A DNA stretch of 64,000 nucleotides from an uncultured Verrucomicrobiota bacterium. GTDB taxonomy: Bacteria; Verrucomicrobiota; Verrucomicrobiia; Opitutales; Seribacteraceae. Positions 1-64,000 of the stretch are shown in pieces (positions within the stretch are counted from its first letter, which is position 1; every line of letters begins with the position of its first letter). The position numbers were made by a program, and so were the translations under genes. The stretch covers positions 1-64,000 of the forward strand of contig CACMZN010000007.1 of the NCBI GenBank assembly GCA_902618175.1, in the 5' to 3' direction. The notes below the pieces were generated by a model that did no database searches, had not been told where the DNA came from, and worked only from the letters and a program-made list of their open reading frames with translations.

Positions 1-1
1 A

Positions 2-733
2 ATGGATCAGGGAGTCGGAGCGGTCTGTTTATCCCGTCCGACCAATCCAACCGGCAATGTGGTTACGGATAGGGAAGTTTCCCGCCTCCGAGAACTTGCC
101 AATGAGCGGGGTGTACCATTGATCATTGATAATGCATATGGTACTCCCTTCCCGAATATCATTTTTGAAGAGATTACTCCGGTATGGGATGAGAATCTTG
201 TGCTCTGTCTCAGCCTTTCCAAGTTTGGATTACCCACTTTACGTACTGGAATCATCGTAGCAACTCAGAAAGTCATACGAGCGATCTCGCGGATGACTTC
301 CGTTTTCAGTTTGGCCCCCGGCAGCATGGGACCTGCTTTAGCTTTGGATATGGTAAGAAGTGGTGAAATCACCCTTATTAGCAGGGAAGTTATTCGTCCT
401 TTTTATGAAAAAAAAGCCAAGCGGGCGGTGGCTCACTTGCTGAGGGAGATGGGGCGCGATATTCCAATGAGGATTCATAAGCCCGAAGGAGCTTTGTTTC
501 TATGGCTTTGGTTTGATCACCTACCCATCAGCAGTCACGAGCTTTACCAAAGATTGAAGAAAAAAGGACTGCTGGTGGTTTCCGGTCATTATTTTTTCCC
601 AGGAATGGAAAGGGAAGATTGGGCTCATAAGAATCAGTGCATTCGCGTAACTTATGCTCAGGACGATGAAGTGGTGAAAAGAGGAATTTCACTTCTGGCC
701 GCTGAAATGCGCGACGTTTATTCTGGGCAATGA
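2..733 (+). CDS. avtA: Aminotransferase class I/II, valine-pyruvate transaminase-like (5' truncated by window edge)
   Basis: SRPTNPTGNVVTD...IIDNAYGTPFPNI...LSLSKFGLPTLRTGIIVA matches the PLP-dependent AvtA-like fold-type I pattern; frame open to window start. Confidence 0.7.
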   Translation: MDQGVGAVCLSRPTNPTGNVVTDREVSRLRELANERGVPLIIDNAYGTPFPNIIFEEITPVWDENLVLCLSLSKFGLPTLRTGIIVATQKVIRAISRMTSVFSLAPGSMGPALALDMVRSGEITLISREVIRPFYEKKAKRAVAHLLREMGRDIPMRIHKPEGALFLWLWFDHLPISSHELYQRLKKKGLLVVSGHYFFPGMEREDWAHKNQCIRVTYAQDDEVVKRGISLLAAEMRDVYSGQ

Positions 734-870
734 TTCTTTACAAGCCACGAAGATATGATAATTGCTTCAAGTAGACTTTTTTCAATTTTCACTAAAACAA
801 GTGTAGATTGATTCCTCCTTTGAAAAACCCAGATGAACAACAGTTTGTTTGCTAAAAACGAATTCCATAA

Positions 871-1644
871 GTGAACAGTCATGAAATAGATTACGAGTTG
901 ATCGGGGACGACATGCAAATCGTCGAAATCGAGTTGGATCCAGGAGAAACTGTGGTCGCAGAAGCGGGTGCCATGAATTACATGGAAGACGAGATCACTT
1001 TTGAAGCAAAGATGGGAGATGGATCCCAACCCAATCAGGGGTTGTTCGGAAAATTGCTTGATGTGGGCAAAAGGGCGCTTACCGGAGAATCGATTTTCAT
1101 GACGCACTTCACCAACAACGGAGTGGGCAAGAGAAGAGTTAGTTTTGCCGCTCCTTATCCTGGCAAAATCATTTGCGTCGATCTGCCCATGCATCAGGGA
1201 AGCCTCCTATGCCAAAAGGATGCTTTCCTATGCGCTGCTTTTGGAACGCGAGTTTCCATTGCTTTGCAGAAGAGATTGGGCGCTGGATTTTTCGGAGGGG
1301 AAGGCTTTATCCTGCAGAAGCTTTCGGGAGATGGAAAGGCCTTCGTTCATGCTGGAGGAACCGTGGTAAAGAAGGAACTGAATGGAGACACCATCCGGGT
1401 GGATACTGGTTGCATCGTGGCTTTCGAAGAAAGCATTCGTTACGACATTCAAATGGCTGGCGGATTGAAGTCGATGGTTTTTGGAGGTGAAGGTCTGTTT
1501 CTTGCCACTCTGAGCGGCTTTGGAACGGTTTGGTTGCAAAGTCTTCCCTTTTCCCGCTTGGCGGACCGGATCATCCAATCCGCCCCGAAAGCCGGAGGTA
1601 AATCGCAGGGAGAAGGATCTCTGTTAAGTGGCTTGGGTCGCTGA
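871..1644 (+). CDS. AIM24/TIGR00266 family protein
   Basis: GTG start; '[34 protein letters not shown]...[21 protein letters not shown]' typical of TIGR00266/AIM24. Confidence 0.85.
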
Positions 1645-2138
1645 GTCAGTGGGAAGTTGATTCAAGTTTGGCCGATTCGTCTTTACTGGTAATTACCCAA
1701 GAGTATCAAAAGTAAGATCGTTTAGCCATAAACCAATGGACCATGAAATAAAGCCAGGTCGCATAGTTTCTTGGCCAATCACAACATCTTAAGAGTATGG
1801 ACATTCCCATCATGAATTCTAAATCCACATCCCTTCTCGTTGAGGGTAACAAGGTGTGATTGTACCAAAAAGGCACAAAGTTTTGACTTTGCTTTTCCTG
1901 AATATGGAAGCGGTGCAAAGTGATTGCTTAGCTGCGGGGTCAGTAAAGAAACAAAGCTTTGATCCGTACGTATATGACGGCAAATCGATTCCGGATTCAG
2001 GTATGGGAAGAAGAAGTGGTTAGCTTTTGAAATCAGATGTGGCGAGGGAGCAGTCCGACATATGAGACGACCGTATCAAAAGACATTCTGGAGAAGGCAG
2101 AGGGCTCCAAAGCGTGAGTCACTATAAAATTGACTGAA

Positions 2139-2495
2139 TTAAAGGATCTCTAGTGGACCGTGGTCATCGCAATGTCCGCCATGCGGATGGTGTAAGTGCC
2201 CGTCTACCAGATAATCAATGTGATCTCCATGAGGCACTGCTTCGTGTCCACAACCAGGGCCATGGACATGGTCGGCATCGTGGCCATTGCATTTGTGATT
2301 GGGCGTGCAACGATCGGGGTTTTTCGCGGATACTTCAAGGATATGCTCTTCAACATGTTCTCCGTTCAAGTGATGGAGTTGACCATCATGAAGATAATCA
2401 ATGTGATCACCGTGCCTTATCGCAAGATGTCCGCAATCTGGACCATGTTGGTGTTCGTGGTTAGGATGTGTCTTGAAGGTATTGGAGGATTTCAT
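2139..2495 (-). CDS. His-rich protein with two tandem HxHGPxCGHxAxxHGDHIDYLxDGxLHH repeats, putative metal-binding
   Basis: Two clear internal copies: HQHGPDCGHLAIRHGDHIDYLHDGQLHHLNGEHVEEH and HVHGPGCGHEAVPHGDHIDYLVDGHLHHPHGGHCDDH. Confidence 0.75.
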   Translation of the reverse strand: MKSSNTFKTHPNHEHQHGPDCGHLAIRHGDHIDYLHDGQLHHLNGEHVEEHILEVSAKNPDRCTPNHKCNGHDADHVHGPGCGHEAVPHGDHIDYLVDGHLHHPHGGHCDDHGPLEIL

Positions 2496-2569
2496 AAAAT
2501 TATATATTTGAATGGGTTACATATTTATACAAAGCTAAACCAAGAAATTGGGTTGAGCAAGAACGCAAA

Positions 2570-3769
2570 CTAGTTGTTTTTGTATTCGGCTGCCTCCTCC
2601 GAGCCGGCTGTTGATGATCCCTTGCTGTAAGAATGTGCGCCCATACCAGCCAATTGACCATTTTGTACGATCAGATACTGGTTTCTGATTTCCCTGCCTT
2701 CAAAGAAACATTCCAAAATTTCTCGCACACCATCGGCATACCGAGCTTGGGCCGACAAGGATGTGCCGGAGGTATGGGGAGTCATTCCATGATTTGGCAT
2801 AGTTCTCCATATGTGATCATTTGGAGCGGGTTGGGGAAACCACACGTCTCCGGAATAACCGCTCAATTGACCGCTTTCAAGCCCTCTGGCGACTGCATCA
2901 CGATTACAAATTTTTCCTCTTGCGGTATTAACGATGAAAGCACCCTTTTTCATTTTGTTGATCATATCATCATCGAATAAATTTTCCGTTTCAGGATGTA
3001 ATGGACAATTGATTGTGACAACGTCGCAAACTTTAACCATGGATTCTACCGAATCATGGAAAGTTAAATTCAGTTCGTTTTCAACACTTTCAGGCAGCCT
3101 GTGCCTGTCAAAATAATGCAGATGAACGTCAAAAGGTTTCATTTTTCTCAAGGCATCCAACCCAATTCGACCAGCAGCAACCGTACCTATGTGCATGCCT
3201 TCGACATCATATGATCTCTGCACGGCATCAGCTATATTCCAACCCCCTTCGACAACGATTCGATGCTGGTTGTGGTAATCTCTGACCATGGAGACAATCA
3301 TCATTACAATGTGTTCAGCGACAGATCTCGAATTGCAGAACGTTACCTCAACCACATCCACCTTGTTGTCAATCGCTGCTTGCAAATCGACGTGATCCGA
3401 GCCAATCCCGGCAGTAATTGCCATTTTAAGATTTTTTGCTTTTTCAATTCTTTCTCTGGTCAGATAATAAGGAAAAAACGGTTGGGATATGACAACATCT
3501 GAATCGATAATGTGTTTGTCCGCCTCACAGTCCGTACCATCCTTGCTGCTTGTAACGACAAATTGATGACCATTTTCTTCCAAGAAATTCCTCAGTCCCA
3601 ATTCTCCCGAAACACATCCCAACAACTCTCCTGGGGTGAAGTCTCTTCCTTTTGGGGTAGGAAGGGACATACCATCAGGATAGCTATCTAACTTTGGAAG
3701 TTCAGAAAGAGGATACCTTTCGGGCATGCCATTTTTCGGGTCGTCGTATAAAATGCAAAGTATTTTCAT
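2570..3769 (-). CDS. fdh: NAD-dependent formate dehydrogenase (D-isomer-specific 2-hydroxyacid dehydrogenase superfamily)
   Basis: MKILCILYDDP start; ITAGIGSDHVDLQAA, HIGTVAAGRIGLDALRKM, NTARGKICNRDAVA, SGYSGDVWFPQPAPNDHIWRTMPNHGMTPHTSGTSLSAQ are typical of NAD-FDH. The ORF track start at 3832 is probably upstream of the true start. Confidence 0.9.
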   Translation of the reverse strand: MKILCILYDDPKNGMPERYPLSELPKLDSYPDGMSLPTPKGRDFTPGELLGCVSGELGLRNFLEENGHQFVVTSSKDGTDCEADKHIIDSDVVISQPFFPYYLTRERIEKAKNLKMAITAGIGSDHVDLQAAIDNKVDVVEVTFCNSRSVAEHIVMMIVSMVRDYHNQHRIVVEGGWNIADAVQRSYDVEGMHIGTVAAGRIGLDALRKMKPFDVHLHYFDRHRLPESVENELNLTFHDSVESMVKVCDVVTINCPLHPETENLFDDDMINKMKKGAFIVNTARGKICNRDAVARGLESGQLSGYSGDVWFPQPAPNDHIWRTMPNHGMTPHTSGTSLSAQARYADGVREILECFFEGREIRNQYLIVQNGQLAGMGAHSYSKGSSTAGSEEAAEYKNN

Positions 3770-3999
3770 TTTTTGTCTTGTGGTTAAAAAAAGTTTCCAA
3801 ACTTTGTTTTTTATTTTTTGGTTAGAAAACAACTAATTATAGGCTTTTCTTTGACTGTAAGTCAACTGAGGTAAAAAAATTTCCCCAAGTCTTATTCGTA
3901 GATCTATAATTTTAATGAAGCGTATGAAAAACGTGCTGATGTAGGTGAGAACGATTATGGAAAGGGTAATCAGCTAATTTTTTGAATGGACTGTAAAGC

Positions 4000-4428
4000 T
4001 TACTTGCCGGTATCACTTTCATCCCTACAACTTGGACAAAGCCTGCAGAATTTCAGATTGAACCAATGCCCTATGGCGAGGGAGAATCCACCCAAAGCGG
4101 CTAAAATGAAATGTAATGAATCTTCGCTATGAAAATGATCATGAGTATGTTCAAAGCTTCCTGGTCGAAGTGTAAGAAAAAGCATTCCAAGTATGAAACA
4201 TGCCGGAATGAGTAATCTTCGATGCTTGAGATAGCCACGAAAAAGAGTCGGAACTGCGACCGAAAGGGTTATACAGATCATTACCATTTCCATTTTGTCA
4301 CCCGCGATGAAAGTGCTGCCAAGATAAGGAACCATGGCTAAAAGAAAAGGCATTGCCAAGCAGTGTACCGCACAGATGAAGGACACAGAGAACCCAAACT
4401 GATCGAATCTAGTCCATGGAACATTCAT
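4000..4428 (-). CDS. MerC-domain membrane protein
   Basis: FSVSFICAVHCLAMPFLLAMVPYLG (MerC-type CxxHC), 4 hydrophobic stretches, Cys-rich C-terminus CRLCPSC. Confidence 0.8.
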   Translation of the reverse strand: MNVPWTRFDQFGFSVSFICAVHCLAMPFLLAMVPYLGSTFIAGDKMEMVMICITLSVAVPTLFRGYLKHRRLLIPACFILGMLFLTLRPGSFEHTHDHFHSEDSLHFILAALGGFSLAIGHWFNLKFCRLCPSCRDESDTGK

Positions 4429-4569
4429 TTAATTTCAGGCGACTAACCAAATATCACAAATCCGTGGTGATTCATTCCTTGCAATGAATGATTGGAAATT
4501 GAATAACTTTACGATTTGCGGAATATACAATACTTCTCGTAACAATGTCGAGGCATTCGAGCTAACCAG

Positions 4570-4893
4570 TCAAATGGAGTGTTCGATGACCCACGAACGA
4601 GGACCGTTGTAAGACTGCACCTTAGGCATCTCCTTAGGCTTGGGAGGAAGAAGCCCGGGTGCCTCGTGTTCACAATTCGGCCCACACACGTGAGGTTCGA
4701 ACTGACTTTTTATATTACGCTCGATGCTTTCCTTTTTGCTTGCGTCCAGTTGTCTGAGGTTGGGCATGGTGTTGAAAATTCGCTGACTTAATTTTCCGCA
4801 TTCCGGACAAGGTCCGGGATGGCGTCTCAGACCAGACGGACGCATGAGTTCGAAAACACCGTGTTTTTCACATTTGTATTCAAAAATTTGCAT
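4570..4893 (-). CDS. fmdB: FmdB-family zinc ribbon protein
   Basis: MQIFEYKCEKHGVFELMRPSG...PCPECGKLSQRIFNTMP. Confidence 0.8.
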   Translation of the reverse strand: MQIFEYKCEKHGVFELMRPSGLRRHPGPCPECGKLSQRIFNTMPNLRQLDASKKESIERNIKSQFEPHVCGPNCEHEAPGLLPPKPKEMPKVQSYNGPRSWVIEHSI

Positions 4894-4980
4894 GACTTAC
4901 TTCAATATTTGGTATTTTTATGGAGGGAAGTGGTTGCCATATGGGCAAACCAATCGGAGAACCAATAGCTTTTGCTGCTG

Positions 4981-6201
4981 TCAGGCTTTGGCAAGATCCA
5001 CGTCTGTAGTAACGGAATGCTTCGGACCTTCAGCGTTAGGCTTGATGTCAAAATCAAAGATTTCAGTAGGTAAGTGGAGGGTAGCGCAGGCATTGGGAAT
5101 GTCTACGATTCCACTGATATGTCCCTGAACTGGAGCCGTTCCCAAGATTGCATAAGCTTGCTCCCCGGTGTAGCCAAATTTCTTCATGTATTCGATCGCA
5201 TTCAGGCAAGCTCTTCTGTAAGAAACATGAGCGTCCAGATAGTACTGTTCTCCTGTTGTTTCGTCGACGGAGATGCCTTCGAATATCAAATGTTCCTTGT
5301 ACTCGGGCTTGATCGGACTGGGTTCGAAAATTGGATTGATTACCCCGTATTTTTGAACACCTTGCTTTATAAGACTTACCCGAATGTCGATATAGCCAGC
5401 CATTTCGATGGCGCCGCAAAAGGTGATTTCACCGTCCCCCTGTGAGAAGTGGATATCACCCATTGAAAGGCCTCCGTCTTTAACGTAAACCGGGAAGTAA
5501 ACTTTGGAACCACGGGTCAAATCTTTGATATCACAATTTCCTCCATGTTCACGCGGAGGAACAGTACGAGCCGCTTCCTTTGCCGCTTCTGCCGCATCTT
5601 CTGAGCTCATTCGTCCCATATGAGCGGTATCTGCGTAGGGCAAGGCGCAAAGAGGGGGTGTACGCTCTGGATTTGTTTCAAACAACTTGGTTTCGCGTTT
5701 GTTCCATTCATCAAGCAGTTCTTGCGATGGCAGACATCCGATGAGACCCGGGTGCATAATACCTGCAAACTCCACGTTTGGGATATGCCTTGACGATGTC
5801 TTGACTCCATGAAAATCCCAACAAGCCTTGCGAGCTTCGGGGTAGTGTTCAGTGAGGAAACCACCTCCATTTTCCTTTGCGAACAACCCGGTAAAGCCCC
5901 ATTCCGAATCTTCCAGAACGCCAACGTCAAGAATGTCAACTACGAGCAAATCTCCTGGCTCAGCGCCCTTGATCCCAATTGGCCCGCTAAGATAATGAAC
6001 CTTAGTGAGATCTACTACCTTTATGTCCGTGGCATCATCATCGTTGTTGATTTGCCCTCCCGTCCAGTCAATGCACTCAACCCGGAATTCATCTCCGGGA
6101 TCGACCATGGCGACCATAGGAATGTCTGGATGCCAACGATTGTGAAGTACGTCATGCTCCTCAGGCGAGGCATCGAGGTTTACTTTTATTAGTGTTTTCA
6201 T
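4981..6201 (-). CDS. fmdA: Formamidase (acetamidase/formamidase family)
   Basis: MKTLIKVNLDAS...HNRWHPDIPMVAMVDPGDEFRVECIDWTGGQI...VHYLSGPIGIKGAEPGDLLVVDILDVG...GGNCDIKDLTRGSKVYFPVYVKDGGLSMGDIHFSQGDGEITFCGAIEMAG. Confidence 0.93.
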   Translation of the reverse strand: MKTLIKVNLDASPEEHDVLHNRWHPDIPMVAMVDPGDEFRVECIDWTGGQINNDDDATDIKVVDLTKVHYLSGPIGIKGAEPGDLLVVDILDVGVLEDSEWGFTGLFAKENGGGFLTEHYPEARKACWDFHGVKTSSRHIPNVEFAGIMHPGLIGCLPSQELLDEWNKRETKLFETNPERTPPLCALPYADTAHMGRMSSEDAAEAAKEAARTVPPREHGGNCDIKDLTRGSKVYFPVYVKDGGLSMGDIHFSQGDGEITFCGAIEMAGYIDIRVSLIKQGVQKYGVINPIFEPSPIKPEYKEHLIFEGISVDETTGEQYYLDAHVSYRRACLNAIEYMKKFGYTGEQAYAILGTAPVQGHISGIVDIPNACATLHLPTEIFDFDIKPNAEGPKHSVTTDVDLAKA

Positions 6202-6256
6202 CGTATTTGTAGTAGTAGGTTTATTGTGTGAAACGTAGTGTGTGTAGTATAAAGTA

Positions 6257-6949
6257 TTAAACCGACAAGAATTTCTTGATCTTTTCCGCATCAACCTCCG
6301 ATCGATCGCTGGAGTGTACGATGCTGCCTCCTTCCATCACCAGAAACCGGTCGCAGGCAGTAAGGGCGAATGACAATACTTGTTCAGCGACGATGATTGA
6401 CACTTGATGCATATCCCGAATGGTCTTTAGCTTCTCGGCCATCTCCTTGATGATGGAAGGCTGTATTCCTTCCGTCGGTTCATCCAAAAGCAAAACTTTA
6501 GGTTTTGTTACCAGAGCACGAGCAATGGCAAGTTGTTGCTGCTGCCCGCCGGAAAGGTTGCCTCCTTTTCGCTTACCCATCTCCTTGAGTACGGGAAACA
6601 ATTCGTAGACATAATCAGGTACAGATTTCTCCTCAGTGGAATCGAGTCCGGTTCGAATATTGTCCGTAACGGACAAGTTGGGAAAAATCATTCTTCCCTG
6701 CGGCACATATGCCAGTCCATTTCGCACACGTATAAAACTAGGTTCCGAAGAGAGTTCCTTATCCTCCATCTTGATGCTTGATCCGGAACCACAACCAAGA
6801 ATCCCGATGAGTGATTTGAATAGGGTGGTCTTGCCCATGCCATTTCGACCCATTACGGCCAAAATCTCACCTTTGTTTAGTTCAAGATCCAAATTTTCGA
6901 TGACTTTGCTTTCGCCGTAACTGACGTTCAAACTATTTATATGGAACAT
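6257..6949 (-). CDS. urtE: Urea/amide ABC transporter ATP-binding protein (UrtE/FmdF-like)
   Basis: Walker A GRNGMGKTT, signature LSGGQQQQLAIARAL, LLDEPTEGIQPSII (UrtE/LivF-type). Confidence 0.88.
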   Translation of the reverse strand: MFHINSLNVSYGESKVIENLDLELNKGEILAVMGRNGMGKTTLFKSLIGILGCGSGSSIKMEDKELSSEPSFIRVRNGLAYVPQGRMIFPNLSVTDNIRTGLDSTEEKSVPDYVYELFPVLKEMGKRKGGNLSGGQQQQLAIARALVTKPKVLLLDEPTEGIQPSIIKEMAEKLKTIRDMHQVSIIVAEQVLSFALTACDRFLVMEGGSIVHSSDRSEVDAEKIKKFLSV

Positions 6950-6967
6950 TTGATTTCTCTTTGTAAG

Positions 6968-7714
6968 TTAATGACCCAGATAAACTTCCTGTACGACTGG
7001 GTCGTCACGAACCTCATCCATGGACCCTTGCTTGAGAATTTTTCCTAAGTGCAAAACGGTAACTTGGTCAGCAATCTTGGCAACGAAGTCCATGTCATGT
7101 TCAATGATGATGATGGATCTTTCCTTGGCGATTTTTTCCAAAAGCGCAGCGGTGGCCTCGCGTTCTTTCGCCGTCATTCCGGCTACCGGTTCATCGAGCA
7201 TAATCAATTCCGGATTTTGCACCAGCAACATTCCAATTTCCAGCCACTGCTTTTGTCCATGACTCAAAAGTTCGGCCTGTGTTTCAAGCATATCACTCAA
7301 AAAAATCTGTTGCGCAACATCCTGAATGCGATCAATCACCTGTTTGGTCCGAGTGAATTTTAGAGACCCGAAGACAGTTCGGCCCCAAGGGTATGAAATT
7401 TCGAGGTTCTCGTAGACGGACAATTTCTCATAGATCGAAGGAGTTTGAAATTTCCTCCCTATTCCAGCTCTCACGATCTCATGCTCGCGCATTGAAGTTA
7501 ACTCAACATTGTTGTAGCGAATGCTGCCCGATGAAGCTCTCGTCTTCCCGCTTATCAGATCCAATACGGTAGTCTTACCAGCTCCGTTTGGTCCGATGAT
7601 TACTCTTAATTCCCCTTTATCAACATACAAAGTAAGCTCATCAACAGCTTTGAAACCGTCGAAACTGACCGTCAAATCCTCTATTGCTAGTAAATAATCT
7701 GTGTTACTCGGCAT
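6968..7714 (-). CDS. urtD: Urea/amide ABC transporter ATP-binding protein (UrtD-like)
   Basis: GPNGAGKTT, SHGQKQWLEIGMLLVQNPELIMLDEPVAGMTAKE typical of UrtD. Confidence 0.9.
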   Translation of the reverse strand: MPSNTDYLLAIEDLTVSFDGFKAVDELTLYVDKGELRVIIGPNGAGKTTVLDLISGKTRASSGSIRYNNVELTSMREHEIVRAGIGRKFQTPSIYEKLSVYENLEISYPWGRTVFGSLKFTRTKQVIDRIQDVAQQIFLSDMLETQAELLSHGQKQWLEIGMLLVQNPELIMLDEPVAGMTAKEREATAALLEKIAKERSIIIIEHDMDFVAKIADQVTVLHLGKILKQGSMDEVRDDPVVQEVYLGH

Positions 7715-8888
7715 TTTTTTCCTCCGTGACTAAAGCAGGAGTTTCTCCGTCATTGTTTTTTGAGCTACTCATGCTTTTTCCTATCCATTTTTTGATGTGA
7801 TCGTGATAGATTCCCGCTAGTCCCTTGGGTAAATACAGTACGATGACAATGAAAGTCGCACCGTAGAAAAACAACCATTGGGCAGCATATGCTTCGGAAA
7901 AAGCAGTTTTTGCCGCATTCACCGCAAGAGCTCCATATACAGCGCCCAAGAGGCTTTCTCTTCCTCCGACGGCGGTGAAAATAACCATGTCGATAGAAGG
8001 TACGATTCCAATTAAATTAGGAGACATGAAACCAACTTGCAGGGTGAACATGGCACCTCCTATGGAACTTACAACAGCCGCAAAACAAAAAATGAATATT
8101 CTAAAGGAAGTAATGTTGTAGCCTGAAAAGCGAACCCGCATTTCCTTGTCTCGTTGAGCGATAAGCACCCGGCCCAAGCGAGTCGAAAGAATATATCTGC
8201 TGAGCAGAATGCAGAAAAGCAGCAAAAAACAGCACAGGTAGTACAGTAGGTAATGAGCGTCTTCCGTTCGGATGTCCCAACCTTTAAGAGTCTTCAAGTC
8301 GGTAATGCCGTTTATGCCTCCAAAATAACCTTGGTTGCCGACGATAAAATACCACAGGCAAGCCACCATGGATTGTGTCAGGATTGCGAATACGACTCCA
8401 CTAACCCGACCCTTGAAATAGAACACACTTAATATATAAGCAAGCAGGGCTGGTAGAGTGATGATGAGGGCAATGGTGAGAGGTAGGCTCTTGAATGGAT
8501 TCCAAAACCATGGCAACTCCGTTACCTGATTCCAGTCCATGAAATCCGGGATGCCGGGGGTGCTTTGAATCGCAGTGCTCTCGGGGTCGGAAGCCTCAAG
8601 TTTGAGGAACATGGCCATGCAATATCCACCAGCTCCAAAAAACAGTCCCTGACCCAGACACAAAATGCCAGCATTGCCCCAACACATGACGAGACCGACG
8701 GCAGCGAATGCATAACAAAGATATTTGCCCGTCAGATTAAGACGAAACGGACTCAGGACCGTTGGGAATATTATCAAAATTACAAAGGCAAGAATAGCAA
8801 AGGCAATCAACCCCTCTTTATTTTTAAAAAGACGTTCATATAGAACCTTTCCAAAACTTGATTCTGCTTGGTTGATAGGATTGATCAT
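7704..8888 (-). CDS. urtC: Urea/amide ABC transporter permease (UrtC-like)
   Basis: Multi-TM; GNAGILCLGQGLFFGAGGYCMAMFLKL, GNQGYFGGINGITDLKTL, FTAVGGRESLLGAVYGALAVN; overlaps urtD start. Confidence 0.9.
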   Translation of the reverse strand: MINPINQAESSFGKVLYERLFKNKEGLIAFAILAFVILIIFPTVLSPFRLNLTGKYLCYAFAAVGLVMCWGNAGILCLGQGLFFGAGGYCMAMFLKLEASDPESTAIQSTPGIPDFMDWNQVTELPWFWNPFKSLPLTIALIITLPALLAYILSVFYFKGRVSGVVFAILTQSMVACLWYFIVGNQGYFGGINGITDLKTLKGWDIRTEDAHYLLYYLCCFLLLFCILLSRYILSTRLGRVLIAQRDKEMRVRFSGYNITSFRIFIFCFAAVVSSIGGAMFTLQVGFMSPNLIGIVPSIDMVIFTAVGGRESLLGAVYGALAVNAAKTAFSEAYAAQWLFFYGATFIVIVLYLPKGLAGIYHDHIKKWIGKSMSSSKNNDGETPALVTEEKNAE

Positions 8889-8902
8889 GGCAATGAATTC
8901 GT

Positions 8903-9826
8903 TTAGCTGCGAACCTTGTCGGAGAACAGACCGCGGGTGAATTTCATGAGAACGACAAAAATCACCAGGTAGAGCCAGACTTTGGCTATGGATCCAGTCA
9001 TGAAAAACTCTAAAATGGATGACAACAAAGCGAGGAATCCGCCTGAGACGAAGAGTCCGACCAAACTACCCAGTCCACCCACCACGAGAACGAGAAAGGA
9101 ATCAACTATGTAGTTAGTGCCTGCGGAGGGAGAAGTCGATGCCATGGTGGTAAAAAACGCACCTGCAATTCCCGAAATTCCGCAAGCGATTCCAAAGGTT
9201 ATTCGATCGGTCATTTTGGTATTGATGCCCAAGGCGCCCGTCATTTCACGGTTTTGGGTGGTTGCTTGCATTCTTAGCCCCATGCGGGTTTTGGTTTTGA
9301 ACAGCGCCAAGCCCACGATTAGAAATACAGTAAGCAAAAGAAGAACCAGTCCGCTGATCGGGATGTCGATGATATCACTTGCCGCCCATGATCCGAGTAG
9401 CCACTCAGGCAGATCAGCACTCATCTCTCTTGCTCCAATGAAACTGCGAAAGCATTGCTGCATAATCAAACTCAGTCCCCAAGTGGCGAGTAGAGTATCG
9501 AGCGGTCGATGATATAGACGACTTATCAGAAACCACTCGACCAGATATCCAACTCCGAATGCTACGCCAAAAGACAAAGGTATGGCGAAGATCACATAAT
9601 AATTTTCGAAGGCAGGCATGTTTTCCGTCACAAACTTGGAAAAAAGGCACATAGTATATGATCCTAAGACCAGGAATTCAGCATGAGCCATATTAATTAC
9701 GCCCATTTGTCCAAAAATGATATAAAGTCCCAAGCCCATTAGAATATAAATGCACATCAAGCTAACCCCGCTGAAGGATTGCATCACTACAATGGCGTAG
9801 ATTTCATCAAATGTGTAATCGCCCAT
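8903..9826 (-). CDS. urtB: Urea/amide ABC transporter permease (UrtB-like)
   Basis: YIIFGQMGVINMAHAEFLVLGSYT, TWGLSLIMQQCFRSFIGA, VVGGLGSLVG. Confidence 0.9.
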   Translation of the reverse strand: MGDYTFDEIYAIVVMQSFSGVSLMCIYILMGLGLYIIFGQMGVINMAHAEFLVLGSYTMCLFSKFVTENMPAFENYYVIFAIPLSFGVAFGVGYLVEWFLISRLYHRPLDTLLATWGLSLIMQQCFRSFIGAREMSADLPEWLLGSWAASDIIDIPISGLVLLLLTVFLIVGLALFKTKTRMGLRMQATTQNREMTGALGINTKMTDRITFGIACGISGIAGAFFTTMASTSPSAGTNYIVDSFLVLVVGGLGSLVGLFVSGGFLALLSSILEFFMTGSIAKVWLYLVIFVVLMKFTRGLFSDKVRS

Positions 9827-9942
9827 TACTTTGCTCCCTTTTAAACTTACTTTACAAAGATTATAAAAAAACTATTGAAAGCCGCCGCCTAATCGTCATC
9901 AGACGGCAGCCTCCAATCAGAAAAAAAGATGAAGGATTTCTA

Positions 9943-11205
9943 TTACTGATAACCTTTGGGGAAGGGATCAGGCTCAATCAAATCATCGGATATGGCCATG
10001 ACTTCAAACTGACCGTCTTTTGTGATCTTTCCAATTTTGGCTCTGCTGTATAAGTGCTGGTTAGTTTCGTGAACACGCACATAACCTTCTGGGGCATCCG
10101 GTAATTCGATGTTCGGGTGAGCTGCGTGCACATTGTCAATGTCAAAGCTTCCAGCTTTCTCGACTGCTGCTTTCCAAATCCATGGTCCCAAATATGCGGC
10201 TTGCGTAACGTCACCAATGACGGAATCCTCTCCCCACATTTCCTTAAAAGCTTTCACGAATGCCTGATTGTTTGGGTTTTTCTGGGATTGGAAGTATTTC
10301 ATACAAGCGTAAAAGCCCTCTGCATTTTCCCCACCTATTCCCAACAACTCATCTTCTGTAGTCGAGATGGTTAGCAGGTTGTATTTGTTGGAGGTAATGC
10401 CGGCTGCTTTAAGTTGTTTGTACCATGCTACATTACTTCCACCCACAACGATGCTGTAGATGAGATCAGGCTTTTTCAGCTTCACTTTATTTATCAATGA
10501 ACGAAAATTAGTGTGTCCAAGAGGATAGTATTCCTCGCCTACCACTTTGCACTTGGAATCCTTTTTCTTTAAAAACCTCTCAATGTGATTCCGGGCGATC
10601 TTGTTGGAAGTACGAGGCCAAATGTAGTCAGAACCGATGAGATAGAATGTTCGGGCACCCAAGTTTTCGTAGGCCCAATCAAGACCCCACAAGATTTGTT
10701 GGACAGCCTCTTGTCCGGTATAAACAACATTTTTAGAAGCTTCCAAACCTTCATAGAAAGTAGGATAGTAAAGCATGTTGTTTTCTTTTTCGAATATCGG
10801 AAGTACTGCTTTGCGAGATGCTGAGGTCCAGCATCCGAATACACATGCAACCTTGTCTTGAATGATGAGCTTTTTTGATTTCTCGGCGAAGGTTGGCCAA
10901 TCCGAGGCTCCATCTTCCTGGATGATTTCGATTTTTCTTCCGAGCACTCCACCCATGTCGTTAATTTGTTTGATGGCGAGACGCTCAGCTTCAACGGAAC
11001 CAGTTTCACTGATGGCCATGGTGCCGGTAATGGAGTGTAATTGTCCAACGGTCACGGTATCATCCGTAACAGCGAGCCCTGTTTTACATACTTCAGCGGT
11101 GGGAAACTCTTCATTGCCCATGACGAAGGACGACGAGGATAATAAGAAAAAGACCGAAAAGAGGGTCTTCAATTTGCGTTTTAGTTGATTGGTTTTGTGC
11201 ATCAT
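9943..11205 (-). CDS. urtA: Urea/short-chain amide ABC transporter substrate-binding protein (UrtA/FmdD-like)
   Basis: Signal peptide then TVTVGQLHSITGTMAISETGSVEAERLAIKQINDMGGVLGRKIE..FGCWTSASRKAVLPIFEKENNMLYYPTFYEGLEAS; start refined to MMHKTNQLKRK. Confidence 0.9.
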   Translation of the reverse strand: MMHKTNQLKRKLKTLFSVFFLLSSSSFVMGNEEFPTAEVCKTGLAVTDDTVTVGQLHSITGTMAISETGSVEAERLAIKQINDMGGVLGRKIEIIQEDGASDWPTFAEKSKKLIIQDKVACVFGCWTSASRKAVLPIFEKENNMLYYPTFYEGLEASKNVVYTGQEAVQQILWGLDWAYENLGARTFYLIGSDYIWPRTSNKIARNHIERFLKKKDSKCKVVGEEYYPLGHTNFRSLINKVKLKKPDLIYSIVVGGSNVAWYKQLKAAGITSNKYNLLTISTTEDELLGIGGENAEGFYACMKYFQSQKNPNNQAFVKAFKEMWGEDSVIGDVTQAAYLGPWIWKAAVEKAGSFDIDNVHAAHPNIELPDAPEGYVRVHETNQHLYSRAKIGKITKDGQFEVMAISDDLIEPDPFPKGYQ

Positions 11206-11785
11206 TTTTGGTTTTTGAAAGCAGTTAAACTGCTTTGGTTTGTTATTTGGGGAAACAAAAAGAAAAATAATTCCTTTGTGAGATTTCGAAAGGTGGGCAA
11301 CCACACAATTATACTATTTTTCCTTTAGATAATAATTTTCAGAAAGCGAAGTTTGCATTAATTGCGCCAATTATTTCTCGAAAATAAATCTGCAAAATTT
11401 TTAGTTTTTTTTAATCTTTTAAGGGCATTTCTTGTTGTAACAAAATTGCAATATGGTTTTATTTTAAATTTAAATTGGCATGAATTTCGTTCAGCAAAAT
11501 AGTTAGTGATACTTTCTTGGTTTGACATAAATTCTGTAAGGATCCCAGTTCTAATGGGGTTCGCAAAGGTAAGATTATGAAAAGTAATGTATTCAATAAA
11601 AATTATAAATAATTTTAAAAATTAAGACAAACTCAGTGATTTTAGTTTGTAATACTATTAATTCAGATTTGTTTAAAATTACTTAGGTTTTATGCATTAG
11701 TTTATAATTTGGCAAAGTTTATTATTTCGGCATTTTTTATTTTGTATCTTTAAAACATTTATCATTCATACTTACACAACTCATC

Positions 11786-12019
11786 ATGACTAACATTCCG
11801 AAAAAGGATTATGTTTCAATATCAGCAAGAATCCCCAAAGGGGTTTATCTAAATATGTCCAAGATAAGAGATTCGCTTGACATGACCACTAACCAAATCG
11901 TTTCCCATTGCATCGAAGATTGGGTGCAGCTTGTTACAGATTCGAAATTGACGACCACACACCGCATTGCAGTGGCAAAGTATTCGTTGAAAATCACAGA
12001 TCTTGACAAACCTGAGTGA
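11786..12019 (+). CDS. Small putative ribbon-helix-helix-like protein (77 aa)
   Basis: DYVSISARIPKGVYLNMSKIRDSLDMTTNQIVSHCIEDWVQL has strand-helix-helix layout; preceded by AT-rich intergenic DNA. Confidence 0.5.
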   Translation: MTNIPKKDYVSISARIPKGVYLNMSKIRDSLDMTTNQIVSHCIEDWVQLVTDSKLTTTHRIAVAKYSLKITDLDKPE

Positions 12020-12387
12020 TGGATTGATTTGGACGAATTTGGGAATTCCCTTTCCTATGTCATGGATGTTGCAATCTTTGATTTAGAGACGATCTCCACA
12101 TTCATTAAGCTTTCCCAAAATTCGGCAAAATGGACTGCTGCGAGATAAATCGACTAGCAGTGATTTAAAGTAGGAATTCTTCTGCCATTTAGGATTTGAG
12201 GTACAAGTTGACCTATTTCAGATCTAACTGGATACGCAGCTTGAATGTAGAGCTATCTCCATGAAAGTTACGATACTCCTAATTACTCAGATATTTCTAT
12301 CATTGAAACTATTTTGAACCGGATTCGAATGGATTGGAATGCTTGATTGCAATTGATCAATCCTTCGATTCGGTTTCTAAAGTTATT

Positions 12388-14103
12388 TCAAGGTTTTGTA
12401 GGTATTAATCTATTAAGTGCCGCAGTTGAAGTTGCTCGAATCATTCGTACCTTATTCGTACCTTCCTCATGGGGAAAAAACCATTGAAACGGATGAGCTG
12501 GAATGACTAGGCAAAACTCCAGGGCGGACGTTTCGTCCTGCCAGCGGGTTTCCAATAAAAGGGCAGCCGAATCATCCGGGAATTTCCAAATGGCCCATCG
12601 ATCCCCTGCCCATTGGCCTGATACGGTCATAACCACATGTCCGGAATTCTTGCTTGCAAGAAAGGGCATCAAACCACCTGCTCCCAGGACATCGGTTAAA
12701 TCCGGCGGAAAACTTATCAGTTGGTCGGCAAAATCCTCCGGAACGGGGTCATTTAGCCATAAAGCCGGATCCTGGTGCCAAAGAGGACGGAAAAATTCCA
12801 TCGTAGTTGTTGGCGGTCTGTTGGAAAGGGGCTTCATGTCTTTGATGGGACCCGTTGGACCCACATGAAAATTAACAAAGTATGGTCCTACGTCTTCAGG
12901 TAGAGAGTGCCAACGATTTAACAAAGATGTGCCAGGCAAAGGTTCTATTCGACGGGCAAATTCTTTTGGTGGTGGAATGGAAGGTGAGATGCCTAAATTT
13001 CTGGCATAGCGTCTCTTGATGACTTTGCGTATTCCGAGCGTGAGGGCTTCTCTTGCCCGACGCGTGTCTTCATTATCTGAAGAAGCTTGGTTTTGTAGGA
13101 TTGGATTTCGAACGGATTCTTGTCTTCTAAGCGCGTCTGAAATGGCTCCCACGAGTTCCGTTCTTACGTATGGGTGGTCAACGGGAACAGAATCAAGAAC
13201 ATAGACTCGTTCTCCCTTTGGATCGGACAAGGCAACTCGTTGAGAAAGTTCAAATTCTGCAATGACTTGCGACAAAATCATGCCTTTCGGGAGCAAACCC
13301 AGCAGGGTAAATGCTTCGGATCTTGCTGTTTGTGTACGCTTTGAATGAATGGTCCGGGCTTCGTCCCTTAGAATGCCTTCGAAAATTTGGTGTGGAATGT
13401 TTTCGAAGGATATCGAAAGATAGCTTTCCTGACCAAGAAGATCCGCCACTTGTTGAACCAAAACTAATGGGTCAATCGGAGGTAGGGGAGAAGAACCCTG
13501 TCCGGTTTTGTGTCCCTTTGAGTTTCCGTGACCTGGTGCCCGCTTGGCTGTCTTACCGGTGTAGATGGTAACTTCAGCATTTTCGATCGAGTAAACGAAG
13601 CCCTTTTTTTTTCCTTCGTGATCACTTTCCGGTTCCGAGATGCGGAAGATGCCAGTGACCTGGCAGGGTTCCTCGATGAAGGGATAAATTTCTTCGAGAG
13701 AACCATCTTCTGACTGATTGACGTAGACAACCTGTCTGAGGTTTGGAGGACTGCAAAAAGTACATCCGACGTAGCTTGGAACAATCTGGCAGCGGCGCAT
13801 ATCTTCCAAACTGTCAAAAGGTGCCATGTATCCGATAAGTCTTACTTGAAGACCGTTCAGTTTTCGGAGGGTTTCTGGAAAGGACAGGGTCATCTCAATC
13901 AGGTCGAGGGGTCTGGCTTCGCCAAGAAGGGGGAAGTCAATGAGCGGTGGAACTTTGGTACTTTTTTCGACAGGCTTTTTCTCCCCATTTCTCTCGGAAA
14001 TTAAATCCGTTTCATTCCCGGCAGAGAAAAAGTGGTCATGAAAAAGATAAGTTGAAATGAGAATAAGAGCGGAAAGAGGAAAAAAGATTCGTGAAACTTT
14101 CAT
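12388..14103 (-). CDS. DUF3299-domain exported protein
   Basis: N-terminal TM/signal; LRKLNGLQVRLIGYMAPFDSLED...CQIVPSYVGCTFCSPPNLRQVVYV matches DUF3299 pattern. Confidence 0.65.
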   Translation of the reverse strand: MKVSRIFFPLSALILISTYLFHDHFFSAGNETDLISERNGEKKPVEKSTKVPPLIDFPLLGEARPLDLIEMTLSFPETLRKLNGLQVRLIGYMAPFDSLEDMRRCQIVPSYVGCTFCSPPNLRQVVYVNQSEDGSLEEIYPFIEEPCQVTGIFRISEPESDHEGKKKGFVYSIENAEVTIYTGKTAKRAPGHGNSKGHKTGQGSSPLPPIDPLVLVQQVADLLGQESYLSISFENIPHQIFEGILRDEARTIHSKRTQTARSEAFTLLGLLPKGMILSQVIAEFELSQRVALSDPKGERVYVLDSVPVDHPYVRTELVGAISDALRRQESVRNPILQNQASSDNEDTRRAREALTLGIRKVIKRRYARNLGISPSIPPPKEFARRIEPLPGTSLLNRWHSLPEDVGPYFVNFHVGPTGPIKDMKPLSNRPPTTTMEFFRPLWHQDPALWLNDPVPEDFADQLISFPPDLTDVLGAGGLMPFLASKNSGHVVMTVSGQWAGDRWAIWKFPDDSAALLLETRWQDETSALEFCLVIPAHPFQWFFPHEEGTNKVRMIRATSTAALNRLIPTKP

Positions 14104-14125
14104 GGCGTGGGGAAGACAGAGATTT

Positions 14126-15370
14126 TCATTCGTTCAGCTGAAGGTCCAAGATGGGCGTTCGTCGATAAGATGTGATTGCAGGAAAAAGCGATGCGATGGC
14201 TCCGCACAATCCCATTGCCAGGAGGGCAAAAGATTCCGTTTTGGATATTTCCCATGGATGAACAAGGAAACCGGTTTTCGCATAAAGGGTTTCGGATCCA
14301 AGCGCAAGTCCGCCATGCCCAAGGAGTAAACCCAAGATGATTCCAATTGCTGCAAGCATCAATCCTTCGAAAAATACCAAAAAGGCAATTTCGCTGCGTA
14401 GGGCACCGAGAGCACGGAGGATTGCGATGTCCTGACGGCGTCTCTCCGCTGCTTGGTACAAGGTGAGAAAAACGGTGAGAAAGGCAACGACTATAACAGC
14501 GGCAGAGATTGAAAGAAGAATTCGTTGCAGAGGATCGATGATGCTTCTTTGAAATCGAAGAATTTCATTCACGGGTACGGTGGCTATCCCTTGTGTACTG
14601 TTGCGTATTTCATCGGCCATCCAGAGACGAAGTCCTGGAGTTTTGAGACGAAACAAAATGGCAGTAGCTTCCCGCTTTTGGCGACTTTCGAGAACTGCTG
14701 ATCCAAGAATTGCAGAGTGAAGACGATCCTCGGACTCATGGATCTCCCAGACTGAGGAAAGGGTCCCGAATATAGCCCGATCCTGAGCCGTTCCTGTCGG
14801 AGCGAGGACGCCACTCACACGATAAGGGAAATCGCGATGAATTTCAGCCCCTGGCACCTCAACCAGTCCATGCGTGCCAAAGAAGACGTCGTCCAAATCA
14901 AGGCTTGTGGAGGAGGCAACTTGGCTGCCGATTACAACCTCGAAGGTGTCTTCGAAGATTCTACCTCGCGCCAATTGAAAGAATGGTTTGCCGTCCTGAT
15001 CCGGGAGATCAAAGAAATGAACCTCGGTGCCCACGATACGATAACCCTTGTAATTGTCCCCAAGTCCAATTGGAGCAGACCAGAGTACGCGAGAATCGTG
15101 CTGGAAACGCTGGTAATCGGAGTAAGGTAGATTCCCGGTGGGCGAGTCCAGATGATAAACGCTGGAGAGTATCAATTGGAGAGGGCTGCCCTTTCCTCCG
15201 GCCACCAAGTCATATAGAACCGCATCTTTTGAAAAAGCTTGTTCAGATTGATGACGAAGTGCAAGCACTGCAGATACCAGAGCAACTCCGATGGCAATGC
15301 CAAATAAGGTAAGAAGAGATACAAACCAGCGAAATCTCAAGTATCGCCAAGCCATGGCTGTCAGGCTCAT
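14126..15370 (-). CDS. ABC transporter permease, FtsX/MacB-type
   Basis: N-terminal TM, large periplasmic domain, C-terminal 3 TM with ERRRQDIAILRALGALRSEIAFLVFFEGLMLAAIGIILG. Confidence 0.88.
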   Translation of the reverse strand: MSLTAMAWRYLRFRWFVSLLTLFGIAIGVALVSAVLALRHQSEQAFSKDAVLYDLVAGGKGSPLQLILSSVYHLDSPTGNLPYSDYQRFQHDSRVLWSAPIGLGDNYKGYRIVGTEVHFFDLPDQDGKPFFQLARGRIFEDTFEVVIGSQVASSTSLDLDDVFFGTHGLVEVPGAEIHRDFPYRVSGVLAPTGTAQDRAIFGTLSSVWEIHESEDRLHSAILGSAVLESRQKREATAILFRLKTPGLRLWMADEIRNSTQGIATVPVNEILRFQRSIIDPLQRILLSISAAVIVVAFLTVFLTLYQAAERRRQDIAILRALGALRSEIAFLVFFEGLMLAAIGIILGLLLGHGGLALGSETLYAKTGFLVHPWEISKTESFALLAMGLCGAIASLFPAITSYRRTPILDLQLNE

Positions 15371-16068
15371 GCCGAATTAGCTTCCTTTCCATCCTCATTC
15401 TTATTGGTCTTCACGAGTTTCGAACAGTCAAATCTATTGGGCAGCTCAGAGGCTAGGGTTAAGTCATGGGTAACCATAAGCAGAGTGCAATTGTCTGCTT
15501 CAGCAATTTCGAGCAGTAGACGAAAGATTTCCCGTCCGGTCTTGGGATCGAGTGATCCCGTTGGTTCGTCTGCCAGCAAGATGGATGGGCCTCCAGCAAT
15601 GGCCCGAGCTATGGCAACTCGTTGTCGCTCTCCAACAGAAAGTTGGTTTGGACGAGCATGCAAGCGGTTGCTCAGTCCGACTCGACGGAGGACTTCTCTG
15701 GCTTTCGTTTGCACATCCATGCCTTTCCGGGAGCCAAAACGAAGTCCGATGGCTACGTTTTCGACTGCAGTGAAGGGTGTGAGGAGTCGGAAAGTTTGAA
15801 AAACCATTCCGCAGTGGGCTCCACGATGTCGGTCAAGCTGAGCAGGAGTAAGGGTTGGTAAATTGCTACCGGCTACCTGAATTTTTCCTGCATCGGCTCT
15901 GTATAATCCGGCGACTAGGTTCAATAGGGTACTTTTTCCGCAGCCACTGGGACCGATCAGAGCAACTTTTTCACCTTGAGCAGCTTCAAAGTTAGGAAGA
16001 TCAAATTGGACTGAGGACGAACGAGACGCATTCCCTAGCCGAAGGGAAACCTTGTTCAGGCGGATCAT
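15367..16068 (-). CDS. ABC transporter ATP-binding protein (LolD/MacB-type)
   Basis: GPSGCGKST, LSVGERQRVAIARAIAGGPSILLADEPTGSLD; overlaps permease start. Confidence 0.92.
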   Translation of the reverse strand: MIRLNKVSLRLGNASRSSSVQFDLPNFEAAQGEKVALIGPSGCGKSTLLNLVAGLYRADAGKIQVAGSNLPTLTPAQLDRHRGAHCGMVFQTFRLLTPFTAVENVAIGLRFGSRKGMDVQTKAREVLRRVGLSNRLHARPNQLSVGERQRVAIARAIAGGPSILLADEPTGSLDPKTGREIFRLLLEIAEADNCTLLMVTHDLTLASELPNRFDCSKLVKTNKNEDGKEANSA

Positions 16069-16075
16069 ATTTGGT

Positions 16076-16918
16076 TTATTTTTCGTCTGCTCGGTGAATA
16101 TGGGGTCGCAGGACGAATTGGCCTGTAGTGGCGTCCCCAAAGCTTACTATTACTTTGGCCGCAAAGTCGGCTCCCATCAGCCAAGATGCATCGTCTTGAG
16201 TTTCCCCTGGAAAGACGAAATAGTCCGTGGTTCCTTGATAAATCGTGGAAGTCCCTGACTCGTCTTCGTTCCTTTCTTGATCACGGACCGCAAGGATAAT
16301 CCGTTTTTTGAGCCCTTCGAATTCAACGGTAAGGGTGCTATCGATGGGCAATCGCCATGGTTCGCCTTCATAACCACCTTTTTTTAGCCAGACCTCCAAG
16401 TCGCCGGCATCATCATGCAGCTTGATCTCCATGGTGCCTACCTGCATTCCTTCTTCATTGAAGACTGGATGAAGAAAGCCGCTGTTCGGACCTTCATTTG
16501 CATGGATATGGGGCATCCCAGCAGCCTCGATCAATTTCGCGATCAAAGGATGTAGGCCAAGTATCAGAGTTTCATAAGCAGGATCGTTCGGGCCAGCCTT
16601 GCTGATGCCGTTCACTAAACTTACAAGATCACCCAAAATGAAATCGACCTGTTGGGGATTGGCTACGTTCGAAGGAATGTTTGAAGGGTCCAGTGCCAAA
16701 CCGGCATTGAGAAGCTCGTCGTGCATGGCACGGGCTGCATCGAGATCCTTTACTCTGAGCAAGCCATCTGCACGGAATGCGATATCATCGAATTGGGTGA
16801 TTTCGGGCCAAGTTACTTCGCCTTCCTCGATATACCCTGTGTTGTTGCGATCGCAGGAAATCGCCGACAAGGAGAGAGCAATCAATGAAAAGTAAAAAAT
16901 TCTGTCGGAGATGAACAT
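16076..16918 (-). CDS. Putative lipoprotein, substrate-binding candidate for the adjacent ABC system
   Basis: MFISDRIFYFSLIALSLSAISCDRNN lipobox-like (LSAISC); directly upstream of ABC ATPase on the same strand. Confidence 0.6.
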   Translation of the reverse strand: MFISDRIFYFSLIALSLSAISCDRNNTGYIEEGEVTWPEITQFDDIAFRADGLLRVKDLDAARAMHDELLNAGLALDPSNIPSNVANPQQVDFILGDLVSLVNGISKAGPNDPAYETLILGLHPLIAKLIEAAGMPHIHANEGPNSGFLHPVFNEEGMQVGTMEIKLHDDAGDLEVWLKKGGYEGEPWRLPIDSTLTVEFEGLKKRIILAVRDQERNEDESGTSTIYQGTTDYFVFPGETQDDASWLMGADFAAKVIVSFGDATTGQFVLRPHIHRADEK

Positions 16919-17003
16919 GATCCAAGTGAATTTATTGCAAGTCATTTGCATTAAGAAATTGCACTCCTTTGTATTTTCGTCAATGGTTTTGCGTTGATTC
17001 AAG

Positions 17004-18209
17004 ATGTTCATCGTATCAGACAAACAAACTTCGGAAAGACGAAAAACCAAGGTTCTAATAGTCGGTGCTGGTCCAGCTGGCCTCGGAGTTGCAACTGCCT
17101 TAAAGCAAGCTGGGGTCGATGAAATGGTTATCATTGAGGCCCGCGAAATCGGGGCTTCCTTTCTCAACTGGCCTAGACAAATGTCTTTTATCACTCCATC
17201 CTTTCACTCAAATTCATTCGGACTGACTGATCTCAATGCAATTGATCCTGACACTTCACCTGCCGATTATCTTCGTACCCAGCATCCTAGAGGTGAACAA
17301 TATGCAAAATACTTGAGAGCAGTTGTGACCCACCATGAATTACCGGTGATGACTGGTGTTCGCGTGACCAATTTAATCAAACAAGATGGTCAGTTTCTTG
17401 CTTCGACCAACCTTGGTGATTACCAAGCGGAGATGGTGGTATGGGCGGCTGGGCAGTTCTTTTCGCCTCGCGATCAAGCTTTCTCCGGAGCGGAACTGGC
17501 ATTGCATTCTTCGAAGATTGTGGATTGGACGGAACTTGAAGGAGAAAAATTTACCATTATTGGTGGGTATGAAAGTGGAGTTGACGCCGCTTTGAATCTT
17601 GTTGATTTGGGAAAATCAGTCAGTCTTCATTCCCGGGGAGAACCATGGTCTTCCGACGATCCGGATCCATCGCGTTCACTGAGTCCTCGTACTTTTGACC
17701 GTCTTCGTGAAGTCATTCAGTCCGGGGAGAAAATGAAGAATCTACAACTCTTCAAAAACTCTGATATTTGCAGGATCGAGGAAAGTTCGGGTTGGTGGAC
17801 TTTGCTAGATCAGGACGGTATTCCTTCGGTTTCCTACACTCGTCCAATTCTTGCCAACGGTTTTTACTCTGGTCTTGGCCCGGTCAAAAATCTTTTCAAT
17901 CACGATGAGAATCATCTTCCTGTTTTCAGTGAGGAAGCCGATGAGTCAACCCTTACTTCTGGACTCTTCTACTCGGGTCCTGCCTTGGTGCACCGTAACT
18001 CTCTTTTTTGTTTCATCTATAAATTTCGGGCTCGATTTGGGGTTGTTGCCCGTGAAATTGCCGACCGACTTGGCAAACCTGAATTCGATGAAAAACTCAA
18101 GTCGTACAAAAAGGCAGGTTTTATGAATAACGACTTGGAATGCTGCACGGAGTGCGAGTGTGCGATCAAGCCTGCCGAGACCGCTCCTGAACCAAATGCT
18201 TTTTCCTGA
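17004..18209 (+). CDS. FAD/NAD(P)-dependent oxidoreductase (flavoprotein monooxygenase/thioredoxin-reductase-like)
   Basis: VLIVGAGPAGLGVATALKQAG (GxGxxG), FTIIGGYESGVDAALNLV; Cys-rich tail ECCTECECA. Confidence 0.8.
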   Translation: MFIVSDKQTSERRKTKVLIVGAGPAGLGVATALKQAGVDEMVIIEAREIGASFLNWPRQMSFITPSFHSNSFGLTDLNAIDPDTSPADYLRTQHPRGEQYAKYLRAVVTHHELPVMTGVRVTNLIKQDGQFLASTNLGDYQAEMVVWAAGQFFSPRDQAFSGAELALHSSKIVDWTELEGEKFTIIGGYESGVDAALNLVDLGKSVSLHSRGEPWSSDDPDPSRSLSPRTFDRLREVIQSGEKMKNLQLFKNSDICRIEESSGWWTLLDQDGIPSVSYTRPILANGFYSGLGPVKNLFNHDENHLPVFSEEADESTLTSGLFYSGPALVHRNSLFCFIYKFRARFGVVAREIADRLGKPEFDEKLKSYKKAGFMNNDLECCTECECAIKPAETAPEPNAFS

Positions 18210-18211
18210 AA

Positions 18212-19195
18212 ATGAGAATCGGCACAGTGTTAACTGTTCTGCTTCCCTCAGCTATGCTATTGGGGCTTGGATTCGGTACCCTTTTCCATGGTTCCGGCGA
18301 AGGGCTTGGTGTTCTGATCGATCCTCTTGTCCTCACACTTTTGACTCTCATATTTTTCGAGGTCCGATTTGCCCGACTACGAATAGCCTCCGATCAACTT
18401 ACCTTTCTCTTTCTTGCGTGGGTAACCAATTTCATTCTTATTCCGATATTGAGTTGGGGACTCGCCTCTTCTTTTTTTTCTGATCAGCCCGCTCTTTTCA
18501 CAGGCCTGTTCCTATATTTGCTTTTTCCCTGCACGGACTGGTTTCTTGCCTTCACGCGAATCGCAAAGGGAGATGTTCCACTTGGTTCGATTCTTATTCC
18601 CATCAACCTAATCTCCCAGTTATTTTTTTTCCCCATCTACCTCGCGATGTTCATTAGTTCTGAAACGAGTTTTGAAGTCGTTGATACTTGGAGAATGTTT
18701 TGGCAATGGTTTCTGATTCCATTTTTGGGAGGGTTTCTTATACGTTTCATATTATCGAGCGTTTTGTCATCGGATCGCTTGAAATCCGTTACGACCTTTG
18801 CCGGCTCTTTAATTCCATGGTTTCTATCTGCGTTAGTATTCTGCATTTTCTCCTGCCATACTCTCGAATTAGCAGCCTACAGCTCAACTTTTCCATTCAT
18901 CCTGCTTGCAATCTTTCTGTTTTTCTTCGCGACTTGGCTGATGGGTGAGTTTTTCAAAAGGTTCTTTCGTTTTACTGGGCCCCAGCATGCATTATTCGCG
19001 ATGACGACCACAGCTCGGAATTCGCCATTGATGCTAGGACTTGCTACCATCGCTCTTCCGGACCAACCCATGGTGTATGCTGTTCTAATTATTGGGATGT
19101 TGGTCGAATTTCCTCATCTGACTTTTCTCTCGCGTATTGTTCTAGTACCGAACAACTCATTGACCACTTCTGTAACCAAGTCCGTTTCACTGTAA
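18212..19195 (+). CDS. ACR3/BASS-superfamily-like permease (putative arsenite or related anion efflux)
   Basis: About 10 TM; LFPCTDWFLAFTRIAKGDVPLGSILIPINLISQ and ATTARNSPLMLGLATIALP features of arsenic-resistance/BASS family. Confidence 0.65.
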   Translation: MRIGTVLTVLLPSAMLLGLGFGTLFHGSGEGLGVLIDPLVLTLLTLIFFEVRFARLRIASDQLTFLFLAWVTNFILIPILSWGLASSFFSDQPALFTGLFLYLLFPCTDWFLAFTRIAKGDVPLGSILIPINLISQLFFFPIYLAMFISSETSFEVVDTWRMFWQWFLIPFLGGFLIRFILSSVLSSDRLKSVTTFAGSLIPWFLSALVFCIFSCHTLELAAYSSTFPFILLAIFLFFFATWLMGEFFKRFFRFTGPQHALFAMTTTARNSPLMLGLATIALPDQPMVYAVLIIGMLVEFPHLTFLSRIVLVPNNSLTTSVTKSVSL

Positions 19196-19394
19196 TAGTT
19201 GATCTAGCCCTATAAAAGCGTTCACACATCATTCCATCTGTCGCGTGTTTCTTTTTACAGGTGGTTGGCAACTTCAACTTGCGTTTTGAAGAAGCAGAAC
19301 ATAATGCAATTTACTTGCAATAGGTAATGAGCAATCTATTTCAATAATCCTACATCATCACATTCACCAACATATCTACGCACATAAAAAACAA

Positions 19395-19772
19395 ATGAAA
19401 ATTGCCTACGTATTCAAAACCAGCATGGCCAGTACCTACCAACTGAGTAGCATGATCTTACCGCAACTGGAAAACGACTCCCATCTTGTTAATGTGGTCG
19501 GCATGTTTTTCTTCGACGATAATCTTTTTTGCCTGAAAAAAAACGATCCAGTTGGCGAGCGTTTGGCCAAAATTGCCAAAGAAAAAAACATGCTGTTGAT
19601 GGTATGTGACCAGTGTGCGGTTAGGAGAGGGCTGGCTGATGGTACTTTCGAGCAGTGTGGCAGTGGAGAAGTCATGGCAAAAGGTTTGGTCGATGGTGTG
19701 GTTGCAGGATGCTTCCCACAACTTTACTCTGCCCTTGGAACAAATCCACCAGACCAAGTTATAACTTTGTAA
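19395..19772 (+). CDS. DsrE/DsrF-like protein
   Basis: MKIAYVFKTS...VVGMFFFDDNLFCL...GERLAKIAKEKNMLLMVCDQCAVRRGL...GCFPQLYSALG. Confidence 0.55.
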   Translation: MKIAYVFKTSMASTYQLSSMILPQLENDSHLVNVVGMFFFDDNLFCLKKNDPVGERLAKIAKEKNMLLMVCDQCAVRRGLADGTFEQCGSGEVMAKGLVDGVVAGCFPQLYSALGTNPPDQVITL

Positions 19773-19979
19773 TTTCCATCACTGGCGCTGCTTTAGTTTA
19801 TCGTTCCAAGCATATCGAAAATATTGCTCCTCGCTGGACGGAAATGGTGAGTTTTTTGGCAATTAAAATTAATAGGGCTCTAATTTTTCAAATTAATTTG
19901 TTTACCTTTGTTTAGTTTTTGGGTGAGTAAGGGAATTTTTTCTTCTACAGGAAGCTAGACTTTTCTAAATTACTTGCTT

Positions 19980-20489
19980 ATGCCAGACAGCAGTCCAACG
20001 GAAATCTCTTTTTTTTCACGCTCCTCCGTCAAACAAGTTGAGGAAAGCAACCAATTAGCACCGAAGTTCGACGAAAATGGATGTATCCCATGCATCACCA
20101 CTCATGCAGAAACTCGTGAAGTTTTAATGTTTGCATTTATGAACTCGGAAGCACTTCGACTTTCCATTTCTACCGGACTTGCTCATTATTGGTCACGTTC
20201 CAGGCAAAAACTTTGGAAAAAAGGAGAGACATCCGGCATGTATCAAAATATCAAACGAATTCTGATCGATGATGACCAGGATTGTGTAATTCTGGAAGTC
20301 AAATTAACTCCGCCCGCAACTGGAGGTAATGAAGCCTCATGCCACGTTGGATATCGTTCCTGTTTCTATCGTTCGATTCCAGTGAAACCCCAAAAGCCGC
20401 AGGACCTAGAGCTTGAATTTGTTGAAGACAATAAGTCTTTCGACCCTGACCAGGTATATTCGGGTATTCCCAATCCCACACGCCTTTGA
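19980..20489 (+). CDS. hisI: Phosphoribosyl-AMP cyclohydrolase (HisI), variant zinc site
   Basis: ETREVLMFAFMNSEALRLSISTGLAHYWSRSRQKLWKKGETSG...IDDDQDCVILEV...ASCHVGYRSCFYR. Confidence 0.88.
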   Translation: MPDSSPTEISFFSRSSVKQVEESNQLAPKFDENGCIPCITTHAETREVLMFAFMNSEALRLSISTGLAHYWSRSRQKLWKKGETSGMYQNIKRILIDDDQDCVILEVKLTPPATGGNEASCHVGYRSCFYRSIPVKPQKPQDLELEFVEDNKSFDPDQVYSGIPNPTRL

Positions 20490-20506
20490 ATGAATTCTAA
20501 TTTACG

Positions 20507-20947
20507 ATGAGTCCTGACGAGCCCATCAGAACGGTCCGCCCCCTTTTTGAAATGGGCTCGGAGCTGCCTCAAAATCCTGAGGTGGAACAAGATATTCAGG
20601 ATCGAAAAGGAGAGGCTAAAAGAGTCATTAAACGTCTTGCTTCCATATTTGCTGAGCACAAGGACGCTGCCCTGCCATTAAAAATAAATCTTGGTGGCGA
20701 AGATCTTCAATTAGTTATCAGTGCTTTGCGAGATCATGCTAGTGGCGGGGCGGGTTCCCCTGTTCCGGGTTCCAGGGATGAGATTCATGGTTATTGTCTT
20801 AATCGTCTTTTCGATGAGCTTGTGGAAGAGCCAAGTAATATTCTCTTCACCACCAAAACCGGTCCAGATACGATGCGTTATGATGCGATGAATGCTACTT
20901 TCTGGATCGAATGCCTTGATTTGATGGAAGATACATTTTGTTCGTAA
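20507..20947 (+). CDS. Uncharacterised protein
   Basis: 146-aa ORF tightly packed between hisI and the CobW-like GTPase, same strand. Confidence 0.6.
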   Translation: MSPDEPIRTVRPLFEMGSELPQNPEVEQDIQDRKGEAKRVIKRLASIFAEHKDAALPLKINLGGEDLQLVISALRDHASGGAGSPVPGSRDEIHGYCLNRLFDELVEEPSNILFTTKTGPDTMRYDAMNATFWIECLDLMEDTFCS

Positions 20948-20951
20948 TTGA

Positions 20952-22163
20952 ATGATACAGGCTTTAACAAAACTTCCAGTTACCGTCCTTTCCGGATTTC
21001 TAGGATCAGGTAAGACTACGTTATTGAACCATATCTTGAATAATCGGGATGGAAGGAAAGTGGCGGTGATTGTCAATGATATGTCAGAGGTCAATATTGA
21101 CGCTGACTTGGTTCGTAACGGAGATGCATCCCTTTCTCAAACAGAGGAGCAATTGGTAGAAATGTCGAACGGCTGCATTTGCTGCACTCTCCGCGAGGAT
21201 CTGTTGGTTGAGGTAGGTAAGCTTGCAAGACAGAATCGTTTTGATCATCTCGTAATTGAATCCACGGGAGTGTCCGAACCGATGCCTGTGGCCGAGACTT
21301 TTACCTTTGAGGACGAGAACGGATCTTCCTTAGGAGAAATTGCTGCCATAGACACCATGGTCACTGTGGTGGATGCCCCCAACTTCCTCAAGGATTTTTC
21401 CACAACTGAACAATTGGTGGACCGTGGGCAGGCTGTTGATGAACAGGATGAGCGAACCATTGTTGATTTGTTGTCAGATCAGATAGACTTCGCAGATGTT
21501 ATTCTGGTGAATAAGACTGATCTCATTACATCCGATCAACTGCACCAAGTGCATGGAATGATCCGGGCCCTCAACTCGAAGGCGTTAATTCACGATACGG
21601 TCAATGCAGAGGTTCCCATCGAAGAGGTTCTAGGCTCGGGTAAGTTTGATCCTTTGCGTGCGTCCCAGCACGATGGATGGCTTGAATCCTTGGTTGAACA
21701 AACTCCGGAGACCGAGGAATATGGGATTGGTAATTTTGTCTATGAGCGAAGGATTCCCTTTCATCCTCAACGTTTTTTTGAATGCCTACAGCGTGAATGG
21801 CCTGGAGTCATTCGATCAAAGGGAATTTTCTGGCTCGCCACCCGATTAAAAATGACAGGTGTCTGGTCAAGGGCGGGTTCGATTTCAAGACATGAAGGTG
21901 GTGGTTATTTCTGGGCGGCACTTCCACGAAGTTACTGGCCTGAAGACCGCAGTCACATCGATCGGGTATGGAAGCCCGGTAATGGAGATTGCCGCCAGGA
22001 GATCGTCTTGATCGGATGCGATATGGATCAGGAGGCACTTACGTCGATGTTTGATGAATGCCTCCTTACAGAGAAAGAGATATCCACCGACGAGACCACT
22101 TGGCCTCAGCGTTTTAACGATCCTTTTCCTTCGTGGGATGCCGGAGTTGAAGAGGAAAACTGA
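20952..22163 (+). CDS. G3E GTPase, COG0523/CobW family (putative zinc metallochaperone type)
   Basis: [45 protein letters not shown] (CxCC), VNKTDL; CobW_C region present. Confidence 0.9.
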
Positions 22164-22275
22164 AAGAATCAACCGTGCTCTCGAAAAAGTTTTTGATCGA
22201 TTCACTTACTTTTTGCTTAACAATAATAGAAGATTTCTAAGCATTGGAAAATTGCAACCTTCAAACTGTCAACTT

Positions 22276-23127
22276 ATGAAATTAATCACTCCTTTATTCC
22301 TCCTTATCACATTTTCCATACTGACGTTTTCCTCCTTTTCTAACGCTAAAATTAAAAAAGTCGTTTTTCTTGCAGACAAAGGAAAAAATACTGATGTTCA
22401 TGCCCATGAAAGCGGAAACGCCATCCTGGCCAATGCTCTAGAGGAGAGTGGTCTTGGTTTTGACACCGCCCAGTACAAAGGCTGGCCCGACGATACAAAA
22501 GCTTTTGATGGGGCTGATTCCGTGGTGATTTTTTGTAACGGTGGCAAGGGACACCTGGTTATGAAGCACCTCGACCAGTTTGAGAAATTGATCGAGTCAG
22601 GAGTTGGTTTTGTTTTCATGCACTATGCGGTGGAAGTGCCGATCGGCAGGGCAGGTGTCCTAATGCGTGAAGCCATGGGTGGATATTTTGAGACCCACTG
22701 GTCAGTCAACCCTCACTGGACGGCTGAATTTAAATCCCTCCCCAAACATCCGATTACCCGTGGAGTTAAACCTTTCAGTCAGAAGGATGAGTGGTATTTC
22801 CATATGCGTTTTCAGCCCGAAATGATGGGCGTCACACCCATTCTTTCAGCTCATCCACCCAAGGAGACCATGGATCGCAAGGATGGTCCCCATTCCAATA
22901 ATCCTCATGTTCGTAAATCCATGGCAGCAGGAGAAATTCAGCATATTGGCTGGGCCTATGAACGCCCAAACGGTAAAGGACGTGGTTTTGGTACCACCGG
23001 TGGGCATTACCACAATACTTGGGCGAGAGACAATTGGCGTACTACAATACTCAATGCGATCGCTTGGACTGCCGGGGAGGAAGTGCCCGAAAATGGCGTT
23101 CCTTCCATTGCCCAGTTGATCAAGTAA
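22276..23127 (+). CDS. ThuA-like (glutamine amidotransferase-fold) exported protein
   Basis: Signal peptide; VVFLADKGKNTDVHAHESG...GKGHLVMKHLDQFEKLIESGVGFVFMHYAVE; start refined to MKLITPLF. Confidence 0.8.
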   Translation: MKLITPLFLLITFSILTFSSFSNAKIKKVVFLADKGKNTDVHAHESGNAILANALEESGLGFDTAQYKGWPDDTKAFDGADSVVIFCNGGKGHLVMKHLDQFEKLIESGVGFVFMHYAVEVPIGRAGVLMREAMGGYFETHWSVNPHWTAEFKSLPKHPITRGVKPFSQKDEWYFHMRFQPEMMGVTPILSAHPPKETMDRKDGPHSNNPHVRKSMAAGEIQHIGWAYERPNGKGRGFGTTGGHYHNTWARDNWRTTILNAIAWTAGEEVPENGVPSIAQLIK

Positions 23128-23201
23128 GCGCCGAATGATTGCCATTGCTTTGTCTCCAGGGGACGCGGTCATCGAATCCAAATTGTAAAGCCCATAAGAA
23201 T

Positions 23202-24107
23202 ATGAAAAAGATTTATTTGGTTTTTGCCTCCGCAATTACGCTCTTTTTGATTCCATTCCTTTCCCATGCAGATGATCATGAAAGCACTTCGATGATAAAA
23301 GTGCTTTTAGTGGACGGTCAGAACAATCATGATTGGAAGAAGTGTTCGCCTGTGATGATTGATACACTGCAGGCAACGGGAAGATTTATTGTCGAAAGAG
23401 CCATTGTCGCGAAGGAAGAGATTGCTGATTTCAAACCTGATTTTGGCCAGTACGACGTAATTCTTTCGAATTACAACGGGGACCCGTGGTTGAAAGAGAC
23501 TCAGCATTCTTTCGTTCAATACATCAAGGGTGGGGGCAATCTTGTGGTGGTCCATGCGGCTGACAATTCCTTTCCCAAGTGGAAAGAGTACAATGAAATG
23601 ATTGGACTTGGCGGCTGGAAAGGTCGTAATGAAAAAGACGGTCCCTACGTCTATTGGAAAGATGGAGACATCATTCGCGACCATTCCAAGGGAAGAGGTG
23701 GTTCTCACGGCAGACCCTGGGAATACAAAGTGGTTGTCAGAGAAAACAACCATCCCATTACCCGTGGGCTTCCTAACGAGTTTCTCATGGTAAAGGAGGA
23801 GCTTTACGATCGCCTTCGTGGACCGGCCATTAACATGACTGTTCTTGCCACTGCCTTAGCTGAGGGCGGATCGGAAAGACATGAACCGGTTTTGATGACG
23901 ATTAAATATGGCAAGGGAAGGGTTTTTCACACCGTTATGGGTCACAGCCACAAATCAATGGGAGGTGTTGCCTTTCAGGAGACTTTGATAAGGGGAACGG
24001 AATGGGCAGCAACGGGAAAAGTCACATTCCCGTCGGTTTCCGCTGCAGTTCTACCTGTTAACCGTGCGGCCTACCGTGACATCGTCGACATTAAAACCCT
24101 GAAATGA
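23202..24107 (+). CDS. ThuA domain exported protein
   Basis: MIKVLLVDGQNNHDWKKCSPVMIDTLQATGRF...YIKGGGNLVVVHAADNSFPKW...GRVFHTVMGHSHKSM. Confidence 0.9.
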   Translation: MKKIYLVFASAITLFLIPFLSHADDHESTSMIKVLLVDGQNNHDWKKCSPVMIDTLQATGRFIVERAIVAKEEIADFKPDFGQYDVILSNYNGDPWLKETQHSFVQYIKGGGNLVVVHAADNSFPKWKEYNEMIGLGGWKGRNEKDGPYVYWKDGDIIRDHSKGRGGSHGRPWEYKVVVRENNHPITRGLPNEFLMVKEELYDRLRGPAINMTVLATALAEGGSERHEPVLMTIKYGKGRVFHTVMGHSHKSMGGVAFQETLIRGTEWAATGKVTFPSVSAAVLPVNRAAYRDIVDIKTLK

Positions 24108-24161
24108 TCGGTTTTTTCAAGACAGAAAATACAGTTGGACGGCATGCTTTCAGTTGTTGCT

Positions 24162-24905
24162 TTATCTGAGTCTCTTCAGTTCAATCTTACGGAATTCAAC
24201 GGGATGACTTTCAGATTGTAGGGAAATAGTGCCGCTGTTCAGTAAAGTGCCGTCATCCAATTGTGGATTCGTATAGGCCAAAACAGTTTCTCCATTGATG
24301 AAGTGCTTGATGGACTTGCTTCCCCGAACTTCAATTTCCACGGTTACCCATTGATCACCGTGAAAGGTTTTGCTGTTGCTGCTCGTGCAGTGGCGCTTCA
24401 AAAGCTTGCCGTTCATGACCACGTCCGTTCCCGGAGTGCACAAATTGCCCGTGGTCCGCTTGCCCTTTCCTGTCCCACCGAGAAGCTGAACTTCTATGGA
24501 ATCAGGGAAGTCTTGGTTCCTGGTCATGGTTTCTGGGGTTTGGCCGTGTATCATGACACCGCTGTTTCGGAAGGCCCATCCGGGACCTCCGGGTGCTTGC
24601 TTGCCTAGAAAACGATATTCGGCACGGAAAACGTAATGGGAAAAAGGTAAGTTATAAAAAAGGTGTCCAAAGGTTTCATTGAAATCGTCGTATTGGTCAT
24701 AGGATACGCGAATCACCCCATTTTTTACAGAAAAGGTATTGTTATGGTTGTTTCCAACTTCATAACCTCGAATTTTTACAGTCCAATTCGACAAATCCTG
24801 GCCGTTGAATAGTTGGATCCACTTTTCTTCCTTAGCTGTGATGTTCCACGCCGGCAAAAGCAATGCGAGAGCACTGATTAAAACTGAGTTGTGCAAAGCG
24901 AACAT
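24162..24905 (-). CDS. DUF1080 (3-keto-disaccharide hydrolase-like) exported protein
   Basis: WIQLFNGQDLSNWTVKIRGYEVG...GWAFRNSGVMIHGQTPETM...FRKIELKRL. Confidence 0.85.
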   Translation of the reverse strand: MFALHNSVLISALALLLPAWNITAKEEKWIQLFNGQDLSNWTVKIRGYEVGNNHNNTFSVKNGVIRVSYDQYDDFNETFGHLFYNLPFSHYVFRAEYRFLGKQAPGGPGWAFRNSGVMIHGQTPETMTRNQDFPDSIEVQLLGGTGKGKRTTGNLCTPGTDVVMNGKLLKRHCTSSNSKTFHGDQWVTVEIEVRGSKSIKHFINGETVLAYTNPQLDDGTLLNSGTISLQSESHPVEFRKIELKRLR

Positions 24906-25352
24906 AATAATAGCGGGTTGCTGGATTCAGCAGCAATTGAAACCACCACCGCTTGGCTTCGTTTTAGAAAACATGGAGAGAGTGGAATCATCGGGTTTTG
25001 ATTCTTGGCATGAAAAGAGTCGACGAACGGGTATCTGTGGCGGGGTTTTTCCCATTCGATGATTGGCAAGAGCACACAATTGACCCCAATTGGTTAAGAT
25101 TTCCTTAATACTGTGGCTCACAGTAAGCGTCGTTCCGTTGGCATCGCAATGATAGTCGTAGGTAATCATATTTCTTTAGTGATTTTTAATCTGAATGAAA
25201 AAATATCATGCTAGAATTGAATTTAGTGATGACTAGCATTAATTTTCCAAGGTTAAAAGGAGTTATTTCAGAAATACAGGAAAGGATATGGTCAGAAAAA
25301 GGCAAATAAAGATATTTGATATCTATGAAGTCTTTTCTATCATGAACAAAAC

Positions 25353-26645
25353 ATGAAGCCTAATTTGAACAGACGAACTTTTCTACGCGGTACAGGGGCG
25401 TTAATCGCCCTCCCCATGCTTGAATCCATAGGTTTTCGCCGTTTCGCTTCAGCATCAACGAAGGCCTCGGTTGCCATTCCCAAACGGGCGGTTTTTATGG
25501 GCATGGGCTTCGGAGTGACCAAGCAGACTTGGTATCCCGATCAGAAAGATACGGGTGCGCATTACCAATTGTCCGAGGGCCTTAGCCCCTTAGCCAGGCA
25601 CAAAAAAGATTTTACCATCGTGCAAGGATGTGCCAACAACTACTCCAATGAGGCTCATTGGGGAAGTACCTTTTGGCTGACCGGGGCAAACCGTTATTCG
25701 GTCCCCGGTCAAAATATGGCCAACAGCATCTCCGCTGACCAAGTGGTCGCTGAGCAACTTGGCCAACAAACTCGTTTTTCTTCGATTCAACTGGATAGCA
25801 CGGATCGAAGTGCTTCCGGGCATGGGCCAGGCCTATCGCTTGCATGGGATAAAAGGGGCAAACCGATTTCTGGGTACAATGATCCGGTTGTGACTTTTCA
25901 CAAATTATTCTCTGCAGAAGACTTGCGCCTTGAAGACCGTCAGGCTGCGATCGCAGAGAAGCGGAGTGTGTTGGACGCGGTGTTGACTGAGGCCAAGCGA
26001 GTGCAAAAAGGCTTATCCAGAAACGATAACGATAAGTTGGACGAGTACTTTCAGGGTATCCGGGACATTGAAACCCGTCTCGGCAAAGATGAAGACTGGT
26101 TGGATAAGCCAAAGCCCAAGGCTCCGTTAGATGAGCCCCCTGCTGGTCTTAAGGGTCGGGAAGAAATTGAGATGATGCACAACCTGATCGTGGCCGCTTT
26201 GCAAACCGACAGCACTCGGGCTTTGACTTATCGGATGCCCGGTCAGTCTCTCCTGCAGAGCATGGACTTTACACACAGCGCTCACAACGTCAGTCACTAT
26301 TCTCCAGGTGAAAGAATGGAGGCGTCCAAGGCTCGCGATCAAATGCACAGCACCCTGCTTGCTGGATTCCTAGACAAATTGAAAGCCACTAAAGAGGCGG
26401 ACGGAACCAGCCTGTTTGAGCATACTACACTCGCGTTTGGATCGAATATCAGTAGTATCCACTACCTGGATAACTGCCCAACTTTACTCGCCGGTGGGGG
26501 ATCCAACCTCAAACTGGGGGAACACCTTGTTCTTCCGAAGGACACTCCCCTTTGCAATGTTTGGCTGACTATGCTTCAGGGAATGGGGATCGAGGCTGAG
26601 CGACATGGAGACAGTTCGGGCGTGATCAAAGAATTGCAAGCGTGA
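25353..26645 (+). CDS. DUF1552 exported protein (Tat-like leader)
   Basis: NRRTFLRGTGALIALPMLESIGF leader; DUF1552 pattern DKLDEYFQGIRDIETRLGKDEDW. Confidence 0.9.
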   Translation: MKPNLNRRTFLRGTGALIALPMLESIGFRRFASASTKASVAIPKRAVFMGMGFGVTKQTWYPDQKDTGAHYQLSEGLSPLARHKKDFTIVQGCANNYSNEAHWGSTFWLTGANRYSVPGQNMANSISADQVVAEQLGQQTRFSSIQLDSTDRSASGHGPGLSLAWDKRGKPISGYNDPVVTFHKLFSAEDLRLEDRQAAIAEKRSVLDAVLTEAKRVQKGLSRNDNDKLDEYFQGIRDIETRLGKDEDWLDKPKPKAPLDEPPAGLKGREEIEMMHNLIVAALQTDSTRALTYRMPGQSLLQSMDFTHSAHNVSHYSPGERMEASKARDQMHSTLLAGFLDKLKATKEADGTSLFEHTTLAFGSNISSIHYLDNCPTLLAGGGSNLKLGEHLVLPKDTPLCNVWLTMLQGMGIEAERHGDSSGVIKELQA

Positions 26646-29600
26646 GCTTAAAAATTTCCTTCCTTTTGGTCGGATTCGCTCTGGCCAATCTTACTCTTTG
26701 GGGAAAAGAACCCCGTGCAATCGTTCCCGAAAAGCATCTCGATCTCCTGTTCAACCATTGTATGGACTGTCACAATGCGGATACGCAGAAGGGGAAGGTC
26801 AACTTGGAAGACTTGCCTCCGGAGGTGGACACCCTTCAACATGCAGAACTTTGGCAAAAAGTTTTGAACGTGATGAATTCCGGAGAAATGCCACCTGAGA
26901 ATAAGAAACAACCGGAAAGCGTGGCTAAAGCAGACTTCTTGGGAGATCTGGCCAATACTATGGTTCTCGCACGTAAAATACTCTCCGACTCAGGTGGACA
27001 GATCACCATTCGACGCCTCAACCGAAGAGAGTATCAAAATACGATGAAATCTCTGACCGGGGTTAGCCTCAATGTTGATTCGCTTCCTTCTGATGGCGGT
27101 TCGGGAACCTTCGATACCGTGGGTGCTTCCCAGTATATTTCCAGCGATCAGTTCGAACAATACCTGGTGTTGGGGCGTACCGCGGTGGATGAAGCCTTCG
27201 AAAGGCTTAAAGTCACTGCGAAAGATAACTTTATTTTTCGCGTTGAACCGGAAAAGACCATCAACGAGCGGGAAAAAAAATCTCTGATTCGGTTTGAAGA
27301 GAGTGCCAAGCGTTTTTATGCATGGAAGGCGAAAGTGGATCAGGTAGCTAGGGCTCCGGAAAACCATGAATACATGGAGAATTTCCGCAAGGAATATCCA
27401 ACTTTCAAATTAAATGCCCCCCGTTCCCATAAATTTTACTTTTCTGCCGGGCAGTTGATCGGAGCTCCGGATGCAAAGAATTTCGGGTTCAAGGACGATT
27501 TCGATGCCACCTTTACTTTCCAAAGCGGTTACGATCGACTCCATGCCTACATTTCTCATTATCATAATCTCCCCAAGGGCAATCAGGGAAGTTATCTCAA
27601 ACTTGGTTGGGGAATTCAAAGAGTGGATATCCTTCCCCCTAAACATAAGATCGTGCCCGGGTCCTACCGAATTCGGATTCGGGCAGGGGCCGTGGAAGAA
27701 TCTCCCTTTTCTCGCCGATTCATTGATGTTGGGCATCCTCAGAGAATTAATCAGGTTGCAGAAGGTTTCTCCGGTCTGCCCATCAGCACTCATCAAGTAA
27801 CGGGTACGGTCGAATATCCCGAGATCATCGAGACTTACATCGAGGTTGGAAAGGATACGCCGAGAGAATTCGCGATACGGGAAAAGCAGCATTCCAGCGA
27901 AGAGGAAGCAAGAAGAGAATTCTTTGTTCATAAAAGAGAAAATGGTTATGGAACACCTGCGGCCGTTTGGGTTGATTGGATTGAGCTCGAAGGGCCGATC
28001 CAAGAGAAGCAAACCGCCAAACTGGAAATCACCCGCGTCGAACCAGAGAAGAACATTAATCCAGCTAATGAGGAATACATTAAGCAAGTCGAAGCACGTC
28101 AGGAGCGTTTTAGACAGTGGAAAAAAGGAGTGGATGAGGCCGCCAAATCGCCCGAGAACCAGACCATAATTGCCGAGATTAGAAAGAAGGATCGTCTGAT
28201 CGATCATCCCAATCGATTTTATACTTTTGCCGAGCACTTGAAAGGGGCACCTGATTCCCGGGACTTTGGATTTATAGATTGCCACAAAGCCGCCGCCGCC
28301 GATCCTTCAAGATCCAAAAATCTTGCCTTGCACAAACATTACGTGAGCCTGCCTCATCGGGATAACGGCACCTATCTCAAACTGACCCAAGGAACTGGAC
28401 GAGTAATCGTTCCGCACAATAAGAAGGACTTACAACCGGGCAACTATGTCGTGCGTGTTCGGGTGGGTGCGGTCAAGGGAACCCCGTCATCCCGTCGATT
28501 TATCGAAGTCGGGCATCCCCAGCGGGATATTGATTCAAGGGATTGGGGATTGAAAGGCAAACCCATCGGAGTGCGTCAAGTGACCGGAACGATTGAAGCT
28601 CCGCAGATTATTGAATTCCCCATCGAGTTGCGTCCCGGCATGCCCAAGGAATTCGCGGTGCAGGAAAAACAACCGAACACTGGAAACCTGAAAGTGCTCT
28701 GGGACGACCATAATAAGCTTAGGGCAGAGAACGGGTACGGGCATCCCCCGGCAATTTGGATCGACTGGGTAGAATTGGAGGGGCCACTTCCCCCGCCCGA
28801 AAACAAGATCTTTAAACAGCGTCGCGAGGTGGAGCACTATGCGACCACCAAAGTGAAAAAGAAATACGAGAATTACTTCAAGGCGGGATATGAGGCTGCT
28901 CTTGCTTTTCAAAAAGACGGCATTCCCCGTCCAGCAGTGGGTGTCAAAGACTTGGATGAGGCAAAGTTTCGTATTCGTCGTTATGAGATGGAAGCAGCTT
29001 CCCAGCTTCGCTATCTCAATGATCCGCTGACCAAGACGGGATCTTTGCTTGGCGTGTTTGACCGAAATGGGAATTTGAACAGCGAGGAGTTTATTGAAAT
29101 CAGTATGGAACCGCCTGGATTTAAGAAGAGATCCAAGCCTTTACCTATTGGGAAATACAAGATCCGCGTACGCATGGGATCCGTGGAGGGCACATCTTCG
29201 GATCGGCATTTTGCGGTCCTTGGATCGGTAAGTAACGGAGGAAGTCGAAATGTGGATGGGGACGGCTTCAGCTTGTTGGAAACTTTTCAAGTAACCGGAA
29301 CTACAACAGATCCGCAGGTATTCGAAACCACCGTGGAATTGACCCTGAATGGGACTCGTAAATTTGCCCTGCGTGAGAAGAGTAATCTGAAAGCAGATAC
29401 CTTGATGGGTAAAAATGAGATTTACCGGGGAGGCATGGCTCCACCACCGGCTCTCTGGATTGACTGGGTGGAATGGGAAGGACCCCTGCATGAGAAGGCT
29501 CAGGACGGTGGGCTTGTACCTATTTTGCAAAATAACCTGTCGGGAAGTTTGGATACGGAGGAAAAGAGAGCCCGTTCCATTTTCCAGCGCTTTTGCGTGG

Positions 29601-30826
29601 AAGCCTTTCGCCAGGTTGATCCGGACCCCATGTTTATTGATCAATTGGTCGGATTGTATAAGAGAAGAATGACTGCGGGTGATTCTTTCGACGTGGCCAT
29701 CCGTACGCCTCTCAGTGTCATCCTTGCCTCTCCCGGCTTTCTTTATCTGGATGAGCCGAATATCGAGGGATCCAAACGTCCGCTCAATGACCGGGAATTA
29801 GCGGTTCGACTCGCTTATTTCCTATGGAGTGGGCCTCCCGATGCCAAGCTTTACGATTTGGCCGAAAAGGGCTTGTTAAAAAAGTCTTGGGTACTGAAGA
29901 AACAAGTTGAACGAATGATTGCCGATCCCAGATCCGAAGAATTCGTGGCTGGATTTGTACATCAGTGGTTGCATATGGAGAGATTGGATTTCTTTCAGTT
30001 TGATACCAAATTACACCGTGAGTTTGATGAAAGTGTTCGGGCTTCCGCAAGAAAGGAAGTCTATGAGTCCTTCGCTCTTTTGTTGCGTGATCAGAATGGC
30101 GGAAATCTCCGGAAATTGTTGAAGAGTGATTACATCATGATTAACGGCTTGCTGGGTACCTACTATGGAATTGAGGGAGTTACCGGTGATCACTTCCGCA
30201 AGGTTTCCTTACCGCCTGATTCTCCGCGAGGGGGCTTGCTCGGTACCGCCGCGGTTTTGGCAATGGGAAGTGACGGTATCGAAAGCAGTCCGGTCGAACG
30301 GGGAGCGTGGGTCTTGCGCTACCTCCTGAATGATCCGCCACCACCGGCCCCTCCGAATGTTCCCCAACTTTCCCGCCTGGCCGACAAACCCCTTACCGCC
30401 CGCGAACGGGTATTGGCTCATCAGGAAGAACCACAGTGCGCTAGTTGTCACCGCAAGATCGATCCGATTGGCTTTGGTCTGGAAAATTTCACTGCGGCCG
30501 GAAAATGGCGGACTCAGAATACCCAGCTTGTCAAAAATGGTAAAAAAACCATCAGGAGGAACTACGATATCGATCCATCCGGTAAATTTTACAAAGGTCC
30601 TGAATTTTCTGACTATTTTGAAATGCGTGATTTGATCGCCCAGAAAGAAAATGATTTTGCCCGTGGTTTTACCGAGCATCTGATTGGATATGGATTGGGT
30701 CGTCCCTTTGGGTTCACCGATGAGGATCTGGCCAATGAAATTCTTGCTTCCGCCAGTGATCAGGAAAATTCTGTTATCTCTTTTGTTCATGCCCTTGTGC
30801 AAAGCAAGGCTTTCTCAACTAAATAA
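26642..30826 (+). CDS. DUF1587/1592/1588/1585-type cytochrome-like exported protein with triplicated internal module
   Basis: CMDCHN near N-terminus, [69 protein letters not shown]; three ~250-aa repeats 27234-29500. Confidence 0.9.
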   Translation: MSLKISFLLVGFALANLTLWGKEPRAIVPEKHLDLLFNHCMDCHNADTQKGKVNLEDLPPEVDTLQHAELWQKVLNVMNSGEMPPENKKQPESVAKADFLGDLANTMVLARKILSDSGGQITIRRLNRREYQNTMKSLTGVSLNVDSLPSDGGSGTFDTVGASQYISSDQFEQYLVLGRTAVDEAFERLKVTAKDNFIFRVEPEKTINEREKKSLIRFEESAKRFYAWKAKVDQVARAPENHEYMENFRKEYPTFKLNAPRSHKFYFSAGQLIGAPDAKNFGFKDDFDATFTFQSGYDRLHAYISHYHNLPKGNQGSYLKLGWGIQRVDILPPKHKIVPGSYRIRIRAGAVEESPFSRRFIDVGHPQRINQVAEGFSGLPISTHQVTGTVEYPEIIETYIEVGKDTPREFAIREKQHSSEEEARREFFVHKRENGYGTPAAVWVDWIELEGPIQEKQTAKLEITRVEPEKNINPANEEYIKQVEARQERFRQWKKGVDEAAKSPENQTIIAEIRKKDRLIDHPNRFYTFAEHLKGAPDSRDFGFIDCHKAAAADPSRSKNLALHKHYVSLPHRDNGTYLKLTQGTGRVIVPHNKKDLQPGNYVVRVRVGAVKGTPSSRRFIEVGHPQRDIDSRDWGLKGKPIGVRQVTGTIEAPQIIEFPIELRPGMPKEFAVQEKQPNTGNLKVLWDDHNKLRAENGYGHPPAIWIDWVELEGPLPPPENKIFKQRREVEHYATTKVKKKYENYFKAGYEAALAFQKDGIPRPAVGVKDLDEAKFRIRRYEMEAASQLRYLNDPLTKTGSLLGVFDRNGNLNSEEFIEISMEPPGFKKRSKPLPIGKYKIRVRMGSVEGTSSDRHFAVLGSVSNGGSRNVDGDGFSLLETFQVTGTTTDPQVFETTVELTLNGTRKFALREKSNLKADTLMGKNEIYRGGMAPPPALWIDWVEWEGPLHEKAQDGGLVPILQNNLSGSLDTEEKRARSIFQRFCVEAFRQVDPDPMFIDQLVGLYKRRMTAGDSFDVAIRTPLSVILASPGFLYLDEPNIEGSKRPLNDRELAVRLAYFLWSGPPDAKLYDLAEKGLLKKSWVLKKQVERMIADPRSEEFVAGFVHQWLHMERLDFFQFDTKLHREFDESVRASARKEVYESFALLLRDQNGGNLRKLLKSDYIMINGLLGTYYGIEGVTGDHFRKVSLPPDSPRGGLLGTAAVLAMGSDGIESSPVERGAWVLRYLLNDPPPPAPPNVPQLSRLADKPLTARERVLAHQEEPQCASCHRKIDPIGFGLENFTAAGKWRTQNTQLVKNGKKTIRRNYDIDPSGKFYKGPEFSDYFEMRDLIAQKENDFARGFTEHLIGYGLGRPFGFTDEDLANEILASASDQENSVISFVHALVQSKAFSTK

Positions 30827-30892
30827 TCCTCCCCAATCCTTCCAGATCCTATCATAAAGTTTTTTCCAAATGTATTTACACCCCTATGGCTG

Positions 30893-31537
30893 TTGATTTG
30901 TGCTGATTTATTAAGCGGTGCTAAAGTCGAGAAAGGTTTCACCTCAATCTTCAACGGCAAGGACCTGTCCGGCTGGGAGGGTATGTCCGAAATGTGGACG
31001 GTCGTCGATGGTGCGATCACCCCCAAACAGTCGACCCTGAACAATTGGGTTTTCTGGAGGGGAGGGCAGCCGGCCGATTTTGAACTCCGTCTATCCTTCC
31101 GTTACCACAGTGGCAATTCCGGAGTGCAGGTAAGAACCATCGAGTTCGAGCCTTTTCAGGCTCGCGGGTATCAGGTGGAAGTGGCTCCGCAGGACAAGAT
31201 GGGCCTGTGGCATCATTCCAAGGCACCTGAAAAATACCGAAGCAAATTAGCCTTGGCCGGGGAGGAAACAGTCTATGCCAAGGATGGAACCAAAAGTATC
31301 AAGAAAGTGGCGGATCCCGACCAAGTGAAGTCCGCCTACAACGAGGATGACTGGAATGAGTTGGTGGTCATTGCCGAAGGTCCCACTTTGATTCAGAAGA
31401 TCAACGGCATGGTCTTTTCTCAAATAACGGATCATGATAAAAAGTATTCCACCTCCAAGGGATGGATCGCTTTCCAGGATCACGGAAAGGGCACCAAAGT
31501 CGAATTCAAGAACATCCGTATTCGGATTGATGATTAG
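30893..31537 (+). CDS. DUF1080 protein; start codon uncertain (in-frame signal-peptide-like sequence from 30854 with ATA)
   Basis: KGFTSIFNGKDLSGWEGMSEMWTVVDGAI...FEFKNIRIRID-type DUF1080. Confidence 0.8.
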   Translation: MICADLLSGAKVEKGFTSIFNGKDLSGWEGMSEMWTVVDGAITPKQSTLNNWVFWRGGQPADFELRLSFRYHSGNSGVQVRTIEFEPFQARGYQVEVAPQDKMGLWHHSKAPEKYRSKLALAGEETVYAKDGTKSIKKVADPDQVKSAYNEDDWNELVVIAEGPTLIQKINGMVFSQITDHDKKYSTSKGWIAFQDHGKGTKVEFKNIRIRIDD

Positions 31538-31576
31538 ATGATTTGTATGATATTTAAATTTTAAATCTTTTTGGAA

Positions 31577-33361
31577 ATGAAATTTATCCTAGGCTCATTA
31601 CTTGCCTGGCAAACTTTTGTGGCTGCAGAAATTAAGAACTATCGGGCGAATGTTTGCGTATACGGAGGCACGGCCAGCGGGGTCATGGCTGCAGTGGCGG
31701 CCAAGAAGGAAGGTATGGACGTCATTCTGATCGAGCCGAGCCGATGGCTGGGTGGAATGACCGGGGGAGGAATCAGCAATTTGGACTGGGGCAGAAGAGA
31801 AACGGTGGGTGGATCCACCTATGAGATTCTAAGAGGACAGCCCGGCAATGAGGTTTATCGTAAAACGTTCAGAGAATTGATTAACAAGCATGATATTCAG
31901 GTAATTTATAACCATCGTTTGGGAAAAGTGAACGGGTCTGAAAAGTTGATTCAATCCATACACTTGGACCTTGCTCCCGTCGATCCGACTGGTTGCCCGA
32001 TTCCGGAGCCTAAAAGAATCAATGCCCTAACGGTTGAAGCGGATGTTTTCATCGATTGCAGCTACGAGGGTGACCTTATGGCATCGAGTGGCATATCCTA
32101 CTCATGGGGCAGGGAATCATCGAAAAAATACGGTGAGTCCCTAGCTGGTGTCCGGCCAAGCCTGCAGGTGTACGAGATTGATCCGTATCTAATACCCGGG
32201 GATTCGAAGAGTGGACTGATTCCTTTCATTCAGAACAGGAAAATTGGTCCGCTCGGAAGTGCGGACAGGTTGACCATGGGGTACTGCTTCCGTTTCAAAT
32301 TCGATGTGTCGGGTAAGGGAATTCCGATTCCCGAGCCAACGGCTTATGATCCCGCCGAGTTTGAACTTTTTCGGAGAGCTTATCAAAACGGGGTTGATAT
32401 TTCCACCAACCGGTCGATGAAAAAGCTTGGAATCGTCGAACCCAGAGGAAACTATTTCATTGGGGGAGACAGTGGGAATCTTAGCCGTTCCCTACTCACC
32501 ACCACGATCTACGGATGCAACGACCTGTATCCAAATGGGGACTGGAAAGTCCGTTCGTCCATCTGGAAATTTCATCAGGAATTCTTTTGCAAACTGTTGC
32601 ATTTTCTAAAGACCGATTCAAATGTTCCAGAGAAGCGGAGAAAAAGAGCGGAGGAAATTTCATTCCGCAGTGGGGTCTTCGATGATACGCATGGATGGCC
32701 CAATCAATTGTATGTTCGTGAAGCAAGGCGAATGATTTCCGATTACGTGGTCACGCAAAAAGACTTGGAGGGTAAAACCGACCCAGCGCATTCGATTGGT
32801 CTGGCATCCTATGGAGTGGATGACTGGCCTTATGCCACGGTTGCAGAGAATGGCAAAGTTGCCCTGCAAGGTGGGGAATTCTCTATTCTTTACTTGGACG
32901 AGGGAAAGCGAAACGGAATCTACAAGATTCCATACTCAGCGATCATCCCGAAAAGCGAAGAATGCGAAAATCTGATTGTTCCGGTTTGCCTATCCGCCAG
33001 TCACATCGCCATGACTTCCATTCGGATGGAACCGGTCTGGATGATACTTGGCGAATCAGCGGGGGTGGCCAGTGCCATGGCGGTTCGAGACAATTGCCCC
33101 GTGCAAGTGGTTTCCTATGATCAACTTAGGAGCCGGTTACTCGAACTTGAACAGATTCTGGATCTCCCGATTGCCCAGTCCAGTCGTATTCATCGCTGGG
33201 AATCGCATCGCGAATGGGATCGTGAGAAACCGGGATACGAATGGGTCTATCCAATGATTGATGAGAACGCAGATGGAAAACTCTCCGATGACGAGTATGA
33301 GAAATTTCAGAGATTCAAACAAAAGCATCAGCAATGGGAAAAGGCTCTGAAAAATTCCTAA
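31577..33361 (+). CDS. FAD-dependent oxidoreductase (FAD_oxidored family), secreted, with C-terminal EF-hand-like loop
   Basis: MKFILGSLLAWQTFVAAE leader; ANVCVYGGTASGVMAAVAAKKEGMDVILIEPSRWLGGMTGGG; C-terminal DENADGKLSDDEYEKF. Confidence 0.85.
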   Translation: MKFILGSLLAWQTFVAAEIKNYRANVCVYGGTASGVMAAVAAKKEGMDVILIEPSRWLGGMTGGGISNLDWGRRETVGGSTYEILRGQPGNEVYRKTFRELINKHDIQVIYNHRLGKVNGSEKLIQSIHLDLAPVDPTGCPIPEPKRINALTVEADVFIDCSYEGDLMASSGISYSWGRESSKKYGESLAGVRPSLQVYEIDPYLIPGDSKSGLIPFIQNRKIGPLGSADRLTMGYCFRFKFDVSGKGIPIPEPTAYDPAEFELFRRAYQNGVDISTNRSMKKLGIVEPRGNYFIGGDSGNLSRSLLTTTIYGCNDLYPNGDWKVRSSIWKFHQEFFCKLLHFLKTDSNVPEKRRKRAEEISFRSGVFDDTHGWPNQLYVREARRMISDYVVTQKDLEGKTDPAHSIGLASYGVDDWPYATVAENGKVALQGGEFSILYLDEGKRNGIYKIPYSAIIPKSEECENLIVPVCLSASHIAMTSIRMEPVWMILGESAGVASAMAVRDNCPVQVVSYDQLRSRLLELEQILDLPIAQSSRIHRWESHREWDREKPGYEWVYPMIDENADGKLSDDEYEKFQRFKQKHQQWEKALKNS

Positions 33362-33523
33362 AGGACTTATCGAGACATGAAAAGCATATCACAAGTGGTG
33401 GAAAAAGAGTTCTGCGAGATTGGTTAACAATGTAAATGCGACTCAATTCTTTAATTCAAAAAAAAGAGTGCCAAACAAGCCGGATATTGACTGGCCAAAG
33501 AAATTAACTGAAAAAGCAAATTA

Positions 33524-35065
33524 ATGAAAATTAATCAATCATTCGTTTTTCAAATCCTAGTCATGGGTATGATATTTGTCAGTAGCTTCAATGTTGAGGC
33601 CAAATCCTTAGATGATTCCAAACCAAACATCATTCTCATATTACTGGATGACATGGGCTATTCCGATCTTGGTTGCTTTGGGAGTGAAATCCAAACTCCC
33701 AATATTGACAAGCTTGCCTTCAATGGCATCCGTTATACCCATTTTACGAACAACGCCAAGTGTGAAACCACCCGTGCATCACTCATGAGTGGCCGCACTC
33801 ATACCGAGATTACAAAAAACAGAAGTAAGAATGTTGTCACCATACCGGAAAACCTTGCCCTTGGGGGCTACCAAAATTTCATGGTGGGCAAGTGGCATAT
33901 TTTTGACAAGCCTTGGCAAAGGGGATTTGAGAGGTATTTTGGGTTCACCGAAGGAGCGACCAATTTTTTTACCGGTGAGTCCGGCGGGGGAAATGGAAAA
34001 TTCACCTACTTCTTAGATGACGAACCCTACCAAATACCTGATAATTTTTACTCAACGGATGCTTTTACGGATTATGCCATCCAATTTATCGATGAACGTA
34101 AAAAAGATCGTCCATTTTTTATGTATGTAGCCCACAACGCTCCTCATTATCCTTTGCAGGCACCCAAAAAGGATGTGATGAAATACCGAGGTAAATACAA
34201 GGAAGGCTGGGAAAAATTAAGGGAGGCACGTTTCAAGCGAATGAAGGAACTTAAGGTAATTCCCGCTGATATGCCCCTTTCCACGCCCGAAGAGGATGTC
34301 AGGTCTTGGAGCAGCTTGGACGAGGAGACAAGGGACAGGATGGATTTAATCATGGCGACCTACGCTGCGATGATCGACCGGGTCGATCAACAACTCGGGC
34401 GTTTGATCCAAAAATTGGAAAATGAAAAAATTCTTGATGATACGCTGATTCTATTTCTGAGCGACAACGGAGCCTGCCCCTTTGACCGCACCAAAAAAGA
34501 AACTTTGGAGAATAATTACATGCCATGGGACGAACGTTCGTTCTGGTGTTACACCAAAGAGTGGGCCAATGCCTGCAACACCCCCTTTCGCATGTACAAA
34601 CAGAATCAGCATGAAGGTGGCATTGCCACTTCGATGGTCGCACACTGGCCCAATGGCATTACGGTCCCCGGCGCCTTCAACCGTCAACGGGGTCATTTAA
34701 TTGATTTTCATGCCACTTTCCGTGAATTGGCTGGAGTGGACTATCCAGCTGATCAAGCGAAGCTCCTCTTGCCGATGCGAGGAATCAGCTTGGTTCCTTC
34801 CTTCAAGGGAGAAAAACGAAATGAGCATAAATTCTATTATCAGAATTTTAGTAACCAAAAAACTGCCCTGATAATCGGTAAGTGGAAATTGGTGAATAAC
34901 AAACACCTCTATGATATGAAGGCGGATCGGATCGAAAGTAAGGACTTAAGTGCCTTGAATCCGGAAAAATTCCAGTTCATGCTTAGGGAATTCGTCAAGT
35001 ATGATCAAATCTACAATGAGGGACGAGTAAAAGTAAGGGCTGAAAAATCCAAAAATAAAAAATGA
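33524..35065 (+). CDS. Sulfatase (type I family)
   Basis: PNIILILLDDMGYSDLGCFGSEIQTPNIDKLAFNGIRYTHF; CETTRASLMSGR; VGKWHI. Confidence 0.93.
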   Translation: MKINQSFVFQILVMGMIFVSSFNVEAKSLDDSKPNIILILLDDMGYSDLGCFGSEIQTPNIDKLAFNGIRYTHFTNNAKCETTRASLMSGRTHTEITKNRSKNVVTIPENLALGGYQNFMVGKWHIFDKPWQRGFERYFGFTEGATNFFTGESGGGNGKFTYFLDDEPYQIPDNFYSTDAFTDYAIQFIDERKKDRPFFMYVAHNAPHYPLQAPKKDVMKYRGKYKEGWEKLREARFKRMKELKVIPADMPLSTPEEDVRSWSSLDEETRDRMDLIMATYAAMIDRVDQQLGRLIQKLENEKILDDTLILFLSDNGACPFDRTKKETLENNYMPWDERSFWCYTKEWANACNTPFRMYKQNQHEGGIATSMVAHWPNGITVPGAFNRQRGHLIDFHATFRELAGVDYPADQAKLLLPMRGISLVPSFKGEKRNEHKFYYQNFSNQKTALIIGKWKLVNNKHLYDMKADRIESKDLSALNPEKFQFMLREFVKYDQIYNEGRVKVRAEKSKNKK

Positions 35066-36423
35066 AATCAAATCGGTTTCCATGTGTGCTCCAATGCATC
35101 TTTGCCGTCTCACTTTTATTTGCAGGGTCAAAGATAAACGGAGAAGAAATTAAAAAACTTAACATCGTGCTGATCATGGCGGATGACGTTGGGTATGAAT
35201 GTTTCAGCGTCTATGGAAGCAAGGAGTTCTCGACTCCCCGGCTCGATGCGCTCGCTTCCGAGGGCATGCGATTCGATCACTGCCACTCGACGCCCTTATG
35301 CACGCCTAGTCGAGTCAATCTGATGACCGGGAAGTCAAATGTGTTTAACTACGTCGATTTTGGTGTCTTCCCCAAGGGGGAACCGACTTTTGCCAATCAT
35401 TTCCAAGCCCATGGATACGCCACTGTGGTGGCAGGCAAGTGGCAGTTGCTGACAAAGAAGGGCGGCGTCTCACCCAAGGAAGCAGGCTTCGACCGGCATT
35501 GCGTATGGAATATTCCAGGGACGGAACGCAGGCGTTATTGGCAACCTTCGCTGATGCATGACGGAAAAGTCATCAATCACGGAGAGGAAAAATACGGATC
35601 GACCATCATTGCTGATTACCTGATTGATTTCATCAAGACGAACAAGGACAAACCGTTTCTCGCCTACTACCCGATGAATCTTCCGCACAGTCCTTTTGAC
35701 CCGACCCCATGGAGTGTGAACCGAATGAGCAAAAACGTGAAACAGAACTTCATCGACATGGTGACATACATGGATCACTGCATCGGGCGGATCGAGGACA
35801 CCCTGATTGAGCTTGGATTGCGTGAGAATACTTTAATTATTTTCACTGCGGACAACGGAACCAGCTCTAGCCTGACCCTCGATTTTTTTGGTACGGAGCG
35901 CAAGGGAGGGAAGGGTTACACCCACGACCACGGGACCAAAGTGCCTTTGATACTCAACTTGCCGGGGCGAATCAGTGCCGGCCAGGTGAACATGGATTTG
36001 ATCTGTTTTTCCGATCTTTTTCCGACCATTGTCGAGGCTGCGAATCTTCCACCCAAGAAAATCGACCAAGCGGATGGCTGGAGCTTCTGGCCGCAATGCA
36101 TCGGTAAGGAAGGTAAAAAGAGGGAGTTGATTTACGGGTACTACTTTCCCCGTCCGTTTTCGAAGCAGTTTGATATAAAGTATTCTCATTGGGAAGTGGC
36201 TTGGGCCCGAAACAAGGCCTATAAGCTCTATCGCGACGGTCGCTTTTTTGATGTGATTAATGATGTTCGTGAGGAGAAGCCTTTAGGCGAAAACAAGAAA
36301 CTAACCTCCGTGCGCAAAAGCCTGCGGACTGGATTGAACGAATATCCCGAGAAGGGTGCCAAAATCGATTACGAGTTAGTGTCCGGTGTGCGAAAGTTGT
36401 TCAAAACCAAGAAGAATCAATAA
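35062..36423 (+). CDS. Sulfatase
   Basis: NIVLIMADDVGYECFSVYGS; CTPSRVNLMTGK; VAGKWQL; overlaps preceding gene by 4 nt. Confidence 0.93.
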   Translation: MKSNRFPCVLQCIFAVSLLFAGSKINGEEIKKLNIVLIMADDVGYECFSVYGSKEFSTPRLDALASEGMRFDHCHSTPLCTPSRVNLMTGKSNVFNYVDFGVFPKGEPTFANHFQAHGYATVVAGKWQLLTKKGGVSPKEAGFDRHCVWNIPGTERRRYWQPSLMHDGKVINHGEEKYGSTIIADYLIDFIKTNKDKPFLAYYPMNLPHSPFDPTPWSVNRMSKNVKQNFIDMVTYMDHCIGRIEDTLIELGLRENTLIIFTADNGTSSSLTLDFFGTERKGGKGYTHDHGTKVPLILNLPGRISAGQVNMDLICFSDLFPTIVEAANLPPKKIDQADGWSFWPQCIGKEGKKRELIYGYYFPRPFSKQFDIKYSHWEVAWARNKAYKLYRDGRFFDVINDVREEKPLGENKKLTSVRKSLRTGLNEYPEKGAKIDYELVSGVRKLFKTKKNQ

Positions 36424-36556
36424 ATTTGGAAAAGGAACGAATTCACCAGGTCCAAGATCAATTTGAGAGAATCATTCCTTTGATTGAGTTTATGGTTTTT
36501 GAAAATACTTCAACATTTACATAATGAACAAAAAAGATAAGACTTAATCATCCCCA

Positions 36557-37039
36557 ATGAATTGCTCACCTGAAGTAAAAAGATGTGCATCCTATGCATG
36601 GCTGGACTCACTGGCTATCAGCATGTCGGTAATTTGCGCTGTGCACTGCCTGCTGACTCCGTTGTTGATTACATTACTTCCGATTATATCCACCACTTTT
36701 TGGATTCATGAGAATTTTCATTTGTGGATGGTCCTCTTGGTCGTTCCCACAACTACTGCGGCAGTTTTCATGGGTTGTCGCAAGCACAAGGATAAGAAGG
36801 TGGCTTATCTGAGCCTGACAGGTTTGGCCTGTATTGTGTTCGTGACCATTTATCAGTATTCTTTTCACTACACCCAACCTTTGGCCGATTGCGGAGTATG
36901 TGCCTCTTGCTCACAAGCTGGCGCTGGTAGTGTGTTTAATCTCACGACGATTTTAAATTCCACTGGAGGTTTGTTTTTAGCAGGTGCTCATTTCCGAAAC
37001 TATAAACTTTGTCGGGATGCGGATTGTGATCATTCATGA
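36557..37039 (+). CDS. MerC-domain membrane protein
   Basis: AISMSVICAVHCLLTPLLITLLPIIS, 4 TM, Cys-rich CGVCASCSQ and CRDADCDHS. Confidence 0.8.
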   Translation: MNCSPEVKRCASYAWLDSLAISMSVICAVHCLLTPLLITLLPIISTTFWIHENFHLWMVLLVVPTTTAAVFMGCRKHKDKKVAYLSLTGLACIVFVTIYQYSFHYTQPLADCGVCASCSQAGAGSVFNLTTILNSTGGLFLAGAHFRNYKLCRDADCDHS

Positions 37040-37055
37040 GGTTTTGTGACTACTG

Positions 37056-38057
37056 ATGACTCAAGTTCTCATGGGGAACAGGCATACCCTTAAATTGTTG
37101 GTTGTCTTGTTTTCTTTTCTTTTTTCTGAAGAGGGAAAGTCCGAAGAAAAAGGGGATCCATGGATCGGATGGCATCGTCCGGTTGATGCAAACGTGTTCG
37201 TCACCACTATGGGAAACAATCACGATTCGATTCTTTTCGTGGAGACGGAACTTGAGTTTCCTTATCATCTCATAATCAGTCACACCCCTCGATACGCTCA
37301 TCTTTGGCGCGCCAAGAAGTTTTCCTGGAACAGCAATGATTGGGAACTAGTCACCGGAGAGTATAAGATTGGGAATCATTATGAATACGACGACGGGGTG
37401 AAGGTCGATGGCGTATACTACATTTATGAAGCCGGACAAGTATTCACGTATTCGGGTCCATTGGAAGATTCAAATGGTAAATGGAAGGTATCTGGTTCCT
37501 TTCCGAGCAAACAATGCGACGATGTCGGAGTTTATCATGAAGACGGAGTCTTCCACATGTTCGGCGAACACGGAAATTTTCCTCATGGTCCGGATGGAAC
37601 CAGCCTCGCTCATTTTACCTCGGCAACTGGATTGGGTGACTGGAAACTGGTAAATCCAAAAGCAGTGGACCCCAATCCCGAAGGGGGGAATGCTTTTGGG
37701 GTAGGGGATGCCACGATCGCTAAGATTCAGGGAAGCTATTACCTCTTCTGTGATCGTGAATCCAGGGGTAGTCCGTACAAGGTGACCGCATGGCGTTCAG
37801 AAACTCTGAGCAAACCTTTTCAATACCAAGGCCTTGCCATTACACCTCGCTCCGACGAAGTGGATGACTGGGATAACCATCGGATTCAGGATGCGGATAT
37901 TGCCTACATTCCAGAACTGAAACGTTATGTGATGACCTGCAACATGATGGATAAGGATGGTAATCCGGGTGGAAACTTTTCCGGTTCGGGACTCAAAGAC
38001 GGAGCGACCCGGGTAATCGGAGTTTTTTATTCGAACCAGATTTTGAATCAAGAATAA
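37056..38057 (+). CDS. Exported GH43/GH32-like five-bladed beta-propeller protein
   Basis: GVKVDGVYYIYEAGQVF, DDVGVYHEDGVFHMFGEHG, DATIAKIQGSYYLFCDRESRGSPYKVTAWRSETLSKPFQ repeated blade patterns. Confidence 0.6.
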   Translation: MTQVLMGNRHTLKLLVVLFSFLFSEEGKSEEKGDPWIGWHRPVDANVFVTTMGNNHDSILFVETELEFPYHLIISHTPRYAHLWRAKKFSWNSNDWELVTGEYKIGNHYEYDDGVKVDGVYYIYEAGQVFTYSGPLEDSNGKWKVSGSFPSKQCDDVGVYHEDGVFHMFGEHGNFPHGPDGTSLAHFTSATGLGDWKLVNPKAVDPNPEGGNAFGVGDATIAKIQGSYYLFCDRESRGSPYKVTAWRSETLSKPFQYQGLAITPRSDEVDDWDNHRIQDADIAYIPELKRYVMTCNMMDKDGNPGGNFSGSGLKDGATRVIGVFYSNQILNQE

Positions 38058-38405
38058 CGATAAAATTGGAAAAGCAGCAAATGGAAGAATTTGTTCCGTC
38101 TATCAGAAGATAGGTTTCGGAGGATTAAGGTGAGAAGATCGGAAAGTTCAAATCCTTGATTTTGCTTGATTATTTTCTTAAGGAAACCGCACCCTATGTC
38201 AACAAGAGGGGAGTGTAGGATGCGGAGGCAGACTATGTGCTAAATTTGAAATCCTTCAGGGAAATTTTCTCGAATACAAGCTTGCCTAATCAAAGGACAA
38301 AATATTGATTTTTCCTGAATCAAGAAGTTTGGGAGGTTGGCCAAATAGTGGTTGATTCATCGGCCATAAATTAGTCTTCTGACTTCTCAACCCTTAACTT
38401 TTTTC

Positions 38406-39851
38406 ATGATAAGAAAAATTGCTCTCTTTCTTCTTGTAACGCTGTCTGCCAATTTGATTGCCACGGACCGTCCAAATGTTCTCTGGATTTACCTTGAGGA
38501 TGTCAGTGGATGGTTTAGTTGCTATGGGGATAAGGTCATAAAGACCCCACATATTGATTCTCTTGCTCAAAGCGGAATCCGTTTCAACCGCTTTTACACC
38601 TCGGCGGGAGTGTGCTCGGCGATGCGCTCGGGTACCATTCTCGGGATGATGCAGACAAGTGTAGGAGCTCATCAACACCGCAGTTGTCGCTCCACTTTCC
38701 GGGGCCAGGATATGGGCGAGTATGACAAGAACGTTTTGCCCGAGGGGGTTGAGCTTGTACCCAAGATTTTTCGGGATGCAGGTTACTATTCCTTCAATGT
38801 TGGGGGAAAGGATGACTTCAACTTTGAATTCGACTTGAATGAGATCTACGACCACTACGACGAAAAATGGAATTTCAAAGGGGCGAAGGATGGGTCGGAG
38901 TGGACAGGCCGGCCAAAAGGCAAGCCTTTCTTTGGACAGATTCAAATTTCCGGAGGAAAATCAGGTGGCCGGGTTAAGAGCATTGGCGTTTTAACGCCTC
39001 GCGATCGGGTTCCGGTTCCTCCCTATTATCCGGATATTCCGGAAGTTAGGGAAGAAATTGCCCACCACTATGACTGTCTGCTTTTCACCGATGACCAGGT
39101 AGGGCAGATTATCGCGGCCCTTAAGCGGGACGATCTTTACGACAATACGGTTATTTTCCTGATAAGCGATCATGGGTACAAACTGCATCGGCATAAACAG
39201 ATGCTTTACGAGGGGGGTATCAATATGCCTTGCATTGTAAGAGGGCCAGGGATCCAAGCCGGTCAGGTTCGGGATGACTTGATCAATAGCATTGACATTG
39301 CGCCGGCATCTCTCGCTGCCGCTGGCATATCCATTCCCAAAAAGATGGAAGGACAGGATTTCTTAGCCAAAGGCTATAAGCCAAAGAAGTACACCGTTTC
39401 CGCCCGTGACCGATGCGACTACACCATCGAGAAGATTCGGGCGGTGATCACGCCGCGTTTCAAATATCTACGCAACTACACCGATGATCGTCCGTTTATG
39501 CAACCCACCTACAAGGATGGATGGCCCGTATCAATCAAGTTTCGGGAAATGATGGCTGCTGGTGAAATGAACAAGACTCAGATGATCTTCTTCGATCCAG
39601 ATGGGAAGGATCCAGAGGAATTGTACGACCTTCGCAAAGATCCTCATGAAATCAAGAATTTGGCGAGAGACCCGAAATTTGCGAAGCATCTTGAAAAGCA
39701 TCGTGCTTACTTGGCGGAATGGATTAAGAAGACGGGTGACAAAGGACAGGAGCCCGAGTCGGACATCGGTTTGCTTTGCGCCCTCAAGCGATGGGGAGAG
39801 AAATGCGTAAATCCCGAGTACGATCGAGTGCGTCACTTGATCAGGGAATAA
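38406..39851 (+). CDS. Sulfatase
   Basis: RPNVLWIYLEDVSGWFSCYGDKVIKTPHIDSLAQSGIRF; CSAMRSGTILG; DNTVIFLISDHG. Confidence 0.92.
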   Translation: MIRKIALFLLVTLSANLIATDRPNVLWIYLEDVSGWFSCYGDKVIKTPHIDSLAQSGIRFNRFYTSAGVCSAMRSGTILGMMQTSVGAHQHRSCRSTFRGQDMGEYDKNVLPEGVELVPKIFRDAGYYSFNVGGKDDFNFEFDLNEIYDHYDEKWNFKGAKDGSEWTGRPKGKPFFGQIQISGGKSGGRVKSIGVLTPRDRVPVPPYYPDIPEVREEIAHHYDCLLFTDDQVGQIIAALKRDDLYDNTVIFLISDHGYKLHRHKQMLYEGGINMPCIVRGPGIQAGQVRDDLINSIDIAPASLAAAGISIPKKMEGQDFLAKGYKPKKYTVSARDRCDYTIEKIRAVITPRFKYLRNYTDDRPFMQPTYKDGWPVSIKFREMMAAGEMNKTQMIFFDPDGKDPEELYDLRKDPHEIKNLARDPKFAKHLEKHRAYLAEWIKKTGDKGQEPESDIGLLCALKRWGEKCVNPEYDRVRHLIRE

Positions 39852-39931
39852 TCTGCAATTGCCCCTTAGAAAAACGAAAAGAAAAAATAATTTACATATA
39901 GCCCCCTGAATTTCTGTAAGAAAACATTATC

Positions 39932-40891
39932 ATGAATCGTCGCAAGTTTGTAAAAGCCGTCGCCGTTTCCACAACTGCATTGTCAGCAACTTCAACCCAA
40001 GGTCTCCAGGCGAAGGAACATAAAGCTTTGGGAAAGAAGCGTTATCAGAATGGAGCTACCCATTGGCCCATTTGTTTGGACACTGCCACTCTGAGTAAAG
40101 AATTAAACCTCAAGGAAAAAGTCAAACTTGCGGCCAATGCCGGATTTGATGCCATCGAACCTTGGGATCGCGAATTACAGAAACATGAAGAGTCGGGTGG
40201 CAGCCTCAAGGATCTGGGCAAAGAAATTCGCGACCTGGGTCTGTATGTTCCCAGTGTCATTGGTCTATGGGGAGGACTGGCGCCTACAAAAGAAATTTTT
40301 AACCAGGAAATCGACATTCATAAGAAGCGTTTGCAAATGATTTCTGATATCGGCTCCGAGCATGTCCAGGTAATTCCGAAATTTGGTCGTGAAGAGCCTT
40401 TGGATAAAAAAGTTGCTGCATGGAGTTACAGTCAAGTTTGCGAAATGGCCAAGGATTACAATTTAAAGCCAGCAGCCATTTTCCTGAACATGGTTCGTGG
40501 ACTCGAACGCATGTCCGATGCCACGGCAATCGCTCTTGATTCTGATCAACCGGAAGCCATGATCATTCCCGATACCTACCATATGTTTCTTGCTGGAACC
40601 GGACCCAATGCCTTGGGTCGTCTTCGTGGTGACTTTATTGCTATCTTCCAATTTGCCGATGCCGGAAAAGAAGTTGAACCGATTTTGCATAAGGGAGTCG
40701 ATTCGCAACGGGTGTTACCGGGCGACGGCAAAATCGATCTCAAGGCCTATCTGACCAACCTGCAGAAAACCGGCTTTGATGGTTGTGTTTCGTTGGAACT
40801 TTATAATCCAGAATATCGGAAAAGAGAGCCGGTCGCCTTTTTAGAGGAGGCTTTGCATAAAACGGTTAAGGTGGTTGCTTCTGTAGGTTGA
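39932..40891 (+). CDS. Sugar phosphate isomerase/epimerase-like TIM barrel with Tat-like leader
   Basis: MNRRKFVKAVAVSTTALSA; LKEKVKLAANAGFDAIEPWDRE; KTGFDGCVSLELYNPEY. Confidence 0.85.
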   Translation: MNRRKFVKAVAVSTTALSATSTQGLQAKEHKALGKKRYQNGATHWPICLDTATLSKELNLKEKVKLAANAGFDAIEPWDRELQKHEESGGSLKDLGKEIRDLGLYVPSVIGLWGGLAPTKEIFNQEIDIHKKRLQMISDIGSEHVQVIPKFGREEPLDKKVAAWSYSQVCEMAKDYNLKPAAIFLNMVRGLERMSDATAIALDSDQPEAMIIPDTYHMFLAGTGPNALGRLRGDFIAIFQFADAGKEVEPILHKGVDSQRVLPGDGKIDLKAYLTNLQKTGFDGCVSLELYNPEYRKREPVAFLEEALHKTVKVVASVG

Positions 40892-41180
40892 TTCGTCTAT
40901 CTAAACTGATTTGTTTTGTCGTTTCGGTAGGTTGGATATTCTGATTATGGAAATCGACAGCGAAGTGTTTTGGGTGCGAAGACATAGAGCAGTGCAAATG
41001 CGAAGGCGACAAACCTAATTGACGATTTAGGAGATTAAAAAAGGTTTTACTTAAAGAACTTTTCTTCAATCTGTTTCGTTTCGCATTTTGTCCGCAATAG
41101 TCCAATAAATCAATTTATGAAAATTCATGCCGTCGCCGATACCATTAAGCTGAGAATCGGAAAGAAAAGCTGATATCTTC

Positions 41181-42590
41181 ATGAAAACAATCAATGCAAT
41201 GTTGGTAGGATTTCTACTCCTCGGTTCAATCCTCTTGTCCAAGACAGAGAACTTCCAGCCCAATGTGCTCTTCCTTTCAATTGATGACCTAAACGACTGG
41301 GTGGGCTTCATGGATGGACATCCTCAGACCAAGACGCCCAATATGGACGCCTTGGCCTTGCGTGGTCGCAATTTTACCAATGCTCACTGCTCGGTCCCCG
41401 TATGCACATCCTCCCGTAACTCGGTGATGTCGGGCATAGGGCCCATGACGCATGGCAGTTATGAAATCGGGCCTAAGTATGAGGAACTCCCCGCTCTTGC
41501 CGACGCACCCACCATTCAGGGTTATTTTAAGAGTTATGGCTATTACACCCTTTCGGGTGGGAAGGTATTGCACCATAATTTTGGGGGACGCTTAAGTAAT
41601 GATATTGACCAGTCTTTGGGCCGGGCTCATAGCCCGCGTCCCAAGAAACCGATGAGCCGCCCGGTAAGTTGGAGCGGAGCGTGGGATTGGGGAACCTATC
41701 CTAAAACGGATGCGAAGATGGGGGATATTCAATTGGCCAAATCTGCGGCCTTGGCCCTCAAGGAAGACTATGACAAACCTTTCTTCATGTCCGTCGGGTT
41801 CTTTCGTCCGCATGTTCCCCTTTTCGTACCGCCCGAATGGTTCGAGCTCTATGAGGAGGATAAGATCATTTTGCCCAATAACCCAAAGAATGATCTTGAC
41901 GACCTTCCAAAAAATTTCCTCTCCATCAATGACTATGCCGTGGCTCCAAGTCATCGTGAGGTTACAGAAAGTGGTAATCAGCGAAGCCTTACGCATGCAT
42001 ATCTTGCGTCGGTGAGTTTTGTGGATCATTGCGTGGGAATTGTATTGGACGCTCTGGAAGCAAGCTTGTATGCGGATAGCACCATCATCGTTTTATGGAG
42101 CGACCATGGGTTTCACCTCGGTGAGAAACAGCACTGGGCCAAGCGGACCTTGTGGGAAGAATCGACTCGTGTGCCTCTTCTTATCTCCGGTCCCGGAATC
42201 AAACCAGGCAAGGAATGCCGGGAACCCGCCAGCCTGCTCGATCTTTACCCTACATTGGTGGAAATGTGCAACCTGCCCAACAATGACCGGCTTGAAGGAA
42301 TTTCCTTGGTCCCTCAGCTAAAAGATCCAAATGCAGCGAGGAAGCATCCTGCAATCACGTCCTCTTATTTTGGCAATCATTCGATACGTACCCGTGACTG
42401 GAGAATGATCTCCTACGAAGACGGAGCCAAGGAACTCTACGACCACCGGACCGACCCGGACGAATTTGTAAACCTAGCTACAGATCCAAGGCATCAGACT
42501 ATGATCAAACAATTGGCCAAGTGGTTACCCGAAAATTCTGCACCTGAGTTTAAGGAAAAGTCGGAGCGCCGATCTTTGAGAGAGAAATGA
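41181..42590 (+). CDS. Sulfatase (iduronate-2-sulfatase-like)
   Basis: PNVLFLSIDDLNDWVGFMDGHPQTKTPNMDALALRG; CTSSRNSVMSG; VGFFRPHVPLFVPPEWF. Confidence 0.93.
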   Translation: MKTINAMLVGFLLLGSILLSKTENFQPNVLFLSIDDLNDWVGFMDGHPQTKTPNMDALALRGRNFTNAHCSVPVCTSSRNSVMSGIGPMTHGSYEIGPKYEELPALADAPTIQGYFKSYGYYTLSGGKVLHHNFGGRLSNDIDQSLGRAHSPRPKKPMSRPVSWSGAWDWGTYPKTDAKMGDIQLAKSAALALKEDYDKPFFMSVGFFRPHVPLFVPPEWFELYEEDKIILPNNPKNDLDDLPKNFLSINDYAVAPSHREVTESGNQRSLTHAYLASVSFVDHCVGIVLDALEASLYADSTIIVLWSDHGFHLGEKQHWAKRTLWEESTRVPLLISGPGIKPGKECREPASLLDLYPTLVEMCNLPNNDRLEGISLVPQLKDPNAARKHPAITSSYFGNHSIRTRDWRMISYEDGAKELYDHRTDPDEFVNLATDPRHQTMIKQLAKWLPENSAPEFKEKSERRSLREK

Positions 42591-42793
42591 TAAATACCTT
42601 ACGCAATGCAAACAACCAGCCCTCATTCGGAATAGGAACTCATATTTCACATAAAACGATGATTTTACTTCACCCGCAAGTCATGTCCTTGAACGAGCAA
42701 CTCTTTTGACATCGCACTTGCCACCCGTATGGGTAATCCGTAATTACAATCCACACTCCCAATCTTTTAAAATCAATCCAAGATCCCTTGCAT

Positions 42794-44122
42794 ATGACTG
42801 TATCAACATCCATTTTACCTGATAAACTTCATGAATATCCTCAACAAGAAGTAATCGACGGATCCGAAGGAAAATCCACATCGATTCTTGAGGACTGTTT
42901 GAACCAAAACGACGGAGTTTTACAACTTTTGCATCGCTACGCGGGTCGAACTTTCTGTACTCCTGGGAAGCGGATTCGCCTTAATGAGAAATCTTATTAT
43001 CCGGATTACATGGACGGTACGGGTCTTGATGAAATCTGGATGGGTTGTACCGTTCCCATTGTGACGGGAGTCATCGACACTCGTACTGGCAAACCTCCCT
43101 TTCGTGAGGGTGAATCTCATGTTTTGACACCGAGTGGGCAGGTAATCTCTCTTCAGGATTTGATCCTCGCTCATCCCGAGGCGGTCATGGGAGAAAAGAT
43201 CACAGCTTTTTCGAAGTCGCTCTATGGAAATCCGACTTGGCCGATCGTATCCAAAAAATTCGACAATTTGAATCCGATTCCTCATCACCTTCACTGGTCC
43301 AAGTGGGAAGTATATGACATCAATTCCTTTGACAATCCAAGTGTGAGCCCATCTCATTATCATACCACGGCAATGGGACTTTATCCGTTCGTAAGCAAAG
43401 ATCAGTTTCTTGCCTGCATGAAATCCTTCGGACAGGGTCAGTACAACGGGGTTCGTCACCTTTCTCCGCATGTAATGATGCAACTTGACAACGGTTTTGT
43501 GATGCCAAATGGCGTGCTGCATTCCCCTACGAATCTCTGTACGCATGAGGTTCATGTTACCATGGACGAGCATTTCCTCGCGGAGGACCTTACGCTTGAC
43601 GGAAGGATCGGAGCCGCTGATGCGTTTTATGCATGTCGCGAAAATGACTATCCGAAGGATCGTCATCAGGACTGGGAGTACCTGGTTGAAAAATTCGACT
43701 TTGAAGCGAATCAGGATCCGGATTTTGTCCTTAAGAATTCTCGTCCTGCCATCACTGCCGAAGAATTCACAAGTGATGGAGTCGAAGCGAGATGGATTGT
43801 ATACGGCGAGGTACTCGGCGACCAGAAAGTATCGATTCTTCGACTTACCGTAGAGCCGGGGGCCAAAATGATGTTTTGCCCTGAAAGTCCCACACTTTTC
43901 CACACCAATGGGGGAAATGGACGCGTTGGAAAGTTAGAAGTCAGATATCACCAGAATATGGTTCTTGGTGAGATTTATCCCGAAATCGGATTCATTACTC
44001 AATCTGCGCTTTCTAAGGGCGGTGTGGAAGTTGCGAATTCAGGCCCCGAACCGTTGGTGCTTACCTTTGACTTTCCTCAAAACGCTCATACCCGGATACC
44101 CGGTATTCCCTCTTCAAATTAG
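42794..44122 (+). CDS. Putative cupin-like protein of unknown function
   Basis: 443-444-aa ORF without close recognised family; SHYHTTAMGLYPF, CTHEVHVTMDEHFL, VEPGAKMMFCPESPTLFHTNGGNGRVGKLEV resemble cupin-type beta strands. Confidence 0.5.
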   Translation: MTVSTSILPDKLHEYPQQEVIDGSEGKSTSILEDCLNQNDGVLQLLHRYAGRTFCTPGKRIRLNEKSYYPDYMDGTGLDEIWMGCTVPIVTGVIDTRTGKPPFREGESHVLTPSGQVISLQDLILAHPEAVMGEKITAFSKSLYGNPTWPIVSKKFDNLNPIPHHLHWSKWEVYDINSFDNPSVSPSHYHTTAMGLYPFVSKDQFLACMKSFGQGQYNGVRHLSPHVMMQLDNGFVMPNGVLHSPTNLCTHEVHVTMDEHFLAEDLTLDGRIGAADAFYACRENDYPKDRHQDWEYLVEKFDFEANQDPDFVLKNSRPAITAEEFTSDGVEARWIVYGEVLGDQKVSILRLTVEPGAKMMFCPESPTLFHTNGGNGRVGKLEVRYHQNMVLGEIYPEIGFITQSALSKGGVEVANSGPEPLVLTFDFPQNAHTRIPGIPSSN

Positions 44123-44288
44123 TCAGGAAAAGCTGTTTGCGCATCCCACAATCGGCGCAAATTTTCGAACTGTGCTTGTTGCATGGAATGAGACATCCCC
44201 TCCATATTCAAAAGCAAAGAGAGATGAATCCATTTGAACTTTCAATTGAACCCTCGTAACGGAGTATTATTCCATTAATTTTTTTCTA

Positions 44289-45749
44289 ATGATACTTTCG
44301 TCCCTTCACTTTCCATTCCTCATCCTCTTAAGTTGTACACCAGCCTTGTCAAAGCCTAATGTTCTCTTTCTCGGAATTGACGACTTGAATGATTGGATCG
44401 GTTGCCTCGGTGGGCATCCTCAAGTGAAGACCCCAAACCTCGACAGGCTCGCGGCGAGGGGAACCTTGTTTACCAACGCCCACTGCCAAGCTCCCGTCTG
44501 CAACCCATCCCGCACCTCGGTGATGCTGGGTCTTAGGCCATCCACAACGGGTATTTATTCCCTGCAACCATCCTTCAAAAAAGTGCCCAAATATGCCAAC
44601 CAGGTAACGATCCCGAAGGCGTTCAAACTGAACGGCTACACCACCTCGACCTTGGGCAAGATTTATCACGCAGCATTGCCCAAGGGAGAGTTCGACAGAG
44701 CGGGCGTCCGTCCTCCTCTCCCCAACCGGTTTCCTGATGAAAAATTGGTAAATACTCCCAAGAATCATAAGTTAGTGGATTGGGGAATTTGGCCGCCCAT
44801 GGATTCGGATCAATTGGATTACAAGACAGCGGACTGGGTAGTGAATGAATTCTCCCAAATGCCTAAGGATCCTTTCTTTATGGCGGTTGGCTTTTTCCGT
44901 CCGCATATTCCCCTCTATGCATCGCAGGAATGGTTTGATCTATATCCGGAGGATTCCCTGGTTCTTCCTCCTATTCGTCGTGATGACCGTAAGGATACTC
45001 CTCGCTTTTCCTGGTATCTGCACTGGGAACTACCCGAGCCACGTCTGAAGTTTCTGGATGAGAGTAAACAAGTGAAGAACAAGGTTCGTTCCTACTTGGC
45101 CTCGGTGAGCTTTGTGGATTCCCAAGTGGGGAGGGTCTTGGACGCCTTGAAAGAGAGCGGTTTGGAGGATAGCACAATTATCGTCTGTTGGTCCGACCAC
45201 GGCTATCATTTAGGCGAAAAGGAAATCACCGGGAAGAATACCCTGTGGGATCCCACCACCCGTGTTCCTCTTATGTTCGCCGGACCGGGTATATCCAAAG
45301 GTGCCCGTTGTGGGCGTCCTGCCGAGTTGTTGGATATTTACCCAACTCTGGCTGAGTTATGTGGATTGAAATCAGTTCCTCGGGAAATTGAAGGTCTTAG
45401 TTTGGTTCCTCAACTCAAGAATGCCAAGGCTCCCCGTTCCCGTCCCGCCATGACCTCACATGGTCCTGGAAACGATTCCGTACGGACCGAAACTCATCGT
45501 TACATTCGCTACGCCGACGGATCGGAAGAACTCTACGACATGAGAAAAGACCCTCATGAATTTAAAAATTTGGCATCCGATCCCAAAACTAAGAAACTTA
45601 GAAAAAAACTGGCTACCTATTTTCCCATGAACCCGGCAAAGCCGGTGGAGGGGAGCAATGCCCGTCTAATTGAGCGAAAAAAGGATGGCTCGGTTTACTG
45701 GCAAAACTCCTTGATTGAAAAAGACGCCAAAATTCCGGAATATGAATAG
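44289..45749 (+). CDS. Sulfatase (iduronate-2-sulfatase-like)
   Basis: PNVLFLGIDDLNDWIGCLGGHPQVKTPNLDRLAARG; CNPSRTSVMLGLRPSTTGIY; VGFFRPHIPLYASQEWF. Confidence 0.93.
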   Translation: MILSSLHFPFLILLSCTPALSKPNVLFLGIDDLNDWIGCLGGHPQVKTPNLDRLAARGTLFTNAHCQAPVCNPSRTSVMLGLRPSTTGIYSLQPSFKKVPKYANQVTIPKAFKLNGYTTSTLGKIYHAALPKGEFDRAGVRPPLPNRFPDEKLVNTPKNHKLVDWGIWPPMDSDQLDYKTADWVVNEFSQMPKDPFFMAVGFFRPHIPLYASQEWFDLYPEDSLVLPPIRRDDRKDTPRFSWYLHWELPEPRLKFLDESKQVKNKVRSYLASVSFVDSQVGRVLDALKESGLEDSTIIVCWSDHGYHLGEKEITGKNTLWDPTTRVPLMFAGPGISKGARCGRPAELLDIYPTLAELCGLKSVPREIEGLSLVPQLKNAKAPRSRPAMTSHGPGNDSVRTETHRYIRYADGSEELYDMRKDPHEFKNLASDPKTKKLRKKLATYFPMNPAKPVEGSNARLIERKKDGSVYWQNSLIEKDAKIPEYE

Positions 45750-45756
45750 TTCCAAT

Positions 45757-48367
45757 TTACGGATTAACGAATAAATCCGAGGTAACCACTTCGACCACTA
45801 AGTCTCGAAAACCAAGATTCTCTTTTTCAACCTTTTCAAGAATACGGTCGATTTCCGGACGATCTGAAATCCCCATCTGCCGACCCAGTGCATATTCCAT
45901 GAGTTTGTTGGTCAGGGCACGCGCAAATTTTGAATGCTGGTCACGGAAATGCCACATAAATTCTCCCACATCCTTGAATTCCTTACCTCCTGGCAGAACT
46001 CCAGATGCGTCAATTTCTTTCCTTAGTCCATAAGTCGAACGGTAGCGTCCGATGGCGTCAAAGTTTTCAAGAGCAAATCCCAAGGGGTCGATCTTACGGT
46101 GACACTCGGCACAAGTTGGATCAGAACGATGCTTCTCCATTTGATCCCGAATGGTAGTGGATCCACGTATGTCCGGTTCAATTGCTTCAATATCGGGCGG
46201 GGGGGGGAGAGGGAGGAGTTCCGAGAATATTTTCCAGTAGCCAGACTCCCCTAATGATTGGGGATGTGTCCACTCCGTTCGCAGTGACCGTGTGAATCGA
46301 AGCCTGCCCAAGTAAGCCGCCCCGTGGATGTCCGTTGGTGTTAACTTTAATAAAAGAGTCTGGAGACTTGAATCTGGAACTTGGTAGATCGATTTGATAA
46401 TGACGGGCCAAAGCAGGATTCATGAACGAGTACTCAGCAGTGAGAAATTCGGACGTGGGTAAGTTCTTATCGAGAATATGACGAAAGAAAATATGGGTTT
46501 CCTCGTGCATGGCAGTAGCGAGATCGTCGGTGTAGTATTCCCTGAAGCGATTCTGATCGGGTGGGGTGGTTCCCAAATTATCTAGGGTAAGCCAGGCGTC
46601 CAGAAAGCCGTCCACAAACCGGTTTGACTTTGAATCTCCGAGCAGACGTTCAGTCTGTTCTTTAAGGACGGCGGGATTGGAAAGCTCACCTTTACGGGCC
46701 AAGGTAAATAATTCGCGATCAGGCATCGAGGACCAGAGAAAATAACTTAGACGCGAAGCAATCGCATACGGATCAATTTTTTTCGTCTCAGGTTCCGGTT
46801 CTTCCTGTAAGTAAATAAAATGAGGGGAGCATAGGGCTGCCTTTAGTGAATCCTTAAATGCTTGCCAGGAATCGATCCCCTTGGATTTACGGGCTTGATA
46901 AACTCCGTAAATGGCATCGATTTGGGTTTCTGTAGGGGGACGACGATAAGCCTTTTTGAGAAAATCCGACAATTGAGTACGAATCATACCCGGTTCATAG
47001 GTAGTTCCTCCAAGAATTTCCTTGTGCGTACGAGTGGGCCAGTGATCAATGATCGGTCCGCTCAGGAAAAGGTGATGAATCCTAACCTGTGGAAGTTTGG
47101 CATGTTGAAGACCGTATACTAAATTTTCATTTCCGGTGGAGAGGGGAGGCAGGCCGTCTCTAAGTCGGAGAAACTGGGCTGCTTCAATGTGGGCAACTCG
47201 GGTAAGGTGTGATCCATTCAGAAAGATTAGGCGAGGAGTGGATCCACGGTTTAGCCAAATGCGGGCATGGTACTTTTTTCTTTTCCCGTCCACCATTTCG
47301 AAGCGAGCCAATTTGGGCTCAAGTGGCTGAGGCAAATGAAGAGGGCCAACTTTGATATTGCCCGGCACTACGGCGAGACGAAACGGTTCGTCCGTTCGGG
47401 TACGGGCAAAGTTTTTCTCATAGGGTGGTACCCGGTAAAGGGCGGTGGCATCAAAAGCGAAGAAGTAGTATCCATCAAATGGCACGCCTTCTGAAAAGTC
47501 AGACATGTATGCATAGGAACCCATATGTCGCTGGGACCTGGGATGTTCGTAAAGGCGGATATGATTGGGAATGTTTTCCACGTCACGCAGAATGGATTCG
47601 AAATTTTCAGTCAGCGATTTCCGGCGCATGGCGAGTTTTTCTGGGGACATTGAATCTGTCATGCCCTTTAAGCCCCAACTCACGGATTTAAGCGGTTCAT
47701 CTATCAATTCTCGTTTCTGCACACTGGTCATGAACCCGGTGAATTCACCCTGTTCGAAATTACCGTTTTGAATCCATTCCCTAGAAACGGGCTTGTTGAG
47801 CGAGGGCAGGGCTTTTTCAACCACTAGATCCGAGGCTCGTAAATATTGATCGAGCAAAAAACCCGATGTGATTAAGGCGTGCCCCTGATTGTCAAGGTGA
47901 TGTATCTCCTTATCCGATGGGAAGCCTTCAGTCGGATCAAAGGAATCGGTGTTGAGATGAAAAAGATCACTTACGGTATGAAGATATTCTCTGCGGTTGA
48001 GGCGTCGAAGGACGGTCTCTCCGCCGGTGTTCTCACGCTTTGCTTGAGCCTCTGCAATCGCTGAAGTGAGCCAGGCCACAACTTTTTTTACTTCAGAAGG
48101 ATCGGGTCGAGGTTCCTCCTCGGGAGGCATCTCCCCAAGGTTTAACTGGTCAAGAATATCCTGAAAGAGGAGCAGATCCTCGTCATTTTGAATGGGGTGT
48201 GTGAGTTGGTCATAGCGCCGGTCCGCTTTTTGCTTTTCCGGACCGTGGCACTTGAAGCAGTGATTTTGCAAAAAGGGTGTAATTGTGGAATCAAAATGAA
48301 CATTGGCATGTATGCTCGTCAACACACAGAAAACACCGAATATGTACAGAGACAATTTTCTGCCCAT
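45757..48367 (-). pseudogene. DUF1592-type cytochrome-like exported protein, interrupted by +1 frameshift at C9 tract (46199-46207)
   Basis: ORF 46187-48367 ends ...[20 protein letters not shown] 45757-46311 continues [53 protein letters not shown] in the other frame; with C8 the reading frame is continuous (2610 nt). Confidence 0.85.
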
Positions 48368-48380
48368 AGTGCAAATCGTC

Positions 48381-49634
48381 CTAAAGGGTTAAGGTTCCAG
48401 TGGAATGAGCGAAGGTTTCATCCTCTACACCCAATTGATTTAGGATTGAAAGATATAAGTTTGATAAAGGAACCCGCTTGTTCTTGGTTGAGGGCATAAC
48501 CAAATGCGAACCAGTTTGGTAGCCTCGACCGGCCATCAAAATGGGAAGGTTGTTGTTGGTATGGGCATTCCCGTTACCCATACCACTACCAAATAAAACA
48601 GTCGTTTCATCCAATAGCGAGGAACCGTTTGGAGATTTGGTGGATTTAAGCTGTTCAAGGAAATTGGAAAAACATTCCATTTGATAAAGTTCGAGAGCAA
48701 GCAGAGCCTCAATATTCTCACCCTTCTGTCCATGATGAGAGTAGGCGTGATATCCGTTACTCAGACCAAGCAATCTGGTATTGAACTGAGCTCCAGCCAT
48801 TTCGAAGCTCGCGATCCGCGTGGAGTCAGTCTCCAAGGCGAGGGCAATAAGTTTATATAGGACGGGTATGTCTTCAACAAGGTTTCGGTTGGCTGGCTCT
48901 TCGATTGGGGCATCAGGCTTAGGAACCGAGTACCATTTTTCCCTCTGCTGAATGCCCGTTTCGACTTCGCGAATCGAAGTGAAGTATTCATCAAGTTTTT
49001 CACGGTCTCTTCCGTTTAACCGTTTGCCGAGCCTACGGGCATCTTCCAGCGAGGCATCAAGTATGGATTTACCAAGATCGAATTGTTGAAGAACCAGATG
49101 GTTATTCATGGACTTCTCTTGAATGAAAAGCTTGCGAAAGAGATGTTTCGGTCCTTCAATCGGTGGAACCCGGACACCCGAGCGTGTCCAAGACATTTGG
49201 CAGCCTCCGTGCAAACCGTTCTCAGAACCAACCACCAAGGAAGGAAAGCGGGTATTGAAACCAAAGACTTCCGCCGCTCGTTGATCGAGGGAAAGGTTCC
49301 CATTGGGCATCGATGAGGCTTGCGAGTGCTTCACACCGGAGAGAAAGGAATGAACTGCATAATGTCCACCTTTCACACCATGATCCAGATTAGAGAAAAC
49401 CGTAAGTTGCTCGAGATGGTTCTTCAATGGTTGAAGAGCTTTTGGAAGCAAGCGTATGGGACCCGGATCTTCAGGAAAGAAATGGGAGGCGTGAAATCCA
49501 AATGAATTGCCTATGCAGACTAATCTTTTAGTACCCTGGCTAGTTGAGACCAACTTATTTGGCAAACCAATGGATTCCATGACCGGTAAGGCCAAGGCGC
49601 CCAGAGAACTTTTCAAGAATACTCTCCTGTTCAT
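48381..49634 (-). CDS. DUF1552 exported protein
   Basis: [48 protein letters not shown]. Confidence 0.9.
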
Positions 49635-49739
49635 CGCGGTAATATTTTAATTCGAAAATTTATTTGAGCAAACCTTAAGCAATTTCTTTCAGTGGATTCT
49701 CATCACAAAGAATTGCTTCTTGCGAGGAGTACTGAGATA

Positions 49740-52700
49740 TTAACTTTTCGGCAATTGATGTATGGTTAAGTAAACGGGGCCTGAAAACTCTCCCCCATTT
49801 CTCGCCCGAACGTGGAAATCAAGTTTGAGATTGTGACAAATTTGCAATTCGGGGATAGTCAAGATAAGTTTTCTGCTTCCTTCGCGAAGCTCCATTTTTT
49901 CAACCTTCCACTCATCTTTTCCTCTTGTTTCGGGTTTGGAGAAATTATAGGGAGGAGACCCATACTCCTTTGACCAGCGGTAATTCCATGCGGTGGCTGT
50001 GAATGAATTGTGATTGATTGAATCTGGATCAATGCTACTGGTGAAAGCGAGCTCAATTCTGCCCTCCCGCGCCTTGACATCCTTTAAATAAACACCTTTT
50101 TCTCCAGTAAAACGTAACCTCTGAATGCTGCCTTCGCGTGTTGCACCTGCCTGCCATCCTGTCAATCCGGAAAAATAAAGTTGTCCGTCGATTGGATTCT
50201 TCGCTACTCGCATGGTACCAGACTCCATTTTCAAGGGTAGACGATAAACCGCTCCCTGCGTAGTCTTGTCCAAATGGTCGAGCATGACGTACATGGTGGC
50301 TGCTCTTCCGTAGGAAGTGTGAAAGTACTGTCCGCTAAGTGGACCAAGTCGAGCATCTTGGGGTACCCATAATTGAGCACCACTCGAGCTGTCGAGTTCT
50401 TGCGGCATGTATACGATGGGCTGGACGATTTTCTCTGGATCATACCTATCTCCATGCTTAAACCAGGATCCAGCACCGTGAAAGGCATTAAAGTGGGTGA
50501 TCGAGATTTTGCTGGCAGGCACGTAGGTTCCTTGGTTATCTGCAAATGTGATGCGGCCGTCGGGCAATCGACCAATTCCGTTGGGAACACGCATACCCAC
50601 TCCCATAACTTTTGAACTTTTACCGTCGGGAGCCACGCAGACGATTCCACCCGGAACCGTCCATTGGCTGAAACCACCGGTTCGACTGTAGAAATACGAG
50701 CCGTCTTGTCCTATCTCTAGATCGAAGTTGTAAGCATGCCAGCCTGAGCTTGGTTCGTCTTCGTTGAAGAATGCTTCATAGTAATCCGCTTCTCCATCTT
50801 GGTTGTAGTCGTGCAACTTCACGATCCTTCCGCGGGTCGTTGCCGTGAGCACACCGTCAACCACTTTCATTCCCAAGGGCTCGTAAAGTCCGGCAGCGAA
50901 TCTTTGCCATTTGATTCCATCGAGCATTTCGTTTATCCCGTTTATAATCCAAACATCTCCGGACAAGGTGGCCACAGCCATTCTTCCGTCTGGAAAAAAG
51001 GCAAGGCAAGAGGTTCTCATCCAAGAGTTGTAAGCATTGGAAAAAGGAATTTCCATGCTGTCCATTGCATAGCCTTGAAAAGTTGAAGTTTCCAGTCTGC
51101 CTTTCAATTTGTGAATGATATTCCAGCGTCTTGGTCCACCGTTAGTTCGCGGGAGCAAATCGATGATTTGGGCGGAAGGAGTTTCCCTGCGCAGCCCCCC
51201 ATTCTCATCATGACCCAATACAAGTTCAAAACGCAGATCTTCAAGAGAGGATGGGACATGCAAAACCAACTTTCCGTCTTGACTTGCCCTGAACTGAATT
51301 CCGTCATTTCGAGTCACAAGCCAGACGACTGAATCTCCGACGAATGCACAGTCACCCATAATTTCGGGTTCGCCTTCAAGAATGATGAGTTCCAAAGGAT
51401 GATTTCCTGATTTAACCGTCATTCGATGACGTATCACGGAATGCTTTTTTATTTTTTCTAGAACAGGACTTTCCAACACTCCACGATTCTGCACCGAATA
51501 GGAAAGAATGATTTCCTTTCCAAACACATAGTGGCCACGGTAACGAATTTGTTCCTCTGGCCAAACGGTCTTGGGAAAAAGATCGGGTATCTGATTTTCG
51601 GCTTTCCCTCCCCAAGCCCAGCGCCATCCTCTTCTCCCTGGAATGACTTCGAATCGAGCGGACGGCAAACCACCTGCTCGGAGTTTATGATGCAAGGTAT
51701 CGCTTAGATCAAGAAACCCACCCTTCCAAGCTCCGATGATACTCATTGTCCCCAGGTCGTAGGAAATTGTGGTTTCCTTTCCCAGATCTATGGTTAGAGC
51801 GTTCAAACTCTTAACGTTTCCCACGACGGGGGAAATCAAGGCATTTCCATAATCTCGGAGATATCCGGATTGAGCCAAATCTTCAATCCGTTTGGCTTCC
51901 TCATGGTAACTTTTCTGACTTCTTGGCATTTTCCGAATGTAGTTTGAATCTATTTCGACTAAAAGATTCGGAGCTTTCTCTTTGATTATGTTTTGTCGAA
52001 TGTAGTGAATGACTTGGTAACGTTCATCGGGTTTGAGTTGCACCGAGGGCATCATATTTCGATATCCATAAGTCAGAGTTTTGAACATCGAGTAAGGATC
52101 CCCACCATTTTCCATCTTGTGCTTGGTGAACATTCGCGAAAGTTGATTGAGGGGTGGCGTCAACCCATCTTTGCTGTGGCAGGAAGTGCAGTTTTCAAGA
52201 TAAAGCTTCTTTCCTTCATCCAGATAATTTTCTTCGAAAAACGACGGATCGTAGAGAGCGAGTTTGTGGTGATTGACGTTTTCGAAATCGTTGAATGCGA
52301 TCAAGGAATCCTCAAATTCCTCACCATTGATCAATTTCTCTATCTGAGTCTCATTAAAGGCAGTATCGAATAGGAAAAAATCATCAATCAGACCATCAAA
52401 AAAATACTTTTTCTCATTATTTTTCAATACGGCGGCTCCAAAGTGGTAGTCGTCGAATTTAGTTGCATGACCCATTTGACCTTTTCTGCCTTGTCCCTTT
52501 TTCTCTCCATTCAGGTAAAAGGCTGGCCCCATCTCCTGATCATAAGTCATTGCCAAATGGTGCCAAGTACCTTGACGTATTCCTTTGATCCTACAACTCC
52601 ATGGTTTTCTTTTCCTAGTATTGTCGCTGAAAAGTAGTGAGTCTTCATTGAAAATCATGCGATATCCACGCCCTTTACTCCGTTCGGTGAGAATTTCGAA

Positions 52701-52970
52701 AAGAACTCCTTTTTTTTCCGAGCGAAGTTTGAACCATAAAGAAAGAGTCCATCCGGACAATTCACCGACCGGAGTACCACGATAATATCCCTTGCTCAAT
52801 GCCAAACCCGAGCCTTGGGCTGGGAGACCGTTTTCCGCGATAGGTCTTCGACCATCATCATATTTAATTCCGGACTCTTTTCCCTTGCTGATGAATCCGC
52901 TTAGAAAGACAACTGCGTTCATCAGAAAAAAAGTGCGAAGAAGGAAACTTTTCATCAAATTAGCTTTCAT
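49740..52970 (-). CDS. LamG-like + cytochrome c + DUF6797/PQQ-propeller-type exported protein
   Basis: LamG-like LSGWTLSLWFKLRSEKKGVLFEI..TWHHLAMTYD; heme site CTSCHS; propeller-like region SWMRTSCLAFFPDGRMAVATLSGDVWII; DARLGPLSGQYFHTSYGRAATMYVML. Confidence 0.75.
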   Translation of the reverse strand: MKANLMKSFLLRTFFLMNAVVFLSGFISKGKESGIKYDDGRRPIAENGLPAQGSGLALSKGYYRGTPVGELSGWTLSLWFKLRSEKKGVLFEILTERSKGRGYRMIFNEDSLLFSDNTRKRKPWSCRIKGIRQGTWHHLAMTYDQEMGPAFYLNGEKKGQGRKGQMGHATKFDDYHFGAAVLKNNEKKYFFDGLIDDFFLFDTAFNETQIEKLINGEEFEDSLIAFNDFENVNHHKLALYDPSFFEENYLDEGKKLYLENCTSCHSKDGLTPPLNQLSRMFTKHKMENGGDPYSMFKTLTYGYRNMMPSVQLKPDERYQVIHYIRQNIIKEKAPNLLVEIDSNYIRKMPRSQKSYHEEAKRIEDLAQSGYLRDYGNALISPVVGNVKSLNALTIDLGKETTISYDLGTMSIIGAWKGGFLDLSDTLHHKLRAGGLPSARFEVIPGRRGWRWAWGGKAENQIPDLFPKTVWPEEQIRYRGHYVFGKEIILSYSVQNRGVLESPVLEKIKKHSVIRHRMTVKSGNHPLELIILEGEPEIMGDCAFVGDSVVWLVTRNDGIQFRASQDGKLVLHVPSSLEDLRFELVLGHDENGGLRRETPSAQIIDLLPRTNGGPRRWNIIHKLKGRLETSTFQGYAMDSMEIPFSNAYNSWMRTSCLAFFPDGRMAVATLSGDVWIINGINEMLDGIKWQRFAAGLYEPLGMKVVDGVLTATTRGRIVKLHDYNQDGEADYYEAFFNEDEPSSGWHAYNFDLEIGQDGSYFYSRTGGFSQWTVPGGIVCVAPDGKSSKVMGVGMRVPNGIGRLPDGRITFADNQGTYVPASKISITHFNAFHGAGSWFKHGDRYDPEKIVQPIVYMPQELDSSSGAQLWVPQDARLGPLSGQYFHTSYGRAATMYVMLDHLDKTTQGAVYRLPLKMESGTMRVAKNPIDGQLYFSGLTGWQAGATREGSIQRLRFTGEKGVYLKDVKAREGRIELAFTSSIDPDSINHNSFTATAWNYRWSKEYGSPPYNFSKPETRGKDEWKVEKMELREGSRKLILTIPELQICHNLKLDFHVRARNGGEFSGPVYLTIHQLPKS

Positions 52971-53039
52971 CTTCGGGTAAGAATCGTCCCACAGTAGCCC
53001 AATAGGATTTTTCGAGACTTCGACTCGAAGGGATGAATC

Positions 53040-54095
53040 TCAACTTGCGACTTTTTCGCGGTATGATTCAACCTCCCAATTCTCTATGAATTCACGAGCT
53101 CGAACTGTCATGTATTCGACTCCTCCAAATGCTTGCGAGAGTTGAAGGACTTGTGCGCCGTCTTGAGCAAAGAGCAAAGCAAGCCTTGCATTCTTTTCCG
53201 TCCTACCCAAACCATAAACCCGGTCTTTTTGAACCACTACCTTTGGAGCGAACCCATGCTTCTCTCGATAGACTTCGACATTTTCCTTAGTCAATTCTTC
53301 AGTAAAAGGATAAGCCCGGGCATAGACCAGATGATCGGGGGTTAGAGGTCCGATAGCGCATTGAAAAAATCCGGATGATTGGATGAATGCTGCGTCTTCT
53401 CCAAAAAAACTTCCTATCTTGTACTCTTGTTCGTACTCCCTCTCGGTTTCGGTAATTTGAAGTTCTTCACGAATGCCATGCCTGTGGTATTCCAAACGAA
53501 GCGATTCCATGACATCCGCATAGAGCGATCGGATTTCTTCCGCAGTGTTACCGGAAACGAATATTCCATGATTTTTCAACATGATGATCTTGGGAATGCG
53601 ACCGGTACTTTTTTTGTAAGCATCGATGCGGTTCTTCAGTACCATGCAAAGAGTGAAGCCTGCATCAACGTACTCGACCCACAGAGCGTTGGGAAAAAGC
53701 TTCTTACTGATGGACTCTCCGTCTTTTGCGCAAGTCATGCCGTTGACAAGAAGAGCATGAGTATGAACTACGAATTTGGTTTCGAGGATATTGTGAAGGG
53801 GAGCTTCTACGGAAGGACGACCAGAATTGTTAAGGACGGCTTTGGACATGTAGTTTCTGACCAATTCTTCTCTGGCATGTGGTTCATCGGGAGTCTTGAC
53901 TTCGTAAAGTCCATTTACCTTGGATCGGTCGAGAGTAACGAAAGTTTCTTCTTTCAGTCCGGCTAAAGTGGTCCCAGAAGGCTTTACCCAGAGAGTCTGC
54001 TTGTCTTTGTATGAGGTATTTCCTCCTCCTCCCTTGACGTATTGAGGTGTTCCAAATTCATGAGAGAGTTGGACTATGGTCTTGAGATCATGCAT
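53040..54095 (-). CDS. Class II aldolase/adducin family protein (RhaD-type aldolase-like)
   Basis: YVKGGGGNTSYKDKQTLWVKPSGTTLAGL, VEAPLHNILETKFVVHTHALLVN, IMLKNHGIFVSG. Confidence 0.88.
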   Translation of the reverse strand: MHDLKTIVQLSHEFGTPQYVKGGGGNTSYKDKQTLWVKPSGTTLAGLKEETFVTLDRSKVNGLYEVKTPDEPHAREELVRNYMSKAVLNNSGRPSVEAPLHNILETKFVVHTHALLVNGMTCAKDGESISKKLFPNALWVEYVDAGFTLCMVLKNRIDAYKKSTGRIPKIIMLKNHGIFVSGNTAEEIRSLYADVMESLRLEYHRHGIREELQITETEREYEQEYKIGSFFGEDAAFIQSSGFFQCAIGPLTPDHLVYARAYPFTEELTKENVEVYREKHGFAPKVVVQKDRVYGLGRTEKNARLALLFAQDGAQVLQLSQAFGGVEYMTVRAREFIENWEVESYREKVAS

Positions 54096-54238
54096 AGCAT
54101 AATCTCTAAAAGAGATTTGTGGCTTCTGCGAGTGGAAACTCGAAGACCAAGCCAAACTAACGGGATGTTTTCCTCATTGGATTAATTTTCTCCGTTATTT
54201 CCACAATGCTTTACTTTGAGGAGGGATTTCTGTTTGAT

Positions 54239-54973
54239 ATGGGAGTGGAGATTTTTCTCAAGTTGAATGGTGAACAGGTGGGCCCTTATCAGCTCGATGA
54301 CATAAAGGGTTGGTTGGAAGCGGGTCATATTTCAGTGGATGACACTGCTTGGTTTGAAGGATGTTCGGATTGGATCGAAGTGGGCGAAATTCCAGGCGTC
54401 GACCGAAAAAAAGCAAAGACTTACGTTAAATCAGATTTGGTTTTGCCTTTCGAAGCCTACATAGGTGAAGACCCTTATGTATTCGTTTGTTACGCCCACA
54501 AGGATTCGCCTCTGGTTTTTGAAGAACTCAAGGAATTGGATAACGCTGGATTTCGAATTTGGTATGACGAAGGGATTGGAGTAAGTTCGGAATGGCCTGA
54601 AGAAATTGCCAAAGCTGTTCTCGGATGCTCCGTATTCATGGTTTTCATCTCACCCGATGCCACTGCATCGATTAATTGTAGAAATGAAATCAACCTCGCC
54701 TTGGATGAGAAAAAACCCTTCTTGGCCGTTCATTTGGAAGAGTCCATTCTTCCCCCCGGTTTGAGATTGAGAATGGGAGACTTGCAGGCGATTCATCGAT
54801 ATAAGCTGTCTCAAGAACATTATTCGAAGAAGGTACAAAAAACTCTTCGACTTTTCTTAGATGATCATTCTCAAGGGCAAGAAATTGCTCGCTCGAAGAT
54901 AGTCGAACCTGTCAAAACCCGTAGAAGGAAGGGTTCCTCCCAAAACTTGAAGGAAACCAAGCCCCCCAAATAG
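54239..54973 (+). CDS. GYF_2 (DUF4339)-like + TIR domain protein; probably the N-terminal half of a frameshift-split gene
   Basis: FLKLNGEQVGPYQLDDIKGWLEAGHISVDDTAWFEGCSDWIEVGEIPGV; DPYVFVCYAHKDSPLVFEELKELDNAGFRIWYDEGI...INCRNEINLALDEKKPFLAVHLEESILPPGLRLRMGDLQAIHRY. Confidence 0.88.
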   Translation: MGVEIFLKLNGEQVGPYQLDDIKGWLEAGHISVDDTAWFEGCSDWIEVGEIPGVDRKKAKTYVKSDLVLPFEAYIGEDPYVFVCYAHKDSPLVFEELKELDNAGFRIWYDEGIGVSSEWPEEIAKAVLGCSVFMVFISPDATASINCRNEINLALDEKKPFLAVHLEESILPPGLRLRMGDLQAIHRYKLSQEHYSKKVQKTLRLFLDDHSQGQEIARSKIVEPVKTRRRKGSSQNLKETKPPK

Positions 54974-54989
54974 GAAACCTTTCTATTTA

Positions 54990-56693
54990 TTGGGATTAAT
55001 CTGCGGATTCATTCTTTTCTTGGGTCTTTTCTTGGGTTTGCAAAACGAGACTCCCCAAGAAGATAATTCCAACGTTAAAATTCTTTCTCTAGGCGAACCG
55101 TGGGCCATTTCAAGAATTGGGCTTGAAATGCTGTGGTGTCCACCCGGGAAATTTCTAATGGGTAGTCCGGTTGATGAGGCAGGTAGAAAAGAAAACGAAA
55201 TCCAGCACAAAGTAACGCTGAAGAAGGGATTCTATTTGGGAAAGTATGAAGTGACTCAAAAGCAATGGGATTTGGTAATGGGAAGTTCTCCAAGTTTCTT
55301 CAAGGGAGAAAACAAACCAGTGGAAAGAATATCTTGGCACGATGCCAAATCCTTTTGCGCAAAATTGACCGAACTGGATCGAAGTGACGACCTTTTGCCT
55401 GAAGGTTGGAAGTATGATCTTCCTACTGAAGCAGAATGGGAATACGCATGCAGAGCAGGCTCGACCATGGCCTTTGCATGGTCTGAATCCATCGATTCTT
55501 CCAAGGCAAATTTTAACTTAGACATAAATTCTACTCGAGAAATTGGTTCCTATCTATCGAATTCGTGGGGATTTTTTGATATGCACGGAAATGTCATGGA
55601 ATGGGTTACGGACAATATGGGAGCTTATTCCTCCATCCCCGTAATAGATCCAATGGGGCCTTCCAAAGAGTCCAACAAGGTCATGAGAGGCGGGTCTTGG
55701 GTTCATGACGGCATACAACTGCGATCCTCTGAGAGAGCCTCTGCGTTTCCAAGCGTCTCCGGAGTATACATTGGATTTCGGCTTGCTTTCAAGCCGGAGA
55801 ATTTGGATATGACTCCACCCGAAATTGAAGTGCTTGGAGGAACGGAAATCATTCATGAGGCAGGATTAAACTGGCAGGATCCTTGGGTTGTTGCAAAAGA
55901 TGCACGGGATGGGAACCTGTCCGCTCTGGCAAAGACTATGGGGGTCGTGGAGGTAAATAAAACAGGATCATATGAAATTCTATACAGTGTTGCAGATTTT
56001 TCAGGAAATGAATCCAATGCCAGCCGAACTGTAGAAGTTGTCGATACTACTGGGCCTGAAATTACCCTTATTGGTAAAGCAATGCCCTCTTTGGCAATCG
56101 ACTCCTCATGGGTGGATCCGGGAGCAGCGGCGTTCGATCTGGTTGAGGGCGATCTTAGTCGGGGTGTGGAGGTTTCGGGGTCTGTGGATGTTTCGGAAGT
56201 GGGATTTTACGATATAATCTACTCGGTTTCAGACAGTAGTGGAAATGAGTCGAAAAAAAAGAGAACTGTAGTTGTCGTCGAACAAGGGGAGTTCAATAAG
56301 ATGATGGGTTCTCTGGAAATTGATCATATTGACCGCAATGTCACAGCTATGGAAAGTGAGACTCGAGAACAAGAGTCACTGATCGTAAGTTCGCCAGAAC
56401 TACTCCAGGCGGTAATGAATTGGACGCAGGTCCCGGAATCAGTTTTTCCATCCATTGAGAAAGTGGAAATTCATCAAGATCTTGAAATTAAAATCATTGA
56501 TGAAGAAGGAGAACAAATTGCATCCAATACAATTCTTAAGGGAACAGAGGTAGTTGCCATTTCCCTGGAGGGGGAGGTTCTTAAAATCTCTCCCAATCGC
56601 GAATCCAAGATGATTGGTTCCATCAATGTAGATCAGACCAATTTCAAACTCAAGGTGGCTGAACTTTTTGAAAAGAACAAAAGAGAAAGGTGA
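54990..56693 (+). CDS. TM helix + SUMF1 (FGE-sulfatase-fold) + two DUF5011-like Ig domains; no ATG start, probably continuous with upstream TIR ORF
   Basis: LLGLICGFILFLGLFLGL; MLWCPPGKFLMGSPVDEAGRKENE..YEVTQKQWDLVMG..NKPVERISWHDAKSFC..DLPTEAEWEYACRAG..DMHGNVMEWV..KVMRGGSW; TPPEIEVLGG.. and TGPEITLIG.. Ig-like repeats. Confidence 0.85.
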   Translation: MGLICGFILFLGLFLGLQNETPQEDNSNVKILSLGEPWAISRIGLEMLWCPPGKFLMGSPVDEAGRKENEIQHKVTLKKGFYLGKYEVTQKQWDLVMGSSPSFFKGENKPVERISWHDAKSFCAKLTELDRSDDLLPEGWKYDLPTEAEWEYACRAGSTMAFAWSESIDSSKANFNLDINSTREIGSYLSNSWGFFDMHGNVMEWVTDNMGAYSSIPVIDPMGPSKESNKVMRGGSWVHDGIQLRSSERASAFPSVSGVYIGFRLAFKPENLDMTPPEIEVLGGTEIIHEAGLNWQDPWVVAKDARDGNLSALAKTMGVVEVNKTGSYEILYSVADFSGNESNASRTVEVVDTTGPEITLIGKAMPSLAIDSSWVDPGAAAFDLVEGDLSRGVEVSGSVDVSEVGFYDIIYSVSDSSGNESKKKRTVVVVEQGEFNKMMGSLEIDHIDRNVTAMESETREQESLIVSSPELLQAVMNWTQVPESVFPSIEKVEIHQDLEIKIIDEEGEQIASNTILKGTEVVAISLEGEVLKISPNRESKMIGSINVDQTNFKLKVAELFEKNKRER

Positions 56694-56787
56694 CTAACCT
56701 AATAAGTCGGAAAAAGTTTTTGAGTCCGCCTACCTCATCCCAATTTGGAAAGTCTATGAACGACTTGTGATAGGACGTCATGATACA

Positions 56788-58332
56788 TTATTGTGAACTT
56801 CGGTAAACTTGGTTTTTTTCCCACTCGTTCCAAAGACTTGACAAGCGTTTGACTCTCTCTGGATAAGTTGTAGTGAGATCATTCAATTCAGTTGGATCTT
56901 TTTCAAGATCGTAGAGTTCCCAGCGTGCGTTTTTTTTTCCATCTCGGTTGAAAACGAGTTTCCATTTTCCGAATCTAATAGCTTTACCACGGGCATGATG
57001 GAAGAAAAGGAAAGCTGGATCCTTTTGTTTCTTTCCTAAAAGAGAAGGGAGAATCGATCGTCCGTCCAAGGTAATTCTCGGAGAACCTTGGAATTTCTCA
57101 GCAGATTTACCTCGGGTTGCATGCAGGATGGTAGGCATGAGATCAACGAGGTGGGAAAGCGTCTTGCTGATTTTTCCTGATTCCTTGATTCTTCTTGGCC
57201 AGTGGGCAATCATGGGAGTGCGGATTCCCCCCTCATGGTCATATTGTTTGAAAAGTCGAAAAGGAGTATTGGATAAGTTGGCCCATCCATGACCGTAACT
57301 TTGGTAAGTAATTTCAGAGCCTGGCATGATATCGGACAGATTGCCCGGTTTCATGGGTTGGCCATCGCGGGTTTTTTCCGGCAGGTAATCACCTTTTCGA
57401 TTTGGTTGGTATTCAATGTGACATCCACCATTGTCGATGGTGAAAAAAGTTAGTGTGTCCTCAAGTTTACCGGACTTCCGCAAATGATCGATGATCTTGC
57501 CGATCACCTCGTCCATTGCAGTGACCTGAGCAGCATAGACTTCCATTCTTCTCTCCTGCCAAGCTTTGTTTGGCTCATTTTTCCAAGCTGGGACTTTGGG
57601 ATTACGAGGGGACAGAACCACTTTTGAATCAATCACTCCGAGTTCCTTCATACGCTTCAGGCGCTGAATCCGAAGGTTGTCCCAACCCGCAGCGAACTTT
57701 CCATGATATTTTTCAATTGCGGCGGCGGGGGCATGCAGTGGCCAGTGGGCAGCAGTGAAAGGCAGATACAGAAAGAACGGATCTTCGCTGGATGTTTCCC
57801 TTAAGAAAGCGATGGCTTCCTTACCAATGGCCTGAGTGAAGTAGTAATCGGGATCGTCCATAAATTCATGGTCAATTGAGTTCCGGTTTCTTTTCAATCC
57901 AAAGGGAGCGAAGAAACTACTGGCTCCTCCAAGAATTCCATAGAATTGATCAAATCCCCGGCTATCCGGATAGTCACCGAGATGCCATTTGCCCATGATG
58001 CCGGTTCTGTATCCCTCTGACTTAAGAGCTTCGGCGAGAGTGAGGCAACTTGGATGAAGGGCGCCATCTCTGATGGAAGTTCGATGGTACACTCCAGTCA
58101 TCATGGAAGCTCTCGAAACCCAGCACATGTTTTCACTGTAGAAGTTGGTGAAGCGAATTCCCTCGTTAGCCAAGGAATCCAAATGTGGAGTGCGGATTTC
58201 CCCTCCGAAGCATCCGATATCGGAATAACCCATATCGTCTGCCATAACCAGCAGCACATTTGGACGCTCGGAAGCAAATCCATTTGCGATGGCAAAGAGC
58301 GAAATGAAAATAATCTTCAGAATACGCATCAT
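56788..58332 (-). CDS. Sulfatase
   Basis: RPNVLLVMADDMGYSDIGCFGGEIRTPHLDSLANEGIRFTNFY; CWVSRASMMTG; GIMGKWHLG. Confidence 0.93.
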   Translation of the reverse strand: MMRILKIIFISLFAIANGFASERPNVLLVMADDMGYSDIGCFGGEIRTPHLDSLANEGIRFTNFYSENMCWVSRASMMTGVYHRTSIRDGALHPSCLTLAEALKSEGYRTGIMGKWHLGDYPDSRGFDQFYGILGGASSFFAPFGLKRNRNSIDHEFMDDPDYYFTQAIGKEAIAFLRETSSEDPFFLYLPFTAAHWPLHAPAAAIEKYHGKFAAGWDNLRIQRLKRMKELGVIDSKVVLSPRNPKVPAWKNEPNKAWQERRMEVYAAQVTAMDEVIGKIIDHLRKSGKLEDTLTFFTIDNGGCHIEYQPNRKGDYLPEKTRDGQPMKPGNLSDIMPGSEITYQSYGHGWANLSNTPFRLFKQYDHEGGIRTPMIAHWPRRIKESGKISKTLSHLVDLMPTILHATRGKSAEKFQGSPRITLDGRSILPSLLGKKQKDPAFLFFHHARGKAIRFGKWKLVFNRDGKKNARWELYDLEKDPTELNDLTTTYPERVKRLSSLWNEWEKNQVYRSSQ

Positions 58333-58468
58333 TCCTGAATCGGAAGGAGAAATCGGGAACTCGTCAAGGGAGCAAAGTGAATTACGAAAAAAAAGAATTC
58401 GAATTCCTCACTTTGAAGCTGACCAGTGCCCCAAGTTCTCTTTGGATAAGAGACTTGTCCAAATAATC

Positions 58469-59836
58469 ATGTACCCGAACCTTTTTCTATTTTCATTTTT
58501 CCTTCTTTGTTGCGTCTCGGCCAACGCCGGCAAGCCCAACTTCGTATACATCATGGTCGATGACGCTGGCTATGGAGACTTCTCCTGTTTTGGCCAGAAG
58601 AAATTCAAAACTCCCAATGTTGATCGAATGGCAAGGGAAGGGATGAAGTTGACCGACTTCTATTCCTCAAGCACGGTATGTGCCCCGTCTCGGTCCAGTC
58701 TGATGACTGGTCATCATTCGGGCCGCGGTTACATTCGTGGAAACAAGGAAATCAAACCCGAGGGTCAGCATCCACTACCATTGAAAGCGGTCACGATTCC
58801 TGAAGTCCTGAAAAAGTCCGGTTACGTTTCCGGTATGTTCGGCAAATGGGGACTCGGTGCTCCCGGTTCAGAGGGAGACCCAATGAATCAGGGATTTGAT
58901 CGGTTTTACGGACTGAACTGTCAGCGACAGTCCCATAATTTTTATCCCACTCACGTTTGGAGTGACCGTAAGAAGGTCATGCTGGATCGTAAGCATTACT
59001 CGCACAACTTGATTGCGGAAGAGTGCTTGAAATTCATTCGGGCAAATAAGGATAATCCGTTTTTTTGCTATGTTCCCATCACCATTCCTCATGCAGCTAT
59101 GCAGTCACCGGAAGAAAGGATTGCTCCTTGGAGGAAAAAGTTTCCAGAGTTTGAAAAAGTGACCGGGAAGTATGGCGGATCCGTTATCACAAACCCGGTG
59201 GCAGCCTTTGCAGCGATGATGGAGCATATGGATGAAGATGTGGGTCGGATTCTTGATCTGCTGGAAGAATTGAAGATCGAAAAAGACACCTTGGTGATTT
59301 TTACCTCGGACAATGGGCCTCATAAAGAGGGAGGACACATGCCTGATTTTTTTGATAGTAATGGTCCGCTCAAGGGTTACAAGCGAGATCTTTATGAAGG
59401 AGGTATAAGGGTTGCCACGCTTGCCTGGTGGCCGGGCAGGATCAAGTCCGGGACCACGAGTTCACACATTGCAGCAGGTTGGGACTTGTTGCCCACGCTG
59501 TGCGAATTGTCAGGCACTGAAGCGCCTACTGGAATAGATGGAGTCTCCTTTGCCCCCACACTATTAGGCAAGTACAAGGAACAGGAGCAAAGGGATTATC
59601 TTTATTGGGAATTCCACGAACAGGGGGGCAAGCAGGCTGTCCGCATGGGCAAATGGAAGGGAGTTCGTTTAAATGTCAAAAAGGATCCCAATCATCCCAT
59701 CGAACTCTATGATCTTTCAAAAGACGTTGGCGAAAAAGATAACGTCGCTTTCAAGCATCCCGAAATTGTTCGCAAATTAGAGACTGCAATGAGGGATTCT
59801 CACCGAACAAATCCCATTTTCCCATTCATCAAGTAA
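58469..59836 (+). CDS. Sulfatase (arylsulfatase-like)
   Basis: KPNFVYIMVDDAGYGDFSCFGQKKFKTPNVDRMAREG; CAPSRSSLMTGHHSGRGYIRGN; start refined to MYPNLFLF. Confidence 0.94.
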   Translation: MYPNLFLFSFFLLCCVSANAGKPNFVYIMVDDAGYGDFSCFGQKKFKTPNVDRMAREGMKLTDFYSSSTVCAPSRSSLMTGHHSGRGYIRGNKEIKPEGQHPLPLKAVTIPEVLKKSGYVSGMFGKWGLGAPGSEGDPMNQGFDRFYGLNCQRQSHNFYPTHVWSDRKKVMLDRKHYSHNLIAEECLKFIRANKDNPFFCYVPITIPHAAMQSPEERIAPWRKKFPEFEKVTGKYGGSVITNPVAAFAAMMEHMDEDVGRILDLLEELKIEKDTLVIFTSDNGPHKEGGHMPDFFDSNGPLKGYKRDLYEGGIRVATLAWWPGRIKSGTTSSHIAAGWDLLPTLCELSGTEAPTGIDGVSFAPTLLGKYKEQEQRDYLYWEFHEQGGKQAVRMGKWKGVRLNVKKDPNHPIELYDLSKDVGEKDNVAFKHPEIVRKLETAMRDSHRTNPIFPFIK

Positions 59837-59870
59837 TCCGAAAAGAGTTTTTAGCTGAGGAAGGAGCTCC

Positions 59871-61133
59871 TTATTTGGCAAATGCCGGGATCAGTTCTTC
59901 GGGTAATTCCTTAAGCATCTTGCCCATGCCCTGATTGTGGGCTGTGGCAGCCACCACAAGATCAAGGGTGGGAAATACGAATATGAATTGCCCACCCGCT
60001 CCACGTCCCTGAATCACCGGATACTTCTTATCATGAATTTCCCTAGTCTGATGCCACCAAAAGTAACCATAAAAGTTTTCTTCATTGGTTTGAACAAGTG
60101 GGGAGGTGGCTTTTTTGACAAAGGCTCTGGGAAGAAATTGCTTTCCCTCCCATTTTCCATGGTTCAAGGTAAGCAAGCCTACTTTGATCATATCCCGTGA
60201 GCGAATGCTGGATCCGGCTGCGGATTTCGGGTATCCGCTCAAGTCCTCTTGCCAATTGTAATTGGATATGCCCAAAGGCTTCAGCAAATGTTCACGAATG
60301 AATTGCTCGGCACTTCCAGGCACCACGGCTTCAAGTATCTGCATCGTGAGTACGGGATCGGATGCTTGGTATTTGAAAGGCTTGGGAACAGGTGGAAGGG
60401 GGCGGGTGAAGTGAAGATAAGCTTGAGCCTGACCTTGACCGGTCAACAGTTCTGGTCGACTGAGAATATCCGGAAGACGTTTTTGTGGAAGTGAAATACC
60501 CGAACACATACGCATGGCTTGATCCAAGGTGATCTTCCCAGCTCCTTCGGCCAATTGGGAGGAATCGATTTGACTGAGAAAGGAGACCGCGGGTTTGTTT
60601 AGGTCTTCCATGGTCAGGTGTCCCAATTGGATGGCCCGGCCAATGGCATAAGCGGTGTAGGACTTGGTGATCGACATTTGATAATGAGGATAATTGAGCC
60701 TGCCTCTGCGATAATAAGCCTCGAGAATCAGTTTTCCCTGGTGAGCGATGAGTAAGCTGTCGGTATTTCCGAATTTCGTACTTCCGGAGGGTTCTGCGAG
60801 AGAATTGGCATACGAGAGAATGCTTGCCCTATCCTTGACTTCCGACCCGAGTTTTCCGACCTGCAATTGATCCCGACGATCTCTGGGAGATGTATTGAGG
60901 TAGGGCTTCTTGAGGTAGGGAAGTTTTTTTTCGTTTTCGAAGGAAACGTCATTGGCGTTCAGGTCTACGACTTCGGGGCCCAATCCGGTGTCTACCAATT
61001 CACGGCTAAGGCAAGAAGTAAGAAAAAGACTGAGAAAAACTGAAGTTTTCAAGAGTTTGGATAGGATAAGTGGTTCATTCAAAAATGAATGGGGAACCCA
61101 ATGAACTTGACTGGGATTGCGGGAAATTACCAT
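59871..61133 (-). CDS. Serine hydrolase, beta-lactamase class C-like; probably a lipoprotein (true start downstream of 61133)
   Basis: YQMSITKSYTAYAIGRAIQLGHL (SxxK), YNWQEDLSGYPKSAAGSSIRSRDMIKVGLL, YGYFWW; LFLTSC lipobox. Confidence 0.85.
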   Translation of the reverse strand: MVISRNPSQVHWVPHSFLNEPLILSKLLKTSVFLSLFLTSCLSRELVDTGLGPEVVDLNANDVSFENEKKLPYLKKPYLNTSPRDRRDQLQVGKLGSEVKDRASILSYANSLAEPSGSTKFGNTDSLLIAHQGKLILEAYYRRGRLNYPHYQMSITKSYTAYAIGRAIQLGHLTMEDLNKPAVSFLSQIDSSQLAEGAGKITLDQAMRMCSGISLPQKRLPDILSRPELLTGQGQAQAYLHFTRPLPPVPKPFKYQASDPVLTMQILEAVVPGSAEQFIREHLLKPLGISNYNWQEDLSGYPKSAAGSSIRSRDMIKVGLLTLNHGKWEGKQFLPRAFVKKATSPLVQTNEENFYGYFWWHQTREIHDKKYPVIQGRGAGGQFIFVFPTLDLVVAATAHNQGMGKMLKELPEELIPAFAK

Positions 61134-61142
61134 AAGTTCGTT

Positions 61143-61982
61143 ATGAATAAACTATCTTCTCTTTTTCTTGTCTTCGCAATCTTTACTTGCTCCTTGTATG
61201 CAAAGTCACATCCAGTCATCCGAAAAGAAATCCGCGAGCAAAACGGCCGCAAGGTCGAATACATGTTCATCGATGGAATCAAGGTGCATGAGTCGGACCC
61301 CGAGAAACAACCTCAACCCCCAGTGGTCGAACCGAAACCTTACGACGCGAAGTCGGCCAAACCGCCTAAGGGAGCCTTCGTGTTATTTGACGGCACCAAG
61401 AAAACATTGGATAATTGGCAGACCGGAAATGGTGAACCGACCAAGTGGAAGTTGATTGAAGGAGCACTTGAATCCGTTCGTGGCGGAGGCTATTTGATTA
61501 GTAAGCAAGAGTTTGGTTCCTGCCGCTTGCACATCGAATTTGCAACTCCCAAGGTGGCCAAGGGAAGCGGTCAGGGTCGTGGAAACAGCGGGGTCTTTCT
61601 CATGGGGCAATATGAGATACAGGTTCTTGATTCCTACGAAAACGTCACTTATCCGGACGGACAATGCGGAGCTTTATACGGTCGGGCCAAGCCACTTGTC
61701 AATGCGTCTCGTGGGCCTGGGGAATGGCAAACTTATGACGTCACCTTTCATCGGCCGATCTTTGATGATCAGGGTAAGGTCATCCGCAAGGCCAAGTTTC
61801 ACGTGGTGCACAACGGACATGTCATTCATGATAACTTGGAACTCAGTGGCGGAACCGGTTGGCGGGGACCGCACTCCATTTCGGAGTACAAAAAGCATGG
61901 GGATAAGGGTCCTTTGAAAATGCAGGATCATGGAAACCCGGTTCGTTTTCGAAACGTCTGGATCATACCCTTGAAGGATTGA
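61143..61982 (+). CDS. DUF1080 (3-keto-disaccharide hydrolase-like) exported protein
   Basis: MNKLSSLFLVFAIFTCSLYA leader; GAFVLFDGTKKTLDNW; GNSGVFLMGQYEIQVLDSYEN. Confidence 0.9.
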   Translation: MNKLSSLFLVFAIFTCSLYAKSHPVIRKEIREQNGRKVEYMFIDGIKVHESDPEKQPQPPVVEPKPYDAKSAKPPKGAFVLFDGTKKTLDNWQTGNGEPTKWKLIEGALESVRGGGYLISKQEFGSCRLHIEFATPKVAKGSGQGRGNSGVFLMGQYEIQVLDSYENVTYPDGQCGALYGRAKPLVNASRGPGEWQTYDVTFHRPIFDDQGKVIRKAKFHVVHNGHVIHDNLELSGGTGWRGPHSISEYKKHGDKGPLKMQDHGNPVRFRNVWIIPLKD

Positions 61983-62038
61983 TTGTTTGATCGGAGTAAG
62001 GCCCGCTGCCTGCAGACCTTCCGAATACGTACCGATAA

Positions 62039-63523
62039 ATGCCGAGAATTTCTTTGCGGCACTCGTTCTTGCTTCGAATGTTTAAACCATTAGTGTTTCT
62101 TTCTTTTTTTATGACTGCTTGGTTGAGATTGAGAAGTCTGACACCGTTTCGTTCGGTTACCTTGTTTTGGTTCCTGCCATTCGTCCCATTAGCTTTGGCT
62201 AAGCAAGAAACTCATTCATTGTTTGAGGTGCAGTCAACTCCTCGGACTCTTACTACACTGATGGAGAGAGAACTCAGGGGATGCTTCGACTTCTTTTGGA
62301 AAGAATGGAATGCGGATCCTCAAAGCCCGACCTATGGAATGACCAATGGTGATTATGTCGGAATGAATAAATACAGTCCGCTGTCCATAGAGGAACAGGG
62401 TTTTTACTTCACCGCCATCATCATCGGCGTGGAACGGGGATGGATCGCTCGAGAGGAAGGAGAGAAACGAATTCTGATCACTTTGCGAAGTCTTGCTAAA
62501 CTTGAGCGTATCCGTGGCTTTTGGTACCATTTCATCGATCAGGATTCCGGAAAGAGAGGTTGGAGGGATTCGAAAAACGTCGAGCTGAGCAATGCATCGA
62601 CAGGAACCATGCTCCTTGGCGCGCTTGCCGCCTCGGAATACTTTGGTGGCGAGATCGAGAGTCGAACCCAAAGGATGTATGCGGAGATGGATTGGAAGTG
62701 GTTCACTAACCCGAAGACCAAGCATCCCTATCTGGCCTGTTATCCGAAGGATCTTCCGTCCAAGGTTCCTCCCGGCATAACCGAGGAGGGGATGTTCGGC
62801 GGATGGTCGGCCTATGCCGAGCATATATTTCTCTACCTGCTTGCGGCCGGTTCCCCAAATCCCGATTATTCGACGGGAGCCGATCCCTACTATGCCATGA
62901 GAACTCCGAAAGGGAGTTATAAGGGAGAGGAGTTTATCTTTTGCGGTACGGGTTCCGCCTTCACTTATCAATGGACCCATGCATTCATCGATTTTCGAAA
63001 TCTTCGCGACAAGCTAGGTAGAAACTGGTTTGAGAATTCGAGACATGCGGCGCTGGCTGCCCGGCGATATGCGATCGATAACGCGCATCGGATCAAGGGT
63101 CTGGGACCCAATTCCTGGGGGATGTCCGCTTGCATGAGTCCAACCACCGGTTACAGCGGACAGTACGGTTCTCACCCCATTGGTCATGGCCATCCATTAC
63201 TCGAGGATGGAACCGTCGCTCCCTACGGCGCCTTGTCTTTTCTCCCTTTCACCCCGAAGGAATCGATCGATGCCCTTAAGTATATGTATCGTATCCCCGG
63301 CTTGGTTGGGAAGTACGGTCTCTATGATGCCTACAGTTATCAGACCAAAGCCAGAGGCGACCAGCCTTGGATCGCCGAGAGTTATCTAGGCATCGACAAG
63401 GGTTTGGTACTTCTGATGTTCGAAAACTATTCCACTCAGTTAATTTGGAAATTGCTTCACCAAAATACTCACATTCAAAAAGGTTTAGAAGTGCTTGGGT
63501 TTGAGCACAAGCCTAGCCTTTAA
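62039..63523 (+). CDS. Glucoamylase-like (glycoamylase domain) exported protein
   Basis: CFDFFWKEWNADPQSPTYGMTNGD...GFYFTAIIIGVERGWI...ASTGTMLLGALAA...GLGPNSWGMSACMSPTTGYSGQYGSHP...DGTVAPYGALSFLPFTPKES. Confidence 0.85.
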   Translation: MPRISLRHSFLLRMFKPLVFLSFFMTAWLRLRSLTPFRSVTLFWFLPFVPLALAKQETHSLFEVQSTPRTLTTLMERELRGCFDFFWKEWNADPQSPTYGMTNGDYVGMNKYSPLSIEEQGFYFTAIIIGVERGWIAREEGEKRILITLRSLAKLERIRGFWYHFIDQDSGKRGWRDSKNVELSNASTGTMLLGALAASEYFGGEIESRTQRMYAEMDWKWFTNPKTKHPYLACYPKDLPSKVPPGITEEGMFGGWSAYAEHIFLYLLAAGSPNPDYSTGADPYYAMRTPKGSYKGEEFIFCGTGSAFTYQWTHAFIDFRNLRDKLGRNWFENSRHAALAARRYAIDNAHRIKGLGPNSWGMSACMSPTTGYSGQYGSHPIGHGHPLLEDGTVAPYGALSFLPFTPKESIDALKYMYRIPGLVGKYGLYDAYSYQTKARGDQPWIAESYLGIDKGLVLLMFENYSTQLIWKLLHQNTHIQKGLEVLGFEHKPSL

Positions 63524-63562
63524 CTTTTCAGGGAAGGCGGGTGTCCTAGATGCACGAGTATT

Positions 63563-63581
63563 TGCTTACTCGAGGTAAGCA
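63563..63581. terminator. Candidate hairpin TGCTTAC-TCGAG-GTAAGCA
   Basis: 7-bp perfect inverted repeat between convergent genes. Confidence 0.35.
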
Positions 63582-63663
63582 TGGCATAATTATTTATATA
63601 CCTCAGGTAGACTCCAAGAATAATACGCGATTAGAATCAAGATATGATGAGATTTTCGAATAC

Positions 63664-63688
63664 CTTCAGGCAATCGGAATACCTGAAG
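63664..63688. terminator. Candidate hairpin CTTCAGG-(11)-CCTGAAG
   Basis: 7-bp perfect inverted repeat between convergent genes. Confidence 0.35.
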
Positions 63689-63757
63689 TGATATGATAAA
63701 GAAACTGAAATTTCTACAAGTCGATAAATTTGTATGTGAAGTATCCAAGGTCTAACC

Positions 63758-64000
63758 CTATTCCCCCTCGATGATTCGAATGTGGTTTTTGCTATGGGTA
63801 CGAAACCAGACCTGCGCCTCATCCCAGCGTGGCTTTTCCAGTTCGGCCTTCCAGTCCTTGAGTTGAGCAATCATTTTTTCGGAACGCCTTTTTTGGGCAT
63901 GGATCAGGTTTTGTGATTCTCCAATGTCATTCTTCAAGTTGTACAGGGCGTATCCGTAGTCTTGGACATAAATCAATTTCCATGGTCCGTCCCGAATCGC
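63758..64000 (-). CDS. Sulfatase C-terminus (partial, truncated by window edge)
   Basis: Frame open to window end: AIRDGPWKLIYVQDYGYALYNLKNDIGESQNLIHAQKRRSEKMIAQLKDWKAELEKPRW typical sulfatase C-terminal substructure. Confidence 0.75.
   Translation of the reverse strand, partial: AIRDGPWKLIYVQDYGYALYNLKNDIGESQNLIHAQKRRSEKMIAQLKDWKAELEKPRWDEAQVWFRTHSKNHIRIIEGE

What the first reader, a model, noticed from the sequence alone, without database searches (positions are those of the whole stretch)
54239..56693. Receptor-like GYF-TIR-TM-SUMF1-DUF5011x2 polypeptide
The 54239-54973 ORF encodes a GYF_2-like domain and a TIR domain that keeps the CRNEINLAL motif, with the acidic residue typical of enzymatic TIRs. 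The next ORF starts with basic residues and one hydrophobic helix (RKPFYLLGLICGFILFLGLFLGLQ), then a SUMF1-fold domain and two Ig-like DUF5011 repeats. Joined, this gives a cytoplasmic TIR, one TM helix and an extracytoplasmic lectin-like sensor plus Ig domains. The layout resembles a Toll-like receptor and differs from the usual soluble TIR NADase defence proteins. A role in sensing or abortive infection is inference.
Basis: partly seen in the sequence, partly recalled or inferred. Interest (0 to 1): 0.85.

Follow-up and report, generated by a model that had tools for sequence, protein, structure and literature searches.

The report
Membrane TIR receptor-like protein, split frame
A Verrucomicrobiota genome carries a frame-broken gene for a protein laid out like an immune receptor (a TIR signalling domain inside the cell, one membrane helix, a lectin-like sensor outside), and it belongs to a small bacterial family in which the same inner TIR part is paired with different outer parts.

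Summary
The anatomy is real. ORF1 (54206/54239-54973) has GYF_2 and TIR_2 domains. The halves lie in different frames, broken at 54951-54973 beside a C6 run. A same-genus genome has the whole architecture in one uninterrupted 818-aa ORF, so the fusion is real and the window copy is a recent lesion or an assembly error. The TIR keeps the NADase-type glutamate and models like SARM1. The SUMF1 domain lacks the FGE cysteine pair. Predicted topology is N-inside; the tip recurs in a predicted lipoprotein. GYF-TIR-TM proteins form one clade found only in this bacterial family (15 of 42 genomes; none outside it in samples of 384 class and 388 phylum genomes), with SUMF1, LamG, Ig or LRR ectodomains. 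The TIR is conserved; the ectodomain diverges faster. Best reading: a single-pass type II receptor whose ectodomain binds a ligand and whose TIR makes an NAD-derived signal. Function is inferred. The layout parallels kinase-TM-SUMF1 receptors of the PVC superphylum; TIR as output is the new variant.

The parts
54206..54973 (+). ORF1, GYF_2-TIR half (255 aa from ATG 54206; ATG 54239 is the likelier start, with a GAGGAGGG Shine-Dalgarno-like stretch upstream and agreement with relatives' starts)
54254..54394 (+). GYF_2 domain
   Evidence: PF14237 1.9e-10; profile matches solved chain 7z3c_A
54479..54823 (+). TIR_2 domain
   Evidence: PF13676 2.9e-18; AlphaFold pLDDT 83.5 for GYF+TIR; best solved match SARM1
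54686..54688 (+). Codon for the putative catalytic glutamate (NCRN-E-INLAL), invariant in 11 of 11 GYF-TIR proteins
   Evidence: correspondence to SARM1 E642 rests on the shared motif (family knowledge)
54951..54973 (+). Zone of the frame break between ORF1 and ORF2; contains a C6 run at 54962-54967
54984..55040 (+). Single transmembrane helix YLLGLICGFILFLGLFLGL, basic residues before, acidic excess after (predicted N-in)
54990..56693 (+). ORF2 as listed (567 aa from TTG); its frame is open from 54951
55125..55787 (+). SUMF1/FGE-like domain without the FGE cysteine pair (RGGSWVHDGIQLRSSERA)
   Evidence: PF03781 1.9e-44
55827..56045 (+). Bacterial surface Ig-like repeat 1 (approximate limits)
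   Evidence: PF16403, two stretches; alignment
56061..56276 (+). Bacterial surface Ig-like repeat 2
   Evidence: PF16403
56370..56690 (+). C-terminal tip domain, homologous to the C-terminal part of a genus-wide predicted lipoprotein

Best explanation
The locus encodes, in one damaged or mis-assembled copy, a single-pass type II membrane receptor: cytoplasmic GYF_2 and TIR domains, one signal-anchor helix, and an extracytoplasmic part made of a SUMF1 (C-type-lectin-fold) domain that has lost the FGE active site, two Ig-like spacers and a lipoprotein-derived tip domain. Shown: the domain order in one intact ORF in a relative, family-wide conservation of TIR and helix, exchange of the ectodomain, faster divergence of the ectodomain. 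Inferred: the ectodomain binds a cell-surface, phage or glycan ligand; binding clusters the TIRs; the TIR cleaves NAD+ to give a nucleotide signal or NAD depletion that acts on an effector encoded elsewhere; the GYF_2 domain docks a cytoplasmic partner.
For: One intact 818-aa ORF with identical architecture in same-genus L003/G014. TIR and its glutamate invariant across 11 GYF-TIR proteins with several different C-terminal halves. TIR model matches SARM1, SPARTA and AbTir TIRs. One strong helix after the TIR in every GYF-TIR-TM protein scanned, with a basic excess before it in most. Tip domain recurs in 223-312-aa ORFs of 21 of 23 same-genus genomes; the one read in full starts with a lipoprotein signal. 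dN 0.11 for TIR against 0.29 SUMF1 and about 0.5 Ig and tip, dS saturated: both halves under purifying selection, ectodomain faster. Tree: one GYF-TIR clade with the LRR form nested among SUMF1 forms. A more distant TIR-TM-SUMF1 of the same class abuts SLOG, SLATT-like and patatin genes, the patatin matching PADLOC phospholipase effectors at 1.6e-38.
Against: The window copy itself is frame-broken. No ligand, activity or phenotype is known. No adjacent effector or defence gene, only sulfatases, an aldolase and glycan enzymes. The gene is accessory: absent from the same site in G016. The SUMF1-Ig-tip half could not be modelled confidently (pLDDT mostly under 50). Charge bias around the helix is mixed in L003, L050 and L051.
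Confidence: 0.55

Rival explanations
1. Glycan or environmental sensor: the SUMF1 domain binds (sulfated) polysaccharide fragments and the TIR module regulates neighbouring sulfatase and glycan genes, with no role in immunity.
For: Neighbours are two sulfatases, a class II aldolase, a 3-keto-disaccharide hydrolase and a glucoamylase-like protein; in G014 the gene again sits near the counterpart of the same sulfatase.
Against: Sulfatases are extremely abundant in these genomes (42-177 matches per genome), so adjacency says little. Other family members lie at unrelated loci. The aldolase-sulfatase unit exists without the receptor in G016.
Confidence: 0.25
2. Two independent proteins, a soluble GYF-TIR and a membrane SUMF1-Ig protein, translated separately.
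For: In the window they are two ORFs; TTG 54990 has an AGGA about 14 nt upstream.
Against: That start lies inside the helix with no basic N-region, and no ATG exists before 55128. The relative is one ORF, and the other GYF-TIR proteins run through the TM, apart from one copy with in-frame stops.
Confidence: 0.05
3. On the state of this copy (a separate question from function): it is a genuinely inactivated pseudogene, not an assembly error.
For: Two copies in G016 carry in-frame stops; the orthologous site is empty in G016, so loss happens in this family.
Against: Only one lesion in 2.4 kb with every domain otherwise open. A second frame break in the same window splits a PSCyt3 domain exactly at a G9 run, which favours homopolymer error or slippage.
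Confidence: 0.4
4. Programmed frameshifting or phase variation at the C6 tract switches between a soluble GYF-TIR and the full receptor.
For: The break lies beside a homopolymer next to a stop codon.
Against: The intact relative has no such tract at the linker; C6 is short for slippage; four other C6 or G6 runs lie inside intact ORFs nearby or elsewhere in the window.
Confidence: 0.05

Closest known systems
PVC-superphylum Ser/Thr kinase-TM-SUMF1 receptors (PMC11032199)
   Same: Cytoplasmic catalytic domain, one TM helix, SUMF1 domain reported mostly on the periplasmic side
   Different: Here the output domain is TIR (with GYF_2), not a kinase
Metacaspase / FGE-sulfatase proteins, incl. the cyanobacterial form with two TM helices between the domains (PMC3501461)
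   Same: Cell-death-type domain joined through membrane helices to an FGE-like domain
   Different: Caspase-type effector, two TM helices
FGS-domain conflict systems and DGR targets (PMC7159879, PMC8195603, PMC10907252)
   Same: Lectin-fold FGS/SUMF1 domain proposed as invader sensor, associated with TIR effectors
   Different: Described there with STAND, vWA/MoxR or EAD partners, often intracellular and often with a reverse transcriptase; none of these was found at this locus
Toll-like and IL-1 receptors
   Same: Cytoplasmic TIR, one TM, external ligand-binding part; Ig domains as in IL-1R
   Different: Reverse order (type II), different ectodomain, NADase-type glutamate; convergent layout
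TM-less TIR-SUMF1 paralogues of the same bacterial family (dnaE - TPR-S/cyclase - TIR-SUMF1 - lysS)
   Same: TIR (36-44% identical over the aligned part) plus SUMF1
   Different: No TM, no GYF_2; conserved core locus

Membership tests
Toll-like / IL-1 receptor | Type I topology: N-terminal ectodomain, TM, C-terminal cytoplasmic TIR | tested here: not met
   TIR is N-terminal and the ectodomain C-terminal
Toll-like / IL-1 receptor | Single TM separating TIR from an external ligand-binding part | tested here: inconclusive
   One predicted helix; tip domain shared with a predicted lipoprotein; topology predicted, ligand binding untested
TIR NADase | TIR fold | tested here: met
TIR NADase | Conserved glutamate in helix C | tested here: met
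   E of CRNEINLAL invariant in 11 of 11
TIR NADase | NAD+ cleavage | not testable with these tools
   Needs biochemistry
Thoeris / other listed TIR defence systems | Strong match to a listed TIR model plus its partner gene | tested here: not met
   Only weak ThsB hits in ORF1 (E 0.025); no hit at 0.001 for the intact relative; no partner among the neighbours examined
Formylglycine-generating enzyme | Active-site cysteine pair | tested here: not met
   RGGSWVHDGIQLRSS in the window against RGGSFLCHWDYCLRYR in a separate FGE of the same genome
DGR-diversified FGS sensor | Reverse transcriptase and template/variable repeat | tested here: not met
   No RVT_1 match in G000 (67% complete) or G014; no TR/VR-like repeat within 52500-60500
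PVC kinase-TM-SUMF1 receptor | Cytoplasmic kinase domain | tested here: not met
   GYF_2-TIR instead
PVC kinase-TM-SUMF1 receptor | Single TM with SUMF1 on the far side | tested here: met
   (predicted topology)

The most novel reading that the evidence does not exclude
A bacterial family of surface receptors with a constant intracellular GYF-TIR NADase and interchangeable extracytoplasmic sensors (SUMF1, LamG, Ig, LRR): a functional counterpart of Toll-like receptors that senses ligands outside the membrane and signals through NAD-derived nucleotides.
Probability: 0.4. Interest if true: 0.82.

Novelty: new variant of a known kind. Interest (0 to 1): 0.62.

Why it matters
The well-characterised bacterial TIR defence proteins act on intracellular triggers. 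A TIR joined through one membrane helix to exchangeable external binding domains, including LRR, would let a bacterium turn an outside signal into an NAD-based response, and would make the convergent origin of Toll-like layouts testable in bacteria.

Tried and rejected
FGE-enzyme reading: rejected, cysteine pair absent while a separate FGE has it. DGR-diversified sensor: not supported. Membership in Thoeris or another listed system: not met. Separate-proteins reading: disfavoured by the intact relative and the start-codon survey. Full-length AlphaFold of the relative was poor beyond the TM (mean pLDDT 44.1), so no fold claim is made for SUMF1-Ig-tip from the model; the GYF-TIR model was good. 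Literature searches for TIR with FGE-sulfatase or sulfatase-modifying factor found no paper describing this fusion, but only open-access papers are held; searches on bacterial GYF domains in gliding motility found nothing.

Full report
Observation. ORF1 (54206-54973; likelier start 54239) contains GYF_2 and TIR_2, and the following frame contains a hydrophobic helix, SUMF1 and two Ig-like domains, all above Pfam's own cut-offs. The two halves are in different frames. ORF1 ends with TAG at 54971-54973 and the ORF2 frame is open only from 54951, so the break falls inside a 23-bp overlap that includes a C6 run. ORF2 offers no ATG before 55128 and only TTG codons inside the helix.

The fusion is real in a relative. 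A same-genus genome (G014, record JABGWZ010000206, Opitutia bacterium; Verrucomicrobiota) holds one 818-aa ORF with GYF_2, TIR_2, a helix, FGE-sulfatase, two PF16403 repeats and the same tip. By domain its identity to the window is TIR 81%, GYF 64%, SUMF1 61%, Ig 48% and 53%, tip 46%, helix 14%. Its contig ends in a sulfatase that is the counterpart of window 58289-59836 (85-87% identical); the rest of that gene and two more counterparts of window genes lie on G014:C163.

State of the window copy. It has one lesion in 2.4 kb. In the same window a second gene (PSCyt3/PSD2 protein) is split between frames exactly at a G9 run at 46199-46207, which favours homopolymer error or slippage. Against that, two GYF-TIR copies in G016 carry in-frame stops, so decay also occurs in this family. 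I cannot separate these without reads.

Topology. All GYF-TIR-TM proteins scanned have one strong helix after the TIR; basic residues prevail before it in the window and in L004, L044, L045, L046 and L048, while L003, L050 and L051 are mixed. The tip domain recurs in ORFs of 223-312 aa in 21 of 23 same-genus genomes; the copy in the window's own genome begins MSSRNVFLSLILCLLISC, a lipoprotein-type signal (read by eye). Together these place SUMF1, Ig and tip outside the cytoplasm. The topology is predicted, not measured.

TIR. The glutamate of CRNEINLAL is invariant in 11 GYF-TIR proteins. An AlphaFold model of GYF-TIR (mean pLDDT 83.5) has SARM1 as best solved match, followed among others by TLR15, SPARTA and AbTir TIRs. 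NADase activity is plausible but unproven. The GYF_2 profile matches a solved domain of a gliding-motility protein (7z3c); from general knowledge GYF domains bind proline-rich peptides.

SUMF1. The best solved matches are PvdO, a Treponema variable protein and the lipoprotein PorK/GldK. The FGE cysteine pair is missing, while another protein of the same genome (C23) has RGGSFLCHWDYCLRYR. It is most likely a binding domain.

Family. GYF-TIR is found in 15 of 42 genomes of this bacterial family and in all four genera. Searches of 384 class and 388 phylum genomes (overlapping samples) found no GYF-TIR outside the family; two TIR-only matches appeared in the class. C-terminal halves seen: SUMF1; SUMF1-SUMF1; SUMF1-LamG-SUMF1 (with a stop); SUMF1-LamG-LamG-tip; SUMF1-Ig-Ig-tip; a second GYF then TM and LRR-like repeats (weak LRR_4 match); and two without Pfam matches. 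The tree gives one GYF-TIR clade (84/81) with the LRR group (100/100) nested among SUMF1 forms beside L004 (85/95), which means the ectodomain was exchanged. By Nei-Gojobori dN is 0.11 for TIR, 0.29 for SUMF1 and about 0.5 for Ig and tip with saturated dS: constant output, faster-changing sensor, all under purifying selection.

Context. The window neighbours are glycan enzymes, not defence genes. In G016 the aldolase and sulfatase that flank the receptor gene and the second sulfatase in the window lie next to each other, about 115 bp between aligned ends, so the site is empty there and the gene is accessory. Two related settings point to signalling or conflict. A TM-less TIR-SUMF1 paralogue lies in a conserved dnaE - [TPR-S plus cyclase] - TIR-SUMF1 - lysS locus (dnaE and lysS named by eye). 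A more distant TIR-TM-SUMF1 (G331) abuts SLOG, SLATT-like and patatin genes, the last matching PADLOC phospholipase effectors at 1.6e-38. These are leads by association, not proof for the window gene.

Comparison with the known. [quoted passage not shown] cyanobacteria have metacaspases joined through TM helices to FGE (PMC3501461); FGS domains are proposed invader sensors linked to TIR and other effectors (PMC7159879, PMC8195603, PMC10907252). The present family uses TIR in the kinase's place. I found no paper describing it, within an open-access library. The resemblance to Toll-like receptors is one of layout only, with reversed order.

Conclusion. Real architecture, broken copy, new variant of a known receptor layout. 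Sensing with an NAD-based output is the best-supported mechanism but untested; a glycan-sensing role is the main rival.

Noticed in passing
window 45757-48367 (-), G9 run at 46199-46207: A PSCyt3 domain is split between two frames exactly at a G9 run: a second homopolymer-linked frame break in this window.
   Followed up: partly
L046:8918-10621 (-), L047, L048, L049: GYF-TIR-GYF-TM-LRR-like proteins at a conserved locus (near nth- and clpB-like genes) in genus g2: LRR-like ectodomain with a cytoplasmic TIR, in reversed Toll-like order.
   Followed up: partly
L010:7998-9206 (+): A 403-aa GYF-GYF-TM-LRR-like protein of an Opitutales genome that looks like the LRR form with the TIR missing.
   Followed up: no
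L090:3649-8450 (-): Gene run of TIR-TM-SUMF1, SLOG (YAcAr), SLATT-like and patatin: a likely nucleotide-signalling defence system that PADLOC recognises only in part.
   Followed up: partly
L053:7210-12221, also L052, L054-L057, L095: Conserved dnaE - TPR-S/cyclase protein - soluble TIR-SUMF1 - lysS locus across the bacterial family, an unusually core setting for a TIR gene.
   Followed up: partly
L093:5922-7685, L094:6749-8425, L092:2-1399: Proteins with a signal-like N-terminus (lipoprotein-like in L093), an unannotated middle and a C-terminal TIR: possibly true type I, Toll-like orientation.
   Followed up: no
L059:1234-2013 (G000:C13): Genus-wide predicted lipoprotein of unknown function whose C-terminal domain is also the tip of the TIR receptor.
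   Followed up: partly
G003, G012, G014, G016, G019, G026: 42 to 177 sulfatase-type matches per genome: extreme sulfatase expansion.
   Followed up: no
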